From: Candidatus Poribacteria bacterium | GTDB taxonomy: Bacteria; Poribacteria; WGA-4E; WGA-3G | Reading direction: 5' to 3' | Length of the DNA stretch: 64,000 nt | Assembly (NCBI GenBank): GCA_022820835.1 | Contig: JAJEET010000008.1 | Coordinates: 1 to 64,000, forward strand | In this document: positions 1-64,000 of the stretch, one piece after another | Position numbering within the stretch: position 1 is the stretch's first letter | How the letters are laid out: each line of letters begins with the position of its first letter | The notes under the pieces: generated by a model | Databases searched by the model: none | What the model was told of the DNA's origin: nothing | Seen by the model: the letters and a program-made list of their open reading frames with translations, nothing else | Translations under genes and position numbers: made by a program

Positions 1-8
1 TATCTCAT
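1..8 (-). CDS. Start of a gene running off the left edge
   Basis: On the minus strand an ATG (positions 8-6) follows a perfect AGGAGG (positions 21-16) with 7 bases of spacing. Only two codons (Met-Arg) are inside the window, so the product is unknown. The Shine-Dalgarno strength and spacing are the whole case for it. The ribosome site lies inside the inverted repeat described next. Confidence 0.45.
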
Positions 9-9
9 C

Positions 10-58
10 AGAATACCTCCTGCGTTGTGTAAAAATATCTTTTCTCAGGAGGTATTCT
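10..58 (-). promoter_or_regulatory. 13-bp inverted repeat enclosing a Shine-Dalgarno
   Basis: Positions 10-22 and 46-58 are perfect 13-base inverted repeats (AGAATACCTCCTG / CAGGAGGTATTCT) separated by 23 bases. In minus-strand RNA the downstream arm contains the whole AGGAGG of the leftward gene, so the hairpin would hide the ribosome site. This could be an attenuator, an RNA thermometer or a protein-binding palindrome. There is no T-run to make it a terminator. Confidence 0.5.
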
Positions 59-207
59 ATCATAACTCACCTGATTTTCCCGCATTTCTTTTACCAAACA
101 CCTCACACAAGAACATTCATAAAAAAATGGGGGTAAGTGACCTAAACGGGACAATGCAGCAGTTTTAGTTTTCAGCAATCATTAGATTAAGAATTCTTTC
201 TAAGGAT

Positions 208-1761
208 ATGAACACACCACACACTCGGTCTTCAAGTATCAACAACAAATTCTTCTCTCTGCTGAATCGAAAGAAGTCGGAACAGCAAGAACATGCCGAC
301 GTATGCGTTATCGGTTCCGGTGCAGGCGGTGCTGTCGTTGCAAAAGTGCTTGCCGAAGCCGGATTATCGGTCATTATTTTAGAGGCAGGCGAAAATCACG
401 ATCCAACCACTTTCGGCAGCTACGAACCGGAGATGCTGCGCCGTCTCTTCTGGGATAGTGGACTACGGCGCACACGCGACGGCGCGATCGTCATTTCGCA
501 AGGTAAAGGGGTTGGTGGTTCGACGGTACATAATCTCTGTTATGCAATCCGCCCAGCCCAAGCACTCTTGTACAAGTGGCGGGTCCCAGAGATTTGGCCC
601 CACTTCGATCAGGTAGAGCAGATCCTCGGCGTTACACAGATCCAAGAAACAGATGTAAATCCATTAAACGCCGTTATCCGCCGCGGGTGTGAGGCGATGC
701 GGTGGCGCGGTGTCGTGCAACGGCACAACCGCGGCGAATGCCCTACATGTGGAGCTCAGTGTCTTTTTGGATGTCCCGTTTCCAAAGCGGCGCAAAACAA
801 TTCGAGAGGAACAGGGAAGCAAAGCATGGCGGTTACCTATATCCCTTTGGCGCTTGCCGCAGGTGCGCGGCTCTATAACAACTGCACAGTTGAGAAAATC
901 CACGTGGAAAAAGGGAGTGTCATCGGTGTTTCTGCCCAACTGTTATCGGGTAATTTGTCCGTTCAAAGCAAAGTGGTGGTACTCGCCGCCGGTGCCATCA
1001 ACTCGCCGCAACTCTGGCTGAAAAGTCGACTCCCAAATCTGAACCGGCGCGTCGGAAAAAATCTCCATCTGCATCCCGCGGCTTTCGTCGGTGGAGTCTT
1101 TAACGAGACCATTGATGGACATCTCGGTGTCCCACAAAGTTACTATATTGATCAGTTTCTGAATATGAAACGCCTGCCGGACAGCGGCTATTTGTTGATG
1201 CCTGCCTTCGGTTCACAGATGATCGTAGCGGCGAGCCTGCCCGGATTCGGTGAAGATCATCGAGAACTGATGGAACGCTATCGTCATATTGCCGCACTCC
1301 TCGTCCTGCTACATGACAGAACAACTGGACGCGTATCGGTGAACTACAAAGGCACCCCGAGTATTGCCTACCGACTGGGGCGGTCAGATAAAAGCGTGTT
1401 AGTAGAAGGCGCGATCAACGCCGCTCGCCTACTTTTTGCTGCCGGTGCGACTGAGATTGTGATGCCTTACACCCAACACGTCCCTATCAAAACCGAGGCT
1501 GATCTCGAAATTATTCGCCAACGCGGGATCGTACCAAACGATATCATGTTGGCTTCCAGTCACCCACAAGGCACACTTCGGCTGGGCGAAAATCCGAACA
1601 GAAGCGTCGTTAATCTTTCAGGAGAGTCCCATGCAGTGAAAGGCTTATTTGTCGCTGACGCGAGCCTGTTTCCAACCTCCATCGGCGTACCACCGACATT
1701 GACGATCGCTGCACTCGCTACGCATGTTGCAAGTCAGATAATTGAGAGCGGTGTCGTATAG
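208..1761 (+). CDS. GMC-family FAD-dependent oxidoreductase
   Basis: Probable flavoprotein oxidising an alcohol or sugar. The dinucleotide-binding motif GSGAGG is at residues 36-41, after a soluble N-terminal extension of about 30 residues, with the usual LEAGE acidic turn about 20 residues later. A Cys-rich segment (CPTCGAQCLFGCP, about residues 178-190) matches the cysteine cluster of the long-chain-alcohol and glucose-methanol-choline branch. The C-terminal GMC domain has the active-site HPQGT around residue 452 and the closing GVPPTLTIAALA flavin-contact motif. At 517 residues it is a normal length. The AAGGA before the ATG is too close to be a good ribosome site, so the start is the weakest point. 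No promoter was identified in positions 59-207. The next gene begins 16 bases after the stop, suggesting co-transcription. The substrate is unknown. Confidence 0.85.
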   Translation: MNTPHTRSSSINNKFFSLLNRKKSEQQEHADVCVIGSGAGGAVVAKVLAEAGLSVIILEAGENHDPTTFGSYEPEMLRRLFWDSGLRRTRDGAIVISQGKGVGGSTVHNLCYAIRPAQALLYKWRVPEIWPHFDQVEQILGVTQIQETDVNPLNAVIRRGCEAMRWRGVVQRHNRGECPTCGAQCLFGCPVSKAAQNNSRGTGKQSMAVTYIPLALAAGARLYNNCTVEKIHVEKGSVIGVSAQLLSGNLSVQSKVVVLAAGAINSPQLWLKSRLPNLNRRVGKNLHLHPAAFVGGVFNETIDGHLGVPQSYYIDQFLNMKRLPDSGYLLMPAFGSQMIVAASLPGFGEDHRELMERYRHIAALLVLLHDRTTGRVSVNYKGTPSIAYRLGRSDKSVLVEGAINAARLLFAAGATEIVMPYTQHVPIKTEADLEIIRQRGIVPNDIMLASSHPQGTLRLGENPNRSVVNLSGESHAVKGLFVADASLFPTSIGVPPTLTIAALATHVASQIIESGVV

Positions 1762-1777
1762 TGGAGAGAACTGTTTT

Positions 1778-2740
1778 ATGATTGAATCGATTCCACACCA
1801 TTCACTCGGCAACTTCCCGACTCCAGTACAGCGTCTCTCAAACCTTGAACGGATTCTCAATTTTGAATCTCTCTGGGTAAAACGAGACGATCTGAGCGGT
1901 CCTTTAGGTGGCGGCAATAAAGTCCGAAAGCTTGAGTACATGTTCGCAGCGGCATCACACGACAATACCAAAAAGACACTTTTCACAATTGGACCCACCG
2001 GTTCTAACCACGTCCGCGCGACAGCAGTCTATGGCAAGGCATCTGGATTCCGAGTGGAATGCCTGCTCTTTAAACAACCGCCTACCGCGTATTCGGAAAC
2101 AAACTATCGGACAATATGCGAACACGCCGCAGCAGTCTACGAAGTGGATCGCATGACGACAATGTTTGTGCGTTATGCCTATGAAAAGTTGAAAACGGCT
2201 TTCGGAGTTGGAGAGGAACGTTATTTTATTCCGGCGGGTGGTTCGTCGCCGCTCGGCTCCGTCGGTTATGTGAAAGCGGTCTCAGAACTGAAGTCACAGA
2301 TTGAGGAAGGCATCTTACCAGAACCGCGATTTATCTTTGTACCGGTAGGGACCTGTGGTACGATGGCAGGTTTGGTGGTCGGGGTACGGCTTGCGGGGTT
2401 GAAATCCGATGTCGTCGGCATCCGCGTAGCCGATCAAGTGGTGGCGAACTCTTGGGCAATCTCACGGATGGTCAGGCAAACCCGTCGCCTTATCGGAGTG
2501 GCGGATTCAAGCAATATCCGCGCCCAGCATATCGAACTCTGGCACGACGACTTCGGAGATGGGTACGCTATCCCGACCGAAGCCGGCACCCAGGCAGTAG
2601 AAATGATGGCTGAACATGAAGGAATCACGCTCGAAAATACTTATACCGGCAAGGCATTGGCAGGCTTAATTCATTACATCAAGGCACATGGTTGTGAAGA
2701 CGAACCGATACTTTTCTGGCACACGTACGGTACAACCTGA
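1778..2740 (+). CDS. PLP-dependent D-cysteine desulfhydrase / ACC deaminase family enzyme
   Basis: Fold-type II pyridoxal-phosphate enzyme of about 320 residues. The probable PLP lysine is Lys48 in GGGNKVRKLEY, and the substrate-binding loop GPTGSNHVRA follows near residues 72-81, both hallmarks of the ACC deaminase/D-cysteine desulfhydrase family. The family removes ammonia and sulfide or an alpha-keto acid from D-cysteine, ACC or similar small amino acids; the exact substrate cannot be read here. I chose ATG 1778 over the longer TTG frame at 1742 because GGAGAG sits 9 bases upstream and the longer start would overlap the GMC gene. It lies between the GMC oxidoreductase and an amidohydrolase, all in one direction with short gaps. 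Confidence 0.82.
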   Translation: MIESIPHHSLGNFPTPVQRLSNLERILNFESLWVKRDDLSGPLGGGNKVRKLEYMFAAASHDNTKKTLFTIGPTGSNHVRATAVYGKASGFRVECLLFKQPPTAYSETNYRTICEHAAAVYEVDRMTTMFVRYAYEKLKTAFGVGEERYFIPAGGSSPLGSVGYVKAVSELKSQIEEGILPEPRFIFVPVGTCGTMAGLVVGVRLAGLKSDVVGIRVADQVVANSWAISRMVRQTRRLIGVADSSNIRAQHIELWHDDFGDGYAIPTEAGTQAVEMMAEHEGITLENTYTGKALAGLIHYIKAHGCEDEPILFWHTYGTT

Positions 2741-2763
2741 CTTCGGCATAAAGGAAATGCATA

Positions 2764-3849
2764 ATGGGAACAGATAATGGAAAACCGAGTTTCGTTCAAG
2801 CGGGGATGTCTATAATCGACTGCGATCTCCATAACCGACTGCCTTCGCTTCGGATGCTTTATCCGTACCTACCGGACTACTGGTGCGATTATTGCGAAGA
2901 ATCCGGTTTTCCGGGACCTGATGCCAATGACTATCCTGATGGCGTGCCGACCTCAACACGTCCGGAGGTTACGCATCCGTCAGAAGACCGTCCGGCATCC
3001 GATTTGGCACTTTTGCGTAAGCATGCCCTTGATTTCTGGAACGTTGAATGCGGGATCCTCACCTGTGGGTATCGGGTACAGAGCGTCCACAACGAAGACT
3101 TTGCGGCAGCACTCGCTTCGGCAGTCAACGACTGGCAGATTGAGCACTGGCTTGACCCCGAACCGCGTTTGCGCGCTTCGCTGATTGTACCGAGCCAGAA
3201 TCCTGAACTCGCAGTCGGGGAAATTGAACGTTTAGGCGGACACCCCGGATTCGTCCAAGTCATGCTACCTGCCCGATCACAAGCACCTTACGGCAATAGA
3301 CGCTATCATCCGATTTACGAAGCAGCCGTGCGTCATCAACTCGTCATCGGTATCCATTACGGCGGCGCACCCGGATTGCCACCGACATCTGTCGGGTGGA
3401 CCTCAACCTATCTGGAGGAATACGTCGGTATGTCGCAGGTGTTTCAGGCACAAGTATTGAGTCTCGTATCGGAAGGCGTTTTCGACCAGTTCCCAGATTT
3501 ACGTGTTGCACTCATAGAGACCGGTGTCACATGGATGCCGTCGCTTATGTGGCGGTTCGATAAGGAGTGGCGCGGCTTGCGAAATCTGACACCGTGGGTC
3601 AAGCGACCCCCATCGGCATACATTCGAGAACATATCCGCATGACACTTCAACCCATTGACGCACCACCAACCGCAGCAGAGCTGCTTCAGATTATCGGTC
3701 AGCTCGATTCTGAGGATATGTTGATGTTCTCAAGCGACTACCCGCACTGGCATTACGATACCCCAGAAGAGGCGTTCCCGGCACAGTTGCCACAATCGCT
3801 GACACGCAAAATCTTATCCGAAAATGCCCGAGAATTCTACCGCTTCTAA
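2764..3849 (+). CDS. Amidohydrolase 2 family metal-dependent hydrolase, copy 1
   Basis: TIM-barrel hydrolase or decarboxylase of the amidohydrolase-2 (ACMSD-like) family, 361 residues. Strand-1 metal motif is D19-C-D21-L-H23, a D-x-D-x-H variant of the common D-x-H-x-H. A later metal-ligand candidate is the His near 198 (IHYGG), and the typical C-terminal SSDYPHW carries the conserved Asp near residue 325. AAGGAA lies a few bases before the ATG. A paralogue of nearly the same length lies at 6237-7316, with long matching stretches (AVNDWQIE, PRLRAS, HPGFVQV, YIREH, DYPHW), so the two arose by duplication. Substrate unknown. Confidence 0.85.
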   Translation: MGTDNGKPSFVQAGMSIIDCDLHNRLPSLRMLYPYLPDYWCDYCEESGFPGPDANDYPDGVPTSTRPEVTHPSEDRPASDLALLRKHALDFWNVECGILTCGYRVQSVHNEDFAAALASAVNDWQIEHWLDPEPRLRASLIVPSQNPELAVGEIERLGGHPGFVQVMLPARSQAPYGNRRYHPIYEAAVRHQLVIGIHYGGAPGLPPTSVGWTSTYLEEYVGMSQVFQAQVLSLVSEGVFDQFPDLRVALIETGVTWMPSLMWRFDKEWRGLRNLTPWVKRPPSAYIREHIRMTLQPIDAPPTAAELLQIIGQLDSEDMLMFSSDYPHWHYDTPEEAFPAQLPQSLTRKILSENAREFYRF

Positions 3850-3863
3850 AATAAATATTTGGT

Positions 3864-3892
3864 TTGACAACGCGTTGACAATATATTATACT
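3864..3892 (+). promoter_or_regulatory. Consensus sigma-70-type promoter
   Basis: TTGACA (3864-3869), 17-base spacer, TATACT (3887-3892). A second TTGACA lies at 3875-3880. Transcription would start near 3899, so the HEPN-like/PIN pair has its own promoter, separate from the upstream catabolic genes. Confidence 0.7.
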
Positions 3893-3996
3893 TAAACGTG
3901 AATTGGACATGGCTCTGGATAGAAGATGGGATACTCGTGATTTTTAATTTTCGTTTATCTCAACCTACACGTTTTTTCAATTTAGGGACATTTAAA

Positions 3997-4809
3997 ATGG
4001 ATCAGAAGTTTAAAAAAAGTCAAAAACTGGAAAAGTGGCTTAAATGGATGGAGACGATTCACGACGAGATTCGAGCACTTGTTCAAGACGCAAATATGTT
4101 TTGGGAAATCCAAGGCATAATCCGTGAAAACCCACGTATCCAAAAGCCTAATGCTTTCTATAGTTATCTTGCAAGGACTTATCTTTCTCATGCGTTAGTT
4201 GGGCTCCGTCGGCAAACGAAATTGCAGAAGGATAGTATATCTTTTGTAAGATTACTTGACGAGATTGCCAAAAACCCTGAAGAACTCTCCCACAATTACT
4301 TCAATTCCCGCCAACCTCATTCTAATGGACCCGACTTGGATCAAGTGGTGGGTAAGGCGGATCTTGAAGCAGTGGGAATTGCTGACGCCTCTCAACTGAA
4401 GGCAATCATAAAGATGGATGACTTCGCTCAATATGCAGATGCAAGTGGGATGTACGTTTGTCCACAGATGGTAAAAGATGATCAGGCGCAACTTGAATCC
4501 GCGGCCAAAAAACATGAAGCGTATGCTGATAAGCGGGTTGCACATTTCGATAAGCGCAAGCCGACAATTATACCCACCTTTGAGGCGTTAGATGACTGCA
4601 TTAAATTGATAGACCAGACGTATGTGAAATACCATTTTCTGTTTCATGCTGAATCAATGGACACATTGATGCCAACCTATCAATACGAGTGGAAAAGTAT
4701 TTTCTGTGAACCCTGGTTAAAGGTTGGCTTTGGGAGTGCCAAAGGACTTATTCATGTCAGCGAGGATTTTGACGATGAACTTCCAGATTTTAAAGAGTAT
4801 ACAGAATGA
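3997..4809 (+). CDS. Unknown protein, possible HEPN/AbiU2-like partner of the PIN toxin
   Basis: Soluble 270-residue protein, mostly helical by composition. The start is set at ATG 3997, with AGGGA 8 bases upstream and downstream of the predicted transcription start; a longer GTG frame from 3898 would begin at the transcription start itself. Two motifs resemble HEPN ribonucleases: R60-x4-H65 in ARTYLSHAL (the R-x4-6-H pattern) and an AbiU2-like DKRVAHFDK near residues 178-186. The segment LRRQTKLQKDSISFVRLL also recalls AbiU2 proteins. The family assignment is tentative. Its stop overlaps the start of the PIN gene by 4 bases (ATGA), so translation is probably coupled. It sits where a small Phd/YefM antitoxin would normally be, but is about three times larger and shows no obvious DNA-binding domain. 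Confidence 0.6.
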   Translation: MDQKFKKSQKLEKWLKWMETIHDEIRALVQDANMFWEIQGIIRENPRIQKPNAFYSYLARTYLSHALVGLRRQTKLQKDSISFVRLLDEIAKNPEELSHNYFNSRQPHSNGPDLDQVVGKADLEAVGIADASQLKAIIKMDDFAQYADASGMYVCPQMVKDDQAQLESAAKKHEAYADKRVAHFDKRKPTIIPTFEALDDCIKLIDQTYVKYHFLFHAESMDTLMPTYQYEWKSIFCEPWLKVGFGSAKGLIHVSEDFDDELPDFKEYTE

Positions 4810-5192
4810 AATACCTGCTGGATACACATACCTTGATTTGGTTTCTTACAGGTGACAAAAAACTTAGTGACAAAGCACGAGGTTTAATCGACAACCCAGA
4901 CAACAGAAAGTTTCTCAGCATCGCCAGCCTTTGGGAGATAGCCATTAAGGTAAGTTTAGGGAAACTCACTTTAAACAAACCGTTTGAGAGGTTGTTTCCA
5001 GAACAACTCCATTTCAATCGTATTGAAATATTAGACATCACAGTGGATAACCTAATCAAGCTTACCACTTTACCTTTTCACCATCGAGATCCATTTGACC
5101 GGTTGATAATTGCTCAAGCACTCGTTGAAGGACTTCCAGTAATTGGTGCAGACGTGATCTTTGATGCTTATGGGATAAACAGGGAATGGTGA
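4806..5192 (+). CDS. VapC-like PIN-domain ribonuclease toxin
   Basis: PIN-domain protein of 128 residues, the usual VapC size. All expected acidic metal ligands appear present: D6 (LLDTHT), E44 (LWEIAIK), D95 and D98 (RDPFDR), and D116 (GADVIFDAYG). The pattern LPFHHRDPFDRLIIAQA is typical of the VapC subgroup that pairs with Phd/YefM-type antitoxins. Such enzymes cut RNA, often tRNA or rRNA, when unrestrained. The gene begins inside the stop codon of the 270-residue gene upstream, a toxin-antitoxin-like coupling, but that partner is not a recognisable antitoxin. No antitoxin gene was found downstream. Confidence 0.85.
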   Translation: MKYLLDTHTLIWFLTGDKKLSDKARGLIDNPDNRKFLSIASLWEIAIKVSLGKLTLNKPFERLFPEQLHFNRIEILDITVDNLIKLTTLPFHHRDPFDRLIIAQALVEGLPVIGADVIFDAYGINREW

Positions 5193-5307
5193 GTTCAATG
5201 GATATCGTCCCAGTATTTTTAATTCACATCTGAACAAAATTTTATATAATGACCTAATGGCTACTAACAAATTTTTAAAATTTAACAAAGTTTTTCAGGC
5301 AATCTCT

Positions 5308-5324
5308 TTACCCCGTAGGGGTAA
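5308..5324. promoter_or_regulatory. Perfect hairpin in the leader of the 5367 gene
   Basis: TTACCCC-GTA-GGGGTAA, a 7-bp perfect stem with a 3-base loop. It lies between a possible -10 (TATAAT, 5245-5250; poor -35) and the AAGGAGGT ribosome site at 5352-5359. It may be an operator or a folded leader. No T-run follows, so a terminator is unlikely. Confidence 0.4.
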
Positions 5325-5366
5325 TATGTCTATAGAAAACCCGAAGTCTTTAAGGAGGTCCCACCT

Positions 5367-5936
5367 ATGTTTTTGTTGGATATGCTTCGAGATTTTTTCG
5401 AGGAAGAAAAAGAAGTGCCTATATGGGAAAAACTCGACGATTTAGAATATATTGATACGAAAGTAAATTTATTGAATAAAAACACGGACACACTGATACT
5501 GTTATTTGATTATCTTGAGTTGTGTCCGGCGAGCGATTATAGAGATAATTTATTGTTAAAGTTGACTAATGAATTTGAACTTAGATCACGGAACCAAGTC
5601 TTTTACAAACCAGCCTCAAGTCCGCTATTTTTTTTCTTAAAACCTAAAGGTATGAGAACTTTGAGAAGAGCGATACGAGGCAGGAGAGCCGGCATTTTAT
5701 TACACAAAAAACGCAATAGCCCGCCAGAAATCCAACTTCTTCCGGGAAGAAGATATGAATCAATGACTGTGGAGGAACGACAGGAGGTAGATATTAGAAA
5801 TTTTCTGATTAGAGAGCGATCGAAAATAAACGTACTAAGAAGAGAATCACACAGAGAACGCGAAATCCGCGCAGAATGGGATAATCTGGTAATCGAAAAT
5901 CAATTTGCTGTACTGTCGGATTCTGTTCAGAAATAG
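5367..5936 (+). CDS. Unknown basic protein, probably frame-disrupted at its C-terminus
   Basis: 189 residues, no family recognised. It has a perfect AAGGAGGT ribosome site 7 bases before the ATG, so the start is secure. The N-terminal 80 residues are acidic and leucine-rich; from about residue 90 the protein becomes strongly basic (RRAIRGRRAG, RRESHREREIRAEWD), which suggests nucleic-acid contact, though that is inference. The frame ends at a TAG, but the -1 frame stays open across the stop and on for about 80 more codons (next entry). The intact protein was therefore probably near 265 residues. It lies in the island between the two amidohydrolase paralogues, after the PIN toxin. Confidence 0.6.
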   Translation: MFLLDMLRDFFEEEKEVPIWEKLDDLEYIDTKVNLLNKNTDTLILLFDYLELCPASDYRDNLLLKLTNEFELRSRNQVFYKPASSPLFFFLKPKGMRTLRRAIRGRRAGILLHKKRNSPPEIQLLPGRRYESMTVEERQEVDIRNFLIRERSKINVLRRESHREREIRAEWDNLVIENQFAVLSDSVQK

Positions 5937-6169
5937 CACACTTCGCCATCCGTGAGGTAATTTTCAAATTAGGACCCGAGGAAGGACTAAGGGTTGATAC
6001 AGAACGCATGCTTATATCAACCGAACCAATCCCCAAACGTAGGACTACACCTTACCGTGGGTATTACGTAACGGAAAATCACGGTACAACCGCAAAGCAA
6101 AACCTCTTAAAAAAAATAGCCTCACGTCTCGGCATTCAAATGAGAATAGAAATAGTTGATAAACAGTGA
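5924..6169 (+). pseudogene. Out-of-frame continuation of the 5367 gene
   Basis: The -1 frame relative to the 5367 gene is open from 5885 to the TGA at 6167-6169. It reads as protein-like sequence (IAHFAIREVIFKLGPEEG, then RRTTPYRGYYVTENHG and LLKKIASRLGIQMRIEIV). There is no start codon before an unpreceded ATG at 6008, which would give only 53 residues. The two frames overlap in 5885-5933, where a one-base indel would join them. I saw no classical slippery heptamer in that stretch, so a mutation or assembly error is likelier than programmed frameshifting. Confidence 0.5.
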
Positions 6170-6236
6170 AGTTGCCAGAGATGTCTTTTTGACATAACAA
6201 TCCAGAAATTTCGCACCACCCCTGAGGACAATGAGG

Positions 6237-7316
6237 ATGATGAAAATAGAACCCCCCAAACAACAACAAAAACTATCTATCATCGACTGCGATATCCATA
6301 ACACCCTCGCCTCCGAGAAGGTGCTATACCCCTATCTCTCCGAGCGTTGGCGCAAGCATCACGAGATGGTCGGCACAACCGATCGCGTCGGTGCATACAT
6401 TCCCCGCGCACACCCTTTCGGTGCAAGATACGATGCATGGACACCCTCTGGACATAGACCGGGCTCCGATCTCGATTTCCTACGCGAACAACTCCTTGAC
6501 GCATTCAACATCGAATACGGCATCCTCAACTGTTTGACTCCCGTCTGTGAGATGCCGAATCTCGCTTACGCCGCGGCATGGGCAACTGCTGTGAACGACT
6601 GGCAAATCGAAGAGTGGCTCGAAAAAGAACCGAGACTCCGCGCCTCTATCATCGTCGCATGCGATGACGCTGAATTCACCACCGCTGAAATCAACCGACT
6701 CGCAGACCACCCGGGATTTGTACAAGTCCTACTACTCGCTCGCACGATGGAACCGTTGGGACGACGCAAGTATTGGAAGATGTACGAGGCAGCCGTACAG
6801 CACGACCTCCCTATCGCTATCCACTTCACCGGTGTCGGTGTCGGACCGATCACCGCTGTCGGTAGACCCTCACACTACATCGAAGACCATGCCGGAATGA
6901 CCCAAGCGTTTCAGACACAGGTAACCAGCCTCGTCTGTGAAGGTGTCTTTGAACAGTTTCCGACACTCAGAGTTGTTTTAATTGAAGGCGGCTTCGCTTG
7001 GCTACCACCGTTGATGTGGCGGCTCGACCGCTCATGGAAAAAGTTACGTGATGAAGTCCCTGAACTAAAACGGTTACCCTCTGAATACATCCGAGAACAC
7101 TTCTGGATCACCACACAACCGATTGAGGAGCCTCCGAAACAAGAGTACTTCGATCAACTCCTTGCGCAGCTTAGTTTAGACGACAAATTAATGTTCGCAA
7201 CCGATTATCCACACTGGGATTTTGATTCCCCCGATCAGGCACTCCCGAATAACCTCTCACCGACACTCAAACGCAAGATCATGGCAGAAAATGCGCGTGC
7301 CTTTTATCAATTTTAA
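6237..7316 (+). CDS. Amidohydrolase 2 family metal-dependent hydrolase, copy 2
   Basis: Paralogue of the 2764 gene, with the same D-x-D-x-H strand-1 motif (IIDCDIHN), the same AVNDWQIE/PRLRAS/HPGFVQV core, and a C-terminal TDYPHWDFD carrying the conserved Asp. ATGs occur at 6231, 6237 and 6240; GAGGAC at 6224-6229 best fits 6237. About 60 bases separate it from the broken gene upstream. It is followed after 8 bases by a PhyH gene converging from the minus strand. Like copy 1 it should be a cytoplasmic hydrolase or decarboxylase, probably on a related substrate, and it differs mainly in the N-terminal third. Confidence 0.85.
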   Translation: MMKIEPPKQQQKLSIIDCDIHNTLASEKVLYPYLSERWRKHHEMVGTTDRVGAYIPRAHPFGARYDAWTPSGHRPGSDLDFLREQLLDAFNIEYGILNCLTPVCEMPNLAYAAAWATAVNDWQIEEWLEKEPRLRASIIVACDDAEFTTAEINRLADHPGFVQVLLLARTMEPLGRRKYWKMYEAAVQHDLPIAIHFTGVGVGPITAVGRPSHYIEDHAGMTQAFQTQVTSLVCEGVFEQFPTLRVVLIEGGFAWLPPLMWRLDRSWKKLRDEVPELKRLPSEYIREHFWITTQPIEEPPKQEYFDQLLAQLSLDDKLMFATDYPHWDFDSPDQALPNNLSPTLKRKIMAENARAFYQF

Positions 7317-7324
7317 GCAGTCAA

Positions 7325-8143
7325 TCAGATTGTTACAACCTGTGGTGCCTGTTCTAACTTCAGATTATTTTCTGCTGCCCACTGTGCTGCCGCGCCACCC
7401 CCGCCCCCGAGAAACTGTTTTCCCAAATCATCAACGTTTTCCAGTACCGCCTCGTCGGGTTGTTGTCTGTCATTGTAATAGAGCAGATAGCCTTCCGGTT
7501 TGAGCCACGCGTAATGGTATCCGTAAATGACAATCTTGGCGGTTTTATCCGTAAAGTTGAGTCCGGTGGTGTGGTAAATACGGTTCTCAAAGAAATACAC
7601 GTCTCCTGCTCGGAGGATCGGCTCGTCGTACGGTTCAATCGGATCAATTTCGCCTTCAGGAATACCCAACGGTTTGCCTGATTTATGGCTTTTCGGGATG
7701 AACAGCGTCGCACCAGAATTCGGCACCTCACAATCTGTTAAACAGTAAGCGACCTTCACGCCGACGCGTGGACAAGCCTTGTGTCCGAGGTCCAGATGCA
7801 GACCGACATCTCGGTGCCATCCACGGTGCTCTGGGAGTTCGTGTGGCTGCGGATGCTTGTAGAGGAGCGCAGTATTCGTAATGTGGATATTCGTGCCGAG
7901 GAGTTGAATCACCAAGGGGATCGCTCTTGTTTGTGAAACAAGCTCCGCGAAGGCAGGTTCTTGCACCAATCCGTCTCGTCTATGTCCATAATGCCCACCA
8001 TTGAGATCCAAAGATGCCATTAAACGGTCTCCTGCCTCCAGCAAGCGACCTATCATCTCCTCGTCAAGTACTGAACGCATGATGAAGTATCCGTTATCTT
8101 CAAACGTTTGACGTTGCGCCTCCGTCAACTGGACGAATTCCAT
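7325..8143 (-). CDS. Phytanoyl-CoA dioxygenase (PhyH) family protein
   Basis: Fe(II)/2-oxoglutarate-dependent oxygenase of 272 residues. The metal-binding H-x-D is visible in GWHRDVGLHLDLG, and the distal His in IYHTTGLN follows the FFENR strand. The 2-oxoglutarate Arg is not assigned. PhyH proteins hydroxylate diverse small molecules, so the substrate is open. AAGGAGG lies 7 bases before the ATG. It is transcribed toward the amidohydrolase and away from the ABC operon. The 130-base divergent region holds a TTGGT-GTCT-ACCAA inverted repeat (8207-8220) that could be an operator. This is one of three PhyH genes in the window, not close copies of each other. Confidence 0.85.
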   Translation of the reverse strand: MEFVQLTEAQRQTFEDNGYFIMRSVLDEEMIGRLLEAGDRLMASLDLNGGHYGHRRDGLVQEPAFAELVSQTRAIPLVIQLLGTNIHITNTALLYKHPQPHELPEHRGWHRDVGLHLDLGHKACPRVGVKVAYCLTDCEVPNSGATLFIPKSHKSGKPLGIPEGEIDPIEPYDEPILRAGDVYFFENRIYHTTGLNFTDKTAKIVIYGYHYAWLKPEGYLLYYNDRQQPDEAVLENVDDLGKQFLGGGGGAAAQWAAENNLKLEQAPQVVTI

Positions 8144-8273
8144 GTGTATCCTCCTTCAAGAAATCATGGTGATAGAAATATCTAAATATGGTATCATAAA
8201 TTGAAATTGGTGTCTACCAAAGGTATTCAGTTTCAGTTTTCTAAAATAATTTTAAATTGTAAGGATAAAAAGA

Positions 8274-9053
8274 ATGATTCAGGTTTCAAATCTCACGAAA
8301 AAATATGGACAAAACACGGCAGTTGATGACATTAGTTTTGAAATCCAACAAGGCGAAATCGTCGGCTATCTCGGTCCTAACGGTGCTGGGAAAAGTACGA
8401 CCCTTAAGATGCTGGTTGGTCTACTGCAACCGACTTCCGGTGAAATCTCGGTAGCGGGATATAGTGCCAAAACGGAGCTGCTTGAACTAAAACGGCACAT
8501 CGGATATGTGCCTGAAGAAGCACAACTCTATGAACACCTCTCTTTGGTAGAGCACCTCCAACTAATCGGCAGACTCTATCATTTAGAAGAACGCCTCATC
8601 TCGAAAAAAATAATAGACCTCGCGAAACTGTTTGACATGGAGGCACAGGCGAATCAAAGGATAAGCGGCTTTTCACAAGGGATGCGGCAGAAGTGTATCA
8701 TTATGTCTTCCCTAATGCACAACCCGGATGTCCTGTTTTTAGATGAACCGTTCACCAATCTGGACGTTGGAACGGTAACCTTCATGAAAGCGCTCTTACA
8801 ACGGCTTGCCGATTTAGGAAAAACGATCCTCTATTGCACACACATCCTCGAAGTCGCCGAAACGCTCTGCCCGCGCATTATGATTATCAATTCCGGAAAC
8901 CTCGTCGCCGATGCACCGGTGGAGGAACTACGGCAGCAGACAAATCAGCGTGCCCTCAACGAAATTTTCACGCAGCTGACCGAAACAACAGGAATTGATG
9001 AGAAAACGGAGGATGCAGTTCGAATTGTGATGGGAGACACCCTGGATGCTTGA
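8274..9053 (+). CDS. ABC transporter ATP-binding subunit
   Basis: Single nucleotide-binding domain plus a short tail, 259 residues. Walker A GPNGAGKST is at residues 34-42, the ABC signature is SGFSQGMRQK near 130-139 (F and Q replace the usual consensus), and Walker B VLFLDEP is near 152-158 with the switch His in YCTHIL. The sequence type is that of ABC-2 (CcmA/NatA-like) exporters. AAGGA is 8 bases before the ATG. Its last 8 bases (ATGCTTGA) are also the first bases of the next gene, so ATPase and membrane subunit are tightly coupled. It energises one or more of the three membrane subunits downstream. Confidence 0.92.
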   Translation: MIQVSNLTKKYGQNTAVDDISFEIQQGEIVGYLGPNGAGKSTTLKMLVGLLQPTSGEISVAGYSAKTELLELKRHIGYVPEEAQLYEHLSLVEHLQLIGRLYHLEERLISKKIIDLAKLFDMEAQANQRISGFSQGMRQKCIIMSSLMHNPDVLFLDEPFTNLDVGTVTFMKALLQRLADLGKTILYCTHILEVAETLCPRIMIINSGNLVADAPVEELRQQTNQRALNEIFTQLTETTGIDEKTEDAVRIVMGDTLDA

Positions 9054-10704
9054 CACTTCTAACAGCAAGTTTTCGGCTTGCAAGCTACGCCAAAAAGTTG
9101 TGGCAATGCTCGGTGCCTCGCCAACACAGTACAGGTTGTTGCTAAAAACAGAGAAATTGGTAGACAAGCGAGCTCTTGAAGGCAGAAACGACTTATCCAA
9201 TATGTCGCTTGCTGTGACCTGTGTTATCGGATTTATATTCAGTGTTTTATTTACATTTATGCCATTCGTTTTGCGGATGGACACATTTACCTTCTCGCTT
9301 ATCGGCATCACAATGTCTATGATGATGGTAAGCCTCTGGACAATCCCATACTTTGATATTCTTCTCGCCCCGATAAACTATCCCGTCATCGCACATACGC
9401 CGGTATCATCAAGAACCTATTTTCTCGTAAAGTCGACACAGATCTTCACCTACACCGTGCTGCTCTTAGGCAGTTTGAATTTGATGCCTGCCATCGGCGG
9501 TATCTGGGTTCATAAAGGCGATTTTCCTCTGCTACGGCTCCTTTTTCCTGTTGTTTACGTGCCGATCGTCTATATGTCCGGTCTTTTCACAATCGGCGTA
9601 ATGACAGTTTTCGCTGGATATTTGACAAAACTTTATAGCAAACGCGTACTCCGAAGTATCGCACAATACGCGCAGTTTATAGTACCGGCACTTTTCCCCG
9701 TGACGTGGATACTCCTTTCGCGTCTGATGCCATACATATCAGAAGAGCAATTGGCTTCGCTTCTGAAATGGATCCATGTGCTTCCGAACGGTTGGTTCGC
9801 CGGAACTGTCTCACTGATGCTTGGAGAAAGAGAACTGCGTTTCTTGATTTCAGCAGGACTGACTGTCGTTTCAACGCTGTTTCTGGTATTCGTTCCGCTT
9901 CGGAGTATCGCGCAGAGTTATTCAACGTATCTCTCCTATCTCTTGGAATCCGGGAGTCAGCAAAAGACTAAAATCCGAGTGAAAACGCCGCTACTTGCAA
10001 GAATGTTCCGAAACAGTATTATCCGTGCAGGGTTTTGTCTCTGCGCTGCGTACATGCGCCGCGATAGAACGCTGTTGAAGCAACTTTTCGCTGCACTCGG
10101 AAGTGTTCTTATGCTCATCGTCATGTTTGAACAAGGATGGATGCGGCACGCTTTCGCCATTGGACTCAGCCCAGGTTTCTCTATAATGTTCTATTTCGTG
10201 GGAATCAGCTTCGTTGGTTGCTTCATTTCACCGATAAGATATTCGGAACATTGGAAAGCATCGTGGATGCTAACGCTTGCCCCGCTCCGTACGCCCAATG
10301 ACCTATGGCGAGGCGCGCAGGCAACGGCTTTCGTCTATATGGTTGCGCCGTGTACCCTCCTTATGCTCTGTGTTGCGACCGCTTTTTGGGGTGTTTTAGG
10401 TATATTTTACGTCTTACCGATCGTCATCATTTTAATCAATTTCGTTATTCTTTATCCGAAACCGCTCTCTGGGTTGCCACTCGCCATAGAACTCGTCCAA
10501 AATCAGGCAGCAGGCGAACTTTTTGTGCCTTTTCTATTAAGTATTCTCGTTGTCGGTGTCTTCGTCGGCATCCAATTTCTAACGTATCTGCTGAATATAT
10601 GGGTCTATTACGGTTTCTATTGTATCACAGTTGTAGGTGGTATTATCAGTTGCGTCCATTTTCTACAAAAAAATAGACGAGTGGAGGAAACCGTAAATGC
10701 TTGA
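9046..10704 (+). CDS. ABC-2-like exporter membrane subunit, paralogue 1 of 3
   Basis: Polytopic membrane protein of 552 residues with a cytoplasmic N-terminus. It shares with the next two genes the N-terminal signature MLGASPTQYR.LL.TEKL and the block YFDIL.APINYPVIAHTPVSSRTYF, then about a dozen hydrophobic segments. I do not recognise a named family; assignment as the permease rests on the operon and topology. It has a short N-terminal extension (about 14 residues) missing in the other two copies. It overlaps the ATPase by 8 bases and the next permease by 8 bases, both junctions using the sequence ATGCTTGA. Confidence 0.8.
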   Translation: MLDTSNSKFSACKLRQKVVAMLGASPTQYRLLLKTEKLVDKRALEGRNDLSNMSLAVTCVIGFIFSVLFTFMPFVLRMDTFTFSLIGITMSMMMVSLWTIPYFDILLAPINYPVIAHTPVSSRTYFLVKSTQIFTYTVLLLGSLNLMPAIGGIWVHKGDFPLLRLLFPVVYVPIVYMSGLFTIGVMTVFAGYLTKLYSKRVLRSIAQYAQFIVPALFPVTWILLSRLMPYISEEQLASLLKWIHVLPNGWFAGTVSLMLGERELRFLISAGLTVVSTLFLVFVPLRSIAQSYSTYLSYLLESGSQQKTKIRVKTPLLARMFRNSIIRAGFCLCAAYMRRDRTLLKQLFAALGSVLMLIVMFEQGWMRHAFAIGLSPGFSIMFYFVGISFVGCFISPIRYSEHWKASWMLTLAPLRTPNDLWRGAQATAFVYMVAPCTLLMLCVATAFWGVLGIFYVLPIVIILINFVILYPKPLSGLPLAIELVQNQAAGELFVPFLLSILVVGVFVGIQFLTYLLNIWVYYGFYCITVVGGIISCVHFLQKNRRVEETVNA

Positions 10705-12421
10705 AAAAATCGTAGAAATGCTCGGTGCCTCTCCAACCCAATACAGGTATCTCCTACAGACAGAAAAATTAATGGAGAAGCGGGCACTTGAGGGAAAAAA
10801 CATCTCTGTGAACTTTTCGCTTGCTGCGACTTGGGGTTTCTGTTTTATAATCAGCATCCCACTTACGGCTATACCACTCTTTTTCCCGATAGGCATATTC
10901 TCTTATGCACTTATGGGGATAACCCTGTCTATGATAGTGATAGGCATCGGGATGAACCCATACTTCGACATCCTTCTGAGTCCAATAAACTATCCTGTCA
11001 TTGCTCACACCCCAGTATCATCGCGAACCTACTTTCTCGTAAAACTAACGCAGCTCCTAAAGCATACAATCCCGTTGTTAGCCTGTCTAAATCTGATGCC
11101 TGCTATCGGTGGTATCTGGATTCGCGTGCACGAGTCTTCTCAGTTTCAGTACTTTTTTCCGCTGGTTTACTTGCCTGTCGCCTTCATGTCAGGTTTCTTC
11201 ACAGTTGGTGTGATGACGACATTCGCAGGGTATTGGACAAAACTATACACCAAAAAGACGTTCCGAAATATTGTGCAATACGTCCAGTTTATATTTGCGG
11301 TCTTCTTACCCCTAACGTGCATCCTCCTCTATTACCCATCACCAGATGACTTGATGGATAAATCAACCCTCTATTACCAATCACTAGATGACTTAATGGA
11401 TAAACTAACCGCGACCCTGAAATGGTTCAATGCGCTGCCAAACGCTTGGTTTGCTGGAATAGTTGCACTTGCGCTCGGACAGATAGAACGGTATTTTTTG
11501 ATTGTAGCAGGATTGGCTATCGTTTCGACGCTCTTTTTAGTGTTTGTTCCGCTTCGGAGTATCGCAAAAAGTTATTCAAAATATCTCTCTTACCTGCTGG
11601 AATCTGAAAGTAAACAAACATCTAAACTCCGGGTGAAAACGCCGCTATTTGCGAGAATATTCCGAAACCCTGCCGTTCGTGCAGGGTTTTGCCTCAGTTT
11701 TGTGTACATACGTCGCGATAAAATCTTATTAGGGAACTTCTTGAGTTCACTGGTAACTGCTATTATGTTCACAGTTATTTTTAATCTATCGTCTGGTCAG
11801 ATGTGGGTTGATGATGCCTACCCTATTGGATTCAGTCCAAGTTTTTCTGCGATGTTTTATTCTCTCGGATTCACCATTGTTCCCGCCTTCATGTTCCTTG
11901 TCAAGTATTCGGAGCACTATAAAGCGTCGTGGCTACTAATGCTGGCAGCACCAGGTGACTTATGGCGAGGTGTACAAGCGGCTGCCTGCCTCTATCTTGT
12001 TGCGCCGTGTACGCTCTTGATGCTTTGCATGGCTACGTTTATTTGGGGCACTTTAGGCATACTTTATGTCCTACCGGTATTAATCATTTTACTCAATCTC
12101 GTGATTTTTTACCCTAAACCGCGCGCGAGTCTGCCATTCGCTGAAGAACTCGTCCAAAAACGGTTAAGGCGTGTAGGGTGGATCGCTTCCAAACCGCGCG
12201 CGGGTTTGCCACTCGCTGAAGAACTCATCCAAAAACGGTTAAGGCTTGTGCAGTGGATTGCTCCCATCGGTATGGTCCTTGGGACAGGCTTCGCATTCAT
12301 CCAATTTTTGATTTACATAATTGATATATCGGTTTATTACGGTTTTTATTGTGTTACGGTTGTGGGTGGACTTATCAGTTTTATATGTTTGTTTCAAAAA
12401 GGAAAGCGGAGGAAATCATAG
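10697..12421 (+). CDS. ABC-2-like exporter membrane subunit, paralogue 2 of 3
   Basis: 574-residue paralogue of the flanking genes, with the same N-terminal signature and the same SPINYPVIAHTPVSSRTYF block. It is longer because of two internal tandem duplications found only here: a 14-residue unit near residues 211-238 (LYYPSPDDLMDKST / LYYQSLDDLMDKLT) and a 25-residue unit near 474-523 starting KPRA. Both duplications keep frame and look recent. It starts 8 bases inside the previous gene, and its stop is immediately followed by the ATG of the third copy. All three copies carry the LRSIA.SYS.YLS.LLES cytoplasmic stretch. Confidence 0.8.
   Translation: MLEKIVEMLGASPTQYRYLLQTEKLMEKRALEGKNISVNFSLAATWGFCFIISIPLTAIPLFFPIGIFSYALMGITLSMIVIGIGMNPYFDILLSPINYPVIAHTPVSSRTYFLVKLTQLLKHTIPLLACLNLMPAIGGIWIRVHESSQFQYFFPLVYLPVAFMSGFFTVGVMTTFAGYWTKLYTKKTFRNIVQYVQFIFAVFLPLTCILLYYPSPDDLMDKSTLYYQSLDDLMDKLTATLKWFNALPNAWFAGIVALALGQIERYFLIVAGLAIVSTLFLVFVPLRSIAKSYSKYLSYLLESESKQTSKLRVKTPLFARIFRNPAVRAGFCLSFVYIRRDKILLGNFLSSLVTAIMFTVIFNLSSGQMWVDDAYPIGFSPSFSAMFYSLGFTIVPAFMFLVKYSEHYKASWLLMLAAPGDLWRGVQAAACLYLVAPCTLLMLCMATFIWGTLGILYVLPVLIILLNLVIFYPKPRASLPFAEELVQKRLRRVGWIASKPRAGLPLAEELIQKRLRLVQWIAPIGMVLGTGFAFIQFLIYIIDISVYYGFYCVTVVGGLISFICLFQKGKRRKS
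11327..11410 (+). repeat. In-frame 42-bp tandem duplication
   Basis: Copies 11327-11368 and 11369-11410 (14 codons each) differ at a handful of bases. The unit contains the charged DDLMDK segment, probably in a loop between membrane helices. The sister permeases have one counterpart only. Confidence 0.85.
12116..12265 (+). repeat. In-frame 75-bp tandem duplication
   Basis: Copies 12116-12190 and 12191-12265 (25 codons each) encode a KPRA..LP.AEEL.QKRLR unit. The sister permeases have a single KP.SGLPLA.E.VQ segment at the same place, so this copy duplicated after the gene triplication. Confidence 0.85.
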
Positions 12422-14056
12422 ATGCTTGAGAGAATTGTGGCAATGCTCGGGGCCTCTCCAACACAGTACAGGATCCTCCTAAAAACAGAGAGATTGGTCG
12501 AGAAGCGCGCACTTGAAGGGAAACGCTTTACCAACCTGTCGCTCAGCGTAACGTGTGGACTTTTCTTTATCATGGGGATCTCAATGGCAACTATGCTGCT
12601 TCTCCCCTTAGATGTGTTCACCTACGCGCTTATCAGTATCACGACATCTATGGCACTGATAGGGTTTTGGACGATCCCATACTTTGATATCCTTATCAGT
12701 CCTATAAACTACCCGATTGTAGCACACACGCCGGTGGCATCGCGCACCTATTTTCTTGTGAAACTGACGCAGATACTCACCTACACAGCACTATTATTAC
12801 TCAGCTTGAATCTGCCCCCTGCAGTCGCTGGTATCTGGATTCATGCTCAGGATTCTTCTGAACTCCTATACCTTTTTCCGCTTGCGTACCTGTTTATCGC
12901 TTTCATGTCCGGCTTTTTCACGATTGGCGTGACAACAGTCTTCGCAGGCTATCTGACGAAACTTTATACCAAAAAGAGTCTCCGAAGTATCGCACAATAC
13001 GCGCAATTTACACTACCCGCACTTTTCCCTGTCGTATGGATCCTTCTTCCCCGTTTACCGCTCTCATTATCAGATGGCGGCATAGATAAATTAACCTCAG
13101 TCCTGAAATGGTTCTACGCGCTTCCGAACGGTTGGTTTGCCGGTGCAGTATCGCTTGCGCTCGGAGAAATAGAGGGGCCCAATATTTTGAGAGATATAGT
13201 TTTAACAGGATTGGCTATTGTTTCAACGCTCTTCTTGATACTGGTTCCGCTTCGGAGTATCGCGCAGAGCTATTCGGAATATCTCTCTCACTTATTGGAA
13301 TCCGGAAATCAACAGAAATCTGAGTTGCGGGTGAGAACGCCGCTGTTTGCGAACATGTTCCGAAATTCTGATATACGAGCAGGGTTCTGTCTCAGCACCG
13401 CATATATGTACCGTGATAAACACATCTTACGCCAAGTGCTCAGTTCGTTTGCTGGCATTATTATCATCATCGTCTCATTTACGCACGGTGACGTGTTTTC
13501 TCTCGATTGGATTCAACATGCTTATGCCATCGGCTTAAGTCCGGGTTTCTCTATTATGTTCTGCTTTGTCGGTATAAGCTTTGCTGGCTGCTTTATTTTA
13601 CCTGTCAGATATTCGGAGCACTACAAAGCGTCGTGGATGTTCACGCTTGCCCCACTGCCAGCATCGAGTAACTTGTGGCGTGGTGTGCAGGGAACTGCGC
13701 TCCTCTACATCATTGCCCCGTGTACGTTTGTTATGCTTTGCATCGCTACCGTCATCTGGGGAGCTTCAGGCATATTTTACGTCCTACCGGGCTTAATGAC
13801 GCTACTCTATTACGTCATTTTCTTTCCAAAACCGCGTTCTGGCTTGCCACTCGCTGAAGAATTTGTCCAAAAACGGATGGTTGCCGGAGCTTGGCTCCCT
13901 CTCATCTTTAACATCTTGGCTATTAGCGTTTTCGTCGGCATCCAATATCTAACCTATTTGTTGAATATATGGATCTATTACGCTTTCTATTGCATTGGAG
14001 TTGTTGGCGGATTTATCGGTTTTATCTATCTTTGGATGAAGAGTGATAAAAAATAA
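12422..14056 (+). CDS. ABC-2-like exporter membrane subunit, paralogue 3 of 3
   Basis: 544-residue paralogue with the same N-terminal MLGASPTQYR.LLKTERL signature, the SPINYPIVAHTPVASRTYF block and similar hydropathy. It begins directly after the stop of paralogue 2 (TAG then ATGCTTGAG), so the whole set 8274-14056 reads as one transcription unit of one ATPase and three membrane proteins. Three different permeases may form alternative heterodimers with one ATPase, or one copy may have another role; the sequence does not decide. No recognisable terminator directly follows, and a hairpin-rich region begins about 50 bases downstream. Confidence 0.8.
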   Translation: MLERIVAMLGASPTQYRILLKTERLVEKRALEGKRFTNLSLSVTCGLFFIMGISMATMLLLPLDVFTYALISITTSMALIGFWTIPYFDILISPINYPIVAHTPVASRTYFLVKLTQILTYTALLLLSLNLPPAVAGIWIHAQDSSELLYLFPLAYLFIAFMSGFFTIGVTTVFAGYLTKLYTKKSLRSIAQYAQFTLPALFPVVWILLPRLPLSLSDGGIDKLTSVLKWFYALPNGWFAGAVSLALGEIEGPNILRDIVLTGLAIVSTLFLILVPLRSIAQSYSEYLSHLLESGNQQKSELRVRTPLFANMFRNSDIRAGFCLSTAYMYRDKHILRQVLSSFAGIIIIIVSFTHGDVFSLDWIQHAYAIGLSPGFSIMFCFVGISFAGCFILPVRYSEHYKASWMFTLAPLPASSNLWRGVQGTALLYIIAPCTFVMLCIATVIWGASGIFYVLPGLMTLLYYVIFFPKPRSGLPLAEEFVQKRMVAGAWLPLIFNILAISVFVGIQYLTYLLNIWIYYAFYCIGVVGGFIGFIYLWMKSDKK

Positions 14057-14108
14057 AGGGTGTGTAAATATGCTAACAGTGTTACCCTATCGGGGCGATC
14101 TAAGACAT

Positions 14109-14280
14109 TGCACTCCGCTGAAGTGCATTTATCCCTGACATCTGACACTATAGACATATTACGCCTCTGGCGTGAGGAGACCCTAACTTCTCCAAAAGCC
14201 TCTTTGCTCCAGCGGAGCAATATTGCTTCGCAGTGAGAATAGAAGGGATAGTGCCCGTTTTGCACTCCAGCGGAGTGCAA
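14109..14280. repeat. Cluster of four small palindromes
   Basis: Four hairpins within 172 bases: TGCACT/AGTGCA (14109-14127), ACGCC-TCT-GGCGT (14161-14173), TTGCTCC-AGC-GGAGCAA (14204-14220) and TTGCACTCC-AGC-GGAGTGCAA (14260-14280, 9-bp perfect stem). Three share a CCAGCGG or CCGCTG centre, so they look like one REP-like family. They lie just after the ABC operon and may protect or end its mRNA, though none has a T-run. Confidence 0.65.
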
Positions 14281-14728
14281 TGTCCATAAACCTGTCTGTT
14301 TTGAAAAAAATCTTGGGGAAATAAAAAATAAATTTGCATTTCTACATCATGTATGTTATCATATACATATTAATTTAATTATATTAATAAAGAAAAATGT
14401 AAAAATAACCCTTCACCTACACAAAGGACGACAACCTGAAACGACAGACCCTAACCTATCGCAGAAAAAGTATGACATAGATTTTTGCGTACAAAAAAAA
14501 TTAAAGTGCCTTGAAGATACAACATGAGATTCATATTTTCACGATGGTGAAAAAAGCACCGAAAAAATAGTAGTTTCTAACACAATAGACCCCTAAAAAC
14601 AGCTTTAGAAGGCAATTCTAACATCTGTTCGGGAACCTTAACGGGAGAACACTCCCAACTTTTCATAACTTCTAATGAGATCAAATTGTCCAAACTACTG
14701 AATTATCACATTTAATAAATGTAAAAAA
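14281..14728. other. AT-rich noncoding stretch before the Gp37/Gp68-type gene
   Basis: About 450 bases with no convincing gene. It contains very AT-rich sequence around 14320-14400 and one small hairpin, TTCAC-GATG-GTGAA, near 14538. I could not define a promoter here with confidence. Confidence 0.5.
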
Positions 14729-15469
14729 ATGGCAACCCAATCCTCAAAAATCGAGTGGACAGAATCCACATGGAACCCAGTAAGAGGCTGCACCCGTGTC
14801 TCAGAAGGCTGCAGGTTCTGTTATGCTGAACGGATCGCAGCGCGCTTCTCTGGCAAAGGTATGGCTTACGAAGGTTTAGCTAAGAATACCAAAGCAGGAC
14901 CGCGCTGGACGCAAAAGGTTCAAATCGTTCGTGAATTGCTAAACGAACCACTTAAATGGAAAAAGCCACGCCGAATTTTCGTCAACTCCATGAGCGACCT
15001 TTTTCACGAAAAGATTGAATTATCCTACATCCAAGAAGTCTTTGCTGTGATGGAGCAGGCACATTGGCATCAATTTCAAATCTTGACAAAACGAGCAGAT
15101 CAACTGTTAAAATTCAATACGGAATTGCCGTGGCCTTCCAATATCTGGATGGGAGTTAGCGTTGAAGATGAACGCGTGACAGATCGGATTGATGCGCTCC
15201 GCCAAACCGATGCGCATATCAAATTCCTCTCGCTTGAGCCGTTGCTCGGTGCGCTTCCAAATTTAGAACTTGACGGAATAGATTGGGTTATCGTAGGAGG
15301 TGAGTCCGGTCCCGGCGCACGCGAAATGGAAAAAAAATGGGTCATTGACATCCGCGAACAGTGTGCGGATGCCAACGTTGCATTTTTCTTTAAGCAATGG
15401 GGGGGCAAACGAAAATCGAAAACAGGACGGAAATTGGATGGTGAGACTTACAACGAGATGCCGGATTGA
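14729..15469 (+). CDS. Phage Gp37/Gp68 family (DUF5131-type) protein
   Basis: 246-residue member of the phage Gp37/Gp68 family. The diagnostic N-terminus IEWTESTWNPVRGCTRVSEG leads into a cysteine cluster C-x6-C-x2-C (GCTRVSEGCRFCYAER) of the type that holds an iron-sulfur cluster in radical-SAM-like proteins. Other family blocks present are FVNSMSDLFHE, QILTKRAD, WMGVSVED, FLSLEPLLG and IVGGESG, and a C-terminal FFFKQWGG. The biochemical role is not established. Homologues are common on phages and mobile islands, often beside a TcmP (three-Cys-motif partner) gene. No TcmP gene is adjacent here. The ribosome site is weak and the gene is isolated by noncoding DNA, consistent with acquisition by transfer. 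Confidence 0.85.
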   Translation: MATQSSKIEWTESTWNPVRGCTRVSEGCRFCYAERIAARFSGKGMAYEGLAKNTKAGPRWTQKVQIVRELLNEPLKWKKPRRIFVNSMSDLFHEKIELSYIQEVFAVMEQAHWHQFQILTKRADQLLKFNTELPWPSNIWMGVSVEDERVTDRIDALRQTDAHIKFLSLEPLLGALPNLELDGIDWVIVGGESGPGAREMEKKWVIDIREQCADANVAFFFKQWGGKRKSKTGRKLDGETYNEMPD

Positions 15470-15504
15470 AGCGTTCTCAAAACCAGCATCTCAGTAGATT
15501 ATCC

Positions 15505-15942
15505 TCAAACTCTCGGTAGATCGTCGGCGAGCAGTGCCTCGGAAACAGATTTCTTGTTCGACTCCTGTTCAGGACGTTCAATATGAAAGTAACGGAACCA
15601 GTCTTTAAAATCTTCATCGGGAAAATTTCCGTCATAATGCTCCATGAACCGCTCATAGAAATCCTCCATATAGACACGCAAGTAACGACTCGTGCGTTCA
15701 AGTGCCTTCCAATCAAAGATATTTGAAGGAATCTCAACCACACCGCCTTCAAGCATATTCCGACGCATTTCCAAGTAATAGGAGTACCGAGTTCCGACGA
15801 TAAAATCGACGAACCGATCAAAGATTTTTGAAGGAATCTCAGCGATCCTCCCTTTAAAAAGCTTCTGCCGACCGCCCATCTCCTTTTCCAAATCCCTATT
15901 GAGCATAAAACCGATGATGATATCAAAAATTTTTTCTAACAT
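15505..15942 (-). CDS. Unknown small protein with a repeated EIPS.IFD motif
   Basis: 145 residues, charged and rich in aromatic residues, no family recognised. It contains two similar segments, GRIAEIPSKIFDR (about 31-43) and GGVVEIPSNIFDW (about 66-78), suggesting an internal duplication. AAAGGA precedes the ATG by about 10 bases. An overlapping minus-strand frame of similar length (15477-15926) lacks such a site and reads as a shadow. It converges on the Gp37/Gp68-type gene and could be part of the same accessory insert. Confidence 0.55.
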   Translation of the reverse strand: MLEKIFDIIIGFMLNRDLEKEMGGRQKLFKGRIAEIPSKIFDRFVDFIVGTRYSYYLEMRRNMLEGGVVEIPSNIFDWKALERTSRYLRVYMEDFYERFMEHYDGNFPDEDFKDWFRYFHIERPEQESNKKSVSEALLADDLPRV

Positions 15943-16099
15943 TCGTATTTATCCTTTACGAGATACAAACACAGAGATATATAACCTGTCCCGAGTTAAT
16001 TTACGCCATTTTGCATGACAGTGAAAATGTATTATAACATTAATACACAAACAGGTCAAATCAAAAATTGATGAATGTGTATACAGAATTTAGATTGCA

Positions 16100-16876
16100 A
16101 TGCAATCCGAATTTTGCTATATTTATATTATGCTTATACTTTATCTGGTGCTTGCGGTGGTAACGATTCCACTCGGTGCAGGAATCGCCTTTGTATCCAA
16201 AGTACAGCCAAAACATTTTGGTAGCATTTTCGGGCTGACCGCTGGAGCAGTACTCGGCATCGTTTTGGTAATGATGATGCACCTCTACACGGAAGTAGGG
16301 TATACCACAATCCTTGTGATGTGGGTCGGATTCCTTCTGATCTCTGGTGTCGGGTATCTCACGTCACATCGGCAAGATGAAAACCAAAGGCATATAGATA
16401 ACACAGAAAGTAGCTGGAGTGTTAATTTAACAGTCATCGGTCTATCGCTTCACTCGATCGCCGATGGATTCAATTTGGTGATCGCAGCCAGAGAAGACGA
16501 ACTCGGTGTTGCCCTCGCTTTCGGTATATTACTTCATCGGCTGCCAGTCGGGACGCTTATCGCCGTCGCGCTCCTCCGAGATCAGGTATTTGCTAAAGCA
16601 TTAGCGCGGTTGACACCACTGATAATTGGACCGGTGGTAGGTGCGATAATCGGAGAGCAACTGCTACGCGGCGTTTTCGCAGACTTCACTGATTACGTAA
16701 CAGCTTTCGCCGTAGGGACACTGCTGCACGTCGTTATGGATGGATTCCGTGGTAAATATACCATTCAAAAGGCAAATTTGACCCGTCTCGCGAGGGTGCT
16801 ATTTGTCGTCGGATTCGTGCTGGCTTTTTGCGCAATCTATTTCTTTCACGGATTTGAAGGTGAACATGTCCACTAA
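16100..16876 (+). CDS. ZIP-family-like metal transporter
   Basis: Integral membrane protein of 258 residues (about 248 if the ATG at 16130 is used; neither start has a clear ribosome site). It has 7-8 hydrophobic segments with a polar loop near residues 90-110. The two central helices align with the metal-binding helices of ZIP transporters: LSLHSIADGFNL replaces the canonical HNxxEG, and LLHRLPVGTLIA replaces HExxEG. Each helix keeps its His and the Gly, but several acidic ligands are lost. ZIP proteins bring zinc, iron or manganese into the cytoplasm; specificity here is uncertain. The stop overlaps the next gene by 11 bases. Confidence 0.7.
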   Translation: MQSEFCYIYIMLILYLVLAVVTIPLGAGIAFVSKVQPKHFGSIFGLTAGAVLGIVLVMMMHLYTEVGYTTILVMWVGFLLISGVGYLTSHRQDENQRHIDNTESSWSVNLTVIGLSLHSIADGFNLVIAAREDELGVALAFGILLHRLPVGTLIAVALLRDQVFAKALARLTPLIIGPVVGAIIGEQLLRGVFADFTDYVTAFAVGTLLHVVMDGFRGKYTIQKANLTRLARVLFVVGFVLAFCAIYFFHGFEGEHVH

Positions 16877-19397
16877 AACGCGCCGTCCGCAGTCTCTAAG
16901 GCTAACACCATATAAGAGATGTCTCGGTATACTTATTATTGTTCTCGGTATGCTGACATTCGTCACACCAGCAAAAAGTAATCGGATCCCTATCGCAGTA
17001 TCCGGCGAACCGAGAGCAACGATCCAAATCGGTGCAAGTGCCACAGAACAGGAGCAGTTCGCCGCTGAGGAAATCCAGAATTTTATTCAGCAGTTCACAG
17101 AGGCTAAACTCGACATCCGAACCAATAGACAACAAACAGAAACAACGACGGTGATTGTATTAGGCACGCCGAGATCAAATCCTACAATTGCTGGACTACA
17201 AGCGAATATAGAACTCACACTCGGAGAAGAACTTGGAGATGAAGGCTATCGTATCAAAACTGTCGAGGTCGGAACTGAGATTGTTATCGTTGTGACAGCA
17301 CACACCGAACGAGGCGTTATCTATGGTGCTTATGCCTTCATTGAAAGATGTATCACAGCACTAACGGGTCTAACACCTGTGCATCCGGAGGTGGCGGTTG
17401 CTAAAGCGAGGGCACTGCTCGTGCCGTTTATAGATGAGACATCTGCGCCATTTTATCCGGTGCGCGCCGTGTTAGAGATAGAAGACCCGAATTGGCTCGC
17501 TCGAAACCGGATTAACATGAGTGGTGGCGAAGGCGTTTGGACCGGTACAGGTATCGAAGATGGACTCGGTACTGCATTCAAATATGTTGATACACCGGCA
17601 TTTGAAGCACTGCAAGATGAACCGATAGCACAACGACGGGAACGCATCAGAACACTCCAAAACCGGTTTAATGCGCTCAAACGGCGCGGTATTGATGCTT
17701 ACCTCTTCATGTACGTGACGGGAGAACCGACGGAGGCACTGATTCGGGAGCGTCCTGATGTTCTCGGACCGACGGTGCTTTATGGGGCATCGCGGAACGA
17801 GGTCTCTTATCGACCGTTCTGCTGGTCGAAACCCGAATTTCATACGCTTACAAAGGAACTGGTTCAGGCAATTGTACGTACTTATCCGACGCTTGCGGGT
17901 TTGCATCTTAGATCATGGGGACACGAAACGCGGGCATGCAATTGCCCGGATTGCGGTGATAGAACAGAGCAGGGACAAGCAAAACTCTGGCAGGTCTATT
18001 TTACAATTATTAGTGCTGCACATGAGGTCCGTCCTGATTTCAAGTTCTATATTTCTGGATACGACAGCAGTTGGCTTAAAGACGCTACAGGTGCCTACGC
18101 ACGGCAGTTACCGAAAGGGACAATTTTCTCGCGAAAATGGGGCGCAGACGGTGAACCCATCGCGGATGCAGGGGTACCTATCCCGCAAATTAGGGCACTC
18201 GGTGAAATTGGGCACCGCTACATCGTCTTATCACATGAAGTGGAAGAGGTGATGCCGTTCTGGATGCTTGAGAGTGATCTGTTCGTACAAGGGGTCCGGC
18301 ACCTCGCCAATGATCCCGGTGTCATCGGGATCGGTGGTTTTACCGTTCAAGGGGCAACACAAGGATTAGGATACCTGGATAGGCTCGTCAGCGCACGCCT
18401 CAATTGGGATATTGAACTCGACTATTTTCAACTGCTGCTTAATGAATTGATTGCACGATACGGAACCGAAGCAGCACCACAGATATTGAACGCGCTACGG
18501 GTAAACGGATGGAACATGGCGAATTATTTTTTAGACTATGCTGGCGCTCTAACGGTAGGCGGCACTTATGGGAGCGGTTCTGCTGGACTCGCGACGCGAT
18601 TCTGGACGCTTATTGGACCGCGGGCTGTAGAGGATACACTATCTATCCCCGAATTAGAGATCGCTAAGTATGCCTCGAACCGCTTCACCGCACTCTTGGC
18701 ACCGCAACAACAAGCTGCTAACGAAATTAGAATAGCATCCGAAGTCGCAGAGCCGTTTGATCTTGAGGCAACTGAAGATTTAAGCGATGCGGTTCACCTG
18801 ATGGCGTTGTGGGTACTCTTATTTGAGAGTCGCGCCAAATTAGTAGAAGCGATTATACTCGGCTATGAACCCGAAACAGGAGAGGCGATCCGTGCCAAAA
18901 TTATCAGTGCCACCGAGTTTTCAAAGTCAATACAACCACATATTAAAGCAGTGAAAGAGTATATCCCACTTTTTGGATATTCGCATCGAACGATTGAAGC
19001 GGAGTTGTTGAACACCCTAAACGCAGAAGTCGCATGGTTAACGGATTACGATTATCGGACACTCCAAAAGCACGATACGGACTTTTCACCAGAGGAAACA
19101 CCTTTCCGGGTTTGGGACGCTCATAACTATCCGAATCCGTTGAAGCGAGAAACAACTTTTACCTATCAGTTATCACTCGATGCAGATGAAGTTTCTATAA
19201 CGATCTACACAACATCTGGACGGAAGGTCAAGACGCTGACAGAGGCTTCTGGAAACGAAGGATACAACGAGTCTGTCTGGGATGCACGAGATGAGGACGG
19301 CGTACTGCTCGCCAACGGTGTCTATTTCTACAGGATACGCGCTGTTGTCGGAGAACAGACCGCGCAGATCCTTGGACGACTGGCAGTATTACGCTGA
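16866..19397 (+). CDS. Secreted alpha-glucuronidase-like protein with FlgD-type sorting domain
   Basis: 843 residues from ATG 16866, which has GAAGGTG just upstream and a good signal peptide (RCLGILIIVLGMLTFVTPAKS). The longer frame from 16803 would bury that signal. Residues 40-170 resemble the GH67-type N-terminal alpha/beta domain (AAEEIQNFIQQF, ERGVIYGAYAFIE). The middle is a TIM-barrel-like region with polysaccharide-enzyme features (LHLRSWGHETRACNCPDCG). The last 90 residues are a FlgD/por-type Ig domain (NYPNP, GRKVKTL, WDARDEDG.LLANGVYFY). It is probably exported and attached or secreted, acting on an acidic polysaccharide such as glucuronoxylan or a sponge/algal glycan; substrate and catalysis are inferred. 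It overlaps the ZIP gene and is followed by a lipoprotein gene. Confidence 0.7.
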   Translation: MSTKTRRPQSLRLTPYKRCLGILIIVLGMLTFVTPAKSNRIPIAVSGEPRATIQIGASATEQEQFAAEEIQNFIQQFTEAKLDIRTNRQQTETTTVIVLGTPRSNPTIAGLQANIELTLGEELGDEGYRIKTVEVGTEIVIVVTAHTERGVIYGAYAFIERCITALTGLTPVHPEVAVAKARALLVPFIDETSAPFYPVRAVLEIEDPNWLARNRINMSGGEGVWTGTGIEDGLGTAFKYVDTPAFEALQDEPIAQRRERIRTLQNRFNALKRRGIDAYLFMYVTGEPTEALIRERPDVLGPTVLYGASRNEVSYRPFCWSKPEFHTLTKELVQAIVRTYPTLAGLHLRSWGHETRACNCPDCGDRTEQGQAKLWQVYFTIISAAHEVRPDFKFYISGYDSSWLKDATGAYARQLPKGTIFSRKWGADGEPIADAGVPIPQIRALGEIGHRYIVLSHEVEEVMPFWMLESDLFVQGVRHLANDPGVIGIGGFTVQGATQGLGYLDRLVSARLNWDIELDYFQLLLNELIARYGTEAAPQILNALRVNGWNMANYFLDYAGALTVGGTYGSGSAGLATRFWTLIGPRAVEDTLSIPELEIAKYASNRFTALLAPQQQAANEIRIASEVAEPFDLEATEDLSDAVHLMALWVLLFESRAKLVEAIILGYEPETGEAIRAKIISATEFSKSIQPHIKAVKEYIPLFGYSHRTIEAELLNTLNAEVAWLTDYDYRTLQKHDTDFSPEETPFRVWDAHNYPNPLKRETTFTYQLSLDADEVSITIYTTSGRKVKTLTEASGNEGYNESVWDARDEDGVLLANGVYFYRIRAVVGEQTAQILGRLAVLR

Positions 19398-19417
19398 AAC
19401 AAAAAAGGAGGGAGACG

Positions 19418-20521
19418 ATGCTTCGTGTGTATATTGTATATCTGACGCTCTTACTTTCAATCATCGGTTGCAAATCGCAAACTTTGCAGGAACATCTTTT
19501 AGAGCCACCGCCACCGCTTATCAATTTCGCGCTCAGTCGAAACGGTGCCACTGCAGATGCTTCCCAATCCGTTCCTAATCACCGCGCCGAGGAGGTCATT
19601 GACGGTGATACTACCTCCGAGACATGGGACGAAGGCAGCGGTTGGGGTAGCAGTTTAGAACATCTTCGCACTTCGGACCTGAATAAGCGACCTTACGTGT
19701 CCGTAACACTCGTTAAACCCGTTGACATTCGTAAGATCGTTGTGTGGACGATTGACTCCGAAAAATATCCGGCACCGCGATTCGGGTTAAAGGACTATCG
19801 AATCGAGTATTGGCACGGCACCGGTTGGGGGCTTATACCGTCAGGTGATACGCGAGATAAGCAGTATACGGCGCGAAATAACACCAAAGGTAAGCGAGTC
19901 CATGAGGTCCGGGACCGTTTAATTGCGAAAAAAATAAGACTTGTTCCCGTATCCTCAAACGATACCGTACGGAACTATCAACACATGGCTGGTAGGCGAC
20001 CCGTGTACGATGTAGAAGGCATCGCACGCGTTATGGAGATCGAAGTTTGGGGGTATCCGGCACCGGAGGTACATACGCTTAAACAGATTGTGCAAGGTAT
20101 CCCGCCCGAATCCGTCGGACATGTTGTACCGACCGAAACGCAAACCGGTAAAAATCAGGCAGAGCCGACAATCAAGGAGATCATTCAACGTGTCTTAAGC
20201 CAATATGAACTTGGATATGATATGGCCGATTTGGCACAGGTTATGTCTTGTTTTTCAGAGACTTATCTGTCGAACGGACGCACATATCAAGACGTTCAAA
20301 CCAAGGCATCACAATTCTTTGAAACTTATCATCAGATTGACATGACGCTCACCAATATCGACATCCACCCGAACATCGTTGACGACACTGCGGTTGTAAC
20401 GGGAGGTTATACGTTGCAATACGTGACGAAAACGGATGGACAGGTTAAACAGACATCAGGGAGAGTAACGTTGGTTTTCGCGAACGAAGCAGATACATGG
20501 CGGATCATTCGAGCGGAATGA
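19418..20521 (+). CDS. Lipoprotein with F5/8 type C-like and NTF2-like domains
   Basis: 367 residues. The lipobox LSIIGC puts the lipidated Cys at 18. Residues about 35-215 look like a discoidin (F5/8 type C) carbohydrate-binding fold: NHRAEEVIDGDTTSETWDEG, then VSVTLVKPVDIRKIVVW and a closing VMEIEVWG. Residues about 250-367 form a SnoaL/NTF2-like cone domain (YELGYDMADLAQVMSCF, ending RVTLVFANEADTWRIIRAE). GGAGGGAG precedes the ATG. It lies 20 bases after the glucuronidase-like gene, so it may hold glycans at the cell surface for that enzyme. The combination of a sugar-binding and an NTF2-like domain is unusual and its role is unknown. Confidence 0.7.
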   Translation: MLRVYIVYLTLLLSIIGCKSQTLQEHLLEPPPPLINFALSRNGATADASQSVPNHRAEEVIDGDTTSETWDEGSGWGSSLEHLRTSDLNKRPYVSVTLVKPVDIRKIVVWTIDSEKYPAPRFGLKDYRIEYWHGTGWGLIPSGDTRDKQYTARNNTKGKRVHEVRDRLIAKKIRLVPVSSNDTVRNYQHMAGRRPVYDVEGIARVMEIEVWGYPAPEVHTLKQIVQGIPPESVGHVVPTETQTGKNQAEPTIKEIIQRVLSQYELGYDMADLAQVMSCFSETYLSNGRTYQDVQTKASQFFETYHQIDMTLTNIDIHPNIVDDTAVVTGGYTLQYVTKTDGQVKQTSGRVTLVFANEADTWRIIRAE

Positions 20522-20579
20522 TGAAAGGTTTCAAACTGCGTTTACAAAGGATTCAAAATGGAAAAAGGAAAAAGAAAAA

Positions 20580-21395
20580 ATGAAATTAACAGAACATCAG
20601 GTCAATTTTTTCAATACATTCGGTTACCTTGCAATACCGGGGATGTTTGCTCCAAGCGAGATGGAGTGGATTACAGAAGAATTTGAAATTACAATCCAGG
20701 AATTCGGGGGCGGTAAAGACCACGACGGTACACGTCGGACTATGTTTGGAGGACCCATTGAGCATCGCCCGCGACTTTGCACCCTACTTGATGATAAGCG
20801 TATCAAGGGACTTATCGGCGGCGTGCTTGGTGCAGACTTTAATTATGCCGGCGGCGATGGCAATTACTATACTGGCGACACCGGCTGGCATCCTGATGGG
20901 AGTTGGGGAAGGCTGTTTGCCTGTAAAGTGACTTTTTACCTCGATCACTTGACAAAAGACACCGGATGCTTGTGCATTATCCCCGGCAGCCAGAACCCTG
21001 CACATTTCATTCGGGCAGAAAAAATTGATCCGAACCAATCGGAGGCACTCTACGGCATTTCGCCTCGGGACTTTCCAACCAGCATCGCCTTGGAAACCAC
21101 ACCCGGTGATGTCGTTATTTTTAATCACGATACCTATCACGCAGCATTTGGCGGGGGTACACGCCGCCGGATGTTCACGATGAATTGCACCCAACATTGC
21201 ACAACAGAACCAGATTTAGAGACGTTACATCAGTATCTGAGCGTCCATTCAGCAGGCGGGTACCAAATCGATACCGGTGCAGGTATGTTCTTTCCAACGA
21301 TGGTGGACACTGCCGATGCAAGCCGAAGAGTCCATCTCCAACAGTGCAGCGAGATCCACGATGAGTTGTTCCCCCAATACGCTCGACGTTCATAA
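20580..21395 (+). CDS. Phytanoyl-CoA dioxygenase (PhyH) family protein
   Basis: 271-residue Fe(II)/2-oxoglutarate oxygenase. Metal ligands: H-x-D in GWHPDGSWG, and the distal His in IFNHDTYHAAFGGG followed by RRRMF, whose Arg is a good candidate for 2-oxoglutarate binding. The jelly-roll strands KVTFYLDHLTKDTGCLCIIPGS are well kept. It is not a close copy of the other two PhyH proteins. It follows the lipoprotein gene by about 60 bases and may belong to the same transcript. Substrate unknown. Confidence 0.85.
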   Translation: MKLTEHQVNFFNTFGYLAIPGMFAPSEMEWITEEFEITIQEFGGGKDHDGTRRTMFGGPIEHRPRLCTLLDDKRIKGLIGGVLGADFNYAGGDGNYYTGDTGWHPDGSWGRLFACKVTFYLDHLTKDTGCLCIIPGSQNPAHFIRAEKIDPNQSEALYGISPRDFPTSIALETTPGDVVIFNHDTYHAAFGGGTRRRMFTMNCTQHCTTEPDLETLHQYLSVHSAGGYQIDTGAGMFFPTMVDTADASRRVHLQQCSEIHDELFPQYARRS

Positions 21396-21448
21396 CATTT
21401 CGTATGCAGAATTTACGCGGAATCTGCAGTGAATACGGTTTGAAACTT

Positions 21449-21594
21449 ATACCATTTCTAATTGAAAATGTCTCTTTTTTGCAGCACGATGCACTTCGCA
21501 TCTAGGCGAGTACGCCGCAAAACTTTTAGTTTGTGTCCTGAAAACAACGACCCTAAGAACCGTCTAATGAGACAATAATCTATAGAAATGGTAT
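21449..21594 (-). repeat. TIR-bounded structured repeat, copy A
   Basis: 146-bp element bounded by perfect 12-bp inverted repeats ATACCATTTCTA (21449-21460) and its complement (21583-21594). Read on the minus strand, its centre folds as an outer stem TTTTGC/GCAAAA enclosing hairpin 1 GGCG-TACT-CGCC and hairpin 2 GATGC-GAAGT-GCATC. Copies B (41842) and C (59248) share this fold. No coding capacity; MITE-like. Confidence 0.75.
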
Positions 21595-21655
21595 TACCAA
21601 CGGTACTTGATATGTAGCAAAGATGTGAAAATTGCGTTGAGGCTTAGTGTTTTTG

Positions 21656-21684
21656 TTGCAATTTTCGCGGTTTTGTGGTATTCT
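21656..21684 (+). promoter_or_regulatory. Probable promoter of the barrel-SppA gene
   Basis: TTGCAA (21656-21661), 17-base spacer, TATTCT (21679-21684). The start of transcription would be near 21691, about 50 bases before the ATG. It lies just downstream of repeat copy A. Confidence 0.5.
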
Positions 21685-21743
21685 ATTGTATAAATTTTGA
21701 ACTCCAGTTTGGCGTAACCTACTGACTTGCCGATTCATATTAA

Positions 21744-24212
21744 ATGAAAAACATATTAATTGTTACACCTTCATTTAGCAAGTACTTAGCTTATATCAGG
21801 AAGGCTGTTATTTCAGCGGCGTTCATTTATGGCGTGAGCGCGCTCTGTGCCGATGCTTCGCCACCGAAGATGCGTACCCACTTGCCAGCGAGCTCCATCG
21901 CTATGAGCGACGATGCCTTATCCACTTTCTTTAATCCATCCGGACTCGCTACAGGGCGCGGTTTAAATCTATACTACCTCCGTACATATCAGAGCGATTG
22001 GGTTGGCGATGACGCTTTCTTCTTTGCTATCCCTGGTGCCGGTTTCGGCATGGAATTTGTCAGTGCCGACGCTGATACAGATTTTACTCGCTATACACTC
22101 TCCGGAGGACGACATTTAGGAAACGGACTCTACTGGGGCACGAGTTACAGTTGGATGAACTCGGATAATACGAGTTACGACAAATTTCGGTCTTTGTCTT
22201 TCGGCTTGATGTACCGGCGACGCTACATCTCGATCGGTGGAATGGCACGCGACCTGAATCGACCGACACTCCTTGCTGAGAAAATCGGACGCACTTATGA
22301 TCTCGGATTCGCGCTGCGTCCCGGAACGTGGCGGACAACACTCTCAATCGACATGCAAAAGACACAAGGTATAGAAGACTGGAAATTTCGCTATGCCTTG
22401 GAAGTCCGTCCGATCCGTGAACTTATGTTACGAGGCACCCTAAATAACGACCTGAGTTTTGATGTCCGTTTCGGTATCAATATCGGGCATTGGGGTATCG
22501 GAACTGATAACACCTTCGACAAGAATCGAGATGCCCAAGTCGGTGTCGGTTATTTTCAGTACGCCAACACGCCTAAAACGAAACCGCTGCTCCGACGACG
22601 CATGTTTCTTGACCTATCAATGCGCGCACTCAAAGAAATCCTACCCATAGCAAAATGGGATGACGATATTGTTGGGGTCCTCATCCGTATTAGCGGAAAT
22701 GATAAGGGGATCGCACAGCTCCAAGAAATGTCGGATGCGATCTTGGACTTTAGGGAATCCGGACGTATTGTGCTTTGCTACCTCACCAACTGTTCCACCG
22801 GCGATTACATCGTCGCTGCGACATGTGATGGTATCTTGATTCATCCGTCTGCTGAAGTCCGATTGATCGGTTTACGGACAGAACGTTCTTTTTATAAAGG
22901 TGCGTTAGATATGATCGGGATCAGAGCTGACCTTGAGCAAATCGGTGAGTACAAATCGGCAGCCGATCCTTTCAAAAGAAAAGAGATGTCCGAAACACAG
23001 CGCGAAATCCAGAATATTATTCTTGATGACCTCTATAAACAAGTCGTGGACATCATTGCTGAAGGACGCGGATGGAGCCACGAATCTGTAAAAAAACGGA
23101 TTGATGCGGGACCCTATACCGCACGTCAAGCACTCGATGCAGAACTGGTAGACCGTCTCGTTTATGAGGACGAACTAAACAATGTCGTAGCGGAACTCGC
23201 GGATGACCGCACTGACTTGGTTTCTGTTAGCGAATACGCAAACAGTAGGCTCTGTGCACAAGATTGGCAGGTCCCACAACCGAAGCTCGCAGTGATTGAG
23301 GCAAAGGGGCTTATGTTGACTGGCGATAGTTTTATCGATCCGATTCTGGGGACACAAGTCATGGGGGCAGATACAATCGCTCGTGTCATCAGAGAAGTAA
23401 AAGACGATGATGACATCAAAGCAGTTGTGTTGCGTGTTGATAGTGGGGGCGGACTTGTCTCTGCAGCGGATACAATATGGCGTGAATTGGTGCGACTCAC
23501 GGAGGTTAAACCGCTCGTCGTATCCATGGGAGATGTCGCAGCATCAGGCGGCTATTATATAGCGGCCCCCGCAGATATCATCGTCGCCGAACCCGGGACG
23601 ATTACCGGTTCCATCGGTGTCATCAGCGGGAAGTATAGTTTCAAAGGACTCTACGAAAAACTCGGAATCCACAAGGAGATCATCAAACGCGGTAAACACG
23701 CCGATTTTTACACAGACTATGGGGACTATTCACTTGAAGAACAGGCAATTGTACAAAAACAGATCCAAGAAATTTACGAGGACTTCGTCAAAAAGGTGGC
23801 AAACGGGCGAACGCACCTAACAGTAGAAGATGTAGATAGACTCGGACAGGGACGTATCTGGTCAGGTAGACAAGCAAAGGAACACGGATTGGTAGATCAG
23901 TTGGGCGGTTTAAACCTCGCGATTGCGATCGCAAGGCAACGCGCAGGATTGGATGAACAGTCGTTTGAAATCGTTCGATTCCCTAAAAAGACGTGGATTT
24001 CACAAGTATTCAGCAATCTTTCGTTTCCATTTACGACCCAGCCTCGAATCGGATTTGAGGATGATGTGAAGGATACGGCAGCAGAAATCGGATCGCCACT
24101 CCGGTTTTTCACTCAATATGCTGATTTGAACGCTACTACAAAACTTTTAGACATCATCAAAAAACAGAGATTTTTTCTCTTAATGCCTTACCAAATAAGT
24201 GTAGGCTATTAG
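21744..24212 (+). CDS. Outer-membrane-barrel-like domain fused to signal peptide peptidase SppA
   Basis: 822 residues. A signal peptide is followed by a PorV/UPF0164-like region (about 45-285) opening with SSIAMSDDALSTFFNPSGLA and continuing as alternating strands. From about residue 290 it is a double-domain SppA peptidase: the catalytic Lys is K404 in GEYKSAADPF and the Ser nucleophile is S601 in GDVAASGGYY. Their spacing (197) matches the 200 of E. coli SppA (K209/S409). SppA normally sits in the inner membrane and cleaves leftover signal peptides. Here a barrel-like domain replaces the transmembrane anchor, so the enzyme may act in the periplasm or at the outer membrane. No Shine-Dalgarno is seen before the ATG, but the promoter fits. 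Confidence 0.85.
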   Translation: MKNILIVTPSFSKYLAYIRKAVISAAFIYGVSALCADASPPKMRTHLPASSIAMSDDALSTFFNPSGLATGRGLNLYYLRTYQSDWVGDDAFFFAIPGAGFGMEFVSADADTDFTRYTLSGGRHLGNGLYWGTSYSWMNSDNTSYDKFRSLSFGLMYRRRYISIGGMARDLNRPTLLAEKIGRTYDLGFALRPGTWRTTLSIDMQKTQGIEDWKFRYALEVRPIRELMLRGTLNNDLSFDVRFGINIGHWGIGTDNTFDKNRDAQVGVGYFQYANTPKTKPLLRRRMFLDLSMRALKEILPIAKWDDDIVGVLIRISGNDKGIAQLQEMSDAILDFRESGRIVLCYLTNCSTGDYIVAATCDGILIHPSAEVRLIGLRTERSFYKGALDMIGIRADLEQIGEYKSAADPFKRKEMSETQREIQNIILDDLYKQVVDIIAEGRGWSHESVKKRIDAGPYTARQALDAELVDRLVYEDELNNVVAELADDRTDLVSVSEYANSRLCAQDWQVPQPKLAVIEAKGLMLTGDSFIDPILGTQVMGADTIARVIREVKDDDDIKAVVLRVDSGGGLVSAADTIWRELVRLTEVKPLVVSMGDVAASGGYYIAAPADIIVAEPGTITGSIGVISGKYSFKGLYEKLGIHKEIIKRGKHADFYTDYGDYSLEEQAIVQKQIQEIYEDFVKKVANGRTHLTVEDVDRLGQGRIWSGRQAKEHGLVDQLGGLNLAIAIARQRAGLDEQSFEIVRFPKKTWISQVFSNLSFPFTTQPRIGFEDDVKDTAAEIGSPLRFFTQYADLNATTKLLDIIKKQRFFLLMPYQISVGY

Positions 24213-24223
24213 AAATATGCTAT

Positions 24224-24250
24224 GTAAGGGTTAGGTGACCTAACCCTTAC
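24224..24250. terminator. Perfect palindrome after the SppA gene
   Basis: GTAAGGGTTAGGT, one base, then its exact reverse complement: a 13-bp arm palindrome 11 bases after the stop codon. It would form a very stable hairpin ending the mRNA. No T-run follows, so it may act as a bidirectional processing site or an operator for pcm instead. Confidence 0.5.
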
Positions 24251-24282
24251 ACCGAAAACCGACAGCCGGAGCAGCGTTAAAA

Positions 24283-24945
24283 ATGTTGTTCGACAAAGAC
24301 CATTCAACACGCCGCCGCAAAATGGTCCAAAATCAGATCGAAGCGCGCGGTATTCATACGCCTCAAGTCCTTGCAGCCATGCGAAAGGTGGAGCGACATC
24401 TATTCGTGAAACCTCAGCATCTCAACTTGGCATACAAAGATGGACCGCTACCGATTGATTACGACCAAACCATTTCACAACCGTTTATTGTTGCACTTAT
24501 GACGGACCTATTGGCGTTGACATCGACTTCAAAAGTCCTTGAAATCGGTACCGGATGCGGTTATCAAACGGCGATACTCGCGGAGTTAGCGAAGGCGGTT
24601 TATTCCATCGAAATCATACCGGCACTCGCTAAACGTGCAAAAGCAAGATTGGAGGCACTTAACTATTACAATGTTCATCTCAAAAAAGGGAATGGACGTT
24701 ATGGTTGGCAAGAATACGCCCCTTATGACGCGGTCCTTGTCGCAGCAGCACCTAAGACAGTGCCTGCACAACTCGTTCAGCAACTCGCGGTGGGTGGCAG
24801 AATGGTGATACCCGTTGGCGATTCTGAACAAAATCTGCTCCTAATTCGGAAAGAATTTCACAACGGAAAGTGTTCTACGCCATCTATTGAGGCAACCGAG
24901 GTCACACCAGTCAGCTTTGTTCCTATGACAGGGGAACCCAAGTAA
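24283..24945 (+). CDS. pcm: Protein-L-isoaspartate O-methyltransferase
   Basis: 220-residue SAM-dependent methyltransferase that repairs isoaspartyl residues in ageing proteins. N-terminal MVQNQIEARGI.TPQVLAAM and the motif PLPIDYDQTISQPFIVALM are diagnostic. The SAM-binding motif I is LEIGTGCGYQTAIL near residues 86-99. Later motifs are YDAVLVAAAP and GGRMVIPVG. The length is normal. GGAGC precedes the ATG. It sits between the barrel-SppA gene and a PorV-like barrel gene, both envelope proteins. Confidence 0.93.
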   Translation: MLFDKDHSTRRRKMVQNQIEARGIHTPQVLAAMRKVERHLFVKPQHLNLAYKDGPLPIDYDQTISQPFIVALMTDLLALTSTSKVLEIGTGCGYQTAILAELAKAVYSIEIIPALAKRAKARLEALNYYNVHLKKGNGRYGWQEYAPYDAVLVAAAPKTVPAQLVQQLAVGGRMVIPVGDSEQNLLLIRKEFHNGKCSTPSIEATEVTPVSFVPMTGEPK

Positions 24946-25010
24946 ATCATCCATGAATCCCACCCGAGCACAAATACAAAAATGCCGAACCGAAAGTCAT
25001 AAAAACCACT

Positions 25011-25985
25011 ATGATTAATGTTAAAGGACACAATAGATTGAGACAGATACTCCATTTAATTCTATTCATCGTGATGTTTTCCCCGGGTACCACCTACGCC
25101 GCATTTAACGATATCGGTGTTGGCGCGAGACCTCTCGGTTTAGGTGGTGCATTCGTTGCACTCGCCGATGATAGCAACGCGACGAACTACAACGCAGCAG
25201 GGATAGGTTACATCAATGAAATCCAAGTTGGTGCGACAACAGCGCAACGTTTCAATGGGCTTATTACGTATAATAGTATCAATGCCGTTGTTCCATTCGG
25301 AAAAATAGGTTCAATCGGAGCAAGTTTTGGTGTCCTCGCGGAAGATTCTGAAATCTATCAAGAACAGACAGTGCGGGTCTCCTACGGCAATACGCTTTTC
25401 AAGCAATTAGCCGTCGGCGCGAACCTAAAGTTTTTCGGAATTTCTTTCGATGAGACGAATGAATTTATCGTCGAAAACCCTTACTTCGAGCGAACATCTA
25501 ACTCAGCAGTTTCCATTGATTTCGGTGTGATCGCAAAGCCAATTCAGAGTCTGAACATCGGGGTCTCCGTGGAGAATTTGCTTCCGGCAAATATAAGTAT
25601 AGCTGATGTGGATACAAGTACAGTGCCTCTGAACTTTCGCACTGGCTTGGCGTATAGACTTGAATCTATCGCAGAGATGAGTGCCCAGGGCGCGGTCGTC
25701 AGTAACTTGTTGAAAGGAAGTCTCGGAACTTTCGAGGTGGCAAGCCGTGATGGCGAAATCTATATACGTACCGGAATTGAAATCTGGTTAAACAGGTCTA
25801 TCGCTGTGCGCGGTGGTTACGGGTTAAAAAACGGTAGCGATTCCGCGACAACGCTGAGTTTCGGTGGAAGTGCTAAGATTCCAATCAGCAGGACCGCCAT
25901 TCAACTCGATTACGGGTTTCAACTCTTAAGTGGAGACTTCCAGAACAACACAACACAGCGGTTTTCGATCAATCTGATCTTCTAA
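25011..25985 (+). CDS. PorV/PorQ-like outer-membrane beta-barrel protein
   Basis: 324 residues with a signal peptide ending near TYAAFND. The mature N-terminus shows the PorV/UPF0164 hallmark GARPLGLGGAFVALADDSNATNYNAAG (positions about 35-61), then amphipathic strands, ending with a C-terminal Phe (INLIF) as expected for a barrel recognised by the Bam machinery. PorV proteins take part in type IX secretion in Bacteroidetes, shuttling proteins with C-terminal sorting domains. Two proteins with FlgD/por-type C-terminal domains lie in the window, one right next to it. Whether a full secretion system exists is unknown. Confidence 0.75.
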   Translation: MINVKGHNRLRQILHLILFIVMFSPGTTYAAFNDIGVGARPLGLGGAFVALADDSNATNYNAAGIGYINEIQVGATTAQRFNGLITYNSINAVVPFGKIGSIGASFGVLAEDSEIYQEQTVRVSYGNTLFKQLAVGANLKFFGISFDETNEFIVENPYFERTSNSAVSIDFGVIAKPIQSLNIGVSVENLLPANISIADVDTSTVPLNFRTGLAYRLESIAEMSAQGAVVSNLLKGSLGTFEVASRDGEIYIRTGIEIWLNRSIAVRGGYGLKNGSDSATTLSFGGSAKIPISRTAIQLDYGFQLLSGDFQNNTTQRFSINLIF

Positions 25986-26001
25986 AAAAAGAGTCTGCCT
26001 C

Positions 26002-27402
26002 ATGAAAAACACATCAATTGTTCTCATTCTTGTTGTTAACTTATTCATTTCTATAAACGGATACACGGCGGTGACTTCCGTTGGAGAAATAAATGTTGTC
26101 GATCAAACAGAGGGCGTTGTTCCTGCCAGTACAACAGTACCATTGATTGTGACGCTTCACATAGACAGGTCCCTGGCAGAACTCGGTGAAGAAATTAAGA
26201 CCATCGAAATCTTGATGCCGCCCGGATTCCTGACACAACCGGACCGTTTCAAAGGTATCACTCGGGACCGGAACCAACTTGCGGCCCGTGCGGTCGTTTC
26301 TGGGGGCAATATCCTACGTGTCGAACTCGCAGATGCTATTGTCGATACCCAAAATTCAATCTACGAAATTATCTTTGACTGCCAAACACCGAACACCATT
26401 ACATTATCGGCGGCGTTCAGAGTACGTCTACGCAATCTTGATGACGCGCCTATCGGTGAATTCATCCGTGGAGGACAGGCAGATGGGAAACTCAACAACG
26501 ACAAGTTTACATTGCAGGTCATCGCGAATGTGCCCCCCGGTCCAGTTATAGGTTTCACAGCAGAAGCCGACACAACCGGTGAAAACGACGTGACACTCCG
26601 TTGGCAAAATTCGGCGGATCCTGATGTGAATGGGTATCTCATCTATAGGGATGAGGAAGAATCACCGATTAACGTTAAAGGACGTTCCTCAACCACGTTT
26701 CGTGATGTGAATGTTCCACCCGGAGAACATACATACCAGATAACCGCCTATAAGACGCGTCTTTTGCAATCGGATCGGTCTCCGATACAGACCGTGAACG
26801 TATCAGAGGACACCGCTGCACCGGAACCACCAACGATGCTTAGTGTTGCTATTTCAAGTGAGGGGGTAGAAGTTACGTGGAAACCGAGTGTCAGCCGAGA
26901 CGTAACAGCCTACAGGATTCTATTCGGTTCAGCAGAAACCGACGGTCTCGAACCTTTACCCGATAGCGTGCGACAACGAACCCCAGAAGACGAAGTTGCT
27001 GGATATAGATTTATTGATGAACGCATATTGTCCATAGGTAGTTTTACGTATGCTGTTATTGCAGTTGACGAAGTAGATAACATGTCTGTAGCGGCACAAG
27101 CAAAACTGCGTATCTTCGCCAAGCCGTACCCGAACCCGTTTACACCGCTCTCACCAGACGCAGATTTCAATCAGATAGTATTCCCAGCACGGGCAATCGA
27201 AGATGCTTCAGGCGAGTTCACAGTACTTATTTATGACATTGATGGCATGCTTGTTAAAACCTTGACAGCACTGCCGGGCGAAACTGAACTCACATGGGAC
27301 GGACGTGATGAAACCGGCGAAATCGTGGAAAGTGGGGTCTATGTCTACCAACTTCAAGTAGGCGAAAGTTTCAAAACTGGCACCCTCATCGTCGCTAAAT
27401 AG
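26002..27402 (+). CDS. Secreted protein with FnIII-like repeats and FlgD-type C-terminal domain
   Basis: 466 residues. A signal peptide (LVVNLFISINGYTA) is followed by a beta-rich domain (25-170), two fibronectin type III-like domains (about 175-272, with VTLRWQNSADPDVNGYLIYR, and 275-370, with VEVTWKPSVSRDVTAYRI), and a FlgD/por-type Ig domain (about 375-466) with PYPNPF, DGMLVKTL, WDGRDETGEIVESGVYVYQL. No enzyme domain is seen, so a structural or adhesive surface role is likely. It starts 16 bases after the PorV-like gene, which suggests the barrel helps export it. Confidence 0.75.
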   Translation: MKNTSIVLILVVNLFISINGYTAVTSVGEINVVDQTEGVVPASTTVPLIVTLHIDRSLAELGEEIKTIEILMPPGFLTQPDRFKGITRDRNQLAARAVVSGGNILRVELADAIVDTQNSIYEIIFDCQTPNTITLSAAFRVRLRNLDDAPIGEFIRGGQADGKLNNDKFTLQVIANVPPGPVIGFTAEADTTGENDVTLRWQNSADPDVNGYLIYRDEEESPINVKGRSSTTFRDVNVPPGEHTYQITAYKTRLLQSDRSPIQTVNVSEDTAAPEPPTMLSVAISSEGVEVTWKPSVSRDVTAYRILFGSAETDGLEPLPDSVRQRTPEDEVAGYRFIDERILSIGSFTYAVIAVDEVDNMSVAAQAKLRIFAKPYPNPFTPLSPDADFNQIVFPARAIEDASGEFTVLIYDIDGMLVKTLTALPGETELTWDGRDETGEIVESGVYVYQLQVGESFKTGTLIVAK

Positions 27403-27530
27403 CAGATAGATATTGAAACGTGCCATTGTAATAGCAAGAAACAACTATATGTTTCTTGGCGTTGCGTACATTATAACACCCCACTACTTTAGTTGATTAC
27501 AGGACCATTCAGTGATGACTAAAAAAATTG

Positions 27531-27560
27531 TTGACTTAATTCTCAAGTCAAGGTTATATT
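27531..27560 (+). promoter_or_regulatory. Promoter reading into the IS200/IS605-like element
   Basis: TTGACT (27531-27536), 18-base spacer, TATATT (27555-27560). The -35 lies in an inverted repeat TTGACTT/AAGTCAA. Transcription would start near 27567, at the left edge of the element, and run through it toward the gene at 28032. Confidence 0.55.
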
Positions 27561-27570
27561 GTACTTTTAC

Positions 27571-28010
27571 ACGCTTCTGTCAAATCCCCATGCTTTAGCT
27601 TGTGGGATGTAGACGGAAACCAAAGGCGTTATTGAAAAAACATTGATATGTGCGGGGTAACACAAACTGCCCAGCGAAAGTGGATTAGAACCCATCGCAA
27701 CAACTCTAAAGTTGGAGGATAGCGTCCTTATCAAGCCAATGCAATAAAAAGCAGACTGGAATGCGTGAGCGGGTATGCGGAAAACCGTATCCCCCGAAGT
27801 CCACGGACTTGCCGCGCGGCGTGCATGGTAGAAAGTGCAGCTGTAAAATGGGTGGAAACAGAGCCAACCCACGACGTTAGCGGAAAACGAATCAAAACGG
27901 GCAGGCTTAGCTGCCTGAAGTGGAGCGATAGTAAGACGGTGGACTCTTTGAGAAAACCGCAGTCGCAAGGAAACACAGGTTTCCCCTACCTTTAGGTAGT
28001 GGGTACTTAT
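27571..28010 (+). mobile_element. Non-autonomous IS200/IS605-like element with structured RNA
   Basis: About 440 bases flanked by two imperfect hairpins of the same design. Left: 27584-27608, CCCCATGC and GCTTGTGGG around a TTTA loop. Right: 27983-28003, CCCCTACC and GGTAGTGGG around a TTTA loop. Both have three basal G-C pairs, then a bulged T in the 3' arm, which is the shape TnpA (Y1 transposase) recognises at IS608-type ends. A TTAC at 27567-27570 precedes the left end. Between them are further hairpins (27771-27793; AAGTCC-AC-GGACTT near 27797; GGCAG-GCTTAG-CTGCC near 27900) and no TnpA, TnpB or IscB gene. The right end lies against the ribosome site of the next gene. It may be a palindrome-associated transposable element or a stand-alone omega-RNA/HEARO-type RNA. 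Confidence 0.7.
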
Positions 28011-28031
28011 GACAAAGGAGATACACTAACA

Positions 28032-29075
28032 ATGAACAGGTTTGATCCACGCCCATTCTGGCGGATAACACGACTTGCCCTTATTGGGATTTTAGCAATT
28101 ATTTTACCAGCACAGGGAGATTTGAGTATCCTACAAGATCGAGATCCGGACACCCGAGATTACATGTCCATCATCTTCACGAGTGCTAAAAACGGATGGG
28201 TCGTTGGTGTCTCTCCGTTTGAATTGGACTATCCCGGCTTTATCGGATATACGGCAGATGGCGGATTAACATGGAATAAAGCCGAAATTGATGTTGATGC
28301 TCAACTCGCCAGCGTCTATTTTTTAGATGAAAATCACGGTTGGGCAATTGGTGAAAAAGGGAAGATTGTCGCCACGACTAACGGTAAAGATTGGGAAATA
28401 CAAACAAGCAAAGTTGATAACCCACTTCAAGGGATCCACTTCGTCAATAAAGATGTAGGATTTGCTGTCGGAGCAAACGATACCATTCTCTCAACGAAAA
28501 CAGGGGGGCGGACTTGGAAGGTACTCCAGGGTGGAATAATAGGTGCTGTTGGCGATGACGAAGCAACCATGTACAATGCTATTCAGTTTCTTGACGAATC
28601 CACAGGGTGGATCGCTGGCGTACACGTTGTCCCCCAGATAAGTCAAAATAGCGTGATTCAAAAAACGACAGATGGTGGACAGAGTTGGGTCAACCAAGAA
28701 ACCGGAACAGAAGATGTACTTGAAGATATCTTCTTCGTAGATGATAAGCACGGTTGGGCTGTCGGCGAAAACGGTCTTATTCTCTACACAAGCAACGGCG
28801 GAGACAAGTGGACAGCACAAGCGAGCGGCACTGAAGAAACACTCAGAAGCATTCGATTCGCTGATAAGTTTATCGGTTGGGCTGTCGGTGGAGACTTGGG
28901 AGTCGGTGTAATCGTACATACCAATAACGGCGGTAAAAACTGGGAAGCCCAGGACTTGAGTGGGCTCAAGGCAGGTATGTTAGAGGTCGGGAAGATCCGA
29001 ATGAATAGTGTCTTCATTTTAGATAAACAAGTCTGGTTAACAGGTGGAAACGGCGTAATCTTGCAAGGGAAATAG
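28032..29075 (+). CDS. Ycf48-like beta-propeller protein with BNR-type repeats
   Basis: 347 residues from ATG 28032, supported by AAAGGAG 11 bases upstream. A longer GTG frame from 27999 would start inside the element's right hairpin. A signal peptide or N-terminal anchor (LALIGILAIILPAQG) is followed by six or more repeats of the form GWAVGxxGxIxxTxxGGxxW, e.g. HGWAIGEKGKIVATTNG, TGWIAGV, HGWAVGENGLILYTSNGG and IGWAVGG. This is the Ycf48/HCF136 propeller family. Outside photosynthetic organisms such proteins are exported binding modules of unknown function. The inserted element directly upstream probably supplies or alters its promoter. Confidence 0.8.
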   Translation: MNRFDPRPFWRITRLALIGILAIILPAQGDLSILQDRDPDTRDYMSIIFTSAKNGWVVGVSPFELDYPGFIGYTADGGLTWNKAEIDVDAQLASVYFLDENHGWAIGEKGKIVATTNGKDWEIQTSKVDNPLQGIHFVNKDVGFAVGANDTILSTKTGGRTWKVLQGGIIGAVGDDEATMYNAIQFLDESTGWIAGVHVVPQISQNSVIQKTTDGGQSWVNQETGTEDVLEDIFFVDDKHGWAVGENGLILYTSNGGDKWTAQASGTEETLRSIRFADKFIGWAVGGDLGVGVIVHTNNGGKNWEAQDLSGLKAGMLEVGKIRMNSVFILDKQVWLTGGNGVILQGK

Positions 29076-29166
29076 ATTGCTTTTGCCCCTGGTAAGATTC
29101 TGCTGGTGAAAGTTGAACAACTAATGTTAGGTTATCAGTGAATGGTTAAGGGACGGAGGTAGAATT

Positions 29167-30339
29167 TTGGAAACACCTACATTCGCGACGCGGATGAGTC
29201 GACTCGGAACAGAATCCGCATTTGAAGTACTTGCCAAAGCCAAGCAACTTGAGGCACAAGGCAAAGACATCATCCATTTAGAAATAGGGCAGCCGGATTT
29301 CCCAACGCCGAGCAATATCATTGAGGCAGCGTACAAAGCGATGAAAGACGGGCATACCGGTTATTGCCCGTCTGCTGGTGTGCCGGCGTTCCGAGAGGTT
29401 GTCGCACAGCATATAACGGAAACACGTGGGGTTACAATACACCCAGACGAAGTCACAGTGACACCTGGTGCCAAACCGATTATCTTCTTCACGATCCTTG
29501 CTTTAATCGACGACGGCGATGAAGTCATTTATCCCGAACCGGGTTTCCCGGTTTACGAGTCTGTTATTGACTTCATCGGTGGAAAAGCGGTGCCGCTTCC
29601 GCTGCGTGAGGAGGTAGATTTCCGGTATCGACTCGAAGACCTTGTGGACGCTATCTCTGACCGAACGAAACTACTGATTCTCAACTCACCTCAGAACCCG
29701 ACAGGCGGCACACTTACCGCAGAAGACCTCGAAGCAATCGCTGAACTCGCACAAAAACACAACTTTTATCTCCTGACAGACGAAGTCTATTCCCGTATCC
29801 TTTATGAAGGTCAACATCACAGCGTTCTCAGCCTCCCCGGTATGAAGGAACGGACGATTTTGATCGAAGGTCATTCTAAAACCTATGCGATGACCGGATG
29901 GCGGTTGGGGTACGGTATTGCACCACAAGCAATTGCCGATAAAATCACACAGTTAACGATCAACTCGAACTCCTGCACTGCTACCTTCACACAACTTGCA
30001 GGAATAGAAGCACTCATAGGACCCCAAACCTTCGTTGATGAAATGGTTGCGGAATTTCAAGTACGGCGCGACGCTATTGTGGAGGGACTGAACGCGATTG
30101 ACGGAATCAGCTGTATCAAACCGCTCGGTTCATTTTATGTGTTTCCGAATGTGACGCAATTACCGCTTTCGTGCGAAGCACTTGCCGATTACATTATGGA
30201 AGAGGCAGATGTCGCACTTTTACCCGGAACCGCCTTCGGTAAGTATGGCGATGGATACCTTCGACTCTCGTACGCCAATTCGTTAAAAAATATACAAGAG
30301 GCATTAGGTAGAATCGAAACGGCTATCTCCAAATTGTAG
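29167..30339 (+). CDS. Class I/II PLP-dependent aminotransferase (aspartate aminotransferase family)
   Basis: 390 residues starting at TTG 29167, with GGAGGT 6 bases upstream and no nearby ATG. Family motifs: IGQPDFPTP, GYCPSAGVPAFRE, SPQNPTGG (substrate carboxylate binding), TDEVYSRI with the cofactor-binding Asp and Tyr, and SKTYAMTGWRLGY with the Schiff-base Lys. C-terminal LPGTAFGKYGDGYLRLSYA has the conserved Arg. It is cytoplasmic and transfers amino groups between an amino acid (Asp, Ala or aromatic) and 2-oxoglutarate. Homoserine kinase lies 460 bases downstream, so a role in aspartate-family amino acids is plausible. Confidence 0.9.
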   Translation: METPTFATRMSRLGTESAFEVLAKAKQLEAQGKDIIHLEIGQPDFPTPSNIIEAAYKAMKDGHTGYCPSAGVPAFREVVAQHITETRGVTIHPDEVTVTPGAKPIIFFTILALIDDGDEVIYPEPGFPVYESVIDFIGGKAVPLPLREEVDFRYRLEDLVDAISDRTKLLILNSPQNPTGGTLTAEDLEAIAELAQKHNFYLLTDEVYSRILYEGQHHSVLSLPGMKERTILIEGHSKTYAMTGWRLGYGIAPQAIADKITQLTINSNSCTATFTQLAGIEALIGPQTFVDEMVAEFQVRRDAIVEGLNAIDGISCIKPLGSFYVFPNVTQLPLSCEALADYIMEEADVALLPGTAFGKYGDGYLRLSYANSLKNIQEALGRIETAISKL

Positions 30340-30351
30340 CTTTAAAAGTTT

Positions 30352-30403
30352 TGACTAACAACTCGCGCCTTAGCACAAATATTTGTAGACGAGTTGTTGG
30401 TCA
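30352..30403 (+). terminator. Long hairpin after the aminotransferase gene
   Basis: TGACTAACAACTCG (30352-30365) pairs with CGAGTTGTTGGTCA (30390-30403), 14 bp with one G-U, loop of 24 bases, starting 13 bases after the stop. No long T-run follows, so intrinsic termination is uncertain. Confidence 0.5.
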
Positions 30404-30790
30404 AGTCTTCAGTACGATTTTTCTGCGAAAAATCTTTCAGTTTTAAGGGTTGTCAGTTTTCAGTACGGTTTTCTACGAAAACCTTTCAGTTTTAATAGTT
30501 TTCAGTACGGTTTTCTACGAAAACCTTTCAGTTATCAGTACTCAGTTAATACCTTGTGGCAATCAACGGTTTGGTGACCGCCACAAATAATCTCTTTCAC
30601 TGACAACTGAAAGCGCAGCGTACTGATAACTGATAACCAGTACTCTGATAACCGATAACCGAAAGGAATCGGACCCGATTCCGTACTGATAACTATTCCC
30701 TCTGACAACTGAAAGCGTAGCGTACTGAGTACTGATAACTAATTCCCTGAAAGCGTAGCGTACTGAGTACTAATAACTAATTCAATAGGA
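30404..30790. repeat. Intergenic array of short degenerate repeats
   Basis: About 390 noncoding bases built from three motifs. First, TCAGTACGGTTTTCTACGAA/AACCTTTCAGTT occurs two to three times between 30410 and 30535. Second, ACTGATAACTGATAACC-type units lie around 30600-30690. Third, two copies of CTGAAAGCGTAGCGTACTGA end at the thrB leader. The spacing is irregular and there are no unique spacers, so it is not CRISPR. Confidence 0.7.
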
Positions 30791-30799
30791 ACTTTTTAT

Positions 30800-31735
30800 A
30801 TGCCTCGTTCTTCTAACCCAAAAGCGACTGCACTTGTACCGGCCAGTACAACTAACCTCGGACCCGGATTCGACGTGTTAGGACTTGCACTGCAACTCTA
30901 CAGCGAAGTCACGTTAGAAACCACCGAAGCGGAGACGCAGGTCATCGTTAGTGGTGTCGATGCAGATAAAATACCGAGTACACCAGAGCATATAGCGTTT
31001 CAAGCGGTAGAACTTGTTTTTGACCGAAGCGGCAGCAAACGTCCAAAAGGTTTCAAACTCGAAATAGAGAACGGGATCCCCGCGATCCGTGGTCTGGGGG
31101 GCAGTGGCACTGCTATTCTCGGCGGCTTACTAACGGCAAACGCGCTCTGCGGCACGCCATTCTCAGACGCAGAACTCCTCAATTTTGCAACAGAATTAGA
31201 GGGACACCCCGATAATGTTGCTGCCTCATTATATGGAGGCCTTGTCGTCTCAACGCAGGAAAACAGAAAAGTGCATACCGTGCAGTTGGCGTGTCCACCG
31301 ATACTTTCTATTGTACTTGCCATTCCAGATTTCCCGCTATCCACAGAGCAGGCGCGAGGTGTCCTGCCAACTTCGGTCAGCTTCGCGGACGCTGTATACA
31401 ATACCAGTCGCAGTACACTCTTAATCGCCAGTATCGTCACCGGTCAATTTGAGATGTTGCGAGTTGCGATGAAGGATAGATTGCACCAACCGTACCGGAC
31501 CTCACTGATTCCAGGGTTTAACGATGTAGCAGAAGCTGCGACGACTGCTGGTGCCCTTAGTGTCGCTTTAAGTGGCGCAGGTCCCACTATCGCAGCGTAC
31601 TGCCTGGAACACTCAGAACAGGTAGCCGAACGGATGCAATCTGCCTTCAAGAAACATCAGATCAACGCTGATATTAAAATCCTGAAGCCAGATGCCGATG
31701 GTGCGAGCATTCACATTGAGAACACTGAAAGATAA
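30800..31735 (+). CDS. thrB: Homoserine kinase
   Basis: 311-residue GHMP-family kinase that phosphorylates homoserine on the way to threonine. The N-terminal PASTTNLGPGFDVLGLAL is diagnostic of ThrB. The ATP-binding GHMP motif 2 is IRGLGGSGTAILGG (about residues 95-108, with G-L-G-G-S-G-T in place of the usual GLGSSA). Motif 3 is SGAGPTIAAYC. The length is normal. The ATG at 30800 follows a weak AGGAAC. The P-type ATPase homologue starts 4 bases after its stop, so the two are probably co-transcribed. Confidence 0.92.
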   Translation: MPRSSNPKATALVPASTTNLGPGFDVLGLALQLYSEVTLETTEAETQVIVSGVDADKIPSTPEHIAFQAVELVFDRSGSKRPKGFKLEIENGIPAIRGLGGSGTAILGGLLTANALCGTPFSDAELLNFATELEGHPDNVAASLYGGLVVSTQENRKVHTVQLACPPILSIVLAIPDFPLSTEQARGVLPTSVSFADAVYNTSRSTLLIASIVTGQFEMLRVAMKDRLHQPYRTSLIPGFNDVAEAATTAGALSVALSGAGPTIAAYCLEHSEQVAERMQSAFKKHQINADIKILKPDADGASIHIENTER

Positions 31736-31739
31736 GAAA

Positions 31740-34607
31740 ATGGCGAATTTTCATACAGAAAACATTGCGTCAATATTGAACAAATTCGACTCTAACATGG
31801 AGCAGGGGCTGAGCGCGGAAGCCTATGCAAGTGCGAAGGCGCGCTATGGTGCTAACAAGTTTGGTCCAGAGGAAAACATATTCCCGATTCGAGTGTTTCT
31901 GGAATCGCTGCTGACATGGCGCATCATCATTTTATTACTCGCGACAGTCATCTTGAGTGTTTCATTGATGAGAGGGTCTGGTAGCGTTACCCTGCATGCA
32001 ACAGGAATCGTCGGAGCCGCTCTGATTATTCACATCGTATCGGCATGTATGACGGTATACCGGATCCGCAGTCGAGATGCCGATATCAACAGACGCATGG
32101 GGCATAGTATTAGAGTTATTCGACAAGGAAAATTGATACAATGCGCACCAGAAGATATTGTACCGGGAGATCTCCTCTCATTCAACGCGGGAGATTACGT
32201 TCCCGCCGACGCGAGAATCATCGAATCCGAAGGATTGATGACTGATGAATCTGTGATCTTCGGTACTGAAGTTCATGTAGACAAAACAAGTGTAGATCTT
32301 TCAGACGCTGCTTTACCGCCAGAAAAGCAGAAAAATATGGCATTTGGCGGCACATATATTGTCGCCGGGCACGGCTCCGCTATCGTTGTGAGAACCGGAA
32401 CACAACTGGAAATATGGAAGCAACGTCAAGACGTACGCCCGATGCCTGCCACAACCACCCTCGCTGAAACTGAGATAAAGGATTTACAGGCTCTAATAAA
32501 GATAGCAGGTATTGTGGTCGGAGCTATTGTTGTCGCAATCGGTTGGTGGTTTGAATACCAGAACCGGACAACTGATTGGCCGTCCCTTATCCATCTCGGG
32601 CTGTTATTCGCCATCGCTTTCGCACCTTATGATGTTGTTGGATTGCTCCGATTATCATTCTCTAAGCACACCCAAAAGTTGATGACTAAAGGGCTAACGC
32701 TGCGTAATTCTTATAGCATTGAGAAGTTGAGTCGCATCACCACCTTTTGCGCGAATGAAGGCGGTCTTGCAACAACACGTTCTTTGACAATCTCTAACAT
32801 CTTCGTTGATGAACAGCTTGTTGATGGTAATACATGGGAAACATGGTTGGATTCTTTGAAGGATCTCGCACCTGCGGAACGTCAAAGAGCGATTTCAGCA
32901 ATACCGTCTAATTTGAAGATACCACAAGGGGCACCGCACTTGGTATTCACTGCTGGACTCGGTACCTCTGGCGGTCAGGGAATTGATAGCGGGACCGTTA
33001 CCAAGAATACAAACCGTTCGGAATCCGATTCTGACGAGTCTACGCCGTCGCCGAAAGCCACAATTCAAAAAAACATGGAACGACTCGGCTATCAACTTGA
33101 TAGTATCAGGACTAAATTCCCTCTAGTGGATGCCTATCCATATACACGACACTATGGGTACCAGATGCAAGTGTTCGAGTCAGCACCGGAGGACTACCTC
33201 AATATCATTTTTGGCGATGCGCAGACAGTCCTTAATACCTGCGGTTTTGTCCTCGTCAACGGTGAAATTACGCCTTTACTCGACGACAAATATGAAATGT
33301 ATGATAAAGTCATAGACTATCTGCATAACACGAAAGCCCAGGTCTACGGGGTCGCGTTCCACTCCTCTGATGTCATCCTGAAGCCTCAAGAGATGGAAGA
33401 CAATCCTATCTTTTTAGGGTTCATAAGCTTCTCGGTGAGCAATGATGAAGAGACAAAAACAGTTTTGAAATCAAGCCTTGATACAGGGCTTAAGATTATC
33501 CTCATATCTGAGAACAGTGAACAAGAGACAGTCGATTTAGCGAAAGACCTCGGTCTCATCCATAACCGAAAAGCAGTTGCATCAAGAGCAGAATTTGAAG
33601 CCGTACAGCGTGAAGACATTGACGCTGAAATAGCCAATTGGTTGGCGTATTCGCAACCCACTTGGTACCAACGTCGGAACATTGTTCTGAGCCTGAAACG
33701 ACAAGGGCATGCTGTCGGGTTCTTGGGGCAAAATAGGCAGGATCTACGGGCGATGAATGTTGCTGATATTACCCTTGCTAATAGCGATCATTCTTCACAC
33801 GTTGTGCAAGCGGCTGCTGATGGATTGATTAATAGCAAAGGGTTCCAAGCGGTTAAGGATGCGATGCTTCATGCCCGAGAGGCATACCGGAACACATCAG
33901 GCTTTTTGCGTTGGAACTTTTCGTGTACACTATCACTCCTTTTCACGCTTACATTCGGGACGGTGCTACACTATCTCTATGAAATGCCGATGCCATTAAC
34001 ACTAACCCAAATCATCTGGGTGCAATTGCTCTCAACTGTGTTACCCGCGTTAGGCATAGGCACAGAAAAAATATTCGCTGACGGAAGATACCATCGTCCT
34101 TCTACTTCTACAAGATCGCGTTTCCTCTCAAAAACAACAGGCGTTGATATTATTTGTCGTTCTGTCACGATCAGCCTTATGACGATTATCCCCTTCTTCT
34201 TCATGTTATGGCGTTCCACTGCGTTGTCGGACACGATTGGGGTTTCAACATTGATGAGAGACGTGTTCTCTGGTGAAACTGGTGGGACTCCGAATTCTGC
34301 GGATATAGCATTGGCGCGAACATCAGCATGTACCACACTCATCCTGACACAGTTAGCGACCTGTTGGCAAGCACTGCGGTATTCATGGGAACCCCTATTT
34401 AAAAGGATTGTGGCAAACCCGTCGCTCTTGCTTATCTCTGGGGTGATTATTGCCCTTCACCTAACGACCCTTTATGTTGAACCTGTTGGTCAATTTTTGG
34501 GAATGGTGCCGCTGAAATGGGAATGGCAATGGACGCTCCTATTTAGTTTGACGTTGCTCCTATTGCCGTTGAATCTGGCGATAAACTCCCAACCAGACGA
34601 AGGTTGA
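31740..34607 (+). CDS. P-type ATPase homologue lacking the catalytic motifs (pseudoenzyme)
   Basis: 955 residues from ATG 31740, a full-length P2-type cation-ATPase layout: cation N-domain (AEAYASAKARYGANKFGPEE), two membrane helices, actuator domain, two helices, P/N domains, and a C-terminal membrane block. The folds are recognisable (VPADARIIES; KNMAFGGTYIVAGHGSAIVVRTGT; WNFSCTLSLLFTLTFG) but the active site is gone. DKTGTLT reads NEGGLAT with Asn339 in place of the phosphorylated Asp. The TGE loop reads IFGTE (173-177). GDGxNDxPAL reads GQNRQDLRAM (663-672). The helix-4 PEGLP is AFAPYDVVG. The frame is intact throughout, so it is not a decayed gene. A non-pumping regulatory or structural role is inferred. 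Confidence 0.85.
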   Translation: MANFHTENIASILNKFDSNMEQGLSAEAYASAKARYGANKFGPEENIFPIRVFLESLLTWRIIILLLATVILSVSLMRGSGSVTLHATGIVGAALIIHIVSACMTVYRIRSRDADINRRMGHSIRVIRQGKLIQCAPEDIVPGDLLSFNAGDYVPADARIIESEGLMTDESVIFGTEVHVDKTSVDLSDAALPPEKQKNMAFGGTYIVAGHGSAIVVRTGTQLEIWKQRQDVRPMPATTTLAETEIKDLQALIKIAGIVVGAIVVAIGWWFEYQNRTTDWPSLIHLGLLFAIAFAPYDVVGLLRLSFSKHTQKLMTKGLTLRNSYSIEKLSRITTFCANEGGLATTRSLTISNIFVDEQLVDGNTWETWLDSLKDLAPAERQRAISAIPSNLKIPQGAPHLVFTAGLGTSGGQGIDSGTVTKNTNRSESDSDESTPSPKATIQKNMERLGYQLDSIRTKFPLVDAYPYTRHYGYQMQVFESAPEDYLNIIFGDAQTVLNTCGFVLVNGEITPLLDDKYEMYDKVIDYLHNTKAQVYGVAFHSSDVILKPQEMEDNPIFLGFISFSVSNDEETKTVLKSSLDTGLKIILISENSEQETVDLAKDLGLIHNRKAVASRAEFEAVQREDIDAEIANWLAYSQPTWYQRRNIVLSLKRQGHAVGFLGQNRQDLRAMNVADITLANSDHSSHVVQAAADGLINSKGFQAVKDAMLHAREAYRNTSGFLRWNFSCTLSLLFTLTFGTVLHYLYEMPMPLTLTQIIWVQLLSTVLPALGIGTEKIFADGRYHRPSTSTRSRFLSKTTGVDIICRSVTISLMTIIPFFFMLWRSTALSDTIGVSTLMRDVFSGETGGTPNSADIALARTSACTTLILTQLATCWQALRYSWEPLFKRIVANPSLLLISGVIIALHLTTLYVEPVGQFLGMVPLKWEWQWTLLFSLTLLLLPLNLAINSQPDEG

Positions 34608-34618
34608 GGCGCAATAGC

Positions 34619-34645
34619 TATCAGCCATCAGCCGACAGCCGACAG
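34619..34645. repeat. Short CAGCCGACAG-type repeat
   Basis: TATCAGCCATCAGCCGACAG-type tandem units between convergent genes, one of many intergenic loci with related 7-10 base units. The rest of 34608-34717 holds nothing recognisable. Confidence 0.5.
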
Positions 34646-34717
34646 TAAGAGAACCTAATTTCATCAGAAACCTCTTTGCTGACGACTGAAGGTTTCCAAG
34701 AGCCGAAAGCCAATTTT

Positions 34718-36682
34718 TCAGACCCAGAAACCGTAGGTCGGAATTCCGGCGATAATGCCAAAGATTGTCCAGAGACTACCGACCGTAAACTCTCCCAAGA
34801 TCAAGCCTAAAAAGAAAGGCGCTATCTTCCTGTACCGTACAACCCCGCCATATTGAAGGATCAACCATTTGATGAGCCAACTCATGAAAAGGCAGCTCCA
34901 CGTAACATTCATCCCCCAACTTGTAGAGATGGCGAACCCGGCAGGATGGAAGGGCCACCAAACAAATCGCATCCGGAAGAACATCAGGACTGTTGTTAAC
35001 AGGAACCCGATACCCATAAACCCACTTTCAGCGATGCGTGTATCTTCTGGGGCTTGTAACCATCCGGCGAGTCGGCGATACGGCTCTATCCCGAAAGCAC
35101 TTAAAGAAGGCGAATAGGCACGCACCTCCATCCCGAGTCGGTAGCCTCTGTCAATTAACGCCCAAAATCCTGCTAACGACCCCAAAACAGTTGCAAGTGT
35201 TAAAGCAAAGATGATACGATGCATCGTCATGTTTGTCCGTTCTGCTATTTTGAATCCCTCCAACTGATGTGGCATTGGGTGGCTGCGATACGCGCGATTG
35301 ATAAACCAAAACATTGAGAACATAATCAGATTATCTCTCCCTAAGCGGCGTGTCCCCACTGTTCGAGTCAGAATTTCATCAGGTCCCGAATAGTGCAAGT
35401 CGTGTACAGGTGTACCGAGCTCCGCGCGCATCCGTGTCACTGCGATGGAAATCATGTAATAAATGACGAAAAAGATGAACATCACCCAAAGTTCCGCGCC
35501 GCCATAGTAGCAGAAAAGAACAAGGAATATCATTGCAGCAATAAGACCAATCGTCGCAGCGCGATAGGACATCGGCTCCGACGTTTCATCAATAGCGTTA
35601 TCTTTTTCGCTTTTAATCCCTGCAACGCTTCTTGCAACGTGCAATAAATGCCTGCGACTTGCCCAAATCGCCAAAACACAGAGCGCAAGGTAACCCCCTG
35701 ATGCTTGCTCATTCATATACGGGAAGCGTGGTAAGGCGCGTAACCCAATTGCAGCACCGAACACGCGCATCAACCGCCAATACCAAAAGAAAAACCAGCA
35801 TGAAAATGACAGGTCGAGTGGTATAAAGAACCCGAGTCCAATCGCAAACGGGTAGAGCGAAAACGGTATGCTCCCCATGGCGTTCCATGGACTCTCCGTA
35901 AAAATCTGAAAACTCCGCACACGGGTCCGAAATTCCGGTAAGATCGGATACAAAAAATTGAGTCCGTTCCAAAGCGCGAGTGTCCCCGCAATTCCGAAAC
36001 CGAGCCACATTGACTTGTTCTGAAAAAGACGATTTCGCGGTGTTTCCGTCAATTGGAGCGGGAGTTGAATGATCGGATAACTTAACTTTTCATGCTCAAT
36101 CCACTGTTTTCGGACGATTATATTGATGCATAGCATTCCGAAAACCAACACAGTAATAAAGGCAGTCCACCACAGCACAGGTGTTGCCCATCCAAGCAAT
36201 GTATGAGCCGTATAGAGTGGCAACTCACCCTCATAATATCCACTCAATAGCGATGTATCGCTAACGGTGAGCCATTCAGGGAGAAACGGCACAAACAGCT
36301 GCTGCCACTCGTTTTCAGGAGTCGCAAAGTGAAAGGCGTGTCCTAACATCGGCACCAAAATTTCGAGCATGTCGTGTCCAGTAATACCTGAAGCGATGGA
36401 AAGCATCAGGTATACAATCACCAACTCGCTCTGTACCAGTGCCAAGTTTGGCACGAAACGGCGCAATAACTGGTTCACACCGATAACGACGAACAGACTG
36501 AAAATTACATTGAAGAAGAGGGAGATCGTCACAGGGTGTCCCGAATACCGAATCACCTCCATCTCAATGACCCAATAGCAGTTGATCGGTATCAGGATAA
36601 CGGCAATAAGAATAGATTTCAGTGTAACACCGTGGGCGGGAACTTGTGATGACGCTGACGTAGCGGAAGTTTCAACTTCCAT
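34718..36682 (-). CDS. Large polytopic membrane protein, OPT-like (DUF6785-type)
   Basis: 654 residues with about 14 hydrophobic helices and a short cytoplasmic N-terminus. It resembles the DUF6784/DUF6785 proteins, distantly related to oligopeptide (OPT) transporters; this is recognition by overall pattern rather than a clear motif, so moderately confident. Distinct stretches are the ELVIVYLMLSIASGITGHDM helix pair, a YPIIQLPLQLTETP loop and the WPFHPAGFAISTSWGMN segment near the C-terminus, typical of these proteins. It is probably a small-molecule importer. It converges with the P-type ATPase homologue and stands alone on its strand. Confidence 0.65.
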   Translation of the reverse strand: MEVETSATSASSQVPAHGVTLKSILIAVILIPINCYWVIEMEVIRYSGHPVTISLFFNVIFSLFVVIGVNQLLRRFVPNLALVQSELVIVYLMLSIASGITGHDMLEILVPMLGHAFHFATPENEWQQLFVPFLPEWLTVSDTSLLSGYYEGELPLYTAHTLLGWATPVLWWTAFITVLVFGMLCINIIVRKQWIEHEKLSYPIIQLPLQLTETPRNRLFQNKSMWLGFGIAGTLALWNGLNFLYPILPEFRTRVRSFQIFTESPWNAMGSIPFSLYPFAIGLGFFIPLDLSFSCWFFFWYWRLMRVFGAAIGLRALPRFPYMNEQASGGYLALCVLAIWASRRHLLHVARSVAGIKSEKDNAIDETSEPMSYRAATIGLIAAMIFLVLFCYYGGAELWVMFIFFVIYYMISIAVTRMRAELGTPVHDLHYSGPDEILTRTVGTRRLGRDNLIMFSMFWFINRAYRSHPMPHQLEGFKIAERTNMTMHRIIFALTLATVLGSLAGFWALIDRGYRLGMEVRAYSPSLSAFGIEPYRRLAGWLQAPEDTRIAESGFMGIGFLLTTVLMFFRMRFVWWPFHPAGFAISTSWGMNVTWSCLFMSWLIKWLILQYGGVVRYRKIAPFFLGLILGEFTVGSLWTIFGIIAGIPTYGFWV

Positions 36683-36765
36683 ATAGAGTGTAACTCCAGA
36701 GAACGAAAAATGATTTCTATGTATTTATAGCGAAACCTACGGTTAAGTAGACACTTTTCCTTTAG

Positions 36766-36880
36766 CAAAAAACAGTTCGTAGGGGCGAGGTCCCCTCGTC
36801 CGTCTTTCAAATAACAAAAAACAGTTCGTAGGGGGTTTTTGCTTGGGTGTTTCTTCAAGGTTTCCTCGTCTGTCTTTCAA
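36766..36880. repeat. Imperfect direct repeat in the uppS upstream region
   Basis: Two copies, 36766-36810 and 36815-36880, each begin CAAAAAACAGTTCGTAGGGG and end TCGTC.GTCTTTCAA; copy 2 has about 20 extra bases. Copy 1 contains a GAGG-TCCCCTC hairpin. The rest of the 505-base gap (36683-37187) is AT-rich, without a convincing gene. Confidence 0.65.
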
Positions 36881-37109
36881 AAGGTGTCCTATTATTTTTA
36901 GAGGTCACTATAGAGACGAACTAAGAGACAAATACGGCTTTCAGAGCTTCAGAACAATATTTTGCAATATATCAATCCATATATTTCAACAAATTTATCA
37001 CAATCACTATAGCGTGTCAATCTTTAAAACATAATTCGGCGGAAAATTCAAAAAAGTCACTCAATCGGAGTAACGATAGAAAATAGGCTTTATTTTAAGG
37101 ACGCTGCCG

Positions 37110-37118
37110 TGCTATAAT
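37110..37118 (+). promoter_or_regulatory. Extended -10 promoter of uppS
   Basis: TGC-TATAAT, an extended -10 (37110-37118) with a poor -35. Transcription would start near 37125, leaving a leader of about 60 bases containing GCGCCGTAATGGCAACTTGCG. Confidence 0.5.
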
Positions 37119-37187
37119 AGAATTCGTAATACGGGTTTGTAAGCTGCGCCGTAATGGCAACTTGCGACTGCAGATCAGGAGTACACG

Positions 37188-37991
37188 ATGAAGCCATTTC
37201 GCTCGATGAAAAATCGAATTGAAAAATTTTTTTACAATGCCTATCAACGGCGATTAGAATCCGAAGCGAACACGTGGAACATACCACGTCATATCGGTGT
37301 CATCCTTGATGGGAACCGCCGTTACGCAAAAGCCAGCGGACTTGACGATGTTATTAAAGGACACTATGAAGGCGCAGATAAATTAGAAGAGGTGCTTCAT
37401 TGGTGCGATGAACTCGGCGTTGAGATCTTCTCAATATGGATTTTCTCGATTGATAACTTTAAACGGGCAGCACATGAAGTCGAAGGCATTCTTGGACTTA
37501 TTGAACGCAAGATGCGTGAACTCACCACAATTGAAGGACTCCACACGAATCAGATTAAAGTCCGAGCAATGGGGCAGATAGAACTGTTGCCACCGAGTCT
37601 TCAAGAAGCGATTCGGGCAGCAGAGGAAGCGACGCAACATTATGAAAAGTTCATTCTCAATGTCGCTGTGGCTTATGGCGGCCGCGAAGAAATCATCGAG
37701 GCTTTTCGCGGACACCTCAAAGCGGAGAGTGAAACCGGCAAATCGGTTCGGCAAATCGCAGACGAACTCACTGTAGATAAGATTAATCCGTATCTCTACA
37801 CTTCAAATCTGCCGGATCCGGAGTTAATTATTCGCACGAGTGGCGAGGTACGGCTCTCAGGGTTTCTGCTCTGGCAGAGCGTCTACTCAGAATTCTATTT
37901 CTGTGATACCTATTGGCCCTCGTTCCGTAAGATTGACTTCCTTCGCGCCCTACGTGCTTACAGCGAACGCAAGCGTCGATTCGGACAATAA
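37188..37991 (+). CDS. uppS: Isoprenyl transferase (undecaprenyl diphosphate synthase family)
   Basis: 267-residue cis-prenyltransferase that builds the C55 lipid carrier for peptidoglycan and surface glycans. The catalytic motif is HIGVILDGNRRYAK with Asp41; the Asn-Arg-Arg is more like archaeal and eukaryotic forms than the usual bacterial MDGNGRWA. Other motifs: IWIFSIDNFKR, NVAVAYGGREEI and RTSGEVRLSGFLLWQ with SEFYF. A basic N-terminal extension of about 33 residues precedes the domain. CAGGAG is about 7 bases before the ATG. The protease gene follows after 12 bases, so they may form an operon. Confidence 0.9.
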   Translation: MKPFRSMKNRIEKFFYNAYQRRLESEANTWNIPRHIGVILDGNRRYAKASGLDDVIKGHYEGADKLEEVLHWCDELGVEIFSIWIFSIDNFKRAAHEVEGILGLIERKMRELTTIEGLHTNQIKVRAMGQIELLPPSLQEAIRAAEEATQHYEKFILNVAVAYGGREEIIEAFRGHLKAESETGKSVRQIADELTVDKINPYLYTSNLPDPELIIRTSGEVRLSGFLLWQSVYSEFYFCDTYWPSFRKIDFLRALRAYSERKRRFGQ

Positions 37992-38003
37992 GGAGAAAAC
38001 AGA

Positions 38004-39173
38004 ATGAAAAAGCAAAGATTGTTAGGCAGCTTTATCGTTTCGGTCCTTCTATTGGTTTTTTCCATATCTGTAGCAGATGCGCAAACCGCACAGCAGATAT
38101 GGGAAAAAGCCGCGGCTTCCACAGTTCTATTGGAAATGAAAAATGCCAGTGGCAGTCCGGCAGGCCAAGGAAGTGGTTTCTTCGTTGGCGAAGGGCTGAT
38201 CGCCACCAACTTCCATGTTATCGAAAAAGCTTCAAACGGTAATGCGAAACTCGTTCATGACCAAAGGCGGTTTGAGATCGACGGGTACACCGCGATTGAT
38301 CGAGAGCACGACCTTGCAATCCTAAAAGTTGCAAACCATATCGTCCCAGCACTTCCGCTCGGTAATAGCGACACCGTTGAGATTTCGGAGACAGTTTACA
38401 CCGTAGGGAACCCGCGAGGGTTAGAAGGTACATTTTCACAAGGGCACATTAGCAACATTCACCCCGAGGGAACGCCGCGAGTGCATGGTAAAGTGCTACA
38501 GTTTGATGCCCCGATTTCGCGCGGCAGCAGCGGTGGCGCGATCCTAAACAGCGCAGGTGAAGTGATCGGCATCGTTGCTGAAACAAGGGACGATGGACAA
38601 AACCTCAATTTCGCGATCCCCGTAAACGCCCTCAAGGCATTGATCGAACGGTCGGGACCCGTGAGACCTCTCGTTGGAGAATCCAGCGTGAGCCCCAAGA
38701 CCCCCATCTCACACTTCCTAAGTCTGATCCTCCTAAGTGCAACCGTTTTCGGAGTCGTCCACTTTTTGCCGACGGTGAACGTCAATACTCGGTTAATAGC
38801 CATATCGGTTGCGTTGGGATTCGCTGCTATCAAAACCCTCCTCACGCTCCTTGTGATGCACATTCCATTTCTAAACGGAATAGGGAGTTTTCTGATAACA
38901 AACCCACCTATTGACATCATTCATGCGCTGGGGTGTGAGAACTGCTTTGATGAGAAACTTGTCCACGCCTTAGGGTGTCCGACGCACTTTCCTGATTTAT
39001 TACTTTCGGTCGCAAAATTTCCGGCATCCGTCGTCATCACGGCTTTTTTGCTTGGAATTGCCAATAAAGTCGTCCCTGGATTCGACCTTAACGGATTTTT
39101 CAATACATTCTTGGTGGCACTGCTAATTGTTGTCGGCGATAGTTTGCTACGCTCAGTTATCCCGTTTGTTTAA
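38004..39173 (+). CDS. Exported trypsin-like serine protease with a C-terminal membrane domain
   Basis: 389 residues. The signal peptide (LLGSFIVSVLLLVFSISVADA) is followed by an S1C/HtrA-type protease domain with the triad H71 (ATNFHVIE), D103 (EHDLAIL) and S176 (RGSSGGA). There is no PDZ domain. Instead, residues about 230-389 contain about four hydrophobic helices (FLSLILLSATVFGVVHFLP, RLIAISVALGFAAIKTLLTL, VVITAFLLGIANKVVPGF, FNTFLVALLIVVGDSLLRS) that recall the phage-holin 4_2 superfamily, a 4-TM family common in bacteria. The protease would face the periplasm, tethered at its C-terminus. A CxxC (CENC, with a further GC downstream) lies in the loop. AAGGAG precedes the ATG. Confidence 0.8.
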   Translation: MKKQRLLGSFIVSVLLLVFSISVADAQTAQQIWEKAAASTVLLEMKNASGSPAGQGSGFFVGEGLIATNFHVIEKASNGNAKLVHDQRRFEIDGYTAIDREHDLAILKVANHIVPALPLGNSDTVEISETVYTVGNPRGLEGTFSQGHISNIHPEGTPRVHGKVLQFDAPISRGSSGGAILNSAGEVIGIVAETRDDGQNLNFAIPVNALKALIERSGPVRPLVGESSVSPKTPISHFLSLILLSATVFGVVHFLPTVNVNTRLIAISVALGFAAIKTLLTLLVMHIPFLNGIGSFLITNPPIDIIHALGCENCFDEKLVHALGCPTHFPDLLLSVAKFPASVVITAFLLGIANKVVPGFDLNGFFNTFLVALLIVVGDSLLRSVIPFV

Positions 39174-39199
39174 ACTGACACATTAGAAGGAGCAAATAT

Positions 39200-39967
39200 A
39201 TGCGATTTGGGATCTGTACCGGTTTGGAAAATGTTAATCGGCTTGCGGAAGTCGGATACGACTACATTGAACCGGGGGTCCGATCGGCGTTGATACCCGA
39301 GTCGGACGAAACCGAATTTCAGAAAATCCGTGAGCAGGTGGCGAAATCGCCTTTAAAGCCAGAGGCGTACGCCGGGTTTATCCCTGGCGACCTACGCGTG
39401 GTAGGCGAGACCGTAGACTTCCCGCGCTTATCACGCTATGTGGAGACTGCCTGTCGTAGAGCTAACGAAATTGGTGGAGAAGTTATTGTTTATGGGAGCA
39501 GCGGTTCCCGAAACATAGCAGAAGGCTATTCAGAGGAACGCGCCTTAGCACAAATCGCCGAATTCTTAGATATGGCGGCGGATCACGCAGAAGCACACAA
39601 CATAACTATCGTCATCGAACCGATCTGCTGGCGTGAAGGAAATATTCTCCGCACGGTTGCCGATGGCGTTGCGATGGCGAAACGCGTGAATCGCCCGGGG
39701 ATCAAAGCATTGGCAGACCTCTACCATGTCTGGCAGGAAGAAGAACCGATGCAAAATATCGTTGACGCTGCCGAATGGCTCGCGCACGTACACATCGCTG
39801 AACCCGTCAAACGTTCTTACCCGGGAAACGACGATTTCGATTTTACGGATTTCTTTACTGCACTCCGAAAAGCAGGATACAACGGACGCGTCTCGTGTGA
39901 ATGTAAATTCGACAACTTTGATGAAAACATTGAAACCGCTCTGAAAACGATGAAGACTTACATCTGA
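39200..39967 (+). CDS. Sugar phosphate isomerase/epimerase family TIM-barrel protein
   Basis: 255 residues, AP-endonuclease-2/xylose-isomerase-like barrel. Expected metal-binding acidic residues and His appear in order: IVIEPICWRE (Glu), LADLYHVWQE (Asp, His), HVHIAEPVKR (His) and VSCECKF (Glu). Members isomerise or epimerise sugars or inositols, or act as hydroxypyruvate isomerases. Substrate unknown. AGAAGGAG lies before the ATG. It is followed within 10 bases by rsgA. Confidence 0.85.
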   Translation: MRFGICTGLENVNRLAEVGYDYIEPGVRSALIPESDETEFQKIREQVAKSPLKPEAYAGFIPGDLRVVGETVDFPRLSRYVETACRRANEIGGEVIVYGSSGSRNIAEGYSEERALAQIAEFLDMAADHAEAHNITIVIEPICWREGNILRTVADGVAMAKRVNRPGIKALADLYHVWQEEEPMQNIVDAAEWLAHVHIAEPVKRSYPGNDDFDFTDFFTALRKAGYNGRVSCECKFDNFDENIETALKTMKTYI

Positions 39968-39974
39968 TAAACCC

Positions 39975-40934
39975 TTGGAGGTGGCATTTATCCTCACACG
40001 TGAACAAGGCAGAGTTATTCGCGCACGAACAGGATTTTATGATGTTCAGCACGCTGATATTGTCTTACGATGCACACTGCGTGGCACACTCAAACGGAGA
40101 CGACGTTCAGAAACCGGACGCAGAATATACGCCGATCCGGTTGCTGTCGGGGACCAAGTTATCTTCACGCAACTGGATGCCGAAGAAGGCGTGGTAGAGG
40201 AAATTTTGCCCCGCAAGACGAAGTTCTCACGGCAATACGCAGGCAAGCAGGACGACATCGAACAGGTTATCGTTGCCAACGCAGACCAAATCGTCGTCGT
40301 CGGTTCCACGCGTATGCCACCCCTCAACTTTCGGACGCTCGACAGGTTCCTGATCTTGGCTGAGGCGGGAGACATGGAAGCGGCGATCTGCCTCAATAAA
40401 ATAGACTTAGTCGATACTGCCGAACGCGAAGAATTCACCACGACGTTTACCAACTATGAGAAACTCGGGTATCGAGTCGTCTATACCAGTATCCATAGAC
40501 CTGAAAGCCTTGACGCGCTGCAACACGTCCTCAAGGATAAATTCAGCGTCATTGTCGGGGCATCAGGGGTAGGAAAATCGAGCCTGCTGAACGCGATCCA
40601 ACCAGATTTAGGGTTGCGGACAGCCGAAGTCGGTCTCAAAACCGAAAAAGGACGACACACGACGACACTCGTTGAACTCTTCCCGTTAGATATTGGCGGC
40701 GAAGTTGCAGATACACCCGGTATCCGAGAGATAGGTTTGTGGGGGGTTGATACAGAGCACCTCGAATACTATTTTCCCGAAATGGAACCCTACCTCGGGG
40801 GTTGTAAATACAACGATTGTGCCCACGTTGCCGAACCCGATTGTGCGATTCAAGATGCCGTCGCAGCCGGTGAGATACATGCCGAACGGTATCGGAGTTA
40901 CGTCGTTCTGCGAACAGAAGGGACAGAGGTGTAG
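39975..40934 (+). CDS. rsgA: Ribosome small-subunit-dependent GTPase A
   Basis: Circularly permuted GTPase of about 319 residues that helps mature the 30S subunit. Order of motifs: an N-terminal OB-fold (RIYADPVAVGDQVIFT), G4 LNKIDLVD near residue 140, G5, P-loop GASGVGKSS near 195-203, G3 DTPGIREIGLW, and the C-terminal zinc knuckle C-x4-C-x-H-x5-C (GGCKYNDCAHVAEPDC). The start is uncertain: TTG 39975 is the first in-frame candidate, but the only good ribosome site (GGAGGTGG, 39977-39984) overlaps it. That site would better serve a non-standard ATC near 39990. Confidence 0.9.
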   Translation: MEVAFILTREQGRVIRARTGFYDVQHADIVLRCTLRGTLKRRRRSETGRRIYADPVAVGDQVIFTQLDAEEGVVEEILPRKTKFSRQYAGKQDDIEQVIVANADQIVVVGSTRMPPLNFRTLDRFLILAEAGDMEAAICLNKIDLVDTAEREEFTTTFTNYEKLGYRVVYTSIHRPESLDALQHVLKDKFSVIVGASGVGKSSLLNAIQPDLGLRTAEVGLKTEKGRHTTTLVELFPLDIGGEVADTPGIREIGLWGVDTEHLEYYFPEMEPYLGGCKYNDCAHVAEPDCAIQDAVAAGEIHAERYRSYVVLRTEGTEV

Positions 40935-40939
40935 CTGTC

Positions 40940-41035
40940 ATGTCAGCAAAGAAGCAGTCAGTAAAGACTGCGCAGCTTGGAACGAAGTGGAAGCGAATCT
41001 ACGGAAAGGAACGTCAAAGCTCCAAACTCACCTGA
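40940..41035 (+). CDS. Possible small basic peptide after rsgA
   Basis: A 31-codon frame, MSAKKQSVKTAQLGTKWKRI and onward, rich in Lys and Arg. GAGGTG at the end of rsgA lies about 8 bases before its ATG. Its end overlaps the convergent nucleotidyltransferase gene by 8 bases. It may be a short basic ribosome-associated protein or a chance frame; I cannot decide. Confidence 0.3.
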   Translation: MSAKKQSVKTAQLGTKWKRIYGKERQSSKLT

Positions 41036-41741
41036 CCGAACCGCAAGGAAAATTAGAAAACGGGAAATACTTACGCGCGTACGCTAACCGTTCTGGCACA
41101 CCTATATCAATCCAGTCCGCATCCGTTTGCAGCGCATAGAGGTTAGAGACAGCCGGAAAAACGTCTCGTTCCATGGAGAAGGTTTCCTGTCCCTCTGGAA
41201 ACGCCTCGGCGATGCCTTGAGCGAAAAGATACACCCCGCCGTTGACATATCCAGCCCGGTAGGTAGATTGTTTCTCACGAAATGCATGAATCTTGCCATC
41301 ACCATCCGACATAATTTCGCCATAAGGACGGATGTCCGGTACATGCACACTCAGAAGCACCCCTGCCATATCTTGCTGAAAGCGATCTAACATCTCTCGG
41401 AGCGAAAAGCCTGCAAGCAGGATATCACCATTCAAGACGAAAAAAGGCGATGTCTGAATCTGCTGCATTGCATTCCAAATTGCGCCGCCTGTGCCGAGTC
41501 GTTTCTCCTCCTTGGCATAACGGATACGCACGCCAGCGTAAGTGTGCCCCACCTGTTCATAAAGCGTATCGTGCAGGTGTCCCGATGCAAGGACAACCTC
41601 AGTGACACCCGCATCTGTCAAGAGTTGGAGCTGCCACGCCAAGACCGTCTTCCCAGCGATCTCCAGCAGAACCTTCGGAACCGTTTTCACCGCCTCGCCG
41701 AGCCGAGTCGCAAGACCCCCGCATAAAATAATCGCTTGCAT
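41028..41741 (-). CDS. NDP-sugar-type nucleotidyltransferase
   Basis: 237 residues from the ATG at 41741, with AAGGA 9 bases upstream; the longer frame to 41792 has no such support. The Rossmann-type nucleotidyltransferase signature AIILCGGLATRLGEAVKTVPKVLLEI contains the catalytic Gly-rich loop, Arg and Lys. LGTGGAI, the metal-binding LNGDIL and the closing DADWIDIGVPERL complete the family. It activates a sugar-1-phosphate (for example to NDP-mannose or NDP-heptose) for surface glycan synthesis; the exact sugar is unknown. Convergent with rsgA. Confidence 0.88.
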   Translation of the reverse strand: MQAIILCGGLATRLGEAVKTVPKVLLEIAGKTVLAWQLQLLTDAGVTEVVLASGHLHDTLYEQVGHTYAGVRIRYAKEEKRLGTGGAIWNAMQQIQTSPFFVLNGDILLAGFSLREMLDRFQQDMAGVLLSVHVPDIRPYGEIMSDGDGKIHAFREKQSTYRAGYVNGGVYLFAQGIAEAFPEGQETFSMERDVFPAVSNLYALQTDADWIDIGVPERLAYARKYFPFSNFPCGSVR

Positions 41742-41769
41742 CGTTACGATTCCTTTGAATATGCTTGTA

Positions 41770-41790
41770 GCATAGCCTGTTAGGCTATGC
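41770..41790. promoter_or_regulatory. Perfect 9-bp hairpin upstream of the nucleotidyltransferase
   Basis: GCATAGCCT-GTT-AGGCTATGC, ending about 28 bases before the ATG. It may be a leader structure or operator. An AGAATC-AG-GATTCT palindrome lies beside it (about 41804-41817). Confidence 0.5.
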
Positions 41791-41841
41791 ATCTTTGATA
41801 GCCAGAATCAGGATTCTCCGGATTTACAGGATAAGCCTCTT

Positions 41842-42011
41842 ACACCATTTCTAAATAAACGCTTGTCATTAATAAAAATCTGGCTCGTAGTAGGGCAATT
41901 TTGCGGTGTACTCACCCAAATGCGAAGTGCATTATTGCCCGTCTTACATGCGGATGTCCCATAGCGTTTCAAAATCTCTATAATGCAGCTTTATTTTTTT
42001 AGATTTGGTAT
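41842..42011 (+). repeat. TIR-bounded structured repeat, copy B
   Basis: 170 bp, left end ACACCATTTCTA (41842-41853), right end TAGATTTGGTAT (42000-42011), near-matches to the ends of copy A. Central fold 41893-41940: outer stem GGGCAAT/ATTGCCC, hairpin 1 GGTG-TACT-CACC, hairpin 2 AATGC-GAAGT-GCATT. Hairpin 1 covaries with GGCG/CGCC in copies A and C. It is followed by ACTGGTAACTGACAACTGAT repeats up to 42046. Confidence 0.75.
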
Positions 42012-42047
42012 TAACTGGTAACTGGTAACTGACAACTGATAACTATT

Positions 42048-42929
42048 TCACACCGATCTATGTCCAGCAAAACCGCGTGGATTTTCAAAAGCATCTACCC
42101 ACAAATCACACCACGCTTGGTGTTCGGACAGAACACTTTCAGGATTTTTCCGGCTACGGACGATGAAATCAGGATGTGCTGTCCGCCCCGTGTGATGTCC
42201 TGTGGTCTGATAGCGCAGATCCAACGACCAGCGACACCGGTCGGACGTGTTGGGTTCCGAACGATGCGGTGTAAAGCGGCTCAATAAAACGATGTCGCCG
42301 CGGTAACATTCCAGCATGAGTGGTTCGACATCCGGCATCAACTCCGGTTTGATCATTGTGCCACCCTCTTTCTGATGGATCAGATACCCTATATCTTCAG
42401 TGATACCCGGCAGTGCCTGCAGGCATCCCATCTCTATTGTGCTGTCGCCTAACGGTAGCCAACACGTGACGATCTCGGAGCCTTCAGCCTCCTCCATCAT
42501 GACACCAGCATCTTGGTGCCACGGCACGCCGCCTGCCCAACTCGCGTTCCCATCGACAACGGGTGGTTTCGCTCGTAGGTGCTGAATCGGATTGCAAGTG
42601 ATCTCGGGGCCAACAATGCCTTCAATGACATCTAAAAGATTATCGTTCTGCATAAATTCAAAGATGGCTTTCCCGCGGTAGTGCATAATATCCAACCCAC
42701 CTGCCATTTCACCTGACTGTGCGAGCAACAATCCAAACCGCTTGTCAAAAGGTTCATCTTCGTGCAGGTCTTCGATTTTGCCATCCTGCTTTAAAGCGAG
42801 TGCACGTTCCGAAATCCAATCCGAAATCTCGTCAATCACCGGTTGGAGGTCTTCATCTGTGAGTGCATTTTTGACGATCAGGACACCTTGTGTCCGATAG
42901 GTTTCGCGCTGTTCTTGTGTGAGTCTCAT
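42048..42929 (-). CDS. Phytanoyl-CoA dioxygenase (PhyH) family protein
   Basis: 293 residues from the ATG at 42929 (MRLTQEQRETYRTQGVLIV); the frame is open upstream to 43109, but that stretch overlaps the divergent gene's start and is not protein-like. Metal ligands: WHQDAG (H-x-D) and TPHRSEPN (distal His). GCLQALPGI and GDIVLLSRFTPH fit the jelly-roll. GGGAG lies 11 bases before the ATG. Divergent from the MDR dehydrogenase across about 90 bases, so the pair may share control. Substrate unknown. Confidence 0.85.
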   Translation of the reverse strand: MRLTQEQRETYRTQGVLIVKNALTDEDLQPVIDEISDWISERALALKQDGKIEDLHEDEPFDKRFGLLLAQSGEMAGGLDIMHYRGKAIFEFMQNDNLLDVIEGIVGPEITCNPIQHLRAKPPVVDGNASWAGGVPWHQDAGVMMEEAEGSEIVTCWLPLGDSTIEMGCLQALPGITEDIGYLIHQKEGGTMIKPELMPDVEPLMLECYRGDIVLLSRFTPHRSEPNTSDRCRWSLDLRYQTTGHHTGRTAHPDFIVRSRKNPESVLSEHQAWCDLWVDAFENPRGFAGHRSV

Positions 42930-43022
42930 AAAGAAATTGTCTCCCGTTTCATGAAACTTTCTATAAAAAATCTTGCAAGTATGATACCATAATAGACAAA
43001 AATCAACAAGGAGCATTACAAT

Positions 43023-44027
43023 ATGAAAGGTAAACGGATTGTGATACCAGCGAAGCGTTCGGCAACGCTGGAAGATTTTGAACTTGACGAAACACTCGCA
43101 CCGAACCAAATCTTACTGAAAACGCACTATAGTCTGATTAGTCCCGGCACGGAAGGCGCAGGATATACAGGACTTCAGAGCGGGACGCAGTTCCCACACG
43201 GTTCAGGTTATACAGCCGTCGGTGAAGTGCTGAAAATCGGTGGAAATGTAACGAAATGTGCCGTAGGTGATCTCGCCTTTTGCTATAGTCCACACGCCTC
43301 TATTGCCAAAACGGAGGCAGTGCTTTTAGCACGGAAACCGCCTTTAGACATAGATGAGAAGTTAGTGCCGTTTGTCCGAATGGCAACGGTTGCGATGACA
43401 TCTCTGCGGGTATCATCTGCTGAATTTGGGGACACTGTTGCCATTATCGGCTTAGGTCTGGTAGGCAACTCCGCATCACAACTCTTTAATTTGGCAGGTA
43501 TGAAGGTTGTCAGTATTGAACGCGTGCCGCGTCGGCTTGAAATTGCCAAGCAGTGCGGTATCCAGTACCTGATTAATCCTGACGAAGAAGATGCACTCGA
43601 ACGCGTGATTGCCCTAACGAATGGCGAAAAAACCGCCGTCACCGTTGAAGCGATCGGAAACCCACGGCTCGTCGAAACAGCGTACCAATTGACCGGCAGA
43701 AAAGGTGAAGTTATCCTACTCGGCTCACCGCGTGGCGAATACGTCACGGATGCAACGGCGATCCTGAACTACAGTCACAGCATCGGTCTCGGTGCGATTA
43801 CGCTCAAGAGCGCGCATGAATGGGTCTATCCGACGCTGCACTCAGGCGAATCGAAGCACTCACTTGAACGCAACTCGCGCTTGGTGTATTCACTGATGTG
43901 TGAAGGCAAGTTCAAGGTAGAAGAGTTACTAACACACGTCATTGACCCAGAAGATGCCCAATCCGCCTACGACGGATTGACAGATCGGAAGGATGAATAC
44001 TTAGGCGTAATCATGGACTGGACGTAG
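43023..44027 (+). CDS. Medium-chain dehydrogenase/reductase (zinc-type alcohol dehydrogenase-like)
   Basis: 334 residues. A GroES-like N-terminal domain (HYSLISPGTEGAGYTG, VGEVLKIGGNVTKCAVGD) is followed by a Rossmann domain with VAIIGLGLVGNSASQL. The four structural-zinc cysteines are absent, and the usual first catalytic Cys is replaced (SLISPGTE), so it may be zinc-independent. The pattern SLISPGTE is shared with a branch acting on sugars or on chlorin pigments (BchC-like); here a sugar or polyol is more likely. AAGGAG lies 11 bases before the ATG. It stands alone after the divergent PhyH gene. Confidence 0.85.
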   Translation: MKGKRIVIPAKRSATLEDFELDETLAPNQILLKTHYSLISPGTEGAGYTGLQSGTQFPHGSGYTAVGEVLKIGGNVTKCAVGDLAFCYSPHASIAKTEAVLLARKPPLDIDEKLVPFVRMATVAMTSLRVSSAEFGDTVAIIGLGLVGNSASQLFNLAGMKVVSIERVPRRLEIAKQCGIQYLINPDEEDALERVIALTNGEKTAVTVEAIGNPRLVETAYQLTGRKGEVILLGSPRGEYVTDATAILNYSHSIGLGAITLKSAHEWVYPTLHSGESKHSLERNSRLVYSLMCEGKFKVEELLTHVIDPEDAQSAYDGLTDRKDEYLGVIMDWT

Positions 44028-44050
44028 TGTTCTATCATTCTTATTTTCAT

Positions 44051-44208
44051 GGTTTGTAGGTTGGGTTGAACGTAGGGAAACCCAACTATTCGGTCAATCT
44101 AACCTATCAATTTAGATATAACAAAGCAGTAGTACTCCATCCAGTTTGAATTTTAAGATGGGTTCGGAGGTTTGTAGGTTGGGTTGAACGTAGTGAAACC
44201 CAACTATT
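44051..44208 (+). repeat. Two 40-bp direct repeats with an internal hairpin
   Basis: Copies 44051-44090 and 44169-44208 differ at one base. Each contains GTTGGGTT and AACCCAAC arms around GAACGTAG.GA, an 8-bp hairpin, REP-like. They lie in the 286-base gap after the MDR gene, in which no complete gene was found. Confidence 0.8.
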
Positions 44209-44313
44209 TTAGTGAAGGTATTGACAATACTGTTTTTCGATAAAATATGAAGGATTTATAAAACACCCTCAACTAACTAATCCAAAACTATTATCATATC
44301 CGAGGATAGGCCT

Positions 44314-44637
44314 GTGTTACGCGGCCTTCTCTCAAGTTTCGCCATTCAAGCAGGTCTCGTTTTCTTGCTACTGGTTGTCGGTGGGAGTCTGTTCTATAGT
44401 TGACATATCCGCCGCACCACGGAAGTTGAGTTGGAACAGTCGGATGCGTTGTTACAGCAACGCGGAAACAAAAACGGGATGCACACCGCAGCTGATACTA
44501 TTGATACAGATACAAGTCTTGTGGACGTTACCCCACGGAAACGCTCCATGAAAACCGATGACACACAATTAATGCCTGATGAAACAGCAATATTGCCAAT
44601 AAACATTTTGAGCAGGAGATTTTTTCATGTTCACTAG
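44314..44637 (+). pseudogene. Small membrane protein gene interrupted by an in-frame TGA
   Basis: GTG 44314 has GAGGAT 6 bases upstream and opens a frame with a membrane helix (FAIQAGLVFLLLVVGGSLFYS). At codon 30 it meets TGA (44401-44403), after which the same frame stays open to TAG 44635-44637, another 77 codons (HIRRTTEVELEQSDALLQQR and onward). The tail overlaps the next gene's start by 11 bases, as expected for an operon partner. It is probably a nonsense mutant of a single-helix protein of about 107 residues. Readthrough or a sequencing error remain possible. Confidence 0.5.
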
Positions 44638-45937
44638 ACACAAGCACACACAGGTATACAGAAAAATCTTCTTTTTCCTATTTTTACTCGGTGTTTCCTG
44701 TTTCTTGCTGCTACACCGGCCAGAAAAAACAACACAGAGACCGACGCGAGACACTACTGCCTTACCACCTGAGTTTGGGAAGACCCAACTACTTTCTGAA
44801 ACACCCCGATTTATAAAAACAGAAGGAATCCCACCTTTATCGCCTCAAGAAACACGCCTCTTAGAACAATTAAAAACAGAAGTTACCGCATATAACACAA
44901 AAATCAAAAGCGGCGAAATTGAGTTCTCGGTGACGGTAAGCCAAATCGCACCACAAGAAACCAAACCTCTCTTCGTAGAACTGCTCGAAGGGGTCCGTGA
45001 CAACTTCATACCCGAAAAAGAAAAAGATGGGGACGTACTGCCAACATACAAGGAAACGGGACATTGGTATATCACTTACCGTTTTAATGGAGAGACCGAG
45101 TTTTTTGATGTCAAAGCACGGGCAAAGCGCGATATGAACGGAGGCATTATCGTTACACAGACAGAAAACGGGGGCTTGCGTCATGACATCTGGCAGGAAA
45201 CACACCATCAATTCCTAAGACACCGAAAACAAACCCTATATATCCGAGAAGGCACGAAGTGGCGGCCGTACGACAAATGGCAACAGGTACTGCCGGTATG
45301 GATACCGACAAATGTTTTTGACAAATGCTTTAATCCATATTGGTGGCACCTCGGAGATGAGGAACCGCTTGACAGATTCATCCACCGTGATAAAATAATA
45401 GGTGTCAAATGGGTTGAAAATGATGGGGATCCCTATTTTTACCTCCAATTATACCACACTCAAGCGGAAAATGTAGATGCCTCTGTTGGGAGTGCCACGA
45501 CTCACGAAATCTGGATGCATCCGCAAACACGCGTCTATCCGAAGCGTATCCTGATTGCCAATCGAAGGGCGCAACTCCAACCTGAACTTGAAATTGTGGA
45601 AAAGTTCTTCAGCATAGCTGAAGCTGAACCAGTGCCGGGGAAATACTATTATTTCGAGACCATTAGCTTCCAGAGTCTTACGTCTGAAATCGCAGAATAT
45701 GAACCGGGAATCTTCTTTCCAAAAACAGTTACTGAGGAATCCTATGGGGAAGATAACGTGTCCGAAATCTTCCCAAACCGCCCCAATTCTGAGTATCCTG
45801 TAATAATACGCGAAGCACTCCTGCCCGAATGGTTCCGCAAAGAATACAAAAAAGCACCGGGTTTGAAGAGAGTCATGAACGTGCATCGCGCTGTCTTTAA
45901 CATCCCAATGGAGTTAGACATTCAGGGCACACTGTGA
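44627..45937 (+). CDS. Unknown membrane-anchored periplasmic protein
   Basis: 436 residues, no family recognised. A basic start and one hydrophobic helix (IFFFLFLLGVSCFLLL, residues 14-29) act as an uncleaved anchor or signal. The rest is hydrophilic and rich in aromatic residues and Trp (KWRPYDKWQQVLPVWIP, NPYWWHLGDEE), with a beta-rich look, so probably extracytoplasmic. AGGAGA is 8 bases before the ATG. It overlaps the stop-interrupted small membrane gene upstream, so the two likely worked together. I do not assign a function. Confidence 0.7.
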   Translation: MFTRHKHTQVYRKIFFFLFLLGVSCFLLLHRPEKTTQRPTRDTTALPPEFGKTQLLSETPRFIKTEGIPPLSPQETRLLEQLKTEVTAYNTKIKSGEIEFSVTVSQIAPQETKPLFVELLEGVRDNFIPEKEKDGDVLPTYKETGHWYITYRFNGETEFFDVKARAKRDMNGGIIVTQTENGGLRHDIWQETHHQFLRHRKQTLYIREGTKWRPYDKWQQVLPVWIPTNVFDKCFNPYWWHLGDEEPLDRFIHRDKIIGVKWVENDGDPYFYLQLYHTQAENVDASVGSATTHEIWMHPQTRVYPKRILIANRRAQLQPELEIVEKFFSIAEAEPVPGKYYYFETISFQSLTSEIAEYEPGIFFPKTVTEESYGEDNVSEIFPNRPNSEYPVIIREALLPEWFRKEYKKAPGLKRVMNVHRAVFNIPMELDIQGTL

Positions 45938-46023
45938 TGGAAATAAGCCTCCTATCCCCAGCGCGATTTCAAAACGGCGAAAACGGCTCCAGTCCACACC
46001 AGAATAAAAGGAAAAGTGAAGAA

Positions 46024-47382
46024 TCAAACCGGCCACCGCTCTTGAAATTGAGCGCCCATCGCTTCAGGAGCACCATGTTGCGCCAAGAAACTCAAAAACG
46101 CTTGATAGAGTCGACGCGCTTCTGCTGTATCCGATTCAAATCGGTTATTCGTCTGTGCAGGATCAGACGGTAGATGGAATAAAGACTTCGGAGCACCGCG
46201 GTTTTCCAAGAGCAGAGACCATGTACCATCGGTGATGCTGCCGTGCGGACTGCCACCATCAGGACTCCAGCCGCCAACCCAGGCACCGTGCGTAACCGCA
46301 TATTCGCGTCCGGTGTTGGTATCACCCATAATAGCAGGGAGCAGGCTGTTGCCTTCTACTTGTGCACCCCGTTCCGCCCCGAATACATCGAGGACAGTTG
46401 CAGGAATATCGACGATACTCGCAAGCGCGTCCGTATGGCGTGGTGTCGCTTCTGGATGATAAACCATGAGTGGGATATGGATAACCTCTTCATACATGCT
46501 CAGATTCTTAGCGAGCAGCCCGTGTTCACCCAACAGGAACCCGTGATCTGCCATAAAAATAATCATCGTATTTTCGGTCAATCCCATGTACTCAATTTTC
46601 CGTAGCAGCTGCCCGATCCAATTATCAACCAGTGATGCCTCTGCCCGGTAGAGTGCATTGAGCCGTTCCGTTTCACGTTCATTCATCGGATTAGGACCGT
46701 AGGGTGGATAGATCGGTTCCGGTCCGTCGTAGTCGCTTGCATCGAAACGTTTCAGGTACCATTCGGGTGCGTCCCACGGTTCGTGCGGATCGAAGGTGTC
46801 CACCATCAGATAGAAGTTTTCATGCTGATGGTTCCGCTCCAACCAGTCGCAAGCCGTCTGCATAGTCTGCGCGACGAAAGTGTCTGCTTCGGTTTGCCGA
46901 AACGCTATATTTCTCAGGTGGTTGCCGAGCCCACCGGGCAATCTGTTCGGATGTGTGCGTGTATATTCGCGATACCGCAATGCGTCCCGCGACTCATAAT
47001 CGTAGGGATGCGTCTCCAAGCAGTCGCCTTCCTGTCCGCGAATCCACTTCCAACCGGTGAACCCACGATAGTAAAAAAAGCCGTTGTTGATGTGATGCGG
47101 CGTATCCGCAATCATCATACTGACGACACCCGCCTTCGTTAGATCAGTTGCGATAACCGGGACATCTCGTTTAAGAGGTTCCCATCCCCGCCGACAGATG
47201 CTAACTTGCCCTGTCACGAGCTCGCCTCGGATCGGAACAGTCGGAAAACCACAGACATACGCTTTGTCAAAAACGACACATTTTTCCGCGAAGGCGTTTA
47301 GGGAGGGCGTATATCCCTTTCCGCCATAGATAGCGAGATTATCACGTCGAAAAGTGTCCGAAATAATGTGGATAATATTCAT
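46024..47382 (-). CDS. Sulfatase-superfamily hydrolase with Thr at the nucleophile position
   Basis: 452-residue alkaline-phosphatase/sulfatase-superfamily enzyme. Metal-site residues are visible: D9 and R12-R13-D14 (ISDTFRRDNLAIYGG), and MADHGFLLGEHG with Asp and His. The sulfatase signature C/S-x-P-x-R reads T48-V-P-I-R52, so the Cys or Ser that is normally converted to formylglycine is Thr. It may hydrolyse a sulfate or phosphate ester without formylglycine, or be inactive. No signal peptide was seen, so it is probably cytoplasmic. GGAGG lies 7 bases before the ATG. It follows the O-antigen ligase gene on the minus strand. Confidence 0.85.
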   Translation of the reverse strand: MNIIHIISDTFRRDNLAIYGGKGYTPSLNAFAEKCVVFDKAYVCGFPTVPIRGELVTGQVSICRRGWEPLKRDVPVIATDLTKAGVVSMMIADTPHHINNGFFYYRGFTGWKWIRGQEGDCLETHPYDYESRDALRYREYTRTHPNRLPGGLGNHLRNIAFRQTEADTFVAQTMQTACDWLERNHQHENFYLMVDTFDPHEPWDAPEWYLKRFDASDYDGPEPIYPPYGPNPMNERETERLNALYRAEASLVDNWIGQLLRKIEYMGLTENTMIIFMADHGFLLGEHGLLAKNLSMYEEVIHIPLMVYHPEATPRHTDALASIVDIPATVLDVFGAERGAQVEGNSLLPAIMGDTNTGREYAVTHGAWVGGWSPDGGSPHGSITDGTWSLLLENRGAPKSLFHLPSDPAQTNNRFESDTAEARRLYQAFLSFLAQHGAPEAMGAQFQERWPV

Positions 47383-47425
47383 ATTAAATCCTCCATGTTA
47401 TTTTCAATGCTGATGACGAATTCTA

Positions 47426-48820
47426 TTATACACCGGCTTCGGTTTCTGGTGTAGACTTTTCACGAGCAGCCATCTGTACCACAGCGGGTAGCAACCCATA
47501 GATGCCCCAAAAAGGGACACCAATCGCATCCCCGTTTAAAAGGTTGTTGACCGTAAAATGCACCATCAAAGAAATCTCGGCTGCCATCAATCCAATGACG
47601 ATGGAACGGTAAAAGCCGTCGTCTATTGTTTTCAATGCCCGAAATCCGTAACGTAAGAAGGCGAAATTCAGCCATATCCATACGCCTAACCCAACGATAC
47701 CCAATTCCGCCATCACTTGTAGGTATTCACTGTGTGCACCGAGTTGAAACTGTGCTGTGTAACTCCCGACGAGAGCCACGTCTTCTTCGTAAAGCATCGC
47801 GAATGCACCGTAGCCTTGCCCCAAAATTGGACTTTCAAGGAACATCACTACAGCCTGTCCCCATCGGAGGAGACGTGCGCGGTTTGACGCATAACTGACA
47901 TCCACGGCAGAGGAGATCCGTTCAATAACGATGTCGTAGACCCCCGGTAAATTCAGAGATACCAATAAAATAACACCTGCTGCACCGATAAACAGGATCT
48001 TTTTATGTGTAACGCCTCTCCCGAGTTGGAGCAGCATAAAACCGATGGCGACGATGACAGAGAGCCAAACCCCACGCGAAAAACACATCAGGAGTCCGAC
48101 ACTGAAACAGATGAACCATACCGTCCATAACACTCGGTCGTAGGTGCCGTTGTCAAACAGGAGACGGCTGAGGCAGACCAGAAAGAAAATTGCGGTGAAG
48201 GCACCATAGACGGAGTAATTCGTAAACGGCGCACTCCGATAAGCACTCGTCCACTGCCACGCGTCAATATGATAAATTAGCACGATAACCGTCCAGATGA
48301 CAGCGATCACAGCAGACGGAAAAGTGGCAATAAATAGCCGTTTCAGGGCAACTCTGTTTTGAATAACAGTATGTACAATCACACTAAAGAGCATATACAC
48401 CGTCGCACGTAGCGCGCCTTTGAACGTTCCAAAAATATCCGGCGTATTGATTGCTGAGAGGAACGTAACGAAAATATAGAGGCAGAGCGGAACGAAGAAT
48501 GGGAAGGCATCCTCCAATTTCTTCTTCTGGAGTGCTCGGTCAACTATTTTCTGGACGCAGTAAACGGCGACGAGCATGCCTAATAGCGGTTCTGTCGGAG
48601 TTTGGATTTCAAAACGACCGGGTAGGATGTAGCGGAATGAAAACGGCAACGCAACCAGCAGCAGATAGACCGCAAGTTCCATACCGAAAAAGACGAAAAT
48701 AGCGGTTGCTGCCAACAAACTGAAAAGTGGGAGTGGCGTATCGGCATATTTACCGATAATGCCTCCGAATATGAGACAGACCACAAAAGGAAGGATTCGC
48801 TTGCCGTGCTTTAAAAACAT
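47426..48820 (-). CDS. O-antigen ligase family membrane protein
   Basis: 464 residues with about 12 hydrophobic helices. The Wzy_C/WaaL-type periplasmic loop contains GQGYGAFAMLYE and HSEYLQVMAELGIVGLGVW, the His-centred motif of O-antigen ligases and polymerases. Such proteins transfer or polymerise undecaprenyl-linked glycan at the outer face of the inner membrane. With the GT2 and nucleotidyltransferase genes elsewhere in the window, this supports a surface polysaccharide. The minus-strand run continues into the sulfatase-like gene 43 bases downstream. Confidence 0.85.
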   Translation of the reverse strand: MFLKHGKRILPFVVCLIFGGIIGKYADTPLPLFSLLAATAIFVFFGMELAVYLLLVALPFSFRYILPGRFEIQTPTEPLLGMLVAVYCVQKIVDRALQKKKLEDAFPFFVPLCLYIFVTFLSAINTPDIFGTFKGALRATVYMLFSVIVHTVIQNRVALKRLFIATFPSAVIAVIWTVIVLIYHIDAWQWTSAYRSAPFTNYSVYGAFTAIFFLVCLSRLLFDNGTYDRVLWTVWFICFSVGLLMCFSRGVWLSVIVAIGFMLLQLGRGVTHKKILFIGAAGVILLVSLNLPGVYDIVIERISSAVDVSYASNRARLLRWGQAVVMFLESPILGQGYGAFAMLYEEDVALVGSYTAQFQLGAHSEYLQVMAELGIVGLGVWIWLNFAFLRYGFRALKTIDDGFYRSIVIGLMAAEISLMVHFTVNNLLNGDAIGVPFWGIYGLLPAVVQMAAREKSTPETEAGV

Positions 48821-48919
48821 CCCTTAGGAGTTAACTGTTTCCAGTTAGCAGCTTCCAGAAAAGAAATACTGTGTTATCCGCACATCTCTTAACTGGGTAC
48901 TGGTTACTTCTCCCACCGG

Positions 48920-49606
48920 TTAAAATTTCATTTTGACACCGACTCCAATCGCAGTGCCATCTAAAATCAGGTTAAGCGGGATAGAACCGGTCGTCTCTAC
49001 GGTATTGAGGATCCGCTTCACCTCAATGTTGAGTGCAAGGTTATATTCCCACTCCATCAGTTCTGCCCCGATAAGGACATATCCGGTTGGACCGGCGGAA
49101 CTATCGTGGAAACTGATGCCTTGCGTTTCGATTAGGTCAATCGCGCTGCCGCTAAAACTCGTTCCCAAAAAACCGACACCGCCGCCCAAATAGATCGGCA
49201 GAAAATCGGAGAGTAGCACCGGACGGTAGATGAATTGATATGAAACTGGGATAAGGGTGGCAGACAGGTTCGCGGATGTAGGTGGCGGAATATCAAGTTC
49301 CATTTGCCAATATCCAATCTCGAAACGGGAATCTAACTCCGGTGTGTGTTCAAATACGACGGAGACCGTGGGTAACAGGGCACCAGGAATCCGAGATACG
49401 CCGACACTCTGAAGAATATCGGTTAAATCGCCTAACTCTGGCTTATAGGAAAAGAGGGAAAGTTGAAACGCTGGAGAACGAAGGTGTTTACCCAAAAAGT
49501 CTCGGACGGGTGAGGGTCTTAAGGGTGTGGTATCAACAGCATCCGCGGATGTTAGACAGGTCATCAGGAGTATAAGAGACATGAAACAGGCAAATACCAG
49601 ACGCAT
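48920..49606 (-). CDS. Probable small outer-membrane beta-barrel protein
   Basis: 228 residues with a signal peptide (LVFACFMSLILLMTCLTSADA). The mature part alternates polar and hydrophobic residues (FEIGYWQMELDI, LIPVSYQFIYRPV, LPIYLGGGVGFLG) and ends in a terminal Phe (GVGVKMKF), as barrels do. It looks like an OmpW/OmpA-barrel-type 8-strand protein, but no family is certain. It lies downstream of the OmpA-type lipoprotein gene on the same strand. Confidence 0.6.
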   Translation of the reverse strand: MRLVFACFMSLILLMTCLTSADAVDTTPLRPSPVRDFLGKHLRSPAFQLSLFSYKPELGDLTDILQSVGVSRIPGALLPTVSVVFEHTPELDSRFEIGYWQMELDIPPPTSANLSATLIPVSYQFIYRPVLLSDFLPIYLGGGVGFLGTSFSGSAIDLIETQGISFHDSSAGPTGYVLIGAELMEWEYNLALNIEVKRILNTVETTGSIPLNLILDGTAIGVGVKMKF

Positions 49607-49659
49607 ATCAATAGGGTCCTTATCCGAGGAATGCAGTAACGAGGTGAAGTAACAACGAT

Positions 49660-49678
49660 GGGCGGGAAGGTCCCGCCC
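49660..49678. repeat. GC-rich hairpin between envelope genes
   Basis: GGGCGGGA-AGG-TCCCGCCC, an 8-bp perfect stem followed by CTACG. It resembles dispersed REP-like units and may end or stabilise the mRNA of the OmpA-type gene. Confidence 0.6.
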
Positions 49679-49700
49679 CTACGTTGAAATGAAAGTTAGG

Positions 49701-50573
49701 CTACATCACTGCGCCTGCGGGGAGCAGAATGACTTCAGCCCTACGATTCATAGCTCTGCCAGCGGCAGTCGTTTGTGGGGCGATAGGTTTGGTGTGTGCC
49801 ATACCGACTGCCTTGATCCTGGCGGCATCAATCCCTTTGGACTGCAGGTATTTCGCCGCTGAGTTGGCGCGGGCTTGTGAGAGGTCCCAGTTGCTTCTGA
49901 AGCCACCACGCAACACTGGCGTACCGTCAGCATGTCCAACAACGACAATTTTTGCGTCAGATGCCATGAGTTGATCAATGACGCCGTCGAGCATCTCTTT
50001 TCCTTTGCTGGATAAACCGGTCTGTCCGCTGCCGAAGTTAACGGTCGTAACCACCATCGGTTTCTTGGCTGCCTCTGCTGCGTTCACGGCGACCTGTTCT
50101 TTCACAGCCATCAGTTCAGATTGAAGTTGCTTTATCGCTGTACTGTTCGCTTGGCTAGTCTGTCCCGCAGCATCAATCTGTTTTTGCAATGCGGCATCAC
50201 CACTTTTCGCAGCGTCCATTGCTTCTTTGCCTTGCATGTCAATGGCTTTCGTTAGGTCCGCGCGGAGTTGTGCGTCCTGTTCTTTGGCTCTCTGTTCCGC
50301 AGCAGCGATCGTATCGGCATCACCTTGCTGAGACGCGGCAATCGCCTCTTCTTTCGCTTTCGAGATCGCCTCCGTTGTATCTTTATCATGCTGATCAAGC
50401 TTGCCTTCTAACATTGTAATTTTGTTTGACATATCAGAATCGGCTTGTTGCATCTGGGCGACATGTTCATTCTTCCACATATCAAACTCTTCTTGGTTCA
50501 ACTTGCCGCAGCTACTGACAACAAGCGCAACGCCGAGAAGAGCAATAAGTGTGAAAGCAGTTCTATTAAGCAT
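49701..50573 (-). CDS. OmpA/Pal-family lipoprotein
   Basis: 290 residues. The lipobox LVVSSC puts the lipidated Cys at 22. A long Ala-rich coiled-coil follows (about 30-170, EAISKAKEEAIAASQQGDAD), then an OmpA-like peptidoglycan-binding domain (about 175-290) with VNFGSGQTGLSSKGK, VVVGHADGTP, LSQARANSAAKYLQSKGID and NRRAEVIL; the Asp and Arg that grip diaminopimelate are present. It tethers the outer membrane to the cell wall. AGGAGG is 6 bases before the ATG. A consensus-like promoter lies about 260 bases upstream. Confidence 0.9.
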   Translation of the reverse strand: MLNRTAFTLIALLGVALVVSSCGKLNQEEFDMWKNEHVAQMQQADSDMSNKITMLEGKLDQHDKDTTEAISKAKEEAIAASQQGDADTIAAAEQRAKEQDAQLRADLTKAIDMQGKEAMDAAKSGDAALQKQIDAAGQTSQANSTAIKQLQSELMAVKEQVAVNAAEAAKKPMVVTTVNFGSGQTGLSSKGKEMLDGVIDQLMASDAKIVVVGHADGTPVLRGGFRSNWDLSQARANSAAKYLQSKGIDAARIKAVGMAHTKPIAPQTTAAGRAMNRRAEVILLPAGAVM

Positions 50574-50838
50574 GGATTCCTCCTAATTTTTTACGACAAT
50601 TCAGTACGTTACTTGTAAACCAGCATTATTGAAAGTGTGGTTTTCAGGTTACGTCCTGAATTAGATAGACTCTGTTTGCTCGGAATTCTTCTCAAATCCC
50701 GTTTAATGTATGTATGCAGACGATATAGTCACCTGACCCGTGCGAGACCGCAATTTTCAACGCCAGAAATTGCACCACGAACTTGGAAAATAAAGAAGAC
50801 CTATAAGCAATTGACCTTCACAGGTGCTTTTACTATAA

Positions 50839-50868
50839 ATTATATCACTTTTCTCTAAAAAAAGTCAA
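50839..50868 (-). promoter_or_regulatory. Promoter of the OmpA/Pal-type lipoprotein gene
   Basis: On the minus strand, TTGACT (50868-50863), 18-base spacer, TATAAT (50844-50839). Transcription would start near 50832, giving an untranslated leader of about 260 bases before the ATG at 50573. The rest of 50574-51042 shows no gene; an AT-rich leader could hold regulatory structure. Confidence 0.65.
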
Positions 50869-51042
50869 AAGTTTTTTTTTACGCTTACCAACAGCACTTG
50901 GTAGATGCCAAAATCCACTTGATTTTTCATTGAGGATGCGGTAAAATTCAGTACCTGTTCTTCTTGAGTAGCGATAGCAAAAGGTGTACTTTGTAAACGT
51001 CCTGAGAAGAACATCACCCCAAAAAAAAGGATTGCCGACAGT

Positions 51043-52401
51043 ATGGGACAGATCAGCATTATTTTAATTGCAGGTTTACTCTTCCTTTTCTCCTTTGAAC
51101 CGCCGCAAAGCAGCCTAAATATCAGCGATATGCAGGTGCTCTTCTGGACGATTATATTGACCGGTTTTCCTGTGCTTATCACGTGCTTCGTGACCGCGTA
51201 CGTTGCCCGGACGTTTCCAGCGGACAAAGAGGAGAACCTGCCGAAGCTCTATCGGTTACGACGCTTCATGATCGTCTTTGAATGTGTCAGTTTAGCGGCG
51301 TATCTGTGCAATCTCTACCTGCTTAATTTACCAGCATTGATTAACAAACACCTCGCGTTTTTCCCGATGGAAAATCTACGCCAAGCAGTCGCTTTGCTTC
51401 CACTCCTCATTGGACTCATCTGTATCAGACTTGCATTTTACCAGGTGAGCCGCCTGCAAGCGAGTCACTACCGAGAGGTTGCGACGCTCCAATTCAAGTT
51501 CCTACTCATTCCGTTGCTACCGATATTCGTCTATTTTGTAATAATAGACGCTTTGCAATGGCTTCCGTATTCTGCGAAGGTTTTCATTATCGAACATCCG
51601 TATGTTCTCATCGGGTTGATCCTGCCGGTGATTGCCTCTGCCTACGTCCTCGCACCATTACTCATGCAGTTTCTATGGAAAACAAAACCGCTGGCATCCG
51701 ACTCAGTGTTGAAGGGAAAATTGGAGCGTTTGACAAAAGAGAGTGGTGTAAAATATCGGGACATTGTGGTGTGGCAAACCGGTTCACTGCTGATTGCAAA
51801 CGCTGCAGTTGCAGGCACTTATCCTGGAAATCGTCGAATCTTCTTAACCGATGCGCTCCTTGAATACTTTACAGACGAAGAAATCGAAACCGTTGTCGCT
51901 CACGAACTCGGACATATCCGCTACAGACACATTCCGACATATATGCTCTTTTCGCTTTTCTATCTATTGAGTTACCCATTTTTCTACGTTTTTGTTGAGG
52001 AGCCGTTGGTAGCGCATTTCGGCGAGTCGCAGATCATCGCAACGTTATGTCTGTTAGTATTTCTAACCGTCTATTTTGTCTTCATTTTCCGGTATTTGTC
52101 GAGACGTTGCGAGCATCAGGCAGATCTGTATGCAGTCGCACTCACAAGAAAGCCGGATGCGTTTGAAAACGCCTTGCTCAAATTAGCTGTGTTGAATTCC
52201 GTGCCGAAATCAATCCGTCGTTTCTTTGAAATTTTCAACACGCACCCGTCTATTGATCGGCGGATCGATTTCATCAATCAGTGGATAGAACAGCGTTCCG
52301 CGATTCAACGGTATAAAAAATATCTGCTTGAAGTCAAAATCTTAATCGCCTTGCTTCCGATATTCGGTATTCTTGCCTGGCTCCTGTTCATGAATGCGTG
52401 A
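51043..52401 (+). CDS. M48 family metalloprotease (Ste24/HtpX-like)
   Basis: 452-residue integral membrane protease. The zinc motif HELGH is at residues 287-291 (VVAHELGHIRYRH), and the third ligand Glu lies in RRCEHQADLYAVAL, followed by FNTHPSIDRRI, a Ste24-type closing motif. About six hydrophobic helices precede the catalytic domain, with two more between the zinc motif and the third ligand, as in the Ste24 CAAX protease fold. It likely degrades or processes membrane or exported proteins. An AAGG about 12 bases upstream is a weak ribosome site. Confidence 0.88.
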   Translation: MGQISIILIAGLLFLFSFEPPQSSLNISDMQVLFWTIILTGFPVLITCFVTAYVARTFPADKEENLPKLYRLRRFMIVFECVSLAAYLCNLYLLNLPALINKHLAFFPMENLRQAVALLPLLIGLICIRLAFYQVSRLQASHYREVATLQFKFLLIPLLPIFVYFVIIDALQWLPYSAKVFIIEHPYVLIGLILPVIASAYVLAPLLMQFLWKTKPLASDSVLKGKLERLTKESGVKYRDIVVWQTGSLLIANAAVAGTYPGNRRIFLTDALLEYFTDEEIETVVAHELGHIRYRHIPTYMLFSLFYLLSYPFFYVFVEEPLVAHFGESQIIATLCLLVFLTVYFVFIFRYLSRRCEHQADLYAVALTRKPDAFENALLKLAVLNSVPKSIRRFFEIFNTHPSIDRRIDFINQWIEQRSAIQRYKKYLLEVKILIALLPIFGILAWLLFMNA

Positions 52402-52434
52402 AACAATAACAGTTGCAACATTCGCTCAAGGAAT

Positions 52435-52785
52435 TTACGCCTCCTCAGTAGCAGGATCCTCTTCTACATCCGGAGTCGCGGGTTGCGGATGAGTTTCAGT
52501 ATCCTCTTCAATCGCGAACTGCAGCCGCTCCACTATGCGGTGCAATGGCAATTCGTACTCTTCTTGGAGACGCCGCTTCTCGTCAGCGATATGGAACGCA
52601 ACGAGTAACGGAATCCTTTGCTCGTCAAACCCTTTTCTACGATAGGATTCAACTAAACTCTTGACAGAGTCAATGAGCTCCGTGATGGCTTCTGCCGTTA
52701 ATTCCTCAGTCGGTTTGATCGTATAAGAAGTTCCGAGTATAACAAAGCGAATTGGCTTATTAAGATCTTGTTCTTTCTGTTCCAT
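52435..52785 (-). CDS. zapA: ZapA-like cell division protein
   Basis: 116 residues. The N-terminal half (RFVILGTSYTIKPTEELTAE) has the ZapA beta-hairpin pattern, and the following helix pattern (LIDSVKSLVESYRR, LLVAFHIADEKRRLQEE) resembles the ZapA coiled-coil, which helps FtsZ filaments associate. The family match is moderate, so another small coiled-coil protein remains possible. The C-terminus is a Glu/Pro-rich acidic tail. It is the last gene of a minus-strand run after aroE. Confidence 0.55.
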   Translation of the reverse strand: MEQKEQDLNKPIRFVILGTSYTIKPTEELTAEAITELIDSVKSLVESYRRKGFDEQRIPLLVAFHIADEKRRLQEEYELPLHRIVERLQFAIEEDTETHPQPATPDVEEDPATEEA

Positions 52786-52851
52786 TATGTGGTTATTGAC
52801 CCCTTTCGTATGCTTTTAAGGGTTATCAGTCGCCAGTTATCAGTTTCATGT

Positions 52852-53706
52852 TTATAAGGCTTCGTACATTGTCTCGATACACGGCGCGACACCTGTCCAT
52901 TTCTCAAAAGCGATAGCCCCTTGGTGCACTAACATTCCGATTCCACCAAGTGTGCGACAACCGCGGGCGTTAGCGGCTTGCATTAAGGGTGTCACCGGCG
53001 GCGTATATACAATATCATAGACGATGGTCCTCTGTTGAAGCCAATCGGCAGAAATCAGTAGCGGATGATTCGCATCCATGCTTGTGGTTGCGGTATTGAC
53101 GAGGAGCACACACTGATAAACAGCGTCGGGGAATCGGGCATCCGTAAGGCCCATCCCGTGCATGGTAACACCGGTTTTCTGTGCCATCTCCTCTGCTAAT
53201 GAGACCGCCTTTTCGACTGTCCGGTTAGCGATTGTAATAGATGCGACACCGGCGAGTGCCAACGCGACGACCACGGCTCTCGCAGCACCGCCTGCACCTA
53301 AGACGACAACATCTTCACCTACCGGCACAGACATATTCTCATCCTCTTCCAATGCTCTCAAGACGCCCGGGGCATCCGTATTATCGCCATGTATCTCACC
53401 AGTGTTGAAACTCAGCGTATTCACCGCACCGATAAGCTCCGCTTCCCGCGAGATTGATGTAAGGGACGGGATAACTGCTTGTTTGTGCGGAAGCGTCACG
53501 TTAATACCGACGACGTTAATCGCTTTAAAGCCTGCAATAGCGTCCCCCAAATCACACGGGCGGACGTGAAACGGGACGTATACATAATCAAGCTCGGCTT
53601 TTGCCAAAGCGGCGTTGTGCATTTGAGGTGAACGGCTATGTTCAACCGGATCGCCAATAACACCGACGATACGGGTATGTCCGGTCAGTTTGTGTTGTGT
53701 GTGCAT
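52852..53706 (-). CDS. aroE: Shikimate dehydrogenase
   Basis: 284 residues, the NADP-dependent reduction of 3-dehydroshikimate in aromatic amino acid synthesis. Shikimate-binding HSRSPQMHNAA is present; the catalytic pair is Lys75 (TLPHKQA) and Asp111 (GDNTDAPG). The cofactor loop is VLGAGGAARAV, with IANRT after it as the NADP-selective motif. The C-terminal LGGIGMLVHQGAIAFEKWTG is diagnostic. It begins 11 bases after the stop of the IorAB gene, so the two are co-transcribed, both in aromatic amino acid metabolism. Confidence 0.93.
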   Translation of the reverse strand: MHTQHKLTGHTRIVGVIGDPVEHSRSPQMHNAALAKAELDYVYVPFHVRPCDLGDAIAGFKAINVVGINVTLPHKQAVIPSLTSISREAELIGAVNTLSFNTGEIHGDNTDAPGVLRALEEDENMSVPVGEDVVVLGAGGAARAVVVALALAGVASITIANRTVEKAVSLAEEMAQKTGVTMHGMGLTDARFPDAVYQCVLLVNTATTSMDANHPLLISADWLQQRTIVYDIVYTPPVTPLMQAANARGCRTLGGIGMLVHQGAIAFEKWTGVAPCIETMYEAL

Positions 53707-53717
53707 CGGTTTTGTTG

Positions 53718-56700
53718 TTAAGTACCATTTCCAATTAGATTCTCAACTGTTTGCTTGGCTATCTCCATCTTCGGGTAGCGAATCTCGCGATAGCCGCGGA
53801 CTTCCTCGACACATTCTAATGCTTGGAGATGTTTTTTGTATGCTTCAGCATCGGTCGGAGCGAAGGTGTCAATTACACGGGTAATATACCACTCTCGGAA
53901 CGACTTCTCCTTGGCGTGCCATTCGGGAAGCCAACGTCTTAGGAACTTCATCCGCTTCATCAGGTTTAATTGCCAGTTCCGTGTGTCGATATCCGCCTCA
54001 AAATCTATTCCCATGACAGTGAAATGCGGGCGATTGAGATGGACATATCTAATCTTGTCCCCGTTTTTTGTATCGACTTTGTATAATTCCTTATCCCGTT
54101 CCAATTTTTCTTCGCTTGTGAGAAGATGTGCGACATAGACTTCATCTTTAATCAGCATCACCTTCTGAAGATAGCGTATTGCGGCTTTTGTTGCTTGATA
54201 GTTGTATGTTTCGGAGTCGTTGGCATGCACCTGCTTTATCTTTTCAACATACATCCGAGCGTAATTAATATTTTCAAATTGTACGAGATCGTAGATGTAG
54301 CGTGCAAGTATCCGATGGATATCGTCCGAAGCGAGGTGTAATGTCTCCACGGTCCCTTCAACAAGTGCCACGTAGGCTTGCGCTAACCGTTTCCCGTTGC
54401 GTTTTTTCTCAAGGATCCGTCGTTTTTCGGCGAGCATCTCGGCATAAGTCAACTGTTTAGGCTGTTCATCAGTTATTTGATGCCGACGAAGGGCAAGCCG
54501 ACGTCCAACGTTGAAAGCCTGCATATTCGTCTCCAGATCAGCAAGTGGGACCATCTGTTTGAGTGCCAATTGGAGAGGTTCTAGCTCAAGCGGAATCAAC
54601 TGTCGTTGGAAAGCAGTGCCGAGGAGCATAATGTTCGCGTATAATTTGTTTCCGAACAACTGTTCGGAGACCGTGAAGAGGTCGGTGCCGAAATATGCGT
54701 CGGCTCTGGTATGCGTCTGTATGGCTTCCTCAAGTGTATCGGTATCAAATTCGTCTTTACCGATGAGAGTGGATATTGTCTCGGTTTTTGCGGTATTCAC
54801 GACAGCAGCTGTTCGGTCAGGTGATGCGACTCGGAACAGTGAGTGCGCTGTGATGCCGCGGACTGCCTCTAAAATATCGAGTCCCAACAGGAGGTCCGCC
54901 TTACCATACGGAATCATCGGGGAAGCGTGGGTACCCGATTGTGTATATGTAATATGCGTATAAACGCCCCCATTACGAATTGCCAACCCTTTCCGATCAC
55001 AGAAGGTTACATCGTAGCCTTGGAGATACCCGCCGACGACGAGGACTTTGGAGATGGTACCGATCCCCATGCCGCCAACCCCGCCAGCGTACATGTTCCA
55101 ACTCCGTTCAAATGGGATGAGCCGCGGGGGCGGTAAGGGTGCGTCACTCAAGAGATCTCGGAACCCCGCTGCGATCGCCTGTTTTTGAGGTGGACGTTTG
55201 CGGGTAATAATAACTTCTTCAAACGCTGGACAGGCATATTTAATGCGCGCACACGCACCATCGGTGACACAATTCGATTGGTCAATCGCGATCTTTTCAC
55301 CGTAATCGGTATCAACAACTTTTAGACCGGGACACCCTGTCTCTGTGGTGCACTCACGGCAAAATTCACAGACTTCATGGGTGATATTGATATGTTTTTC
55401 GGACTTTAGGAACCCGTCTTTAGCGATGGTACTTCGTTGTTCGCGGCGGAGGCGGCGATGATAGGTAATCGCACACTCTTTATCAGCTATAACGATCTTG
55501 ACCCCTGGTTTAAGGATCGTTTTTTCCAAGTATTTCTTGTAATTCACCCGATCTTCGGGGTTGGTCCGTACAATTTCTATGTCGGAGTTACCGGCGAGCC
55601 CTTGAGCGACTTTCTCGATATCTTGTGCAAACGTCGGATTACCGAGCAGATCAAGTTCTCCAGCAGGGGTCGGTTGATGCCCAGTCATCGCCGTCGTTTG
55701 GTTGTCCAGAATGATGTAAGTGATGTCTTGGGCATTTTTAATTGAATCTGAGATCGCAGCCATTCCGCCGTGGAAGAAGGTCGAATCGCCCATGAAAACG
55801 ATCTGCTTATTTTCGATAAACGGGTCAATACCAGCACCGGATCCACCGCCTAACGCCATTGCGGAGAGGTTGTGCATCAGGCGTGGGAACGGTTCGTATT
55901 TGAGCATAGAATAGCAGCCGATATCTCCATGAAAAACGAGGTCCACCGCGCCCGATTCGTGATGCTTTTTCATATAGTCGGCATCCATAAATTGTCTCGT
56001 GATTTCGAGGAGGACGCTTGAAGAATCGCGGTGCGGGCAGCCCGGACAGAAGGTAGGTGTCCGCTTCGGGATGTCAATCTCTTGTTCGGAGACCGACACT
56101 TGGAGTGTTTCTTCGCAGGTGAGATGGTTCAAATCAACAAAAATGTCTGCGCTTTCTGAGTTGTTGATGGTACTGCCTGTACCGAGTCGGTGTTTGAAAA
56201 GCGGAATGAGTTTCTGAATGAGAATAGAGGCATCTAACCCCGAAGCTGCAGGAATTCCCGCCAAACCGTCAGGAAATTGTTTACCCCAAACGTTTACGTA
56301 CCGTTCGATGTTACCCGCTTGGTACATCTGTGTCAGGAGTGCTTTGATTTCGTTTTCTAAAAGTGGACGCTTCTCTTCAACGACGTAGACTTCGTCAATC
56401 TGCGCTGCAAATTCGCGGACGATGTCCGCATCAATCGGGTGGGTCATACCGAGTTTAAGGATCGGGATATCACCATATAGGTTTAACTCTCCGAGCGCAT
56501 GGAGTAGGCAGCTATGTGCTAAACCTGTACTGACAAATCCGAGCGGGGACCGCTTTTTGTTTGAACCCATAAATTGAATTTCGTTGAGTCCTAAGTTCTT
56601 TGCTGTCTCAAGTGCCGTCGGTAGCCGTTCGCGTAAGGTTTCCGTCTCAATCTGCGCGGTGTGCGGAGGTAAGACGACGCGTTTATCAGCGTTGATGAGT

Positions 56701-57326
56701 TCAGTATCTAAGTTGACACGTTTCAAACCGGTAATGTCGGGATAAATGTTAGGTTGGAGTTCAACATTACCACCACCGCTCGCTTGATTTTCGGTTGTTA
56801 AGTAGCAGACATAAAGATCGGAGGCTGCGGAAATTTGGAAAGCGCAATTAACCCAATCTTTGAGCTCTTGAAAAGTACTGGGTTCAATCAGGGGCGTATA
56901 GACGTGTCGTGCCAGAAATCGGGAATCGGCAGGTACTTGCGTACTATGTGACCAGGTATCGTCGCCGACGACGACGACAGCACCGCCGGTTGTTCCAGCG
57001 AGGTTGCTAATCGCGAGGGCATCGGAAGCGACATGCAATCCGACGCTTTTCATGAAGGCGATCGCACGGAGCTCTGCCATCTGCGAGCCGTTCAGGCGGG
57101 CGATACTTAATGCTTCATTATTAGCGATCTGCGCGACAATACCGTTGCTTTTCAGCAACTCAGCGTTACGTTGGATGACATCAAATACTTCAGCAAGTGG
57201 GGATCCGGGATACCCTGTGAGGAGGCTCACACCACTCTCTAAGGCACCCTTGACCAATAACTCGCATCCGGTATAGACATGTGTTCCGTTGGCTTGTGTA
57301 AACCGATCGTCCATATTATTGTCCAA
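53718..57326 (-). CDS. Indolepyruvate ferredoxin oxidoreductase, fused alpha and beta subunits
   Basis: 1202 residues. It oxidises indolepyruvate or another aryl/2-oxo acid to acyl-CoA with reduced ferredoxin. Order: IorA pyrimidine-binding domain (LLTGYPGSPLAEVF, residues 36-50), a TPP domain (FCPGCPHRDS, FHGDIGCY, VFMGDSTFFHGGMAA), a ferredoxin-like cysteine region (CEFCRECTTETGCPG, CVTDGACARIKYAC) and an IorB/gamma-type domain (YAGGVGGMGIGTI). A C-terminal region of about 350 residues looks like the DUF6537 extension. The fused form with the tail is typical of aerobic Gram-negatives. It sits with aroE and zapA on one minus-strand transcript. Confidence 0.88.
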   Translation of the reverse strand: MDNNMDDRFTQANGTHVYTGCELLVKGALESGVSLLTGYPGSPLAEVFDVIQRNAELLKSNGIVAQIANNEALSIARLNGSQMAELRAIAFMKSVGLHVASDALAISNLAGTTGGAVVVVGDDTWSHSTQVPADSRFLARHVYTPLIEPSTFQELKDWVNCAFQISAASDLYVCYLTTENQASGGGNVELQPNIYPDITGLKRVNLDTELINADKRVVLPPHTAQIETETLRERLPTALETAKNLGLNEIQFMGSNKKRSPLGFVSTGLAHSCLLHALGELNLYGDIPILKLGMTHPIDADIVREFAAQIDEVYVVEEKRPLLENEIKALLTQMYQAGNIERYVNVWGKQFPDGLAGIPAASGLDASILIQKLIPLFKHRLGTGSTINNSESADIFVDLNHLTCEETLQVSVSEQEIDIPKRTPTFCPGCPHRDSSSVLLEITRQFMDADYMKKHHESGAVDLVFHGDIGCYSMLKYEPFPRLMHNLSAMALGGGSGAGIDPFIENKQIVFMGDSTFFHGGMAAISDSIKNAQDITYIILDNQTTAMTGHQPTPAGELDLLGNPTFAQDIEKVAQGLAGNSDIEIVRTNPEDRVNYKKYLEKTILKPGVKIVIADKECAITYHRRLRREQRSTIAKDGFLKSEKHINITHEVCEFCRECTTETGCPGLKVVDTDYGEKIAIDQSNCVTDGACARIKYACPAFEEVIITRKRPPQKQAIAAGFRDLLSDAPLPPPRLIPFERSWNMYAGGVGGMGIGTISKVLVVGGYLQGYDVTFCDRKGLAIRNGGVYTHITYTQSGTHASPMIPYGKADLLLGLDILEAVRGITAHSLFRVASPDRTAAVVNTAKTETISTLIGKDEFDTDTLEEAIQTHTRADAYFGTDLFTVSEQLFGNKLYANIMLLGTAFQRQLIPLELEPLQLALKQMVPLADLETNMQAFNVGRRLALRRHQITDEQPKQLTYAEMLAEKRRILEKKRNGKRLAQAYVALVEGTVETLHLASDDIHRILARYIYDLVQFENINYARMYVEKIKQVHANDSETYNYQATKAAIRYLQKVMLIKDEVYVAHLLTSEEKLERDKELYKVDTKNGDKIRYVHLNRPHFTVMGIDFEADIDTRNWQLNLMKRMKFLRRWLPEWHAKEKSFREWYITRVIDTFAPTDAEAYKKHLQALECVEEVRGYREIRYPKMEIAKQTVENLIGNGT

Positions 57327-57354
57327 TGCGTCTTTGCGTAGATTGACGCTTCAC

Positions 57355-57360
57355 ATTATA
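57355..57360 (-). promoter_or_regulatory. -10 box for the IorAB gene
   Basis: TATAAT on the minus strand, about 30 bases before the ATG at 57326, in the context TTTACTATAATGTG. The -35 region is weak (GTCAAT with a 17-base spacer). Confidence 0.4.
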
Positions 57361-57403
57361 GTAAAGCCCGAAAATAGATTGACATTTACCAAATCTCCAG
57401 ATT

Positions 57404-57421
57404 CCCCCCTGATAAGGGGGG
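57404..57421. repeat. CCCCCC/GGGGGG hairpin
   Basis: CCCCCC-TGATAA-GGGGGG followed by a second GGGGGG run. It is a REP-like G-rich repeat between recN and the IorAB gene and may end the recN transcript. Confidence 0.55.
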
Positions 57422-57497
57422 TTAGGGGGGTTGTACCGATTAAGGTGTCCAATTAATTATGGATTTCACATTAACCTAATACGCACTAAAATGCCAT

Positions 57498-59216
57498 CTA
57501 CTCCTCAGTTAATAACTCTCGTGCGTGTGCGAGACCTATTTCAGTGGCTTCACCGCCGTACATCCGAGCGATTTCATCGACCTGCTCTTCTTCGGTTAAT
57601 GCTTTCGCTGTGATCAGTGTTCGCTCACCGACGACCTTTTTCTCTACCTGAAACTGTTTGTCAGCGAAACGGGCAATCTGTGGGAGATGTGTAATACAGA
57701 TCACCTGTGAAAACGCTGAAAGTTCTTTTAATTTTCTACCGACGACATCTGCGACTCTGCCGCCGATGCCGGCATCAATTTCATCGAACAGTAGTGTCGG
57801 CACCTCGTCTACTTGGACCAGCACAGTCTTCAGCGCGAGCATGATACGTGAGATTTCACCGCCGGATGCGATTTTAGCAATCGGACGCGGCTCGGAACCG
57901 ACATTCGGTGCAATCAAGAATTCGACATCGTCCATCCCGTCGGAACGGAACGCGTAGCACTTGCCATCTATCTGAAACGGACCCCGCTCATCTGGCATAA
58001 GTTGGACAGATGCCTGAAACTCCGCTTTGTCCATACCGAGGGTGCGGAGTTCCTTCTCAATCCGCTCTGAAAGATGCTTGGCAACGTGTACCCGTTTCGC
58101 AGAAAGCGTCGTACACAGATGCTGTGCCTCCTGAACTGTTTTGTGAATCTCTGCTTGGATCGCCTCCTGTTTTTCGGAACCGAGTTGTATGGTCTCTAAT
58201 TTTTCTTCCGCTTCAGTGTGGTAGTCTAATATTTCAGGAATAGTGTTGCCATACCGCCGCTTCAGTTTGGCAATAAGGGCAAGCCGATCCGTAATTTCAT
58301 CTAATCGCCCTTGATTGAATTCCACTGTGTCTGCATACTGGTGGATCTGCGCGGCAATATCTTCTACTTCGTAGATGACTGATTCCAAACGGTCTTGCAA
58401 TTCTGAAAGGCTGTTATCGAGTTCAGACAATTTGGTAAGTTCCTTCGCGGCACCTTCCAAACGTTCAAGCGGGCTACCGAAACCGCCCATCCCTGCCCCA
58501 TCACGACCAAGTTGTTGATACGCCAGATTCGCCGACGCGTGCAACGTTTCGGCGTTTTTGAGGAGTCGGGCTTCATCGGCTAATTTTTCGTCTTCACCTT
58601 CCTCCAAGTTCGCGGTACTCAGTTCCTTAATTTCAAATTCGAGCAGTTCTTTTTCGCGCTCTGATGCCGCCAAAGTATCCGCAAGGGACGCTGCCTCCCG
58701 TTGTAACGCACGTAGTTGTGTATATATCTGTCTGACCTGCTGGCATGTCTCACTGCTCCCGCCGAAATCGTCTAAGAGTTTAAGATGTGTTTCAGTCCGA
58801 AACAGGGATTGATGCTCGTGTTGACCGTGAATGTCAACCAGCGAAGTCCCAAGTTCCTGCAACTGCTTTAGATTCACCAACCGTCCGTTGACATGGCACC
58901 GGCTTCTCCCTTTCGCACTAATTTGCCGTGAAAGGATCACAACATCGGACGGGTCCAACACATCACTAAATGCGAAGTCGGTGTGCCACATCGGGTGTGT
59001 ATCGTCTGGTGCGACGCTCGCTTCCACCTTTGCGAACTCGGCACCGTCGCTCACAATATCGGCGGAGGTTCTCTCACCTAATACCAAACCGATCGCTTTG
59101 AGAATAACCGATTTACCAGCACCTGTCTCACCGGTAAAGATATTCAACCCCGATGTCAGTTCCAATTCGAGCGTATCTATAAGGGCAATATTATGGATAG
59201 AGAGTGTTTCTATCAT
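57498..59216 (-). CDS. recN: DNA repair protein RecN
   Basis: 572 residues, SMC-like ATPase in double-strand-break repair. The P-loop GETGAGKS is at residues 29-36; two coiled-coil arms (about 160-370) carry an apex region; the ABC signature IASGGEISRIMLALK and Walker B LLFDEIDAGIGG are near residues 430-490; the closing VICITHLPQIARFAD is characteristic. No Shine-Dalgarno is apparent before the ATG, and ACTGATAACTGAAAAC-type repeat sequence abuts the start. Confidence 0.93.
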   Translation of the reverse strand: MIETLSIHNIALIDTLELELTSGLNIFTGETGAGKSVILKAIGLVLGERTSADIVSDGAEFAKVEASVAPDDTHPMWHTDFAFSDVLDPSDVVILSRQISAKGRSRCHVNGRLVNLKQLQELGTSLVDIHGQHEHQSLFRTETHLKLLDDFGGSSETCQQVRQIYTQLRALQREAASLADTLAASEREKELLEFEIKELSTANLEEGEDEKLADEARLLKNAETLHASANLAYQQLGRDGAGMGGFGSPLERLEGAAKELTKLSELDNSLSELQDRLESVIYEVEDIAAQIHQYADTVEFNQGRLDEITDRLALIAKLKRRYGNTIPEILDYHTEAEEKLETIQLGSEKQEAIQAEIHKTVQEAQHLCTTLSAKRVHVAKHLSERIEKELRTLGMDKAEFQASVQLMPDERGPFQIDGKCYAFRSDGMDDVEFLIAPNVGSEPRPIAKIASGGEISRIMLALKTVLVQVDEVPTLLFDEIDAGIGGRVADVVGRKLKELSAFSQVICITHLPQIARFADKQFQVEKKVVGERTLITAKALTEEEQVDEIARMYGGEATEIGLAHARELLTEE

Positions 59217-59247
59217 TATAGTTTTCAGTTATCAGTTATCGGTTGTC

Positions 59248-59416
59248 ATACCATTTCTAAAAGTTTATATTCCGTTAACTGTACACCGTCCACCCAGGGC
59301 CGGTAGGTTCGGTTTTGCGGCGTACACGCCCAGATGCGATCTGCATCCCTAACCGAACCGGGCATAGTTCAAAAATAGCGGCACTTTTAAGACGAATCGT
59401 CAATTAGAATTGGTAT
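59248..59416 (+). repeat. TIR-bounded structured repeat, copy C
   Basis: 169 bp, left ATACCATTTCTA (59248-59259), right TAGAATTGGTAT (59405-59416). Central fold 59306-59359: outer stem GGTTCGGTT/AACCGAACC (9 bp), hairpin 1 GGCG-TACA-CGCC, hairpin 2 GATGC-GATCT-GCATC. Copies A and B have unrelated outer-stem sequences that also pair. It fills most of the 300-base gap between nadK and recN. Confidence 0.75.
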
Positions 59417-59519
59417 CAGAAAGGGATGTCTCGCTTCCTTCAACTGTCAATTTGACTGAATATGAAAATAGTAGCACAAATCAATAATCAAAACTGAATT
59501 ATTCTTACACTGAATAGCA

Positions 59520-60398
59520 TTATGCCCGTTTGATGCCTTCACCTAACATCAATTTTTCACGCAAAGCTCTATAGTAACTGTGGTGTTGCGAACGGATCAA
59601 CTGAATAGTCCGTTCTGCTTTCTCTACTTTTATGACTGCCCCCGCGGTGAGGCTGTGGGTCTCACGTTGACCGTCTACAAAAACATCTACGTTCTGATAC
59701 GCGGCACGCATTTTGACGGTTATCTCGGCATCGCCATCGGCAATGAAGGGACGTACCGTCAAACTATGTGGTGCGATAGGTGTTAGCAGAATCGCCTCGA
59801 GTTGCGGTGCGACGATCGTACCAGCACAAGAGAGCGAATAGCCAGTGGACCCGCTCGGCGTTGCGATTATCAGTCCGTCGGCATTATACGGTATAAAGAG
59901 TTCGCCATCAACGTAGGCATCTAATTCGATGAGACGCGTATAATGACGAATAACGACATCGTTGAGCGCGAAGGCGCGAAACGGTTGTGGGAACCCATCT
60001 CTATCCACAACGACAGCTAACATCATCCGATGTTCTATCCGATAGTCACCTGCTAAAGTCGCTTTCAAAGTCGGGTAGAGTTCATTAAGCGATGCATCTG
60101 TCAAAAAACCGAGCGTTCCGATGTTGATCGCCAGTATAGGCACCTTCTCAATGTGTGGGGTATGCGCTGCGCTCAGCAGCGTTCCATCTCCACCGAGGAC
60201 AAGAAGCATGTCTGCTTCTTCTACCACTGCCCTTTTAGAGACACCAGTTCGTGGATACCCCAATTCAACTGCTTGTTCCTCCGGTAGAAGCGTAATAATG
60301 TCTCGTTCTTTAAGCCACGTAGACACACCTTCGACGATACCCGCGGCGTTCACTTTGGTCGTATTAACAAAAAAACCGACTTTTTTTATTGTTTCCAT
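59520..60398 (-). CDS. nadK: NAD+ kinase
   Basis: 292 residues. It phosphorylates NAD to NADP. Motifs: LGGDGTLLSAAH (GGDGT at residues 69-73), AINIGTLGFLTD, LNDVVIRH, and TPSGSTGYSLSCAG, where the last replaces the usual AGG with CAG. The PIAPHSLTVRP segment is conserved. The length is normal. There is no Shine-Dalgarno; CACTGGTCACTGG-type repeats lie just upstream. It is part of the minus-strand block before recN. Confidence 0.93.
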   Translation of the reverse strand: METIKKVGFFVNTTKVNAAGIVEGVSTWLKERDIITLLPEEQAVELGYPRTGVSKRAVVEEADMLLVLGGDGTLLSAAHTPHIEKVPILAINIGTLGFLTDASLNELYPTLKATLAGDYRIEHRMMLAVVVDRDGFPQPFRAFALNDVVIRHYTRLIELDAYVDGELFIPYNADGLIIATPSGSTGYSLSCAGTIVAPQLEAILLTPIAPHSLTVRPFIADGDAEITVKMRAAYQNVDVFVDGQRETHSLTAGAVIKVEKAERTIQLIRSQHHSYYRALREKLMLGEGIKRA

Positions 60399-60483
60399 TT
60401 TCAGTAACCAGTGACCAGTGACCAGTTAAAGAGGAGATATAATTCATGAAGTCTTTCTCTTACTGGAAACTGTTAACTGGTAA

Positions 60484-61515
60484 CTATTCCCCCAGACGTG
60501 CGAATAAAGCAATGACACCACAACCGACGAGAAAAGCTGCAACAGTAATGAGCAGGTTCACATCAAATAGCGGTAAGATGTGAGCGGTATCTATCCGTTC
60601 TCCATCGATCCCCATTTCAAATTCCCGAAAGGGCCATAATCCGTAAAGTGAACCCACCATCAATCCGATAAGAAAAGCGATTGTCAGATTACGGTAGCGT
60701 TCCAAAAGATAGTTAAGCAGCCGCGTGAATGCGAGAAGTCCGAAGAGACATCCCAACGCAGTGCACGTGAGAATCAAGGTGCTCCCTAAAAACGCCTCGC
60801 TTATGGCTCCCTTGAGGAGTCTTGGGACACCTTCAATAAAGCCGTTTATCGCTGTTAGAAGCGGAAAATAGACACCAAGCGCGAGCATCAGAAACGAACC
60901 GCTGATGCCGGGTAAGATCATCGCTGAGACTGCCAAGGCACCGCTTCCAAAAAAGAGTCCGAATTCCCAATACGTCGGTAACTGCGCCGCGCGCCCGGCA
61001 GGGGCATCTATTACCGTCTCATTCCCAGCTTTATAGGCGACCCGTTCTAATTGCTTCTCCGCCATACCGACCGATAAACCTAATATTAAGGCGATAGCGA
61101 TTAATAGAGCTAACGTCTCCTTCCAACCGAACCCCTTTAGCATTCGCACCGGTATGAGAATAGATGTCAAGATCAATCCGCTAAAAAAGCCGTAGGTTGC
61201 GTCATGGTGATCGTTGAGTAGATAGACAATTAATTTTGACGTGAGCAATAAGGCAGCGATTGCGCCGATACCCAAGAGTGCAAGAAATCCGAAGTCGATG
61301 CGGCGAAGTTCAGCTTCCACTTCCGTGAAGGCGTGCCGCTTAAATCTCAGGATGCCAAGCAATTTTTTTACGGTTGAAAATCCGATGCACCGTAATGCGC
61401 CGATGAGCCGTTCGTAAATACCTAAAACGAGCGCAAGCGTCCCGCCACTCATACCGGGGATAATATTAGCTATACCTATCAGAAAGCCGTTAACAAAAAA
61501 CCGGAGTGAATTCAT
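60484..61515 (-). CDS. DUF368-type undecaprenyl phosphate translocase
   Basis: 343 residues, about 8-10 hydrophobic helices. Two copies of the family's GMSGGT/GISGSF signature are seen (ANIIPGMSGGTLALVLGIYE near the N-terminus and ILPGISGSFLMLALGVY in the middle), an internally duplicated inverted-repeat fold. DUF368 proteins (PopT) have been shown to return undecaprenyl phosphate across the inner membrane for reuse. This fits the uppS, GT2 and O-antigen ligase genes in the same window. The GT2 gene lies 103 bases upstream. Confidence 0.85.
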   Translation of the reverse strand: MNSLRFFVNGFLIGIANIIPGMSGGTLALVLGIYERLIGALRCIGFSTVKKLLGILRFKRHAFTEVEAELRRIDFGFLALLGIGAIAALLLTSKLIVYLLNDHHDATYGFFSGLILTSILIPVRMLKGFGWKETLALLIAIALILGLSVGMAEKQLERVAYKAGNETVIDAPAGRAAQLPTYWEFGLFFGSGALAVSAMILPGISGSFLMLALGVYFPLLTAINGFIEGVPRLLKGAISEAFLGSTLILTCTALGCLFGLLAFTRLLNYLLERYRNLTIAFLIGLMVGSLYGLWPFREFEMGIDGERIDTAHILPLFDVNLLITVAAFLVGCGVIALFARLGE

Positions 61516-61580
61516 TTTTAGGTTGTCATTTTTCGGTTATCCGTTTGTGGCGGTAACAACCTTTTCACCTACCACACGCT

Positions 61581-61614
61581 TAACTGAAGACTGATAACTG
61601 ATAACTGACAACTG
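61581..61614. repeat. ACTGATAACTG tandem repeat before the DUF368 gene
   Basis: Three to four tandem ACTGATAACTGA-like units between the GT2 and DUF368 genes. Similar units occur at 30.6, 42.0, 48.8, 52.8, 59.2 and 60.4 kb. Confidence 0.6.
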
Positions 61615-61618
61615 TTCC

Positions 61619-62281
61619 TCACAAACTGCGAAGCAATAACTTTGTAAAGAGCCACATCTCGCGAAGCGGTTTAATATGGCTGACCTCATCGCCGTAACGG
61701 GTCTGAATCGGTAAATTTTCAATCCAGAATCCGAGTTTGCCTGCCTTTATTAGGAGTTCAGATTCCGTTTCATAACGCTCCGTTTCTAAATGGACCTGTC
61801 GCAATACCTCTGTGCGAATGAGTCGATATCCCGATTGGAAATCTGGCACCCGTTGTCCGCACAACTTTGAACCGACATAAGAGACGATACGGTTATTGAC
61901 ACGTCGATGAAACGGCATTGATGTCCGCAAGTTTTCTGTGTCTCTTGCCCCGATGAGTATATCGGGCTGCGTGCTATGAAAATGTTCTAAAAAGCGTGGT
62001 ATATCAGCAGGTTCATGTTGTCCATCACTGTCCATTGTGAAGACTAATTCGTACCCGTGTTCAATCGCATAAGTAAAACCTTTTCTTAAGGCGTTTCCCT
62101 TACCACGATTCGTCGTATTTACTAAACAGACGACGTTGTATGTCGATGCGATCTCTGCTGTCCCATCCGACGAACCGTCGTCAATAACAACAATCTCGCC
62201 GATAAATTCAGAGGCTTCCTGAATTATCCGCCCGATTGTTCTCGATTCATTGTGCGCCGGTAGCAGCAAACAGATTTTCAT
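61619..62281 (-). CDS. Glycosyltransferase family 2 (dolichyl-phosphate mannosyltransferase-like)
   Basis: 220 residues from the ATG at 62281, chosen because it begins MKICLLLPAHNES and the promoter's predicted start lies about 7 bases upstream. Nucleotide-sugar fold: VIDDGSSDGT, RGKGNALRKGF, and the metal motif TMDSDGQHEPADI. DFQSGYRLIR and the closing RYGDEVSHI are typical of polyprenyl-phosphate-sugar synthases. It lacks C-terminal membrane helices. It probably makes a lipid-linked sugar. The DUF368 lipid-carrier translocase lies downstream. Confidence 0.9.
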   Translation of the reverse strand: MKICLLLPAHNESRTIGRIIQEASEFIGEIVVIDDGSSDGTAEIASTYNVVCLVNTTNRGKGNALRKGFTYAIEHGYELVFTMDSDGQHEPADIPRFLEHFHSTQPDILIGARDTENLRTSMPFHRRVNNRIVSYVGSKLCGQRVPDFQSGYRLIRTEVLRQVHLETERYETESELLIKAGKLGFWIENLPIQTRYGDEVSHIKPLREMWLFTKLLLRSL

Positions 62282-62294
62282 AAGTTTTGAATAA

Positions 62295-62323
62295 ATTATA
62301 CTATATAAATGAATTTCTGTCAA
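62295..62323 (-). promoter_or_regulatory. Perfect-consensus promoter of the GT2 gene
   Basis: On the minus strand, TTGACA (62323-62318), 17-base spacer, TATAAT (62300-62295). Transcription should start near 62288, only about 7 bases before the ATG, with no Shine-Dalgarno, so the mRNA is nearly leaderless. Confidence 0.7.
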
Positions 62324-62364
62324 ACGATTCTATGTGAATGTATGTGAATTCCCCCAATTTCCAC

Positions 62365-62393
62365 TTGCGATCTACTGCCAACTTGTGTATAAT
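62365..62393 (+). promoter_or_regulatory. Promoter of the small-gene operon
   Basis: TTGCGA (62365-62370), 17-base spacer, TATAAT (62388-62393), with TG before it. Divergent from the GT2 promoter; transcription near 62400 would cover the short frames that follow. Confidence 0.6.
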
Positions 62394-62436
62394 AAATACT
62401 TCACATAAATTTATCAATCAGGAGTTCAACGAAAGC

Positions 62437-62580
62437 GTGCGAAATATCAAACCGACACATAAAGCGATAAAAACCTTAACGGACACGCCAGAGGGTCGCA
62501 CCCACCGCGTTAATATCCTGCTTCTGCCCATCCACCTGAGATTTAGAAACGCGACAAGTGAGGTTCCATGCCTGATTTAA
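62437..62580 (+). CDS. Possible small basic protein
   Basis: GTG 62437 opens a 47-codon frame (VRNIKPTHKAIKTLTDTPEG and onward), Arg/Lys/Thr-rich, with AGGAG 12 bases upstream, a long spacing. Its end overlaps an ATG at 62568. It is the first frame after a strong promoter, which favours it, but there is no family match. Confidence 0.3.
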   Translation: MRNIKPTHKAIKTLTDTPEGRTHRVNILLLPIHLRFRNATSEVPCLI

Positions 62581-62624
62581 ATGCTGATGCTCGGCAATTT
62601 CACAATCCACGAGCGGAGGTTACT

Positions 62625-62831
62625 ATGAAACCGACTACCCATATTGAAAATACCACAGTTGCTGAATGGACAAGAGACAAACGGATGGATAAGGCATTTG
62701 AACAGATCCTTGAAATCGCCTTTGAGGCCGGGCTCCTCGTTTTCATGACAGACGAAGACAATGCTTACACACAACGAGTTTTAATTGAGCGTCCTGTTGA
62801 AGACGAAAGCGAAGAAGCATTGGATGATTAA
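62625..62831 (+). CDS. Small acidic protein of unknown function
   Basis: 68 residues from ATG 62625 with GGAGGT 4-5 bases upstream; an earlier in-frame ATG at 62568 (87 residues) also has GAGG before it. The protein has a basic N-terminus (RDKRMDKAFEQILEIAFEAG) and an acidic tail (PVEDESEEALDD). No family recognised. It is probably transcribed from the 62365 promoter. Confidence 0.6.
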   Translation: MKPTTHIENTTVAEWTRDKRMDKAFEQILEIAFEAGLLVFMTDEDNAYTQRVLIERPVEDESEEALDD

Positions 62832-62966
62832 TCAACCCGAGCAAATAGTAAGGAAAGGTTAAAGGCGTATAACGTTCCCATCCTCAAAGCGTAATAATAA
62901 ATCCCCCATCTTTTTCCAAACGTGATATACTAAAGCAAAATCTCATTTCACAAGGTCAAAACGCTT

Positions 62967-63890
62967 ATGAACTTTCCAACACTGTCGGAGTCAAAACGCC
63001 TTGAAATGCTCCAACCTCCAAAAGGACGAGTACGAATGGTGCTTGACACTGACACCTATAACGAAATTGACGACCAATTTGCAGTCGTTCACGCGCTACT
63101 CTCACCGGAACACCTCAACGTAGAGGCAATTTACGCCGCGCCTTTCCACAACAACCGCTCCGCGAACGCCGAAGACGGCATGGAGAAAAGTTATGAGGAA
63201 ATTCTAAGACTTTTAGACTTCCTCAATGTCTCCGCCGACGGGTTTACCTACCGCGGTTCAAGAGCGTTTCTCGCCGATAAAGCGGCTCCCGTGCAGAGCG
63301 ATGCTGCTACTGATATGATTGAACGGGCAATGACGAAAGATTCCGATGAACCCCTGTACGTTGTTGCTGTCGGTGCTATCACGAATGTCGCCTCCGCTAT
63401 CCTCATAGAACCCGAAATCATCAAACGCATTGTCATCGTCTGGCTTGGTGGGAATCCGTTGTACTGGCCACACACCCGAGAGTTCAACCTTATGCAGGAC
63501 CTTCAGAGCGCGCAAATCGTTTTGGACTGCGGCGTGCCATTCGTCTGGCTACCCGCACGCGGAGTCGTTTCGCATTTGCACACGACTGTCGCTGAGATGG
63601 AACGCTATGTACAGGGTAGAGGCAAGGTCGGAGATTATCTCGTGGAAATCTTCAAAGACTACGCAAACGACCACTTTGCGTGGTCAAAGGTGATATGGGA
63701 TATATCCGCCACAGCGTATCTCGTCAATCCGGCGTGGGTACCGACAGACATTGTTCACAGTCCCATCTTGACAGAAACGGTGACGTGGAGTTTTGATAAC
63801 AGTCGTCATCTCATGCGCGTTGCGACGAGTGTCAATCGGGATGCGATCTTCAGGGATCTGTTTGAGAAATTGCAGCACCACACCGCGTAA
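62967..63890 (+). CDS. Inosine-uridine nucleoside hydrolase family protein
   Basis: 307 residues. The calcium-binding N-terminus DTDTYNEIDDQFAV (D27, D29, D35, D36) is the family motif in a slightly extended form. Further ligands appear in AVGAITNVAS, the LGGNP strand and EFNLMQDLQSAQIVLD. Members cleave nucleosides to ribose and base. The middle lacks the usual His at the substrate base site, so specificity is open. An extended -10 (TGA-TATACT) lies about 35 bases upstream. The ribosome site is weak (AAGG). Confidence 0.85.
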   Translation: MNFPTLSESKRLEMLQPPKGRVRMVLDTDTYNEIDDQFAVVHALLSPEHLNVEAIYAAPFHNNRSANAEDGMEKSYEEILRLLDFLNVSADGFTYRGSRAFLADKAAPVQSDAATDMIERAMTKDSDEPLYVVAVGAITNVASAILIEPEIIKRIVIVWLGGNPLYWPHTREFNLMQDLQSAQIVLDCGVPFVWLPARGVVSHLHTTVAEMERYVQGRGKVGDYLVEIFKDYANDHFAWSKVIWDISATAYLVNPAWVPTDIVHSPILTETVTWSFDNSRHLMRVATSVNRDAIFRDLFEKLQHHTA

Positions 63891-63986
63891 AATATGATGA
63901 CATTGAACAAACCGAAAAAAAACCAGCGGGAACCCCGTTTGAATGAGGATTAGAACCCGATACGCCGATTGAAGAAGGAGATTCGT

Positions 63987-64000
63987 ATGATTTACAAGCA
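63987..64000 (+). CDS. Start of a gene running off the right edge
   Basis: ATG 63987 with AAGGAG 6 bases upstream; only MIYK is inside the window. Product unknown. The 96 bases before it show no other feature. Confidence 0.5.

Follow-up and report, generated by a model that had tools for sequence, protein, structure and literature searches.

The centre shared by three short repeats in the DNA analysed here (the window, 64,000 nt, part of contig C53 of a 5.43-Mb genome) is likely to be a non-autonomous mini-element of 32 nt that invades the hairpins of REP-type repeats, probably as single-stranded DNA and through an enzyme of the Y1/HUH type. This module has constant ends, is absent without trace from seamless empty sites in unrelated hosts, is repeatedly present or absent within one family of miniature inverted-repeat elements (MITEs), and occurs inserted into copies of itself.

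The three repeats, designated A, B and C, are MITE-like as had been proposed in the initial annotation: they are short and non-coding, lie between larger open reading frames, carry terminal inverted repeats (TIRs) and target site duplications, and have family copies elsewhere. Element A (21447-21596) is bounded by the duplication TTA (21447-21449, 21594-21596) and the TIRs TACCATTTCTA (21450-21460, 21583-21593); element B (41840-42013) by TTA (41840-41842, 42011-42013) and the TIRs CACCATTTCTA (41843-41853) and TAGATTTGGTA (42000-42010); element C (59246-59418) by TCA (59246-59248, 59416-59418) and the TIRs TACCATTTCTA (59249-59259) and TAGAATTGGTA (59405-59415). The near-identical inverted ends were correctly recognized before (21449-21460/21583-21594, 41842-41853/42000-42011 and 59248-59259/59405-59416), and the 3-bp duplications, read from the sequence, had been missed; these duplications confirm A, B and C as transposed units, that is, MITEs. 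Judged by sequence comparison they are three separate MITE families having only the end sequences (a TACCATTTCTA-like TIR) in common, and outside these ends and the 32-nt module the elements are unrelated. Similarity limited to the ends had been named as the observation that would speak against a conserved folded element; for the MITEs it is very nearly what was found, the exception being the module.

Within the same genome all facing pairs of exact TACCATTTCTA ends at short range are about 110-145 bp apart, and no gene-sized pair of exact TACCATTTCTA ends was seen. Another MITE, about 112 bp long and with TACCATTTCTA at its ends, is present there at C12:9188-9299, C12:13698-13810, C16:11040-11151, C26:6773-6884 and C148:13554-13665. 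The genes flanking the locus of B have conserved counterparts in about 18 other genomes of the genus, where no match was found to cover the MITE at the orthologous intergenic place. Other repeats of the window include a 24-bp inverted repeat at 14104-14284 (GACATTGCACTCCGCTGAAGTGCA/TGCACTCCAGCGGAGTGCAATGTC, 133 nt between the arms), possibly another MITE; three adjacent paralogous ORFs at 9046-14056 (552, 574 and 544 aa), which share 60-76% DNA identity over parts of their length, with a 75-bp tandem duplication in the middle ORF at 12116-12265; and runs of a degenerate AACTGATAACTGACAACTG repeat between genes at 30334-30788, 42014-42038, 59218-59245 and 61576-61614, which are also found elsewhere in the genome.

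The common centre of A, B and C was confirmed, with copy A in the opposite orientation. The part common to all three is TTYTGCGGYGTACWCRCCCARATGCGANNTGCATY, and each contains, within a palindrome, the 32-nt module TGCGGYGTACWCRCCCARATGCGANNTGCATY: in A at 21488-21519 on the minus strand (TGCGGCGTACTCGCCTAGATGCGAAGTGCATC; hairpin 1 at 21503-21519, hairpin 2 at 21488-21502), in B at 41902-41933 on the plus strand (TGCGGTGTACTCACCCAAATGCGAAGTGCATT) and in C at 59316-59347 on the plus strand (TGCGGCGTACACGCCCAGATGCGATCTGCATC). Comparison of filled and empty hosts sets its extent at 32 nt, TGCGG...GCATY, or 31 nt in the AAGC/GCTT subtype. The module folds as two abutting hairpins, hairpin 1 being TG-(C)-GGCG-TACT-CGCC-CA with one bulged C and hairpin 2 being RATGC-GANNT-GCATY. 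The exchange of GGCG/CGCC for GGTG/CACC described earlier in hairpin 1 is real and general: among 74 distinct sequences the third pair is CG in 49, TA in 15 and TG in six. Over nine pairs in 31 distinct sequences 93% of the cells are paired, and the covariation score is 0.205 against 0.114 for shuffled alignments, a value reached by none of 500 shuffles and compared with at most 0.120 for slid versions. Most hairpin pairs hardly vary, and in the 74 sequences the changes lie at three pairs (CG/TA/TG, AT/GC and TA/AT). Loop-loop kissing between TACT and GAAGT was ruled out, as TACT also occurs together with GATCT, GACCT and GACGT.

The compensating changes in hairpins 1 and 2 make selection on the folded strand plausible, and to this extent the argument of the initial annotation holds; it fails for the outer stem, which had been counted as a third covarying helix. 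The pairs TTTTGC/GCAAAA, GGGCAAT/ATTGCCC and GGTTCGGTT/AACCGAACC were traced to three unrelated host hairpins, all of which have been found elsewhere without the shared centre. The host of B, termed REP-b (41887-41940, plus strand), has a GTAG tag at 41887-41890 and the arms GGGCAAT (41893-41899) and ATTGCCC (41934-41940), and its empty form GTAGTAGGGCAATTNATTGCCC, with the pattern GTAGTAGGGCAATT(N)ATTGCCC, is present in ten copies in the same genome. The host of C, REP-a (59303-59359, plus strand), has GTAG at 59303-59306 and the arms GGTTCGGTT (59306-59314) and AACCGAACC (59351-59359); 41 empty copies of it (GGTAGGTTCGGTTnnnnAACCGAACC, i.e. GGTAGGTTCGGTT(TCCT)AACCGAACC, and close variants) have been found in the genome. 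Both hairpins thus bear the tag that marks GTAG REPs. A third palindrome, CACAAACTnnnAGTTTGTG, serves as the host in A; it too is known from elsewhere without the centre. It occupies 21485-21535, where CAC (21485-21487) and AAACT (21520-21524), split by the module, face AGTTTGTG (21528-21535), and it is accompanied by a GTAG-like tag, GCAG, at 21481-21484; TTTTGC/GCAAAA is probably not the stem of this host. Its empty form is the palindrome CACAAACTtttAGTTTGTG, seen as GGCACAAACTGGGAAGTTT^GTGCTAC (^ marks the insertion point) in L122 and others. The module lies inside REP-type palindromes which lie inside three MITEs, so the loci of the window are nested insertions, and differences in the stems of copies residing in different hosts should not be taken as covariation.

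Nor is the centre an integral part of the MITEs, as had been assumed; it is a separate module, present or absent at one exact point of the same MITE families. In all three families some siblings contain the module and others lack it, with the junction at one and the same base. The alignment of the A family comprises filled copies (L006, L010, L014 and L025) and one empty sibling, L149, whose gap falls exactly at the module point. In the C family L008, L023 and L185 are filled, L343 and L335 carry versions of 53 and 98 nt, respectively, and L064, L071, L143 and L209 are empty. The B family (the window copy and L380-L407) includes 28 complete copies, of which 16 are empty and 12 filled at the same base, 11 of the latter with 32 nt and one with 53 nt; L407, with an incomplete right end and counted outside the 28, also carries the module. 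On a tree of the 28 copies built with the insert left out, the filled or empty state requires five changes (5-6 in bootstrap replicates), and the well supported branches by themselves force at least two.

These observations bear on the view of the initial annotation that ordinary MITEs keep a three-stem central fold because it is selected for a function as RNA or DNA. The compensating changes in the two hairpins and the position of A, B and C between larger ORFs agree with it, but sibling MITEs lack the centre at precisely this point, it occurs in many hosts other than these MITEs, the outer stems belong to different hosts, and a scan of the window against Rfam 15 gave no match at the gathering threshold. 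We therefore consider this explanation very unlikely and, for the MITE as a unit, largely refuted.

The same seamless junctions have been found in further hosts. Empty sites include GGTTCGGTTT^CCTAACC, GGGCAATTC^ATTGCCC, GTGCGATTC^ATCGCAC, AGTTT^GTGCTAC, GATT^CAGACA, CATTT^CATTACG and GTCCAATTT^TGGAC, and such sites are also known for the host types F4, F5 and F6; no target duplication made by the module was seen in any comparison of filled and empty hosts. The empty forms of unrelated families are intact palindromes that have loops of their own (TTTCCTAA, TTTGCAA, TTCATT) and retain nothing of the module. This is hard to reconcile with a scheme in which REPs were originally filled and the empty hairpins arose by deletion of the tip. 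The B-family members near the midpoint root, itself uncertain, are filled, which speaks for that scheme; yet the module is limited to one genus and one relative, whereas GTAG REPs and their RAYT genes are widespread in bacteria (PMC3733652), and we regard the scheme as scarcely credible.

More weight is due to the possibility that the module does not itself transpose and is passed from one REP hairpin to another solely by recombination, gene conversion or template switching. Filled forms have clearly spread together with their host, as many host copies are almost the same in sequence, and part of the presence/absence pattern, that of the B family included, could be due to gene conversion between REPs with and without the module. 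However, GGTTT^CCTAACC, AATTC^ATTGCC, AGTTT^GTGCTA, GATT^CAGACA and TTTT^GCGG have no common right-hand sequence at which recombination could take place, and in these five hosts the same 31-32 nt start and end at the same base. As a full account such exchange is thus unlikely.

The mobile-element reading is further supported by the target. The module lies in one orientation 3' of the motif CRRTTY^, and most insertions are in the loops of short GTAG-type REP hairpins. In 187 host contexts, which are distinct 14+14-nt sequences and not independent events, T occupies position -2 in all, T position -3 in 178, a purine position -4 in 172 and C position -6 in 137. Many filled copies descend from few insertions, so independent events are far fewer than copies. 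In 94 of the 187 sites (50%) the insertion point falls at the apex of a stem 6 bp or longer, compared with 0.85% of random TTY sites. The other 93 comprise 33 palindromes of the A type, 28 one-armed REPs, 13 sites with a 5-bp apex stem, seven tandem sites, five GATT^CAGACA repeats and seven others. In the A-type (F4) hosts the insertion point is in the stem and not in the loop, and the preference for hairpin tips is accordingly not absolute. It may reflect the single-stranded exposure of the tips or simply survival, since insertions at the tip may leave the REP functional.

Searching with one hairpin without the other uncovered longer relatives in the same hosts and at the same point. They retain the ends TGCGGYGTAC ... 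TGCGANNTGCATY and differ in the interior, and the lengths recorded are 32, 48, 53, 59/60, 65-69, 72, 75-80 and 97-103 nt, a few of the longest versions listed spanning two units. In five of them (L072 1236-1310, L130, L163, L315 and L323) an interior of about 31 nt, TGCCCCCYTGATAAGGGGGGATAAAGGGGGGT, which looks like a repeat unit in its own right, stands in place of CARA between the hairpins. When 22 genomes, 14 of them from the same genus, and loci of Y1 transposases were searched with patterns specific for the ends, no gene was found between the module ends, only versions of 32-103 nt; apparent elements of 286-398 nt in L034, L098 and L195 probably span two neighbouring REPs. The module has also entered its own sequence: in L147, L148 and L152 a 32-nt copy interrupts another at TTTT^GCGG (TTTT, the 32 nt, then GCGGTGTAC), and in L346 a 32-nt copy holds a 53-nt version. 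Such module-in-module copies are hard to account for unless the module moves, and its mobility is well supported.

Among the sponge-associated Poribacteria the module is largely the property of a single genus. The genome of the window contains at least 44 copies with up to three mismatches, against none for the reversed-pattern control, and most of these copies have no MITE ends; many other hosts carry the 32-nt module as well. A genome-wide search with a covariance model, suggested together with the original description, was performed with a model of 35 positions and gave a match in all 36 genomes of the genus that were searched, strong (E <=8e-11) in 35 of them, with only weak matches (E >=5e-6) outside the genus; matches to the centre reached E values of about 1e-24. 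By strict pattern, among 83 genomes of the class, the module was found in 36 of 38 of the same genus, one of 21 from other genera of the family, with five copies, and none of the remaining 24, reversed controls giving none. The matches listed from named genomes are all from Poribacteria, and viral contigs gave no match.

Several of the host hairpins reside beside genes for REP-associated tyrosine transposases (RAYTs). On contig C119 two of the empty REP-a copies lie on both sides of a 190-aa RAYT ORF, REP-b flanks a RAYT gene in L266 and L285, and REP-b and REP-a occur around RAYT ORFs in L266 and L297. Three ORFs score above the cut-off of the NCBIfam model NF047646 (REP-associated tyrosine transposase); one such gene, in L297, is directly adjoined by a filled REP, with empty REPs on its opposite side. 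Near RAYT genes the module has been seen only inside REP hairpins (L262, L266, L287 and L297), and at the Y1 loci scanned no Y1 or RAYT gene was flanked by the module as its own ends. The genus has several families of GTAG REPs, each beside RAYT-like genes of its own (GTAGGTTCGGTT.., GTAGTAGGGCAATT.., GTAGTAGGCACGCTCCG.., GTAGGAGCGAGCTGTGCTCGC, GTAGGAGGGAATTCCGATTCCC and GTAGGGGCGAGGTCCCCTCGCCC; listed from L266, L275, L279, L283, L286, L288, L294 and L298), and near RAYT genes the module was observed only in the GTAGGTTCGGTT and GTAGTAGGGCAATT families.

Elements of the IS200/IS605 group have hairpins at their ends, insert 3' of a short T-rich motif in fixed orientation without target duplication and leave precise empty sites. 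The module likewise has hairpins at both ends, a fixed 5' motif, no target duplication and exact empty sites. Single-stranded transposition by a Y1 enzyme is proposed because of the single orientation, the T-rich motif, the lack of duplication, the perfect empty sites and the end hairpins. We infer that the two hairpins would be bound in trans by a Y1 (HUH) enzyme akin to those of IS200/IS605 elements or to the RAYTs and that the module would move as folded single-stranded DNA; it may be an IS200/IS605- or RAYT-like element reduced to its two end hairpins, and REPs once filled would then spread as units by means of their own RAYT. Unlike IS200/IS605 elements it has its hairpins at the very ends and a minimal length of 32 nt, and no version bearing a transposase was found among the 32-103 nt versions and the Y1 loci scanned. 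Insertion of the IS110 type was ruled out by the lack of a dinucleotide common to both junctions. Single-stranded transposition would be expected to favour the lagging-strand template and so to leave a replication-strand bias; GC skew in the two complete genomes sampled (G005 and G010) revealed no origin or terminus.

Among the closest known systems are the GTAG REPs and REPtrons mobilised by RAYT (TnpA-REP) enzymes, which are also short non-autonomous hairpins in tens of copies, are thought to move as single strands and occupy the same loci as the module (Di Nocera 2013, PMC3733652; NAR 2021, PMC8266576). RAYT recognizes the hairpin, the bulge and GTAG (PMC8266576). REPs of the E. coli type have a bulge, and hairpin 1 of the module has a bulged base; the module differs in having neither GTAG nor CGTC at either consensus end, hence no GTAG REP tag, in consisting of two different hairpins in direct order, in being itself inserted into GTAG REPs and in flanking no RAYT as its own repeat. 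REPINs also place two hairpins in an outer stem (Bertels and Rainey 2011, PMC3116915), and for their clover shape IS200-like recognition has been proposed and excision has been seen (PMC3116915). They are, however, two inverted copies of one REP, whereas the module is 32 nt with two unlike hairpins in a foreign host hairpin. IS1397, ISKpn1, IS621 and ISPpu9 resemble it in using REPs as a preferred, exact insertion point, but these are complete insertion sequences that encode a transposase themselves and belong to IS3, IS110 and other families (PMC1525189); ISPsy8 generates a direct repeat upon insertion (PMC1525189). The GTAG-23 repeat of T. roseum (PMC3733652, section 7) is also a small palindromic repeat within a palindrome, with empty targets present, but in that case a GTAG REP has entered a single type of palindrome, while the module is non-GTAG, has a variable interior and uses many host types.

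In the open-access literature, with few subscription journals covered, no earlier account was found of a module of this sort, whether in the loops of REPs or in Poribacteria, nor of a 32-nt element that lacks GTAG, has constant ends and an exchangeable interior and lies inside GTAG REPs. We suggest, tentatively and with some doubt, that it represents a new class of mobile DNA which transposes in its own right into the loops of other mobile hairpins with an enzyme supplied in trans, a "parasite of parasites" living on REPs, RAYT loci and MITEs. If the mobile-element reading is right, the module would rank with the smallest mobile elements known from the literature and would provide a clear case of a mobile hairpin specialized for entering other mobile hairpins, with exact empty sites available for comparison. 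REP-type repeats move by a mechanism that is still unsettled (PMC3116915, PMC8266576), and the sharp ends, the CRRTTY motif and the dozens of filled and empty copies make the module a directly testable substrate for studying REP movement.
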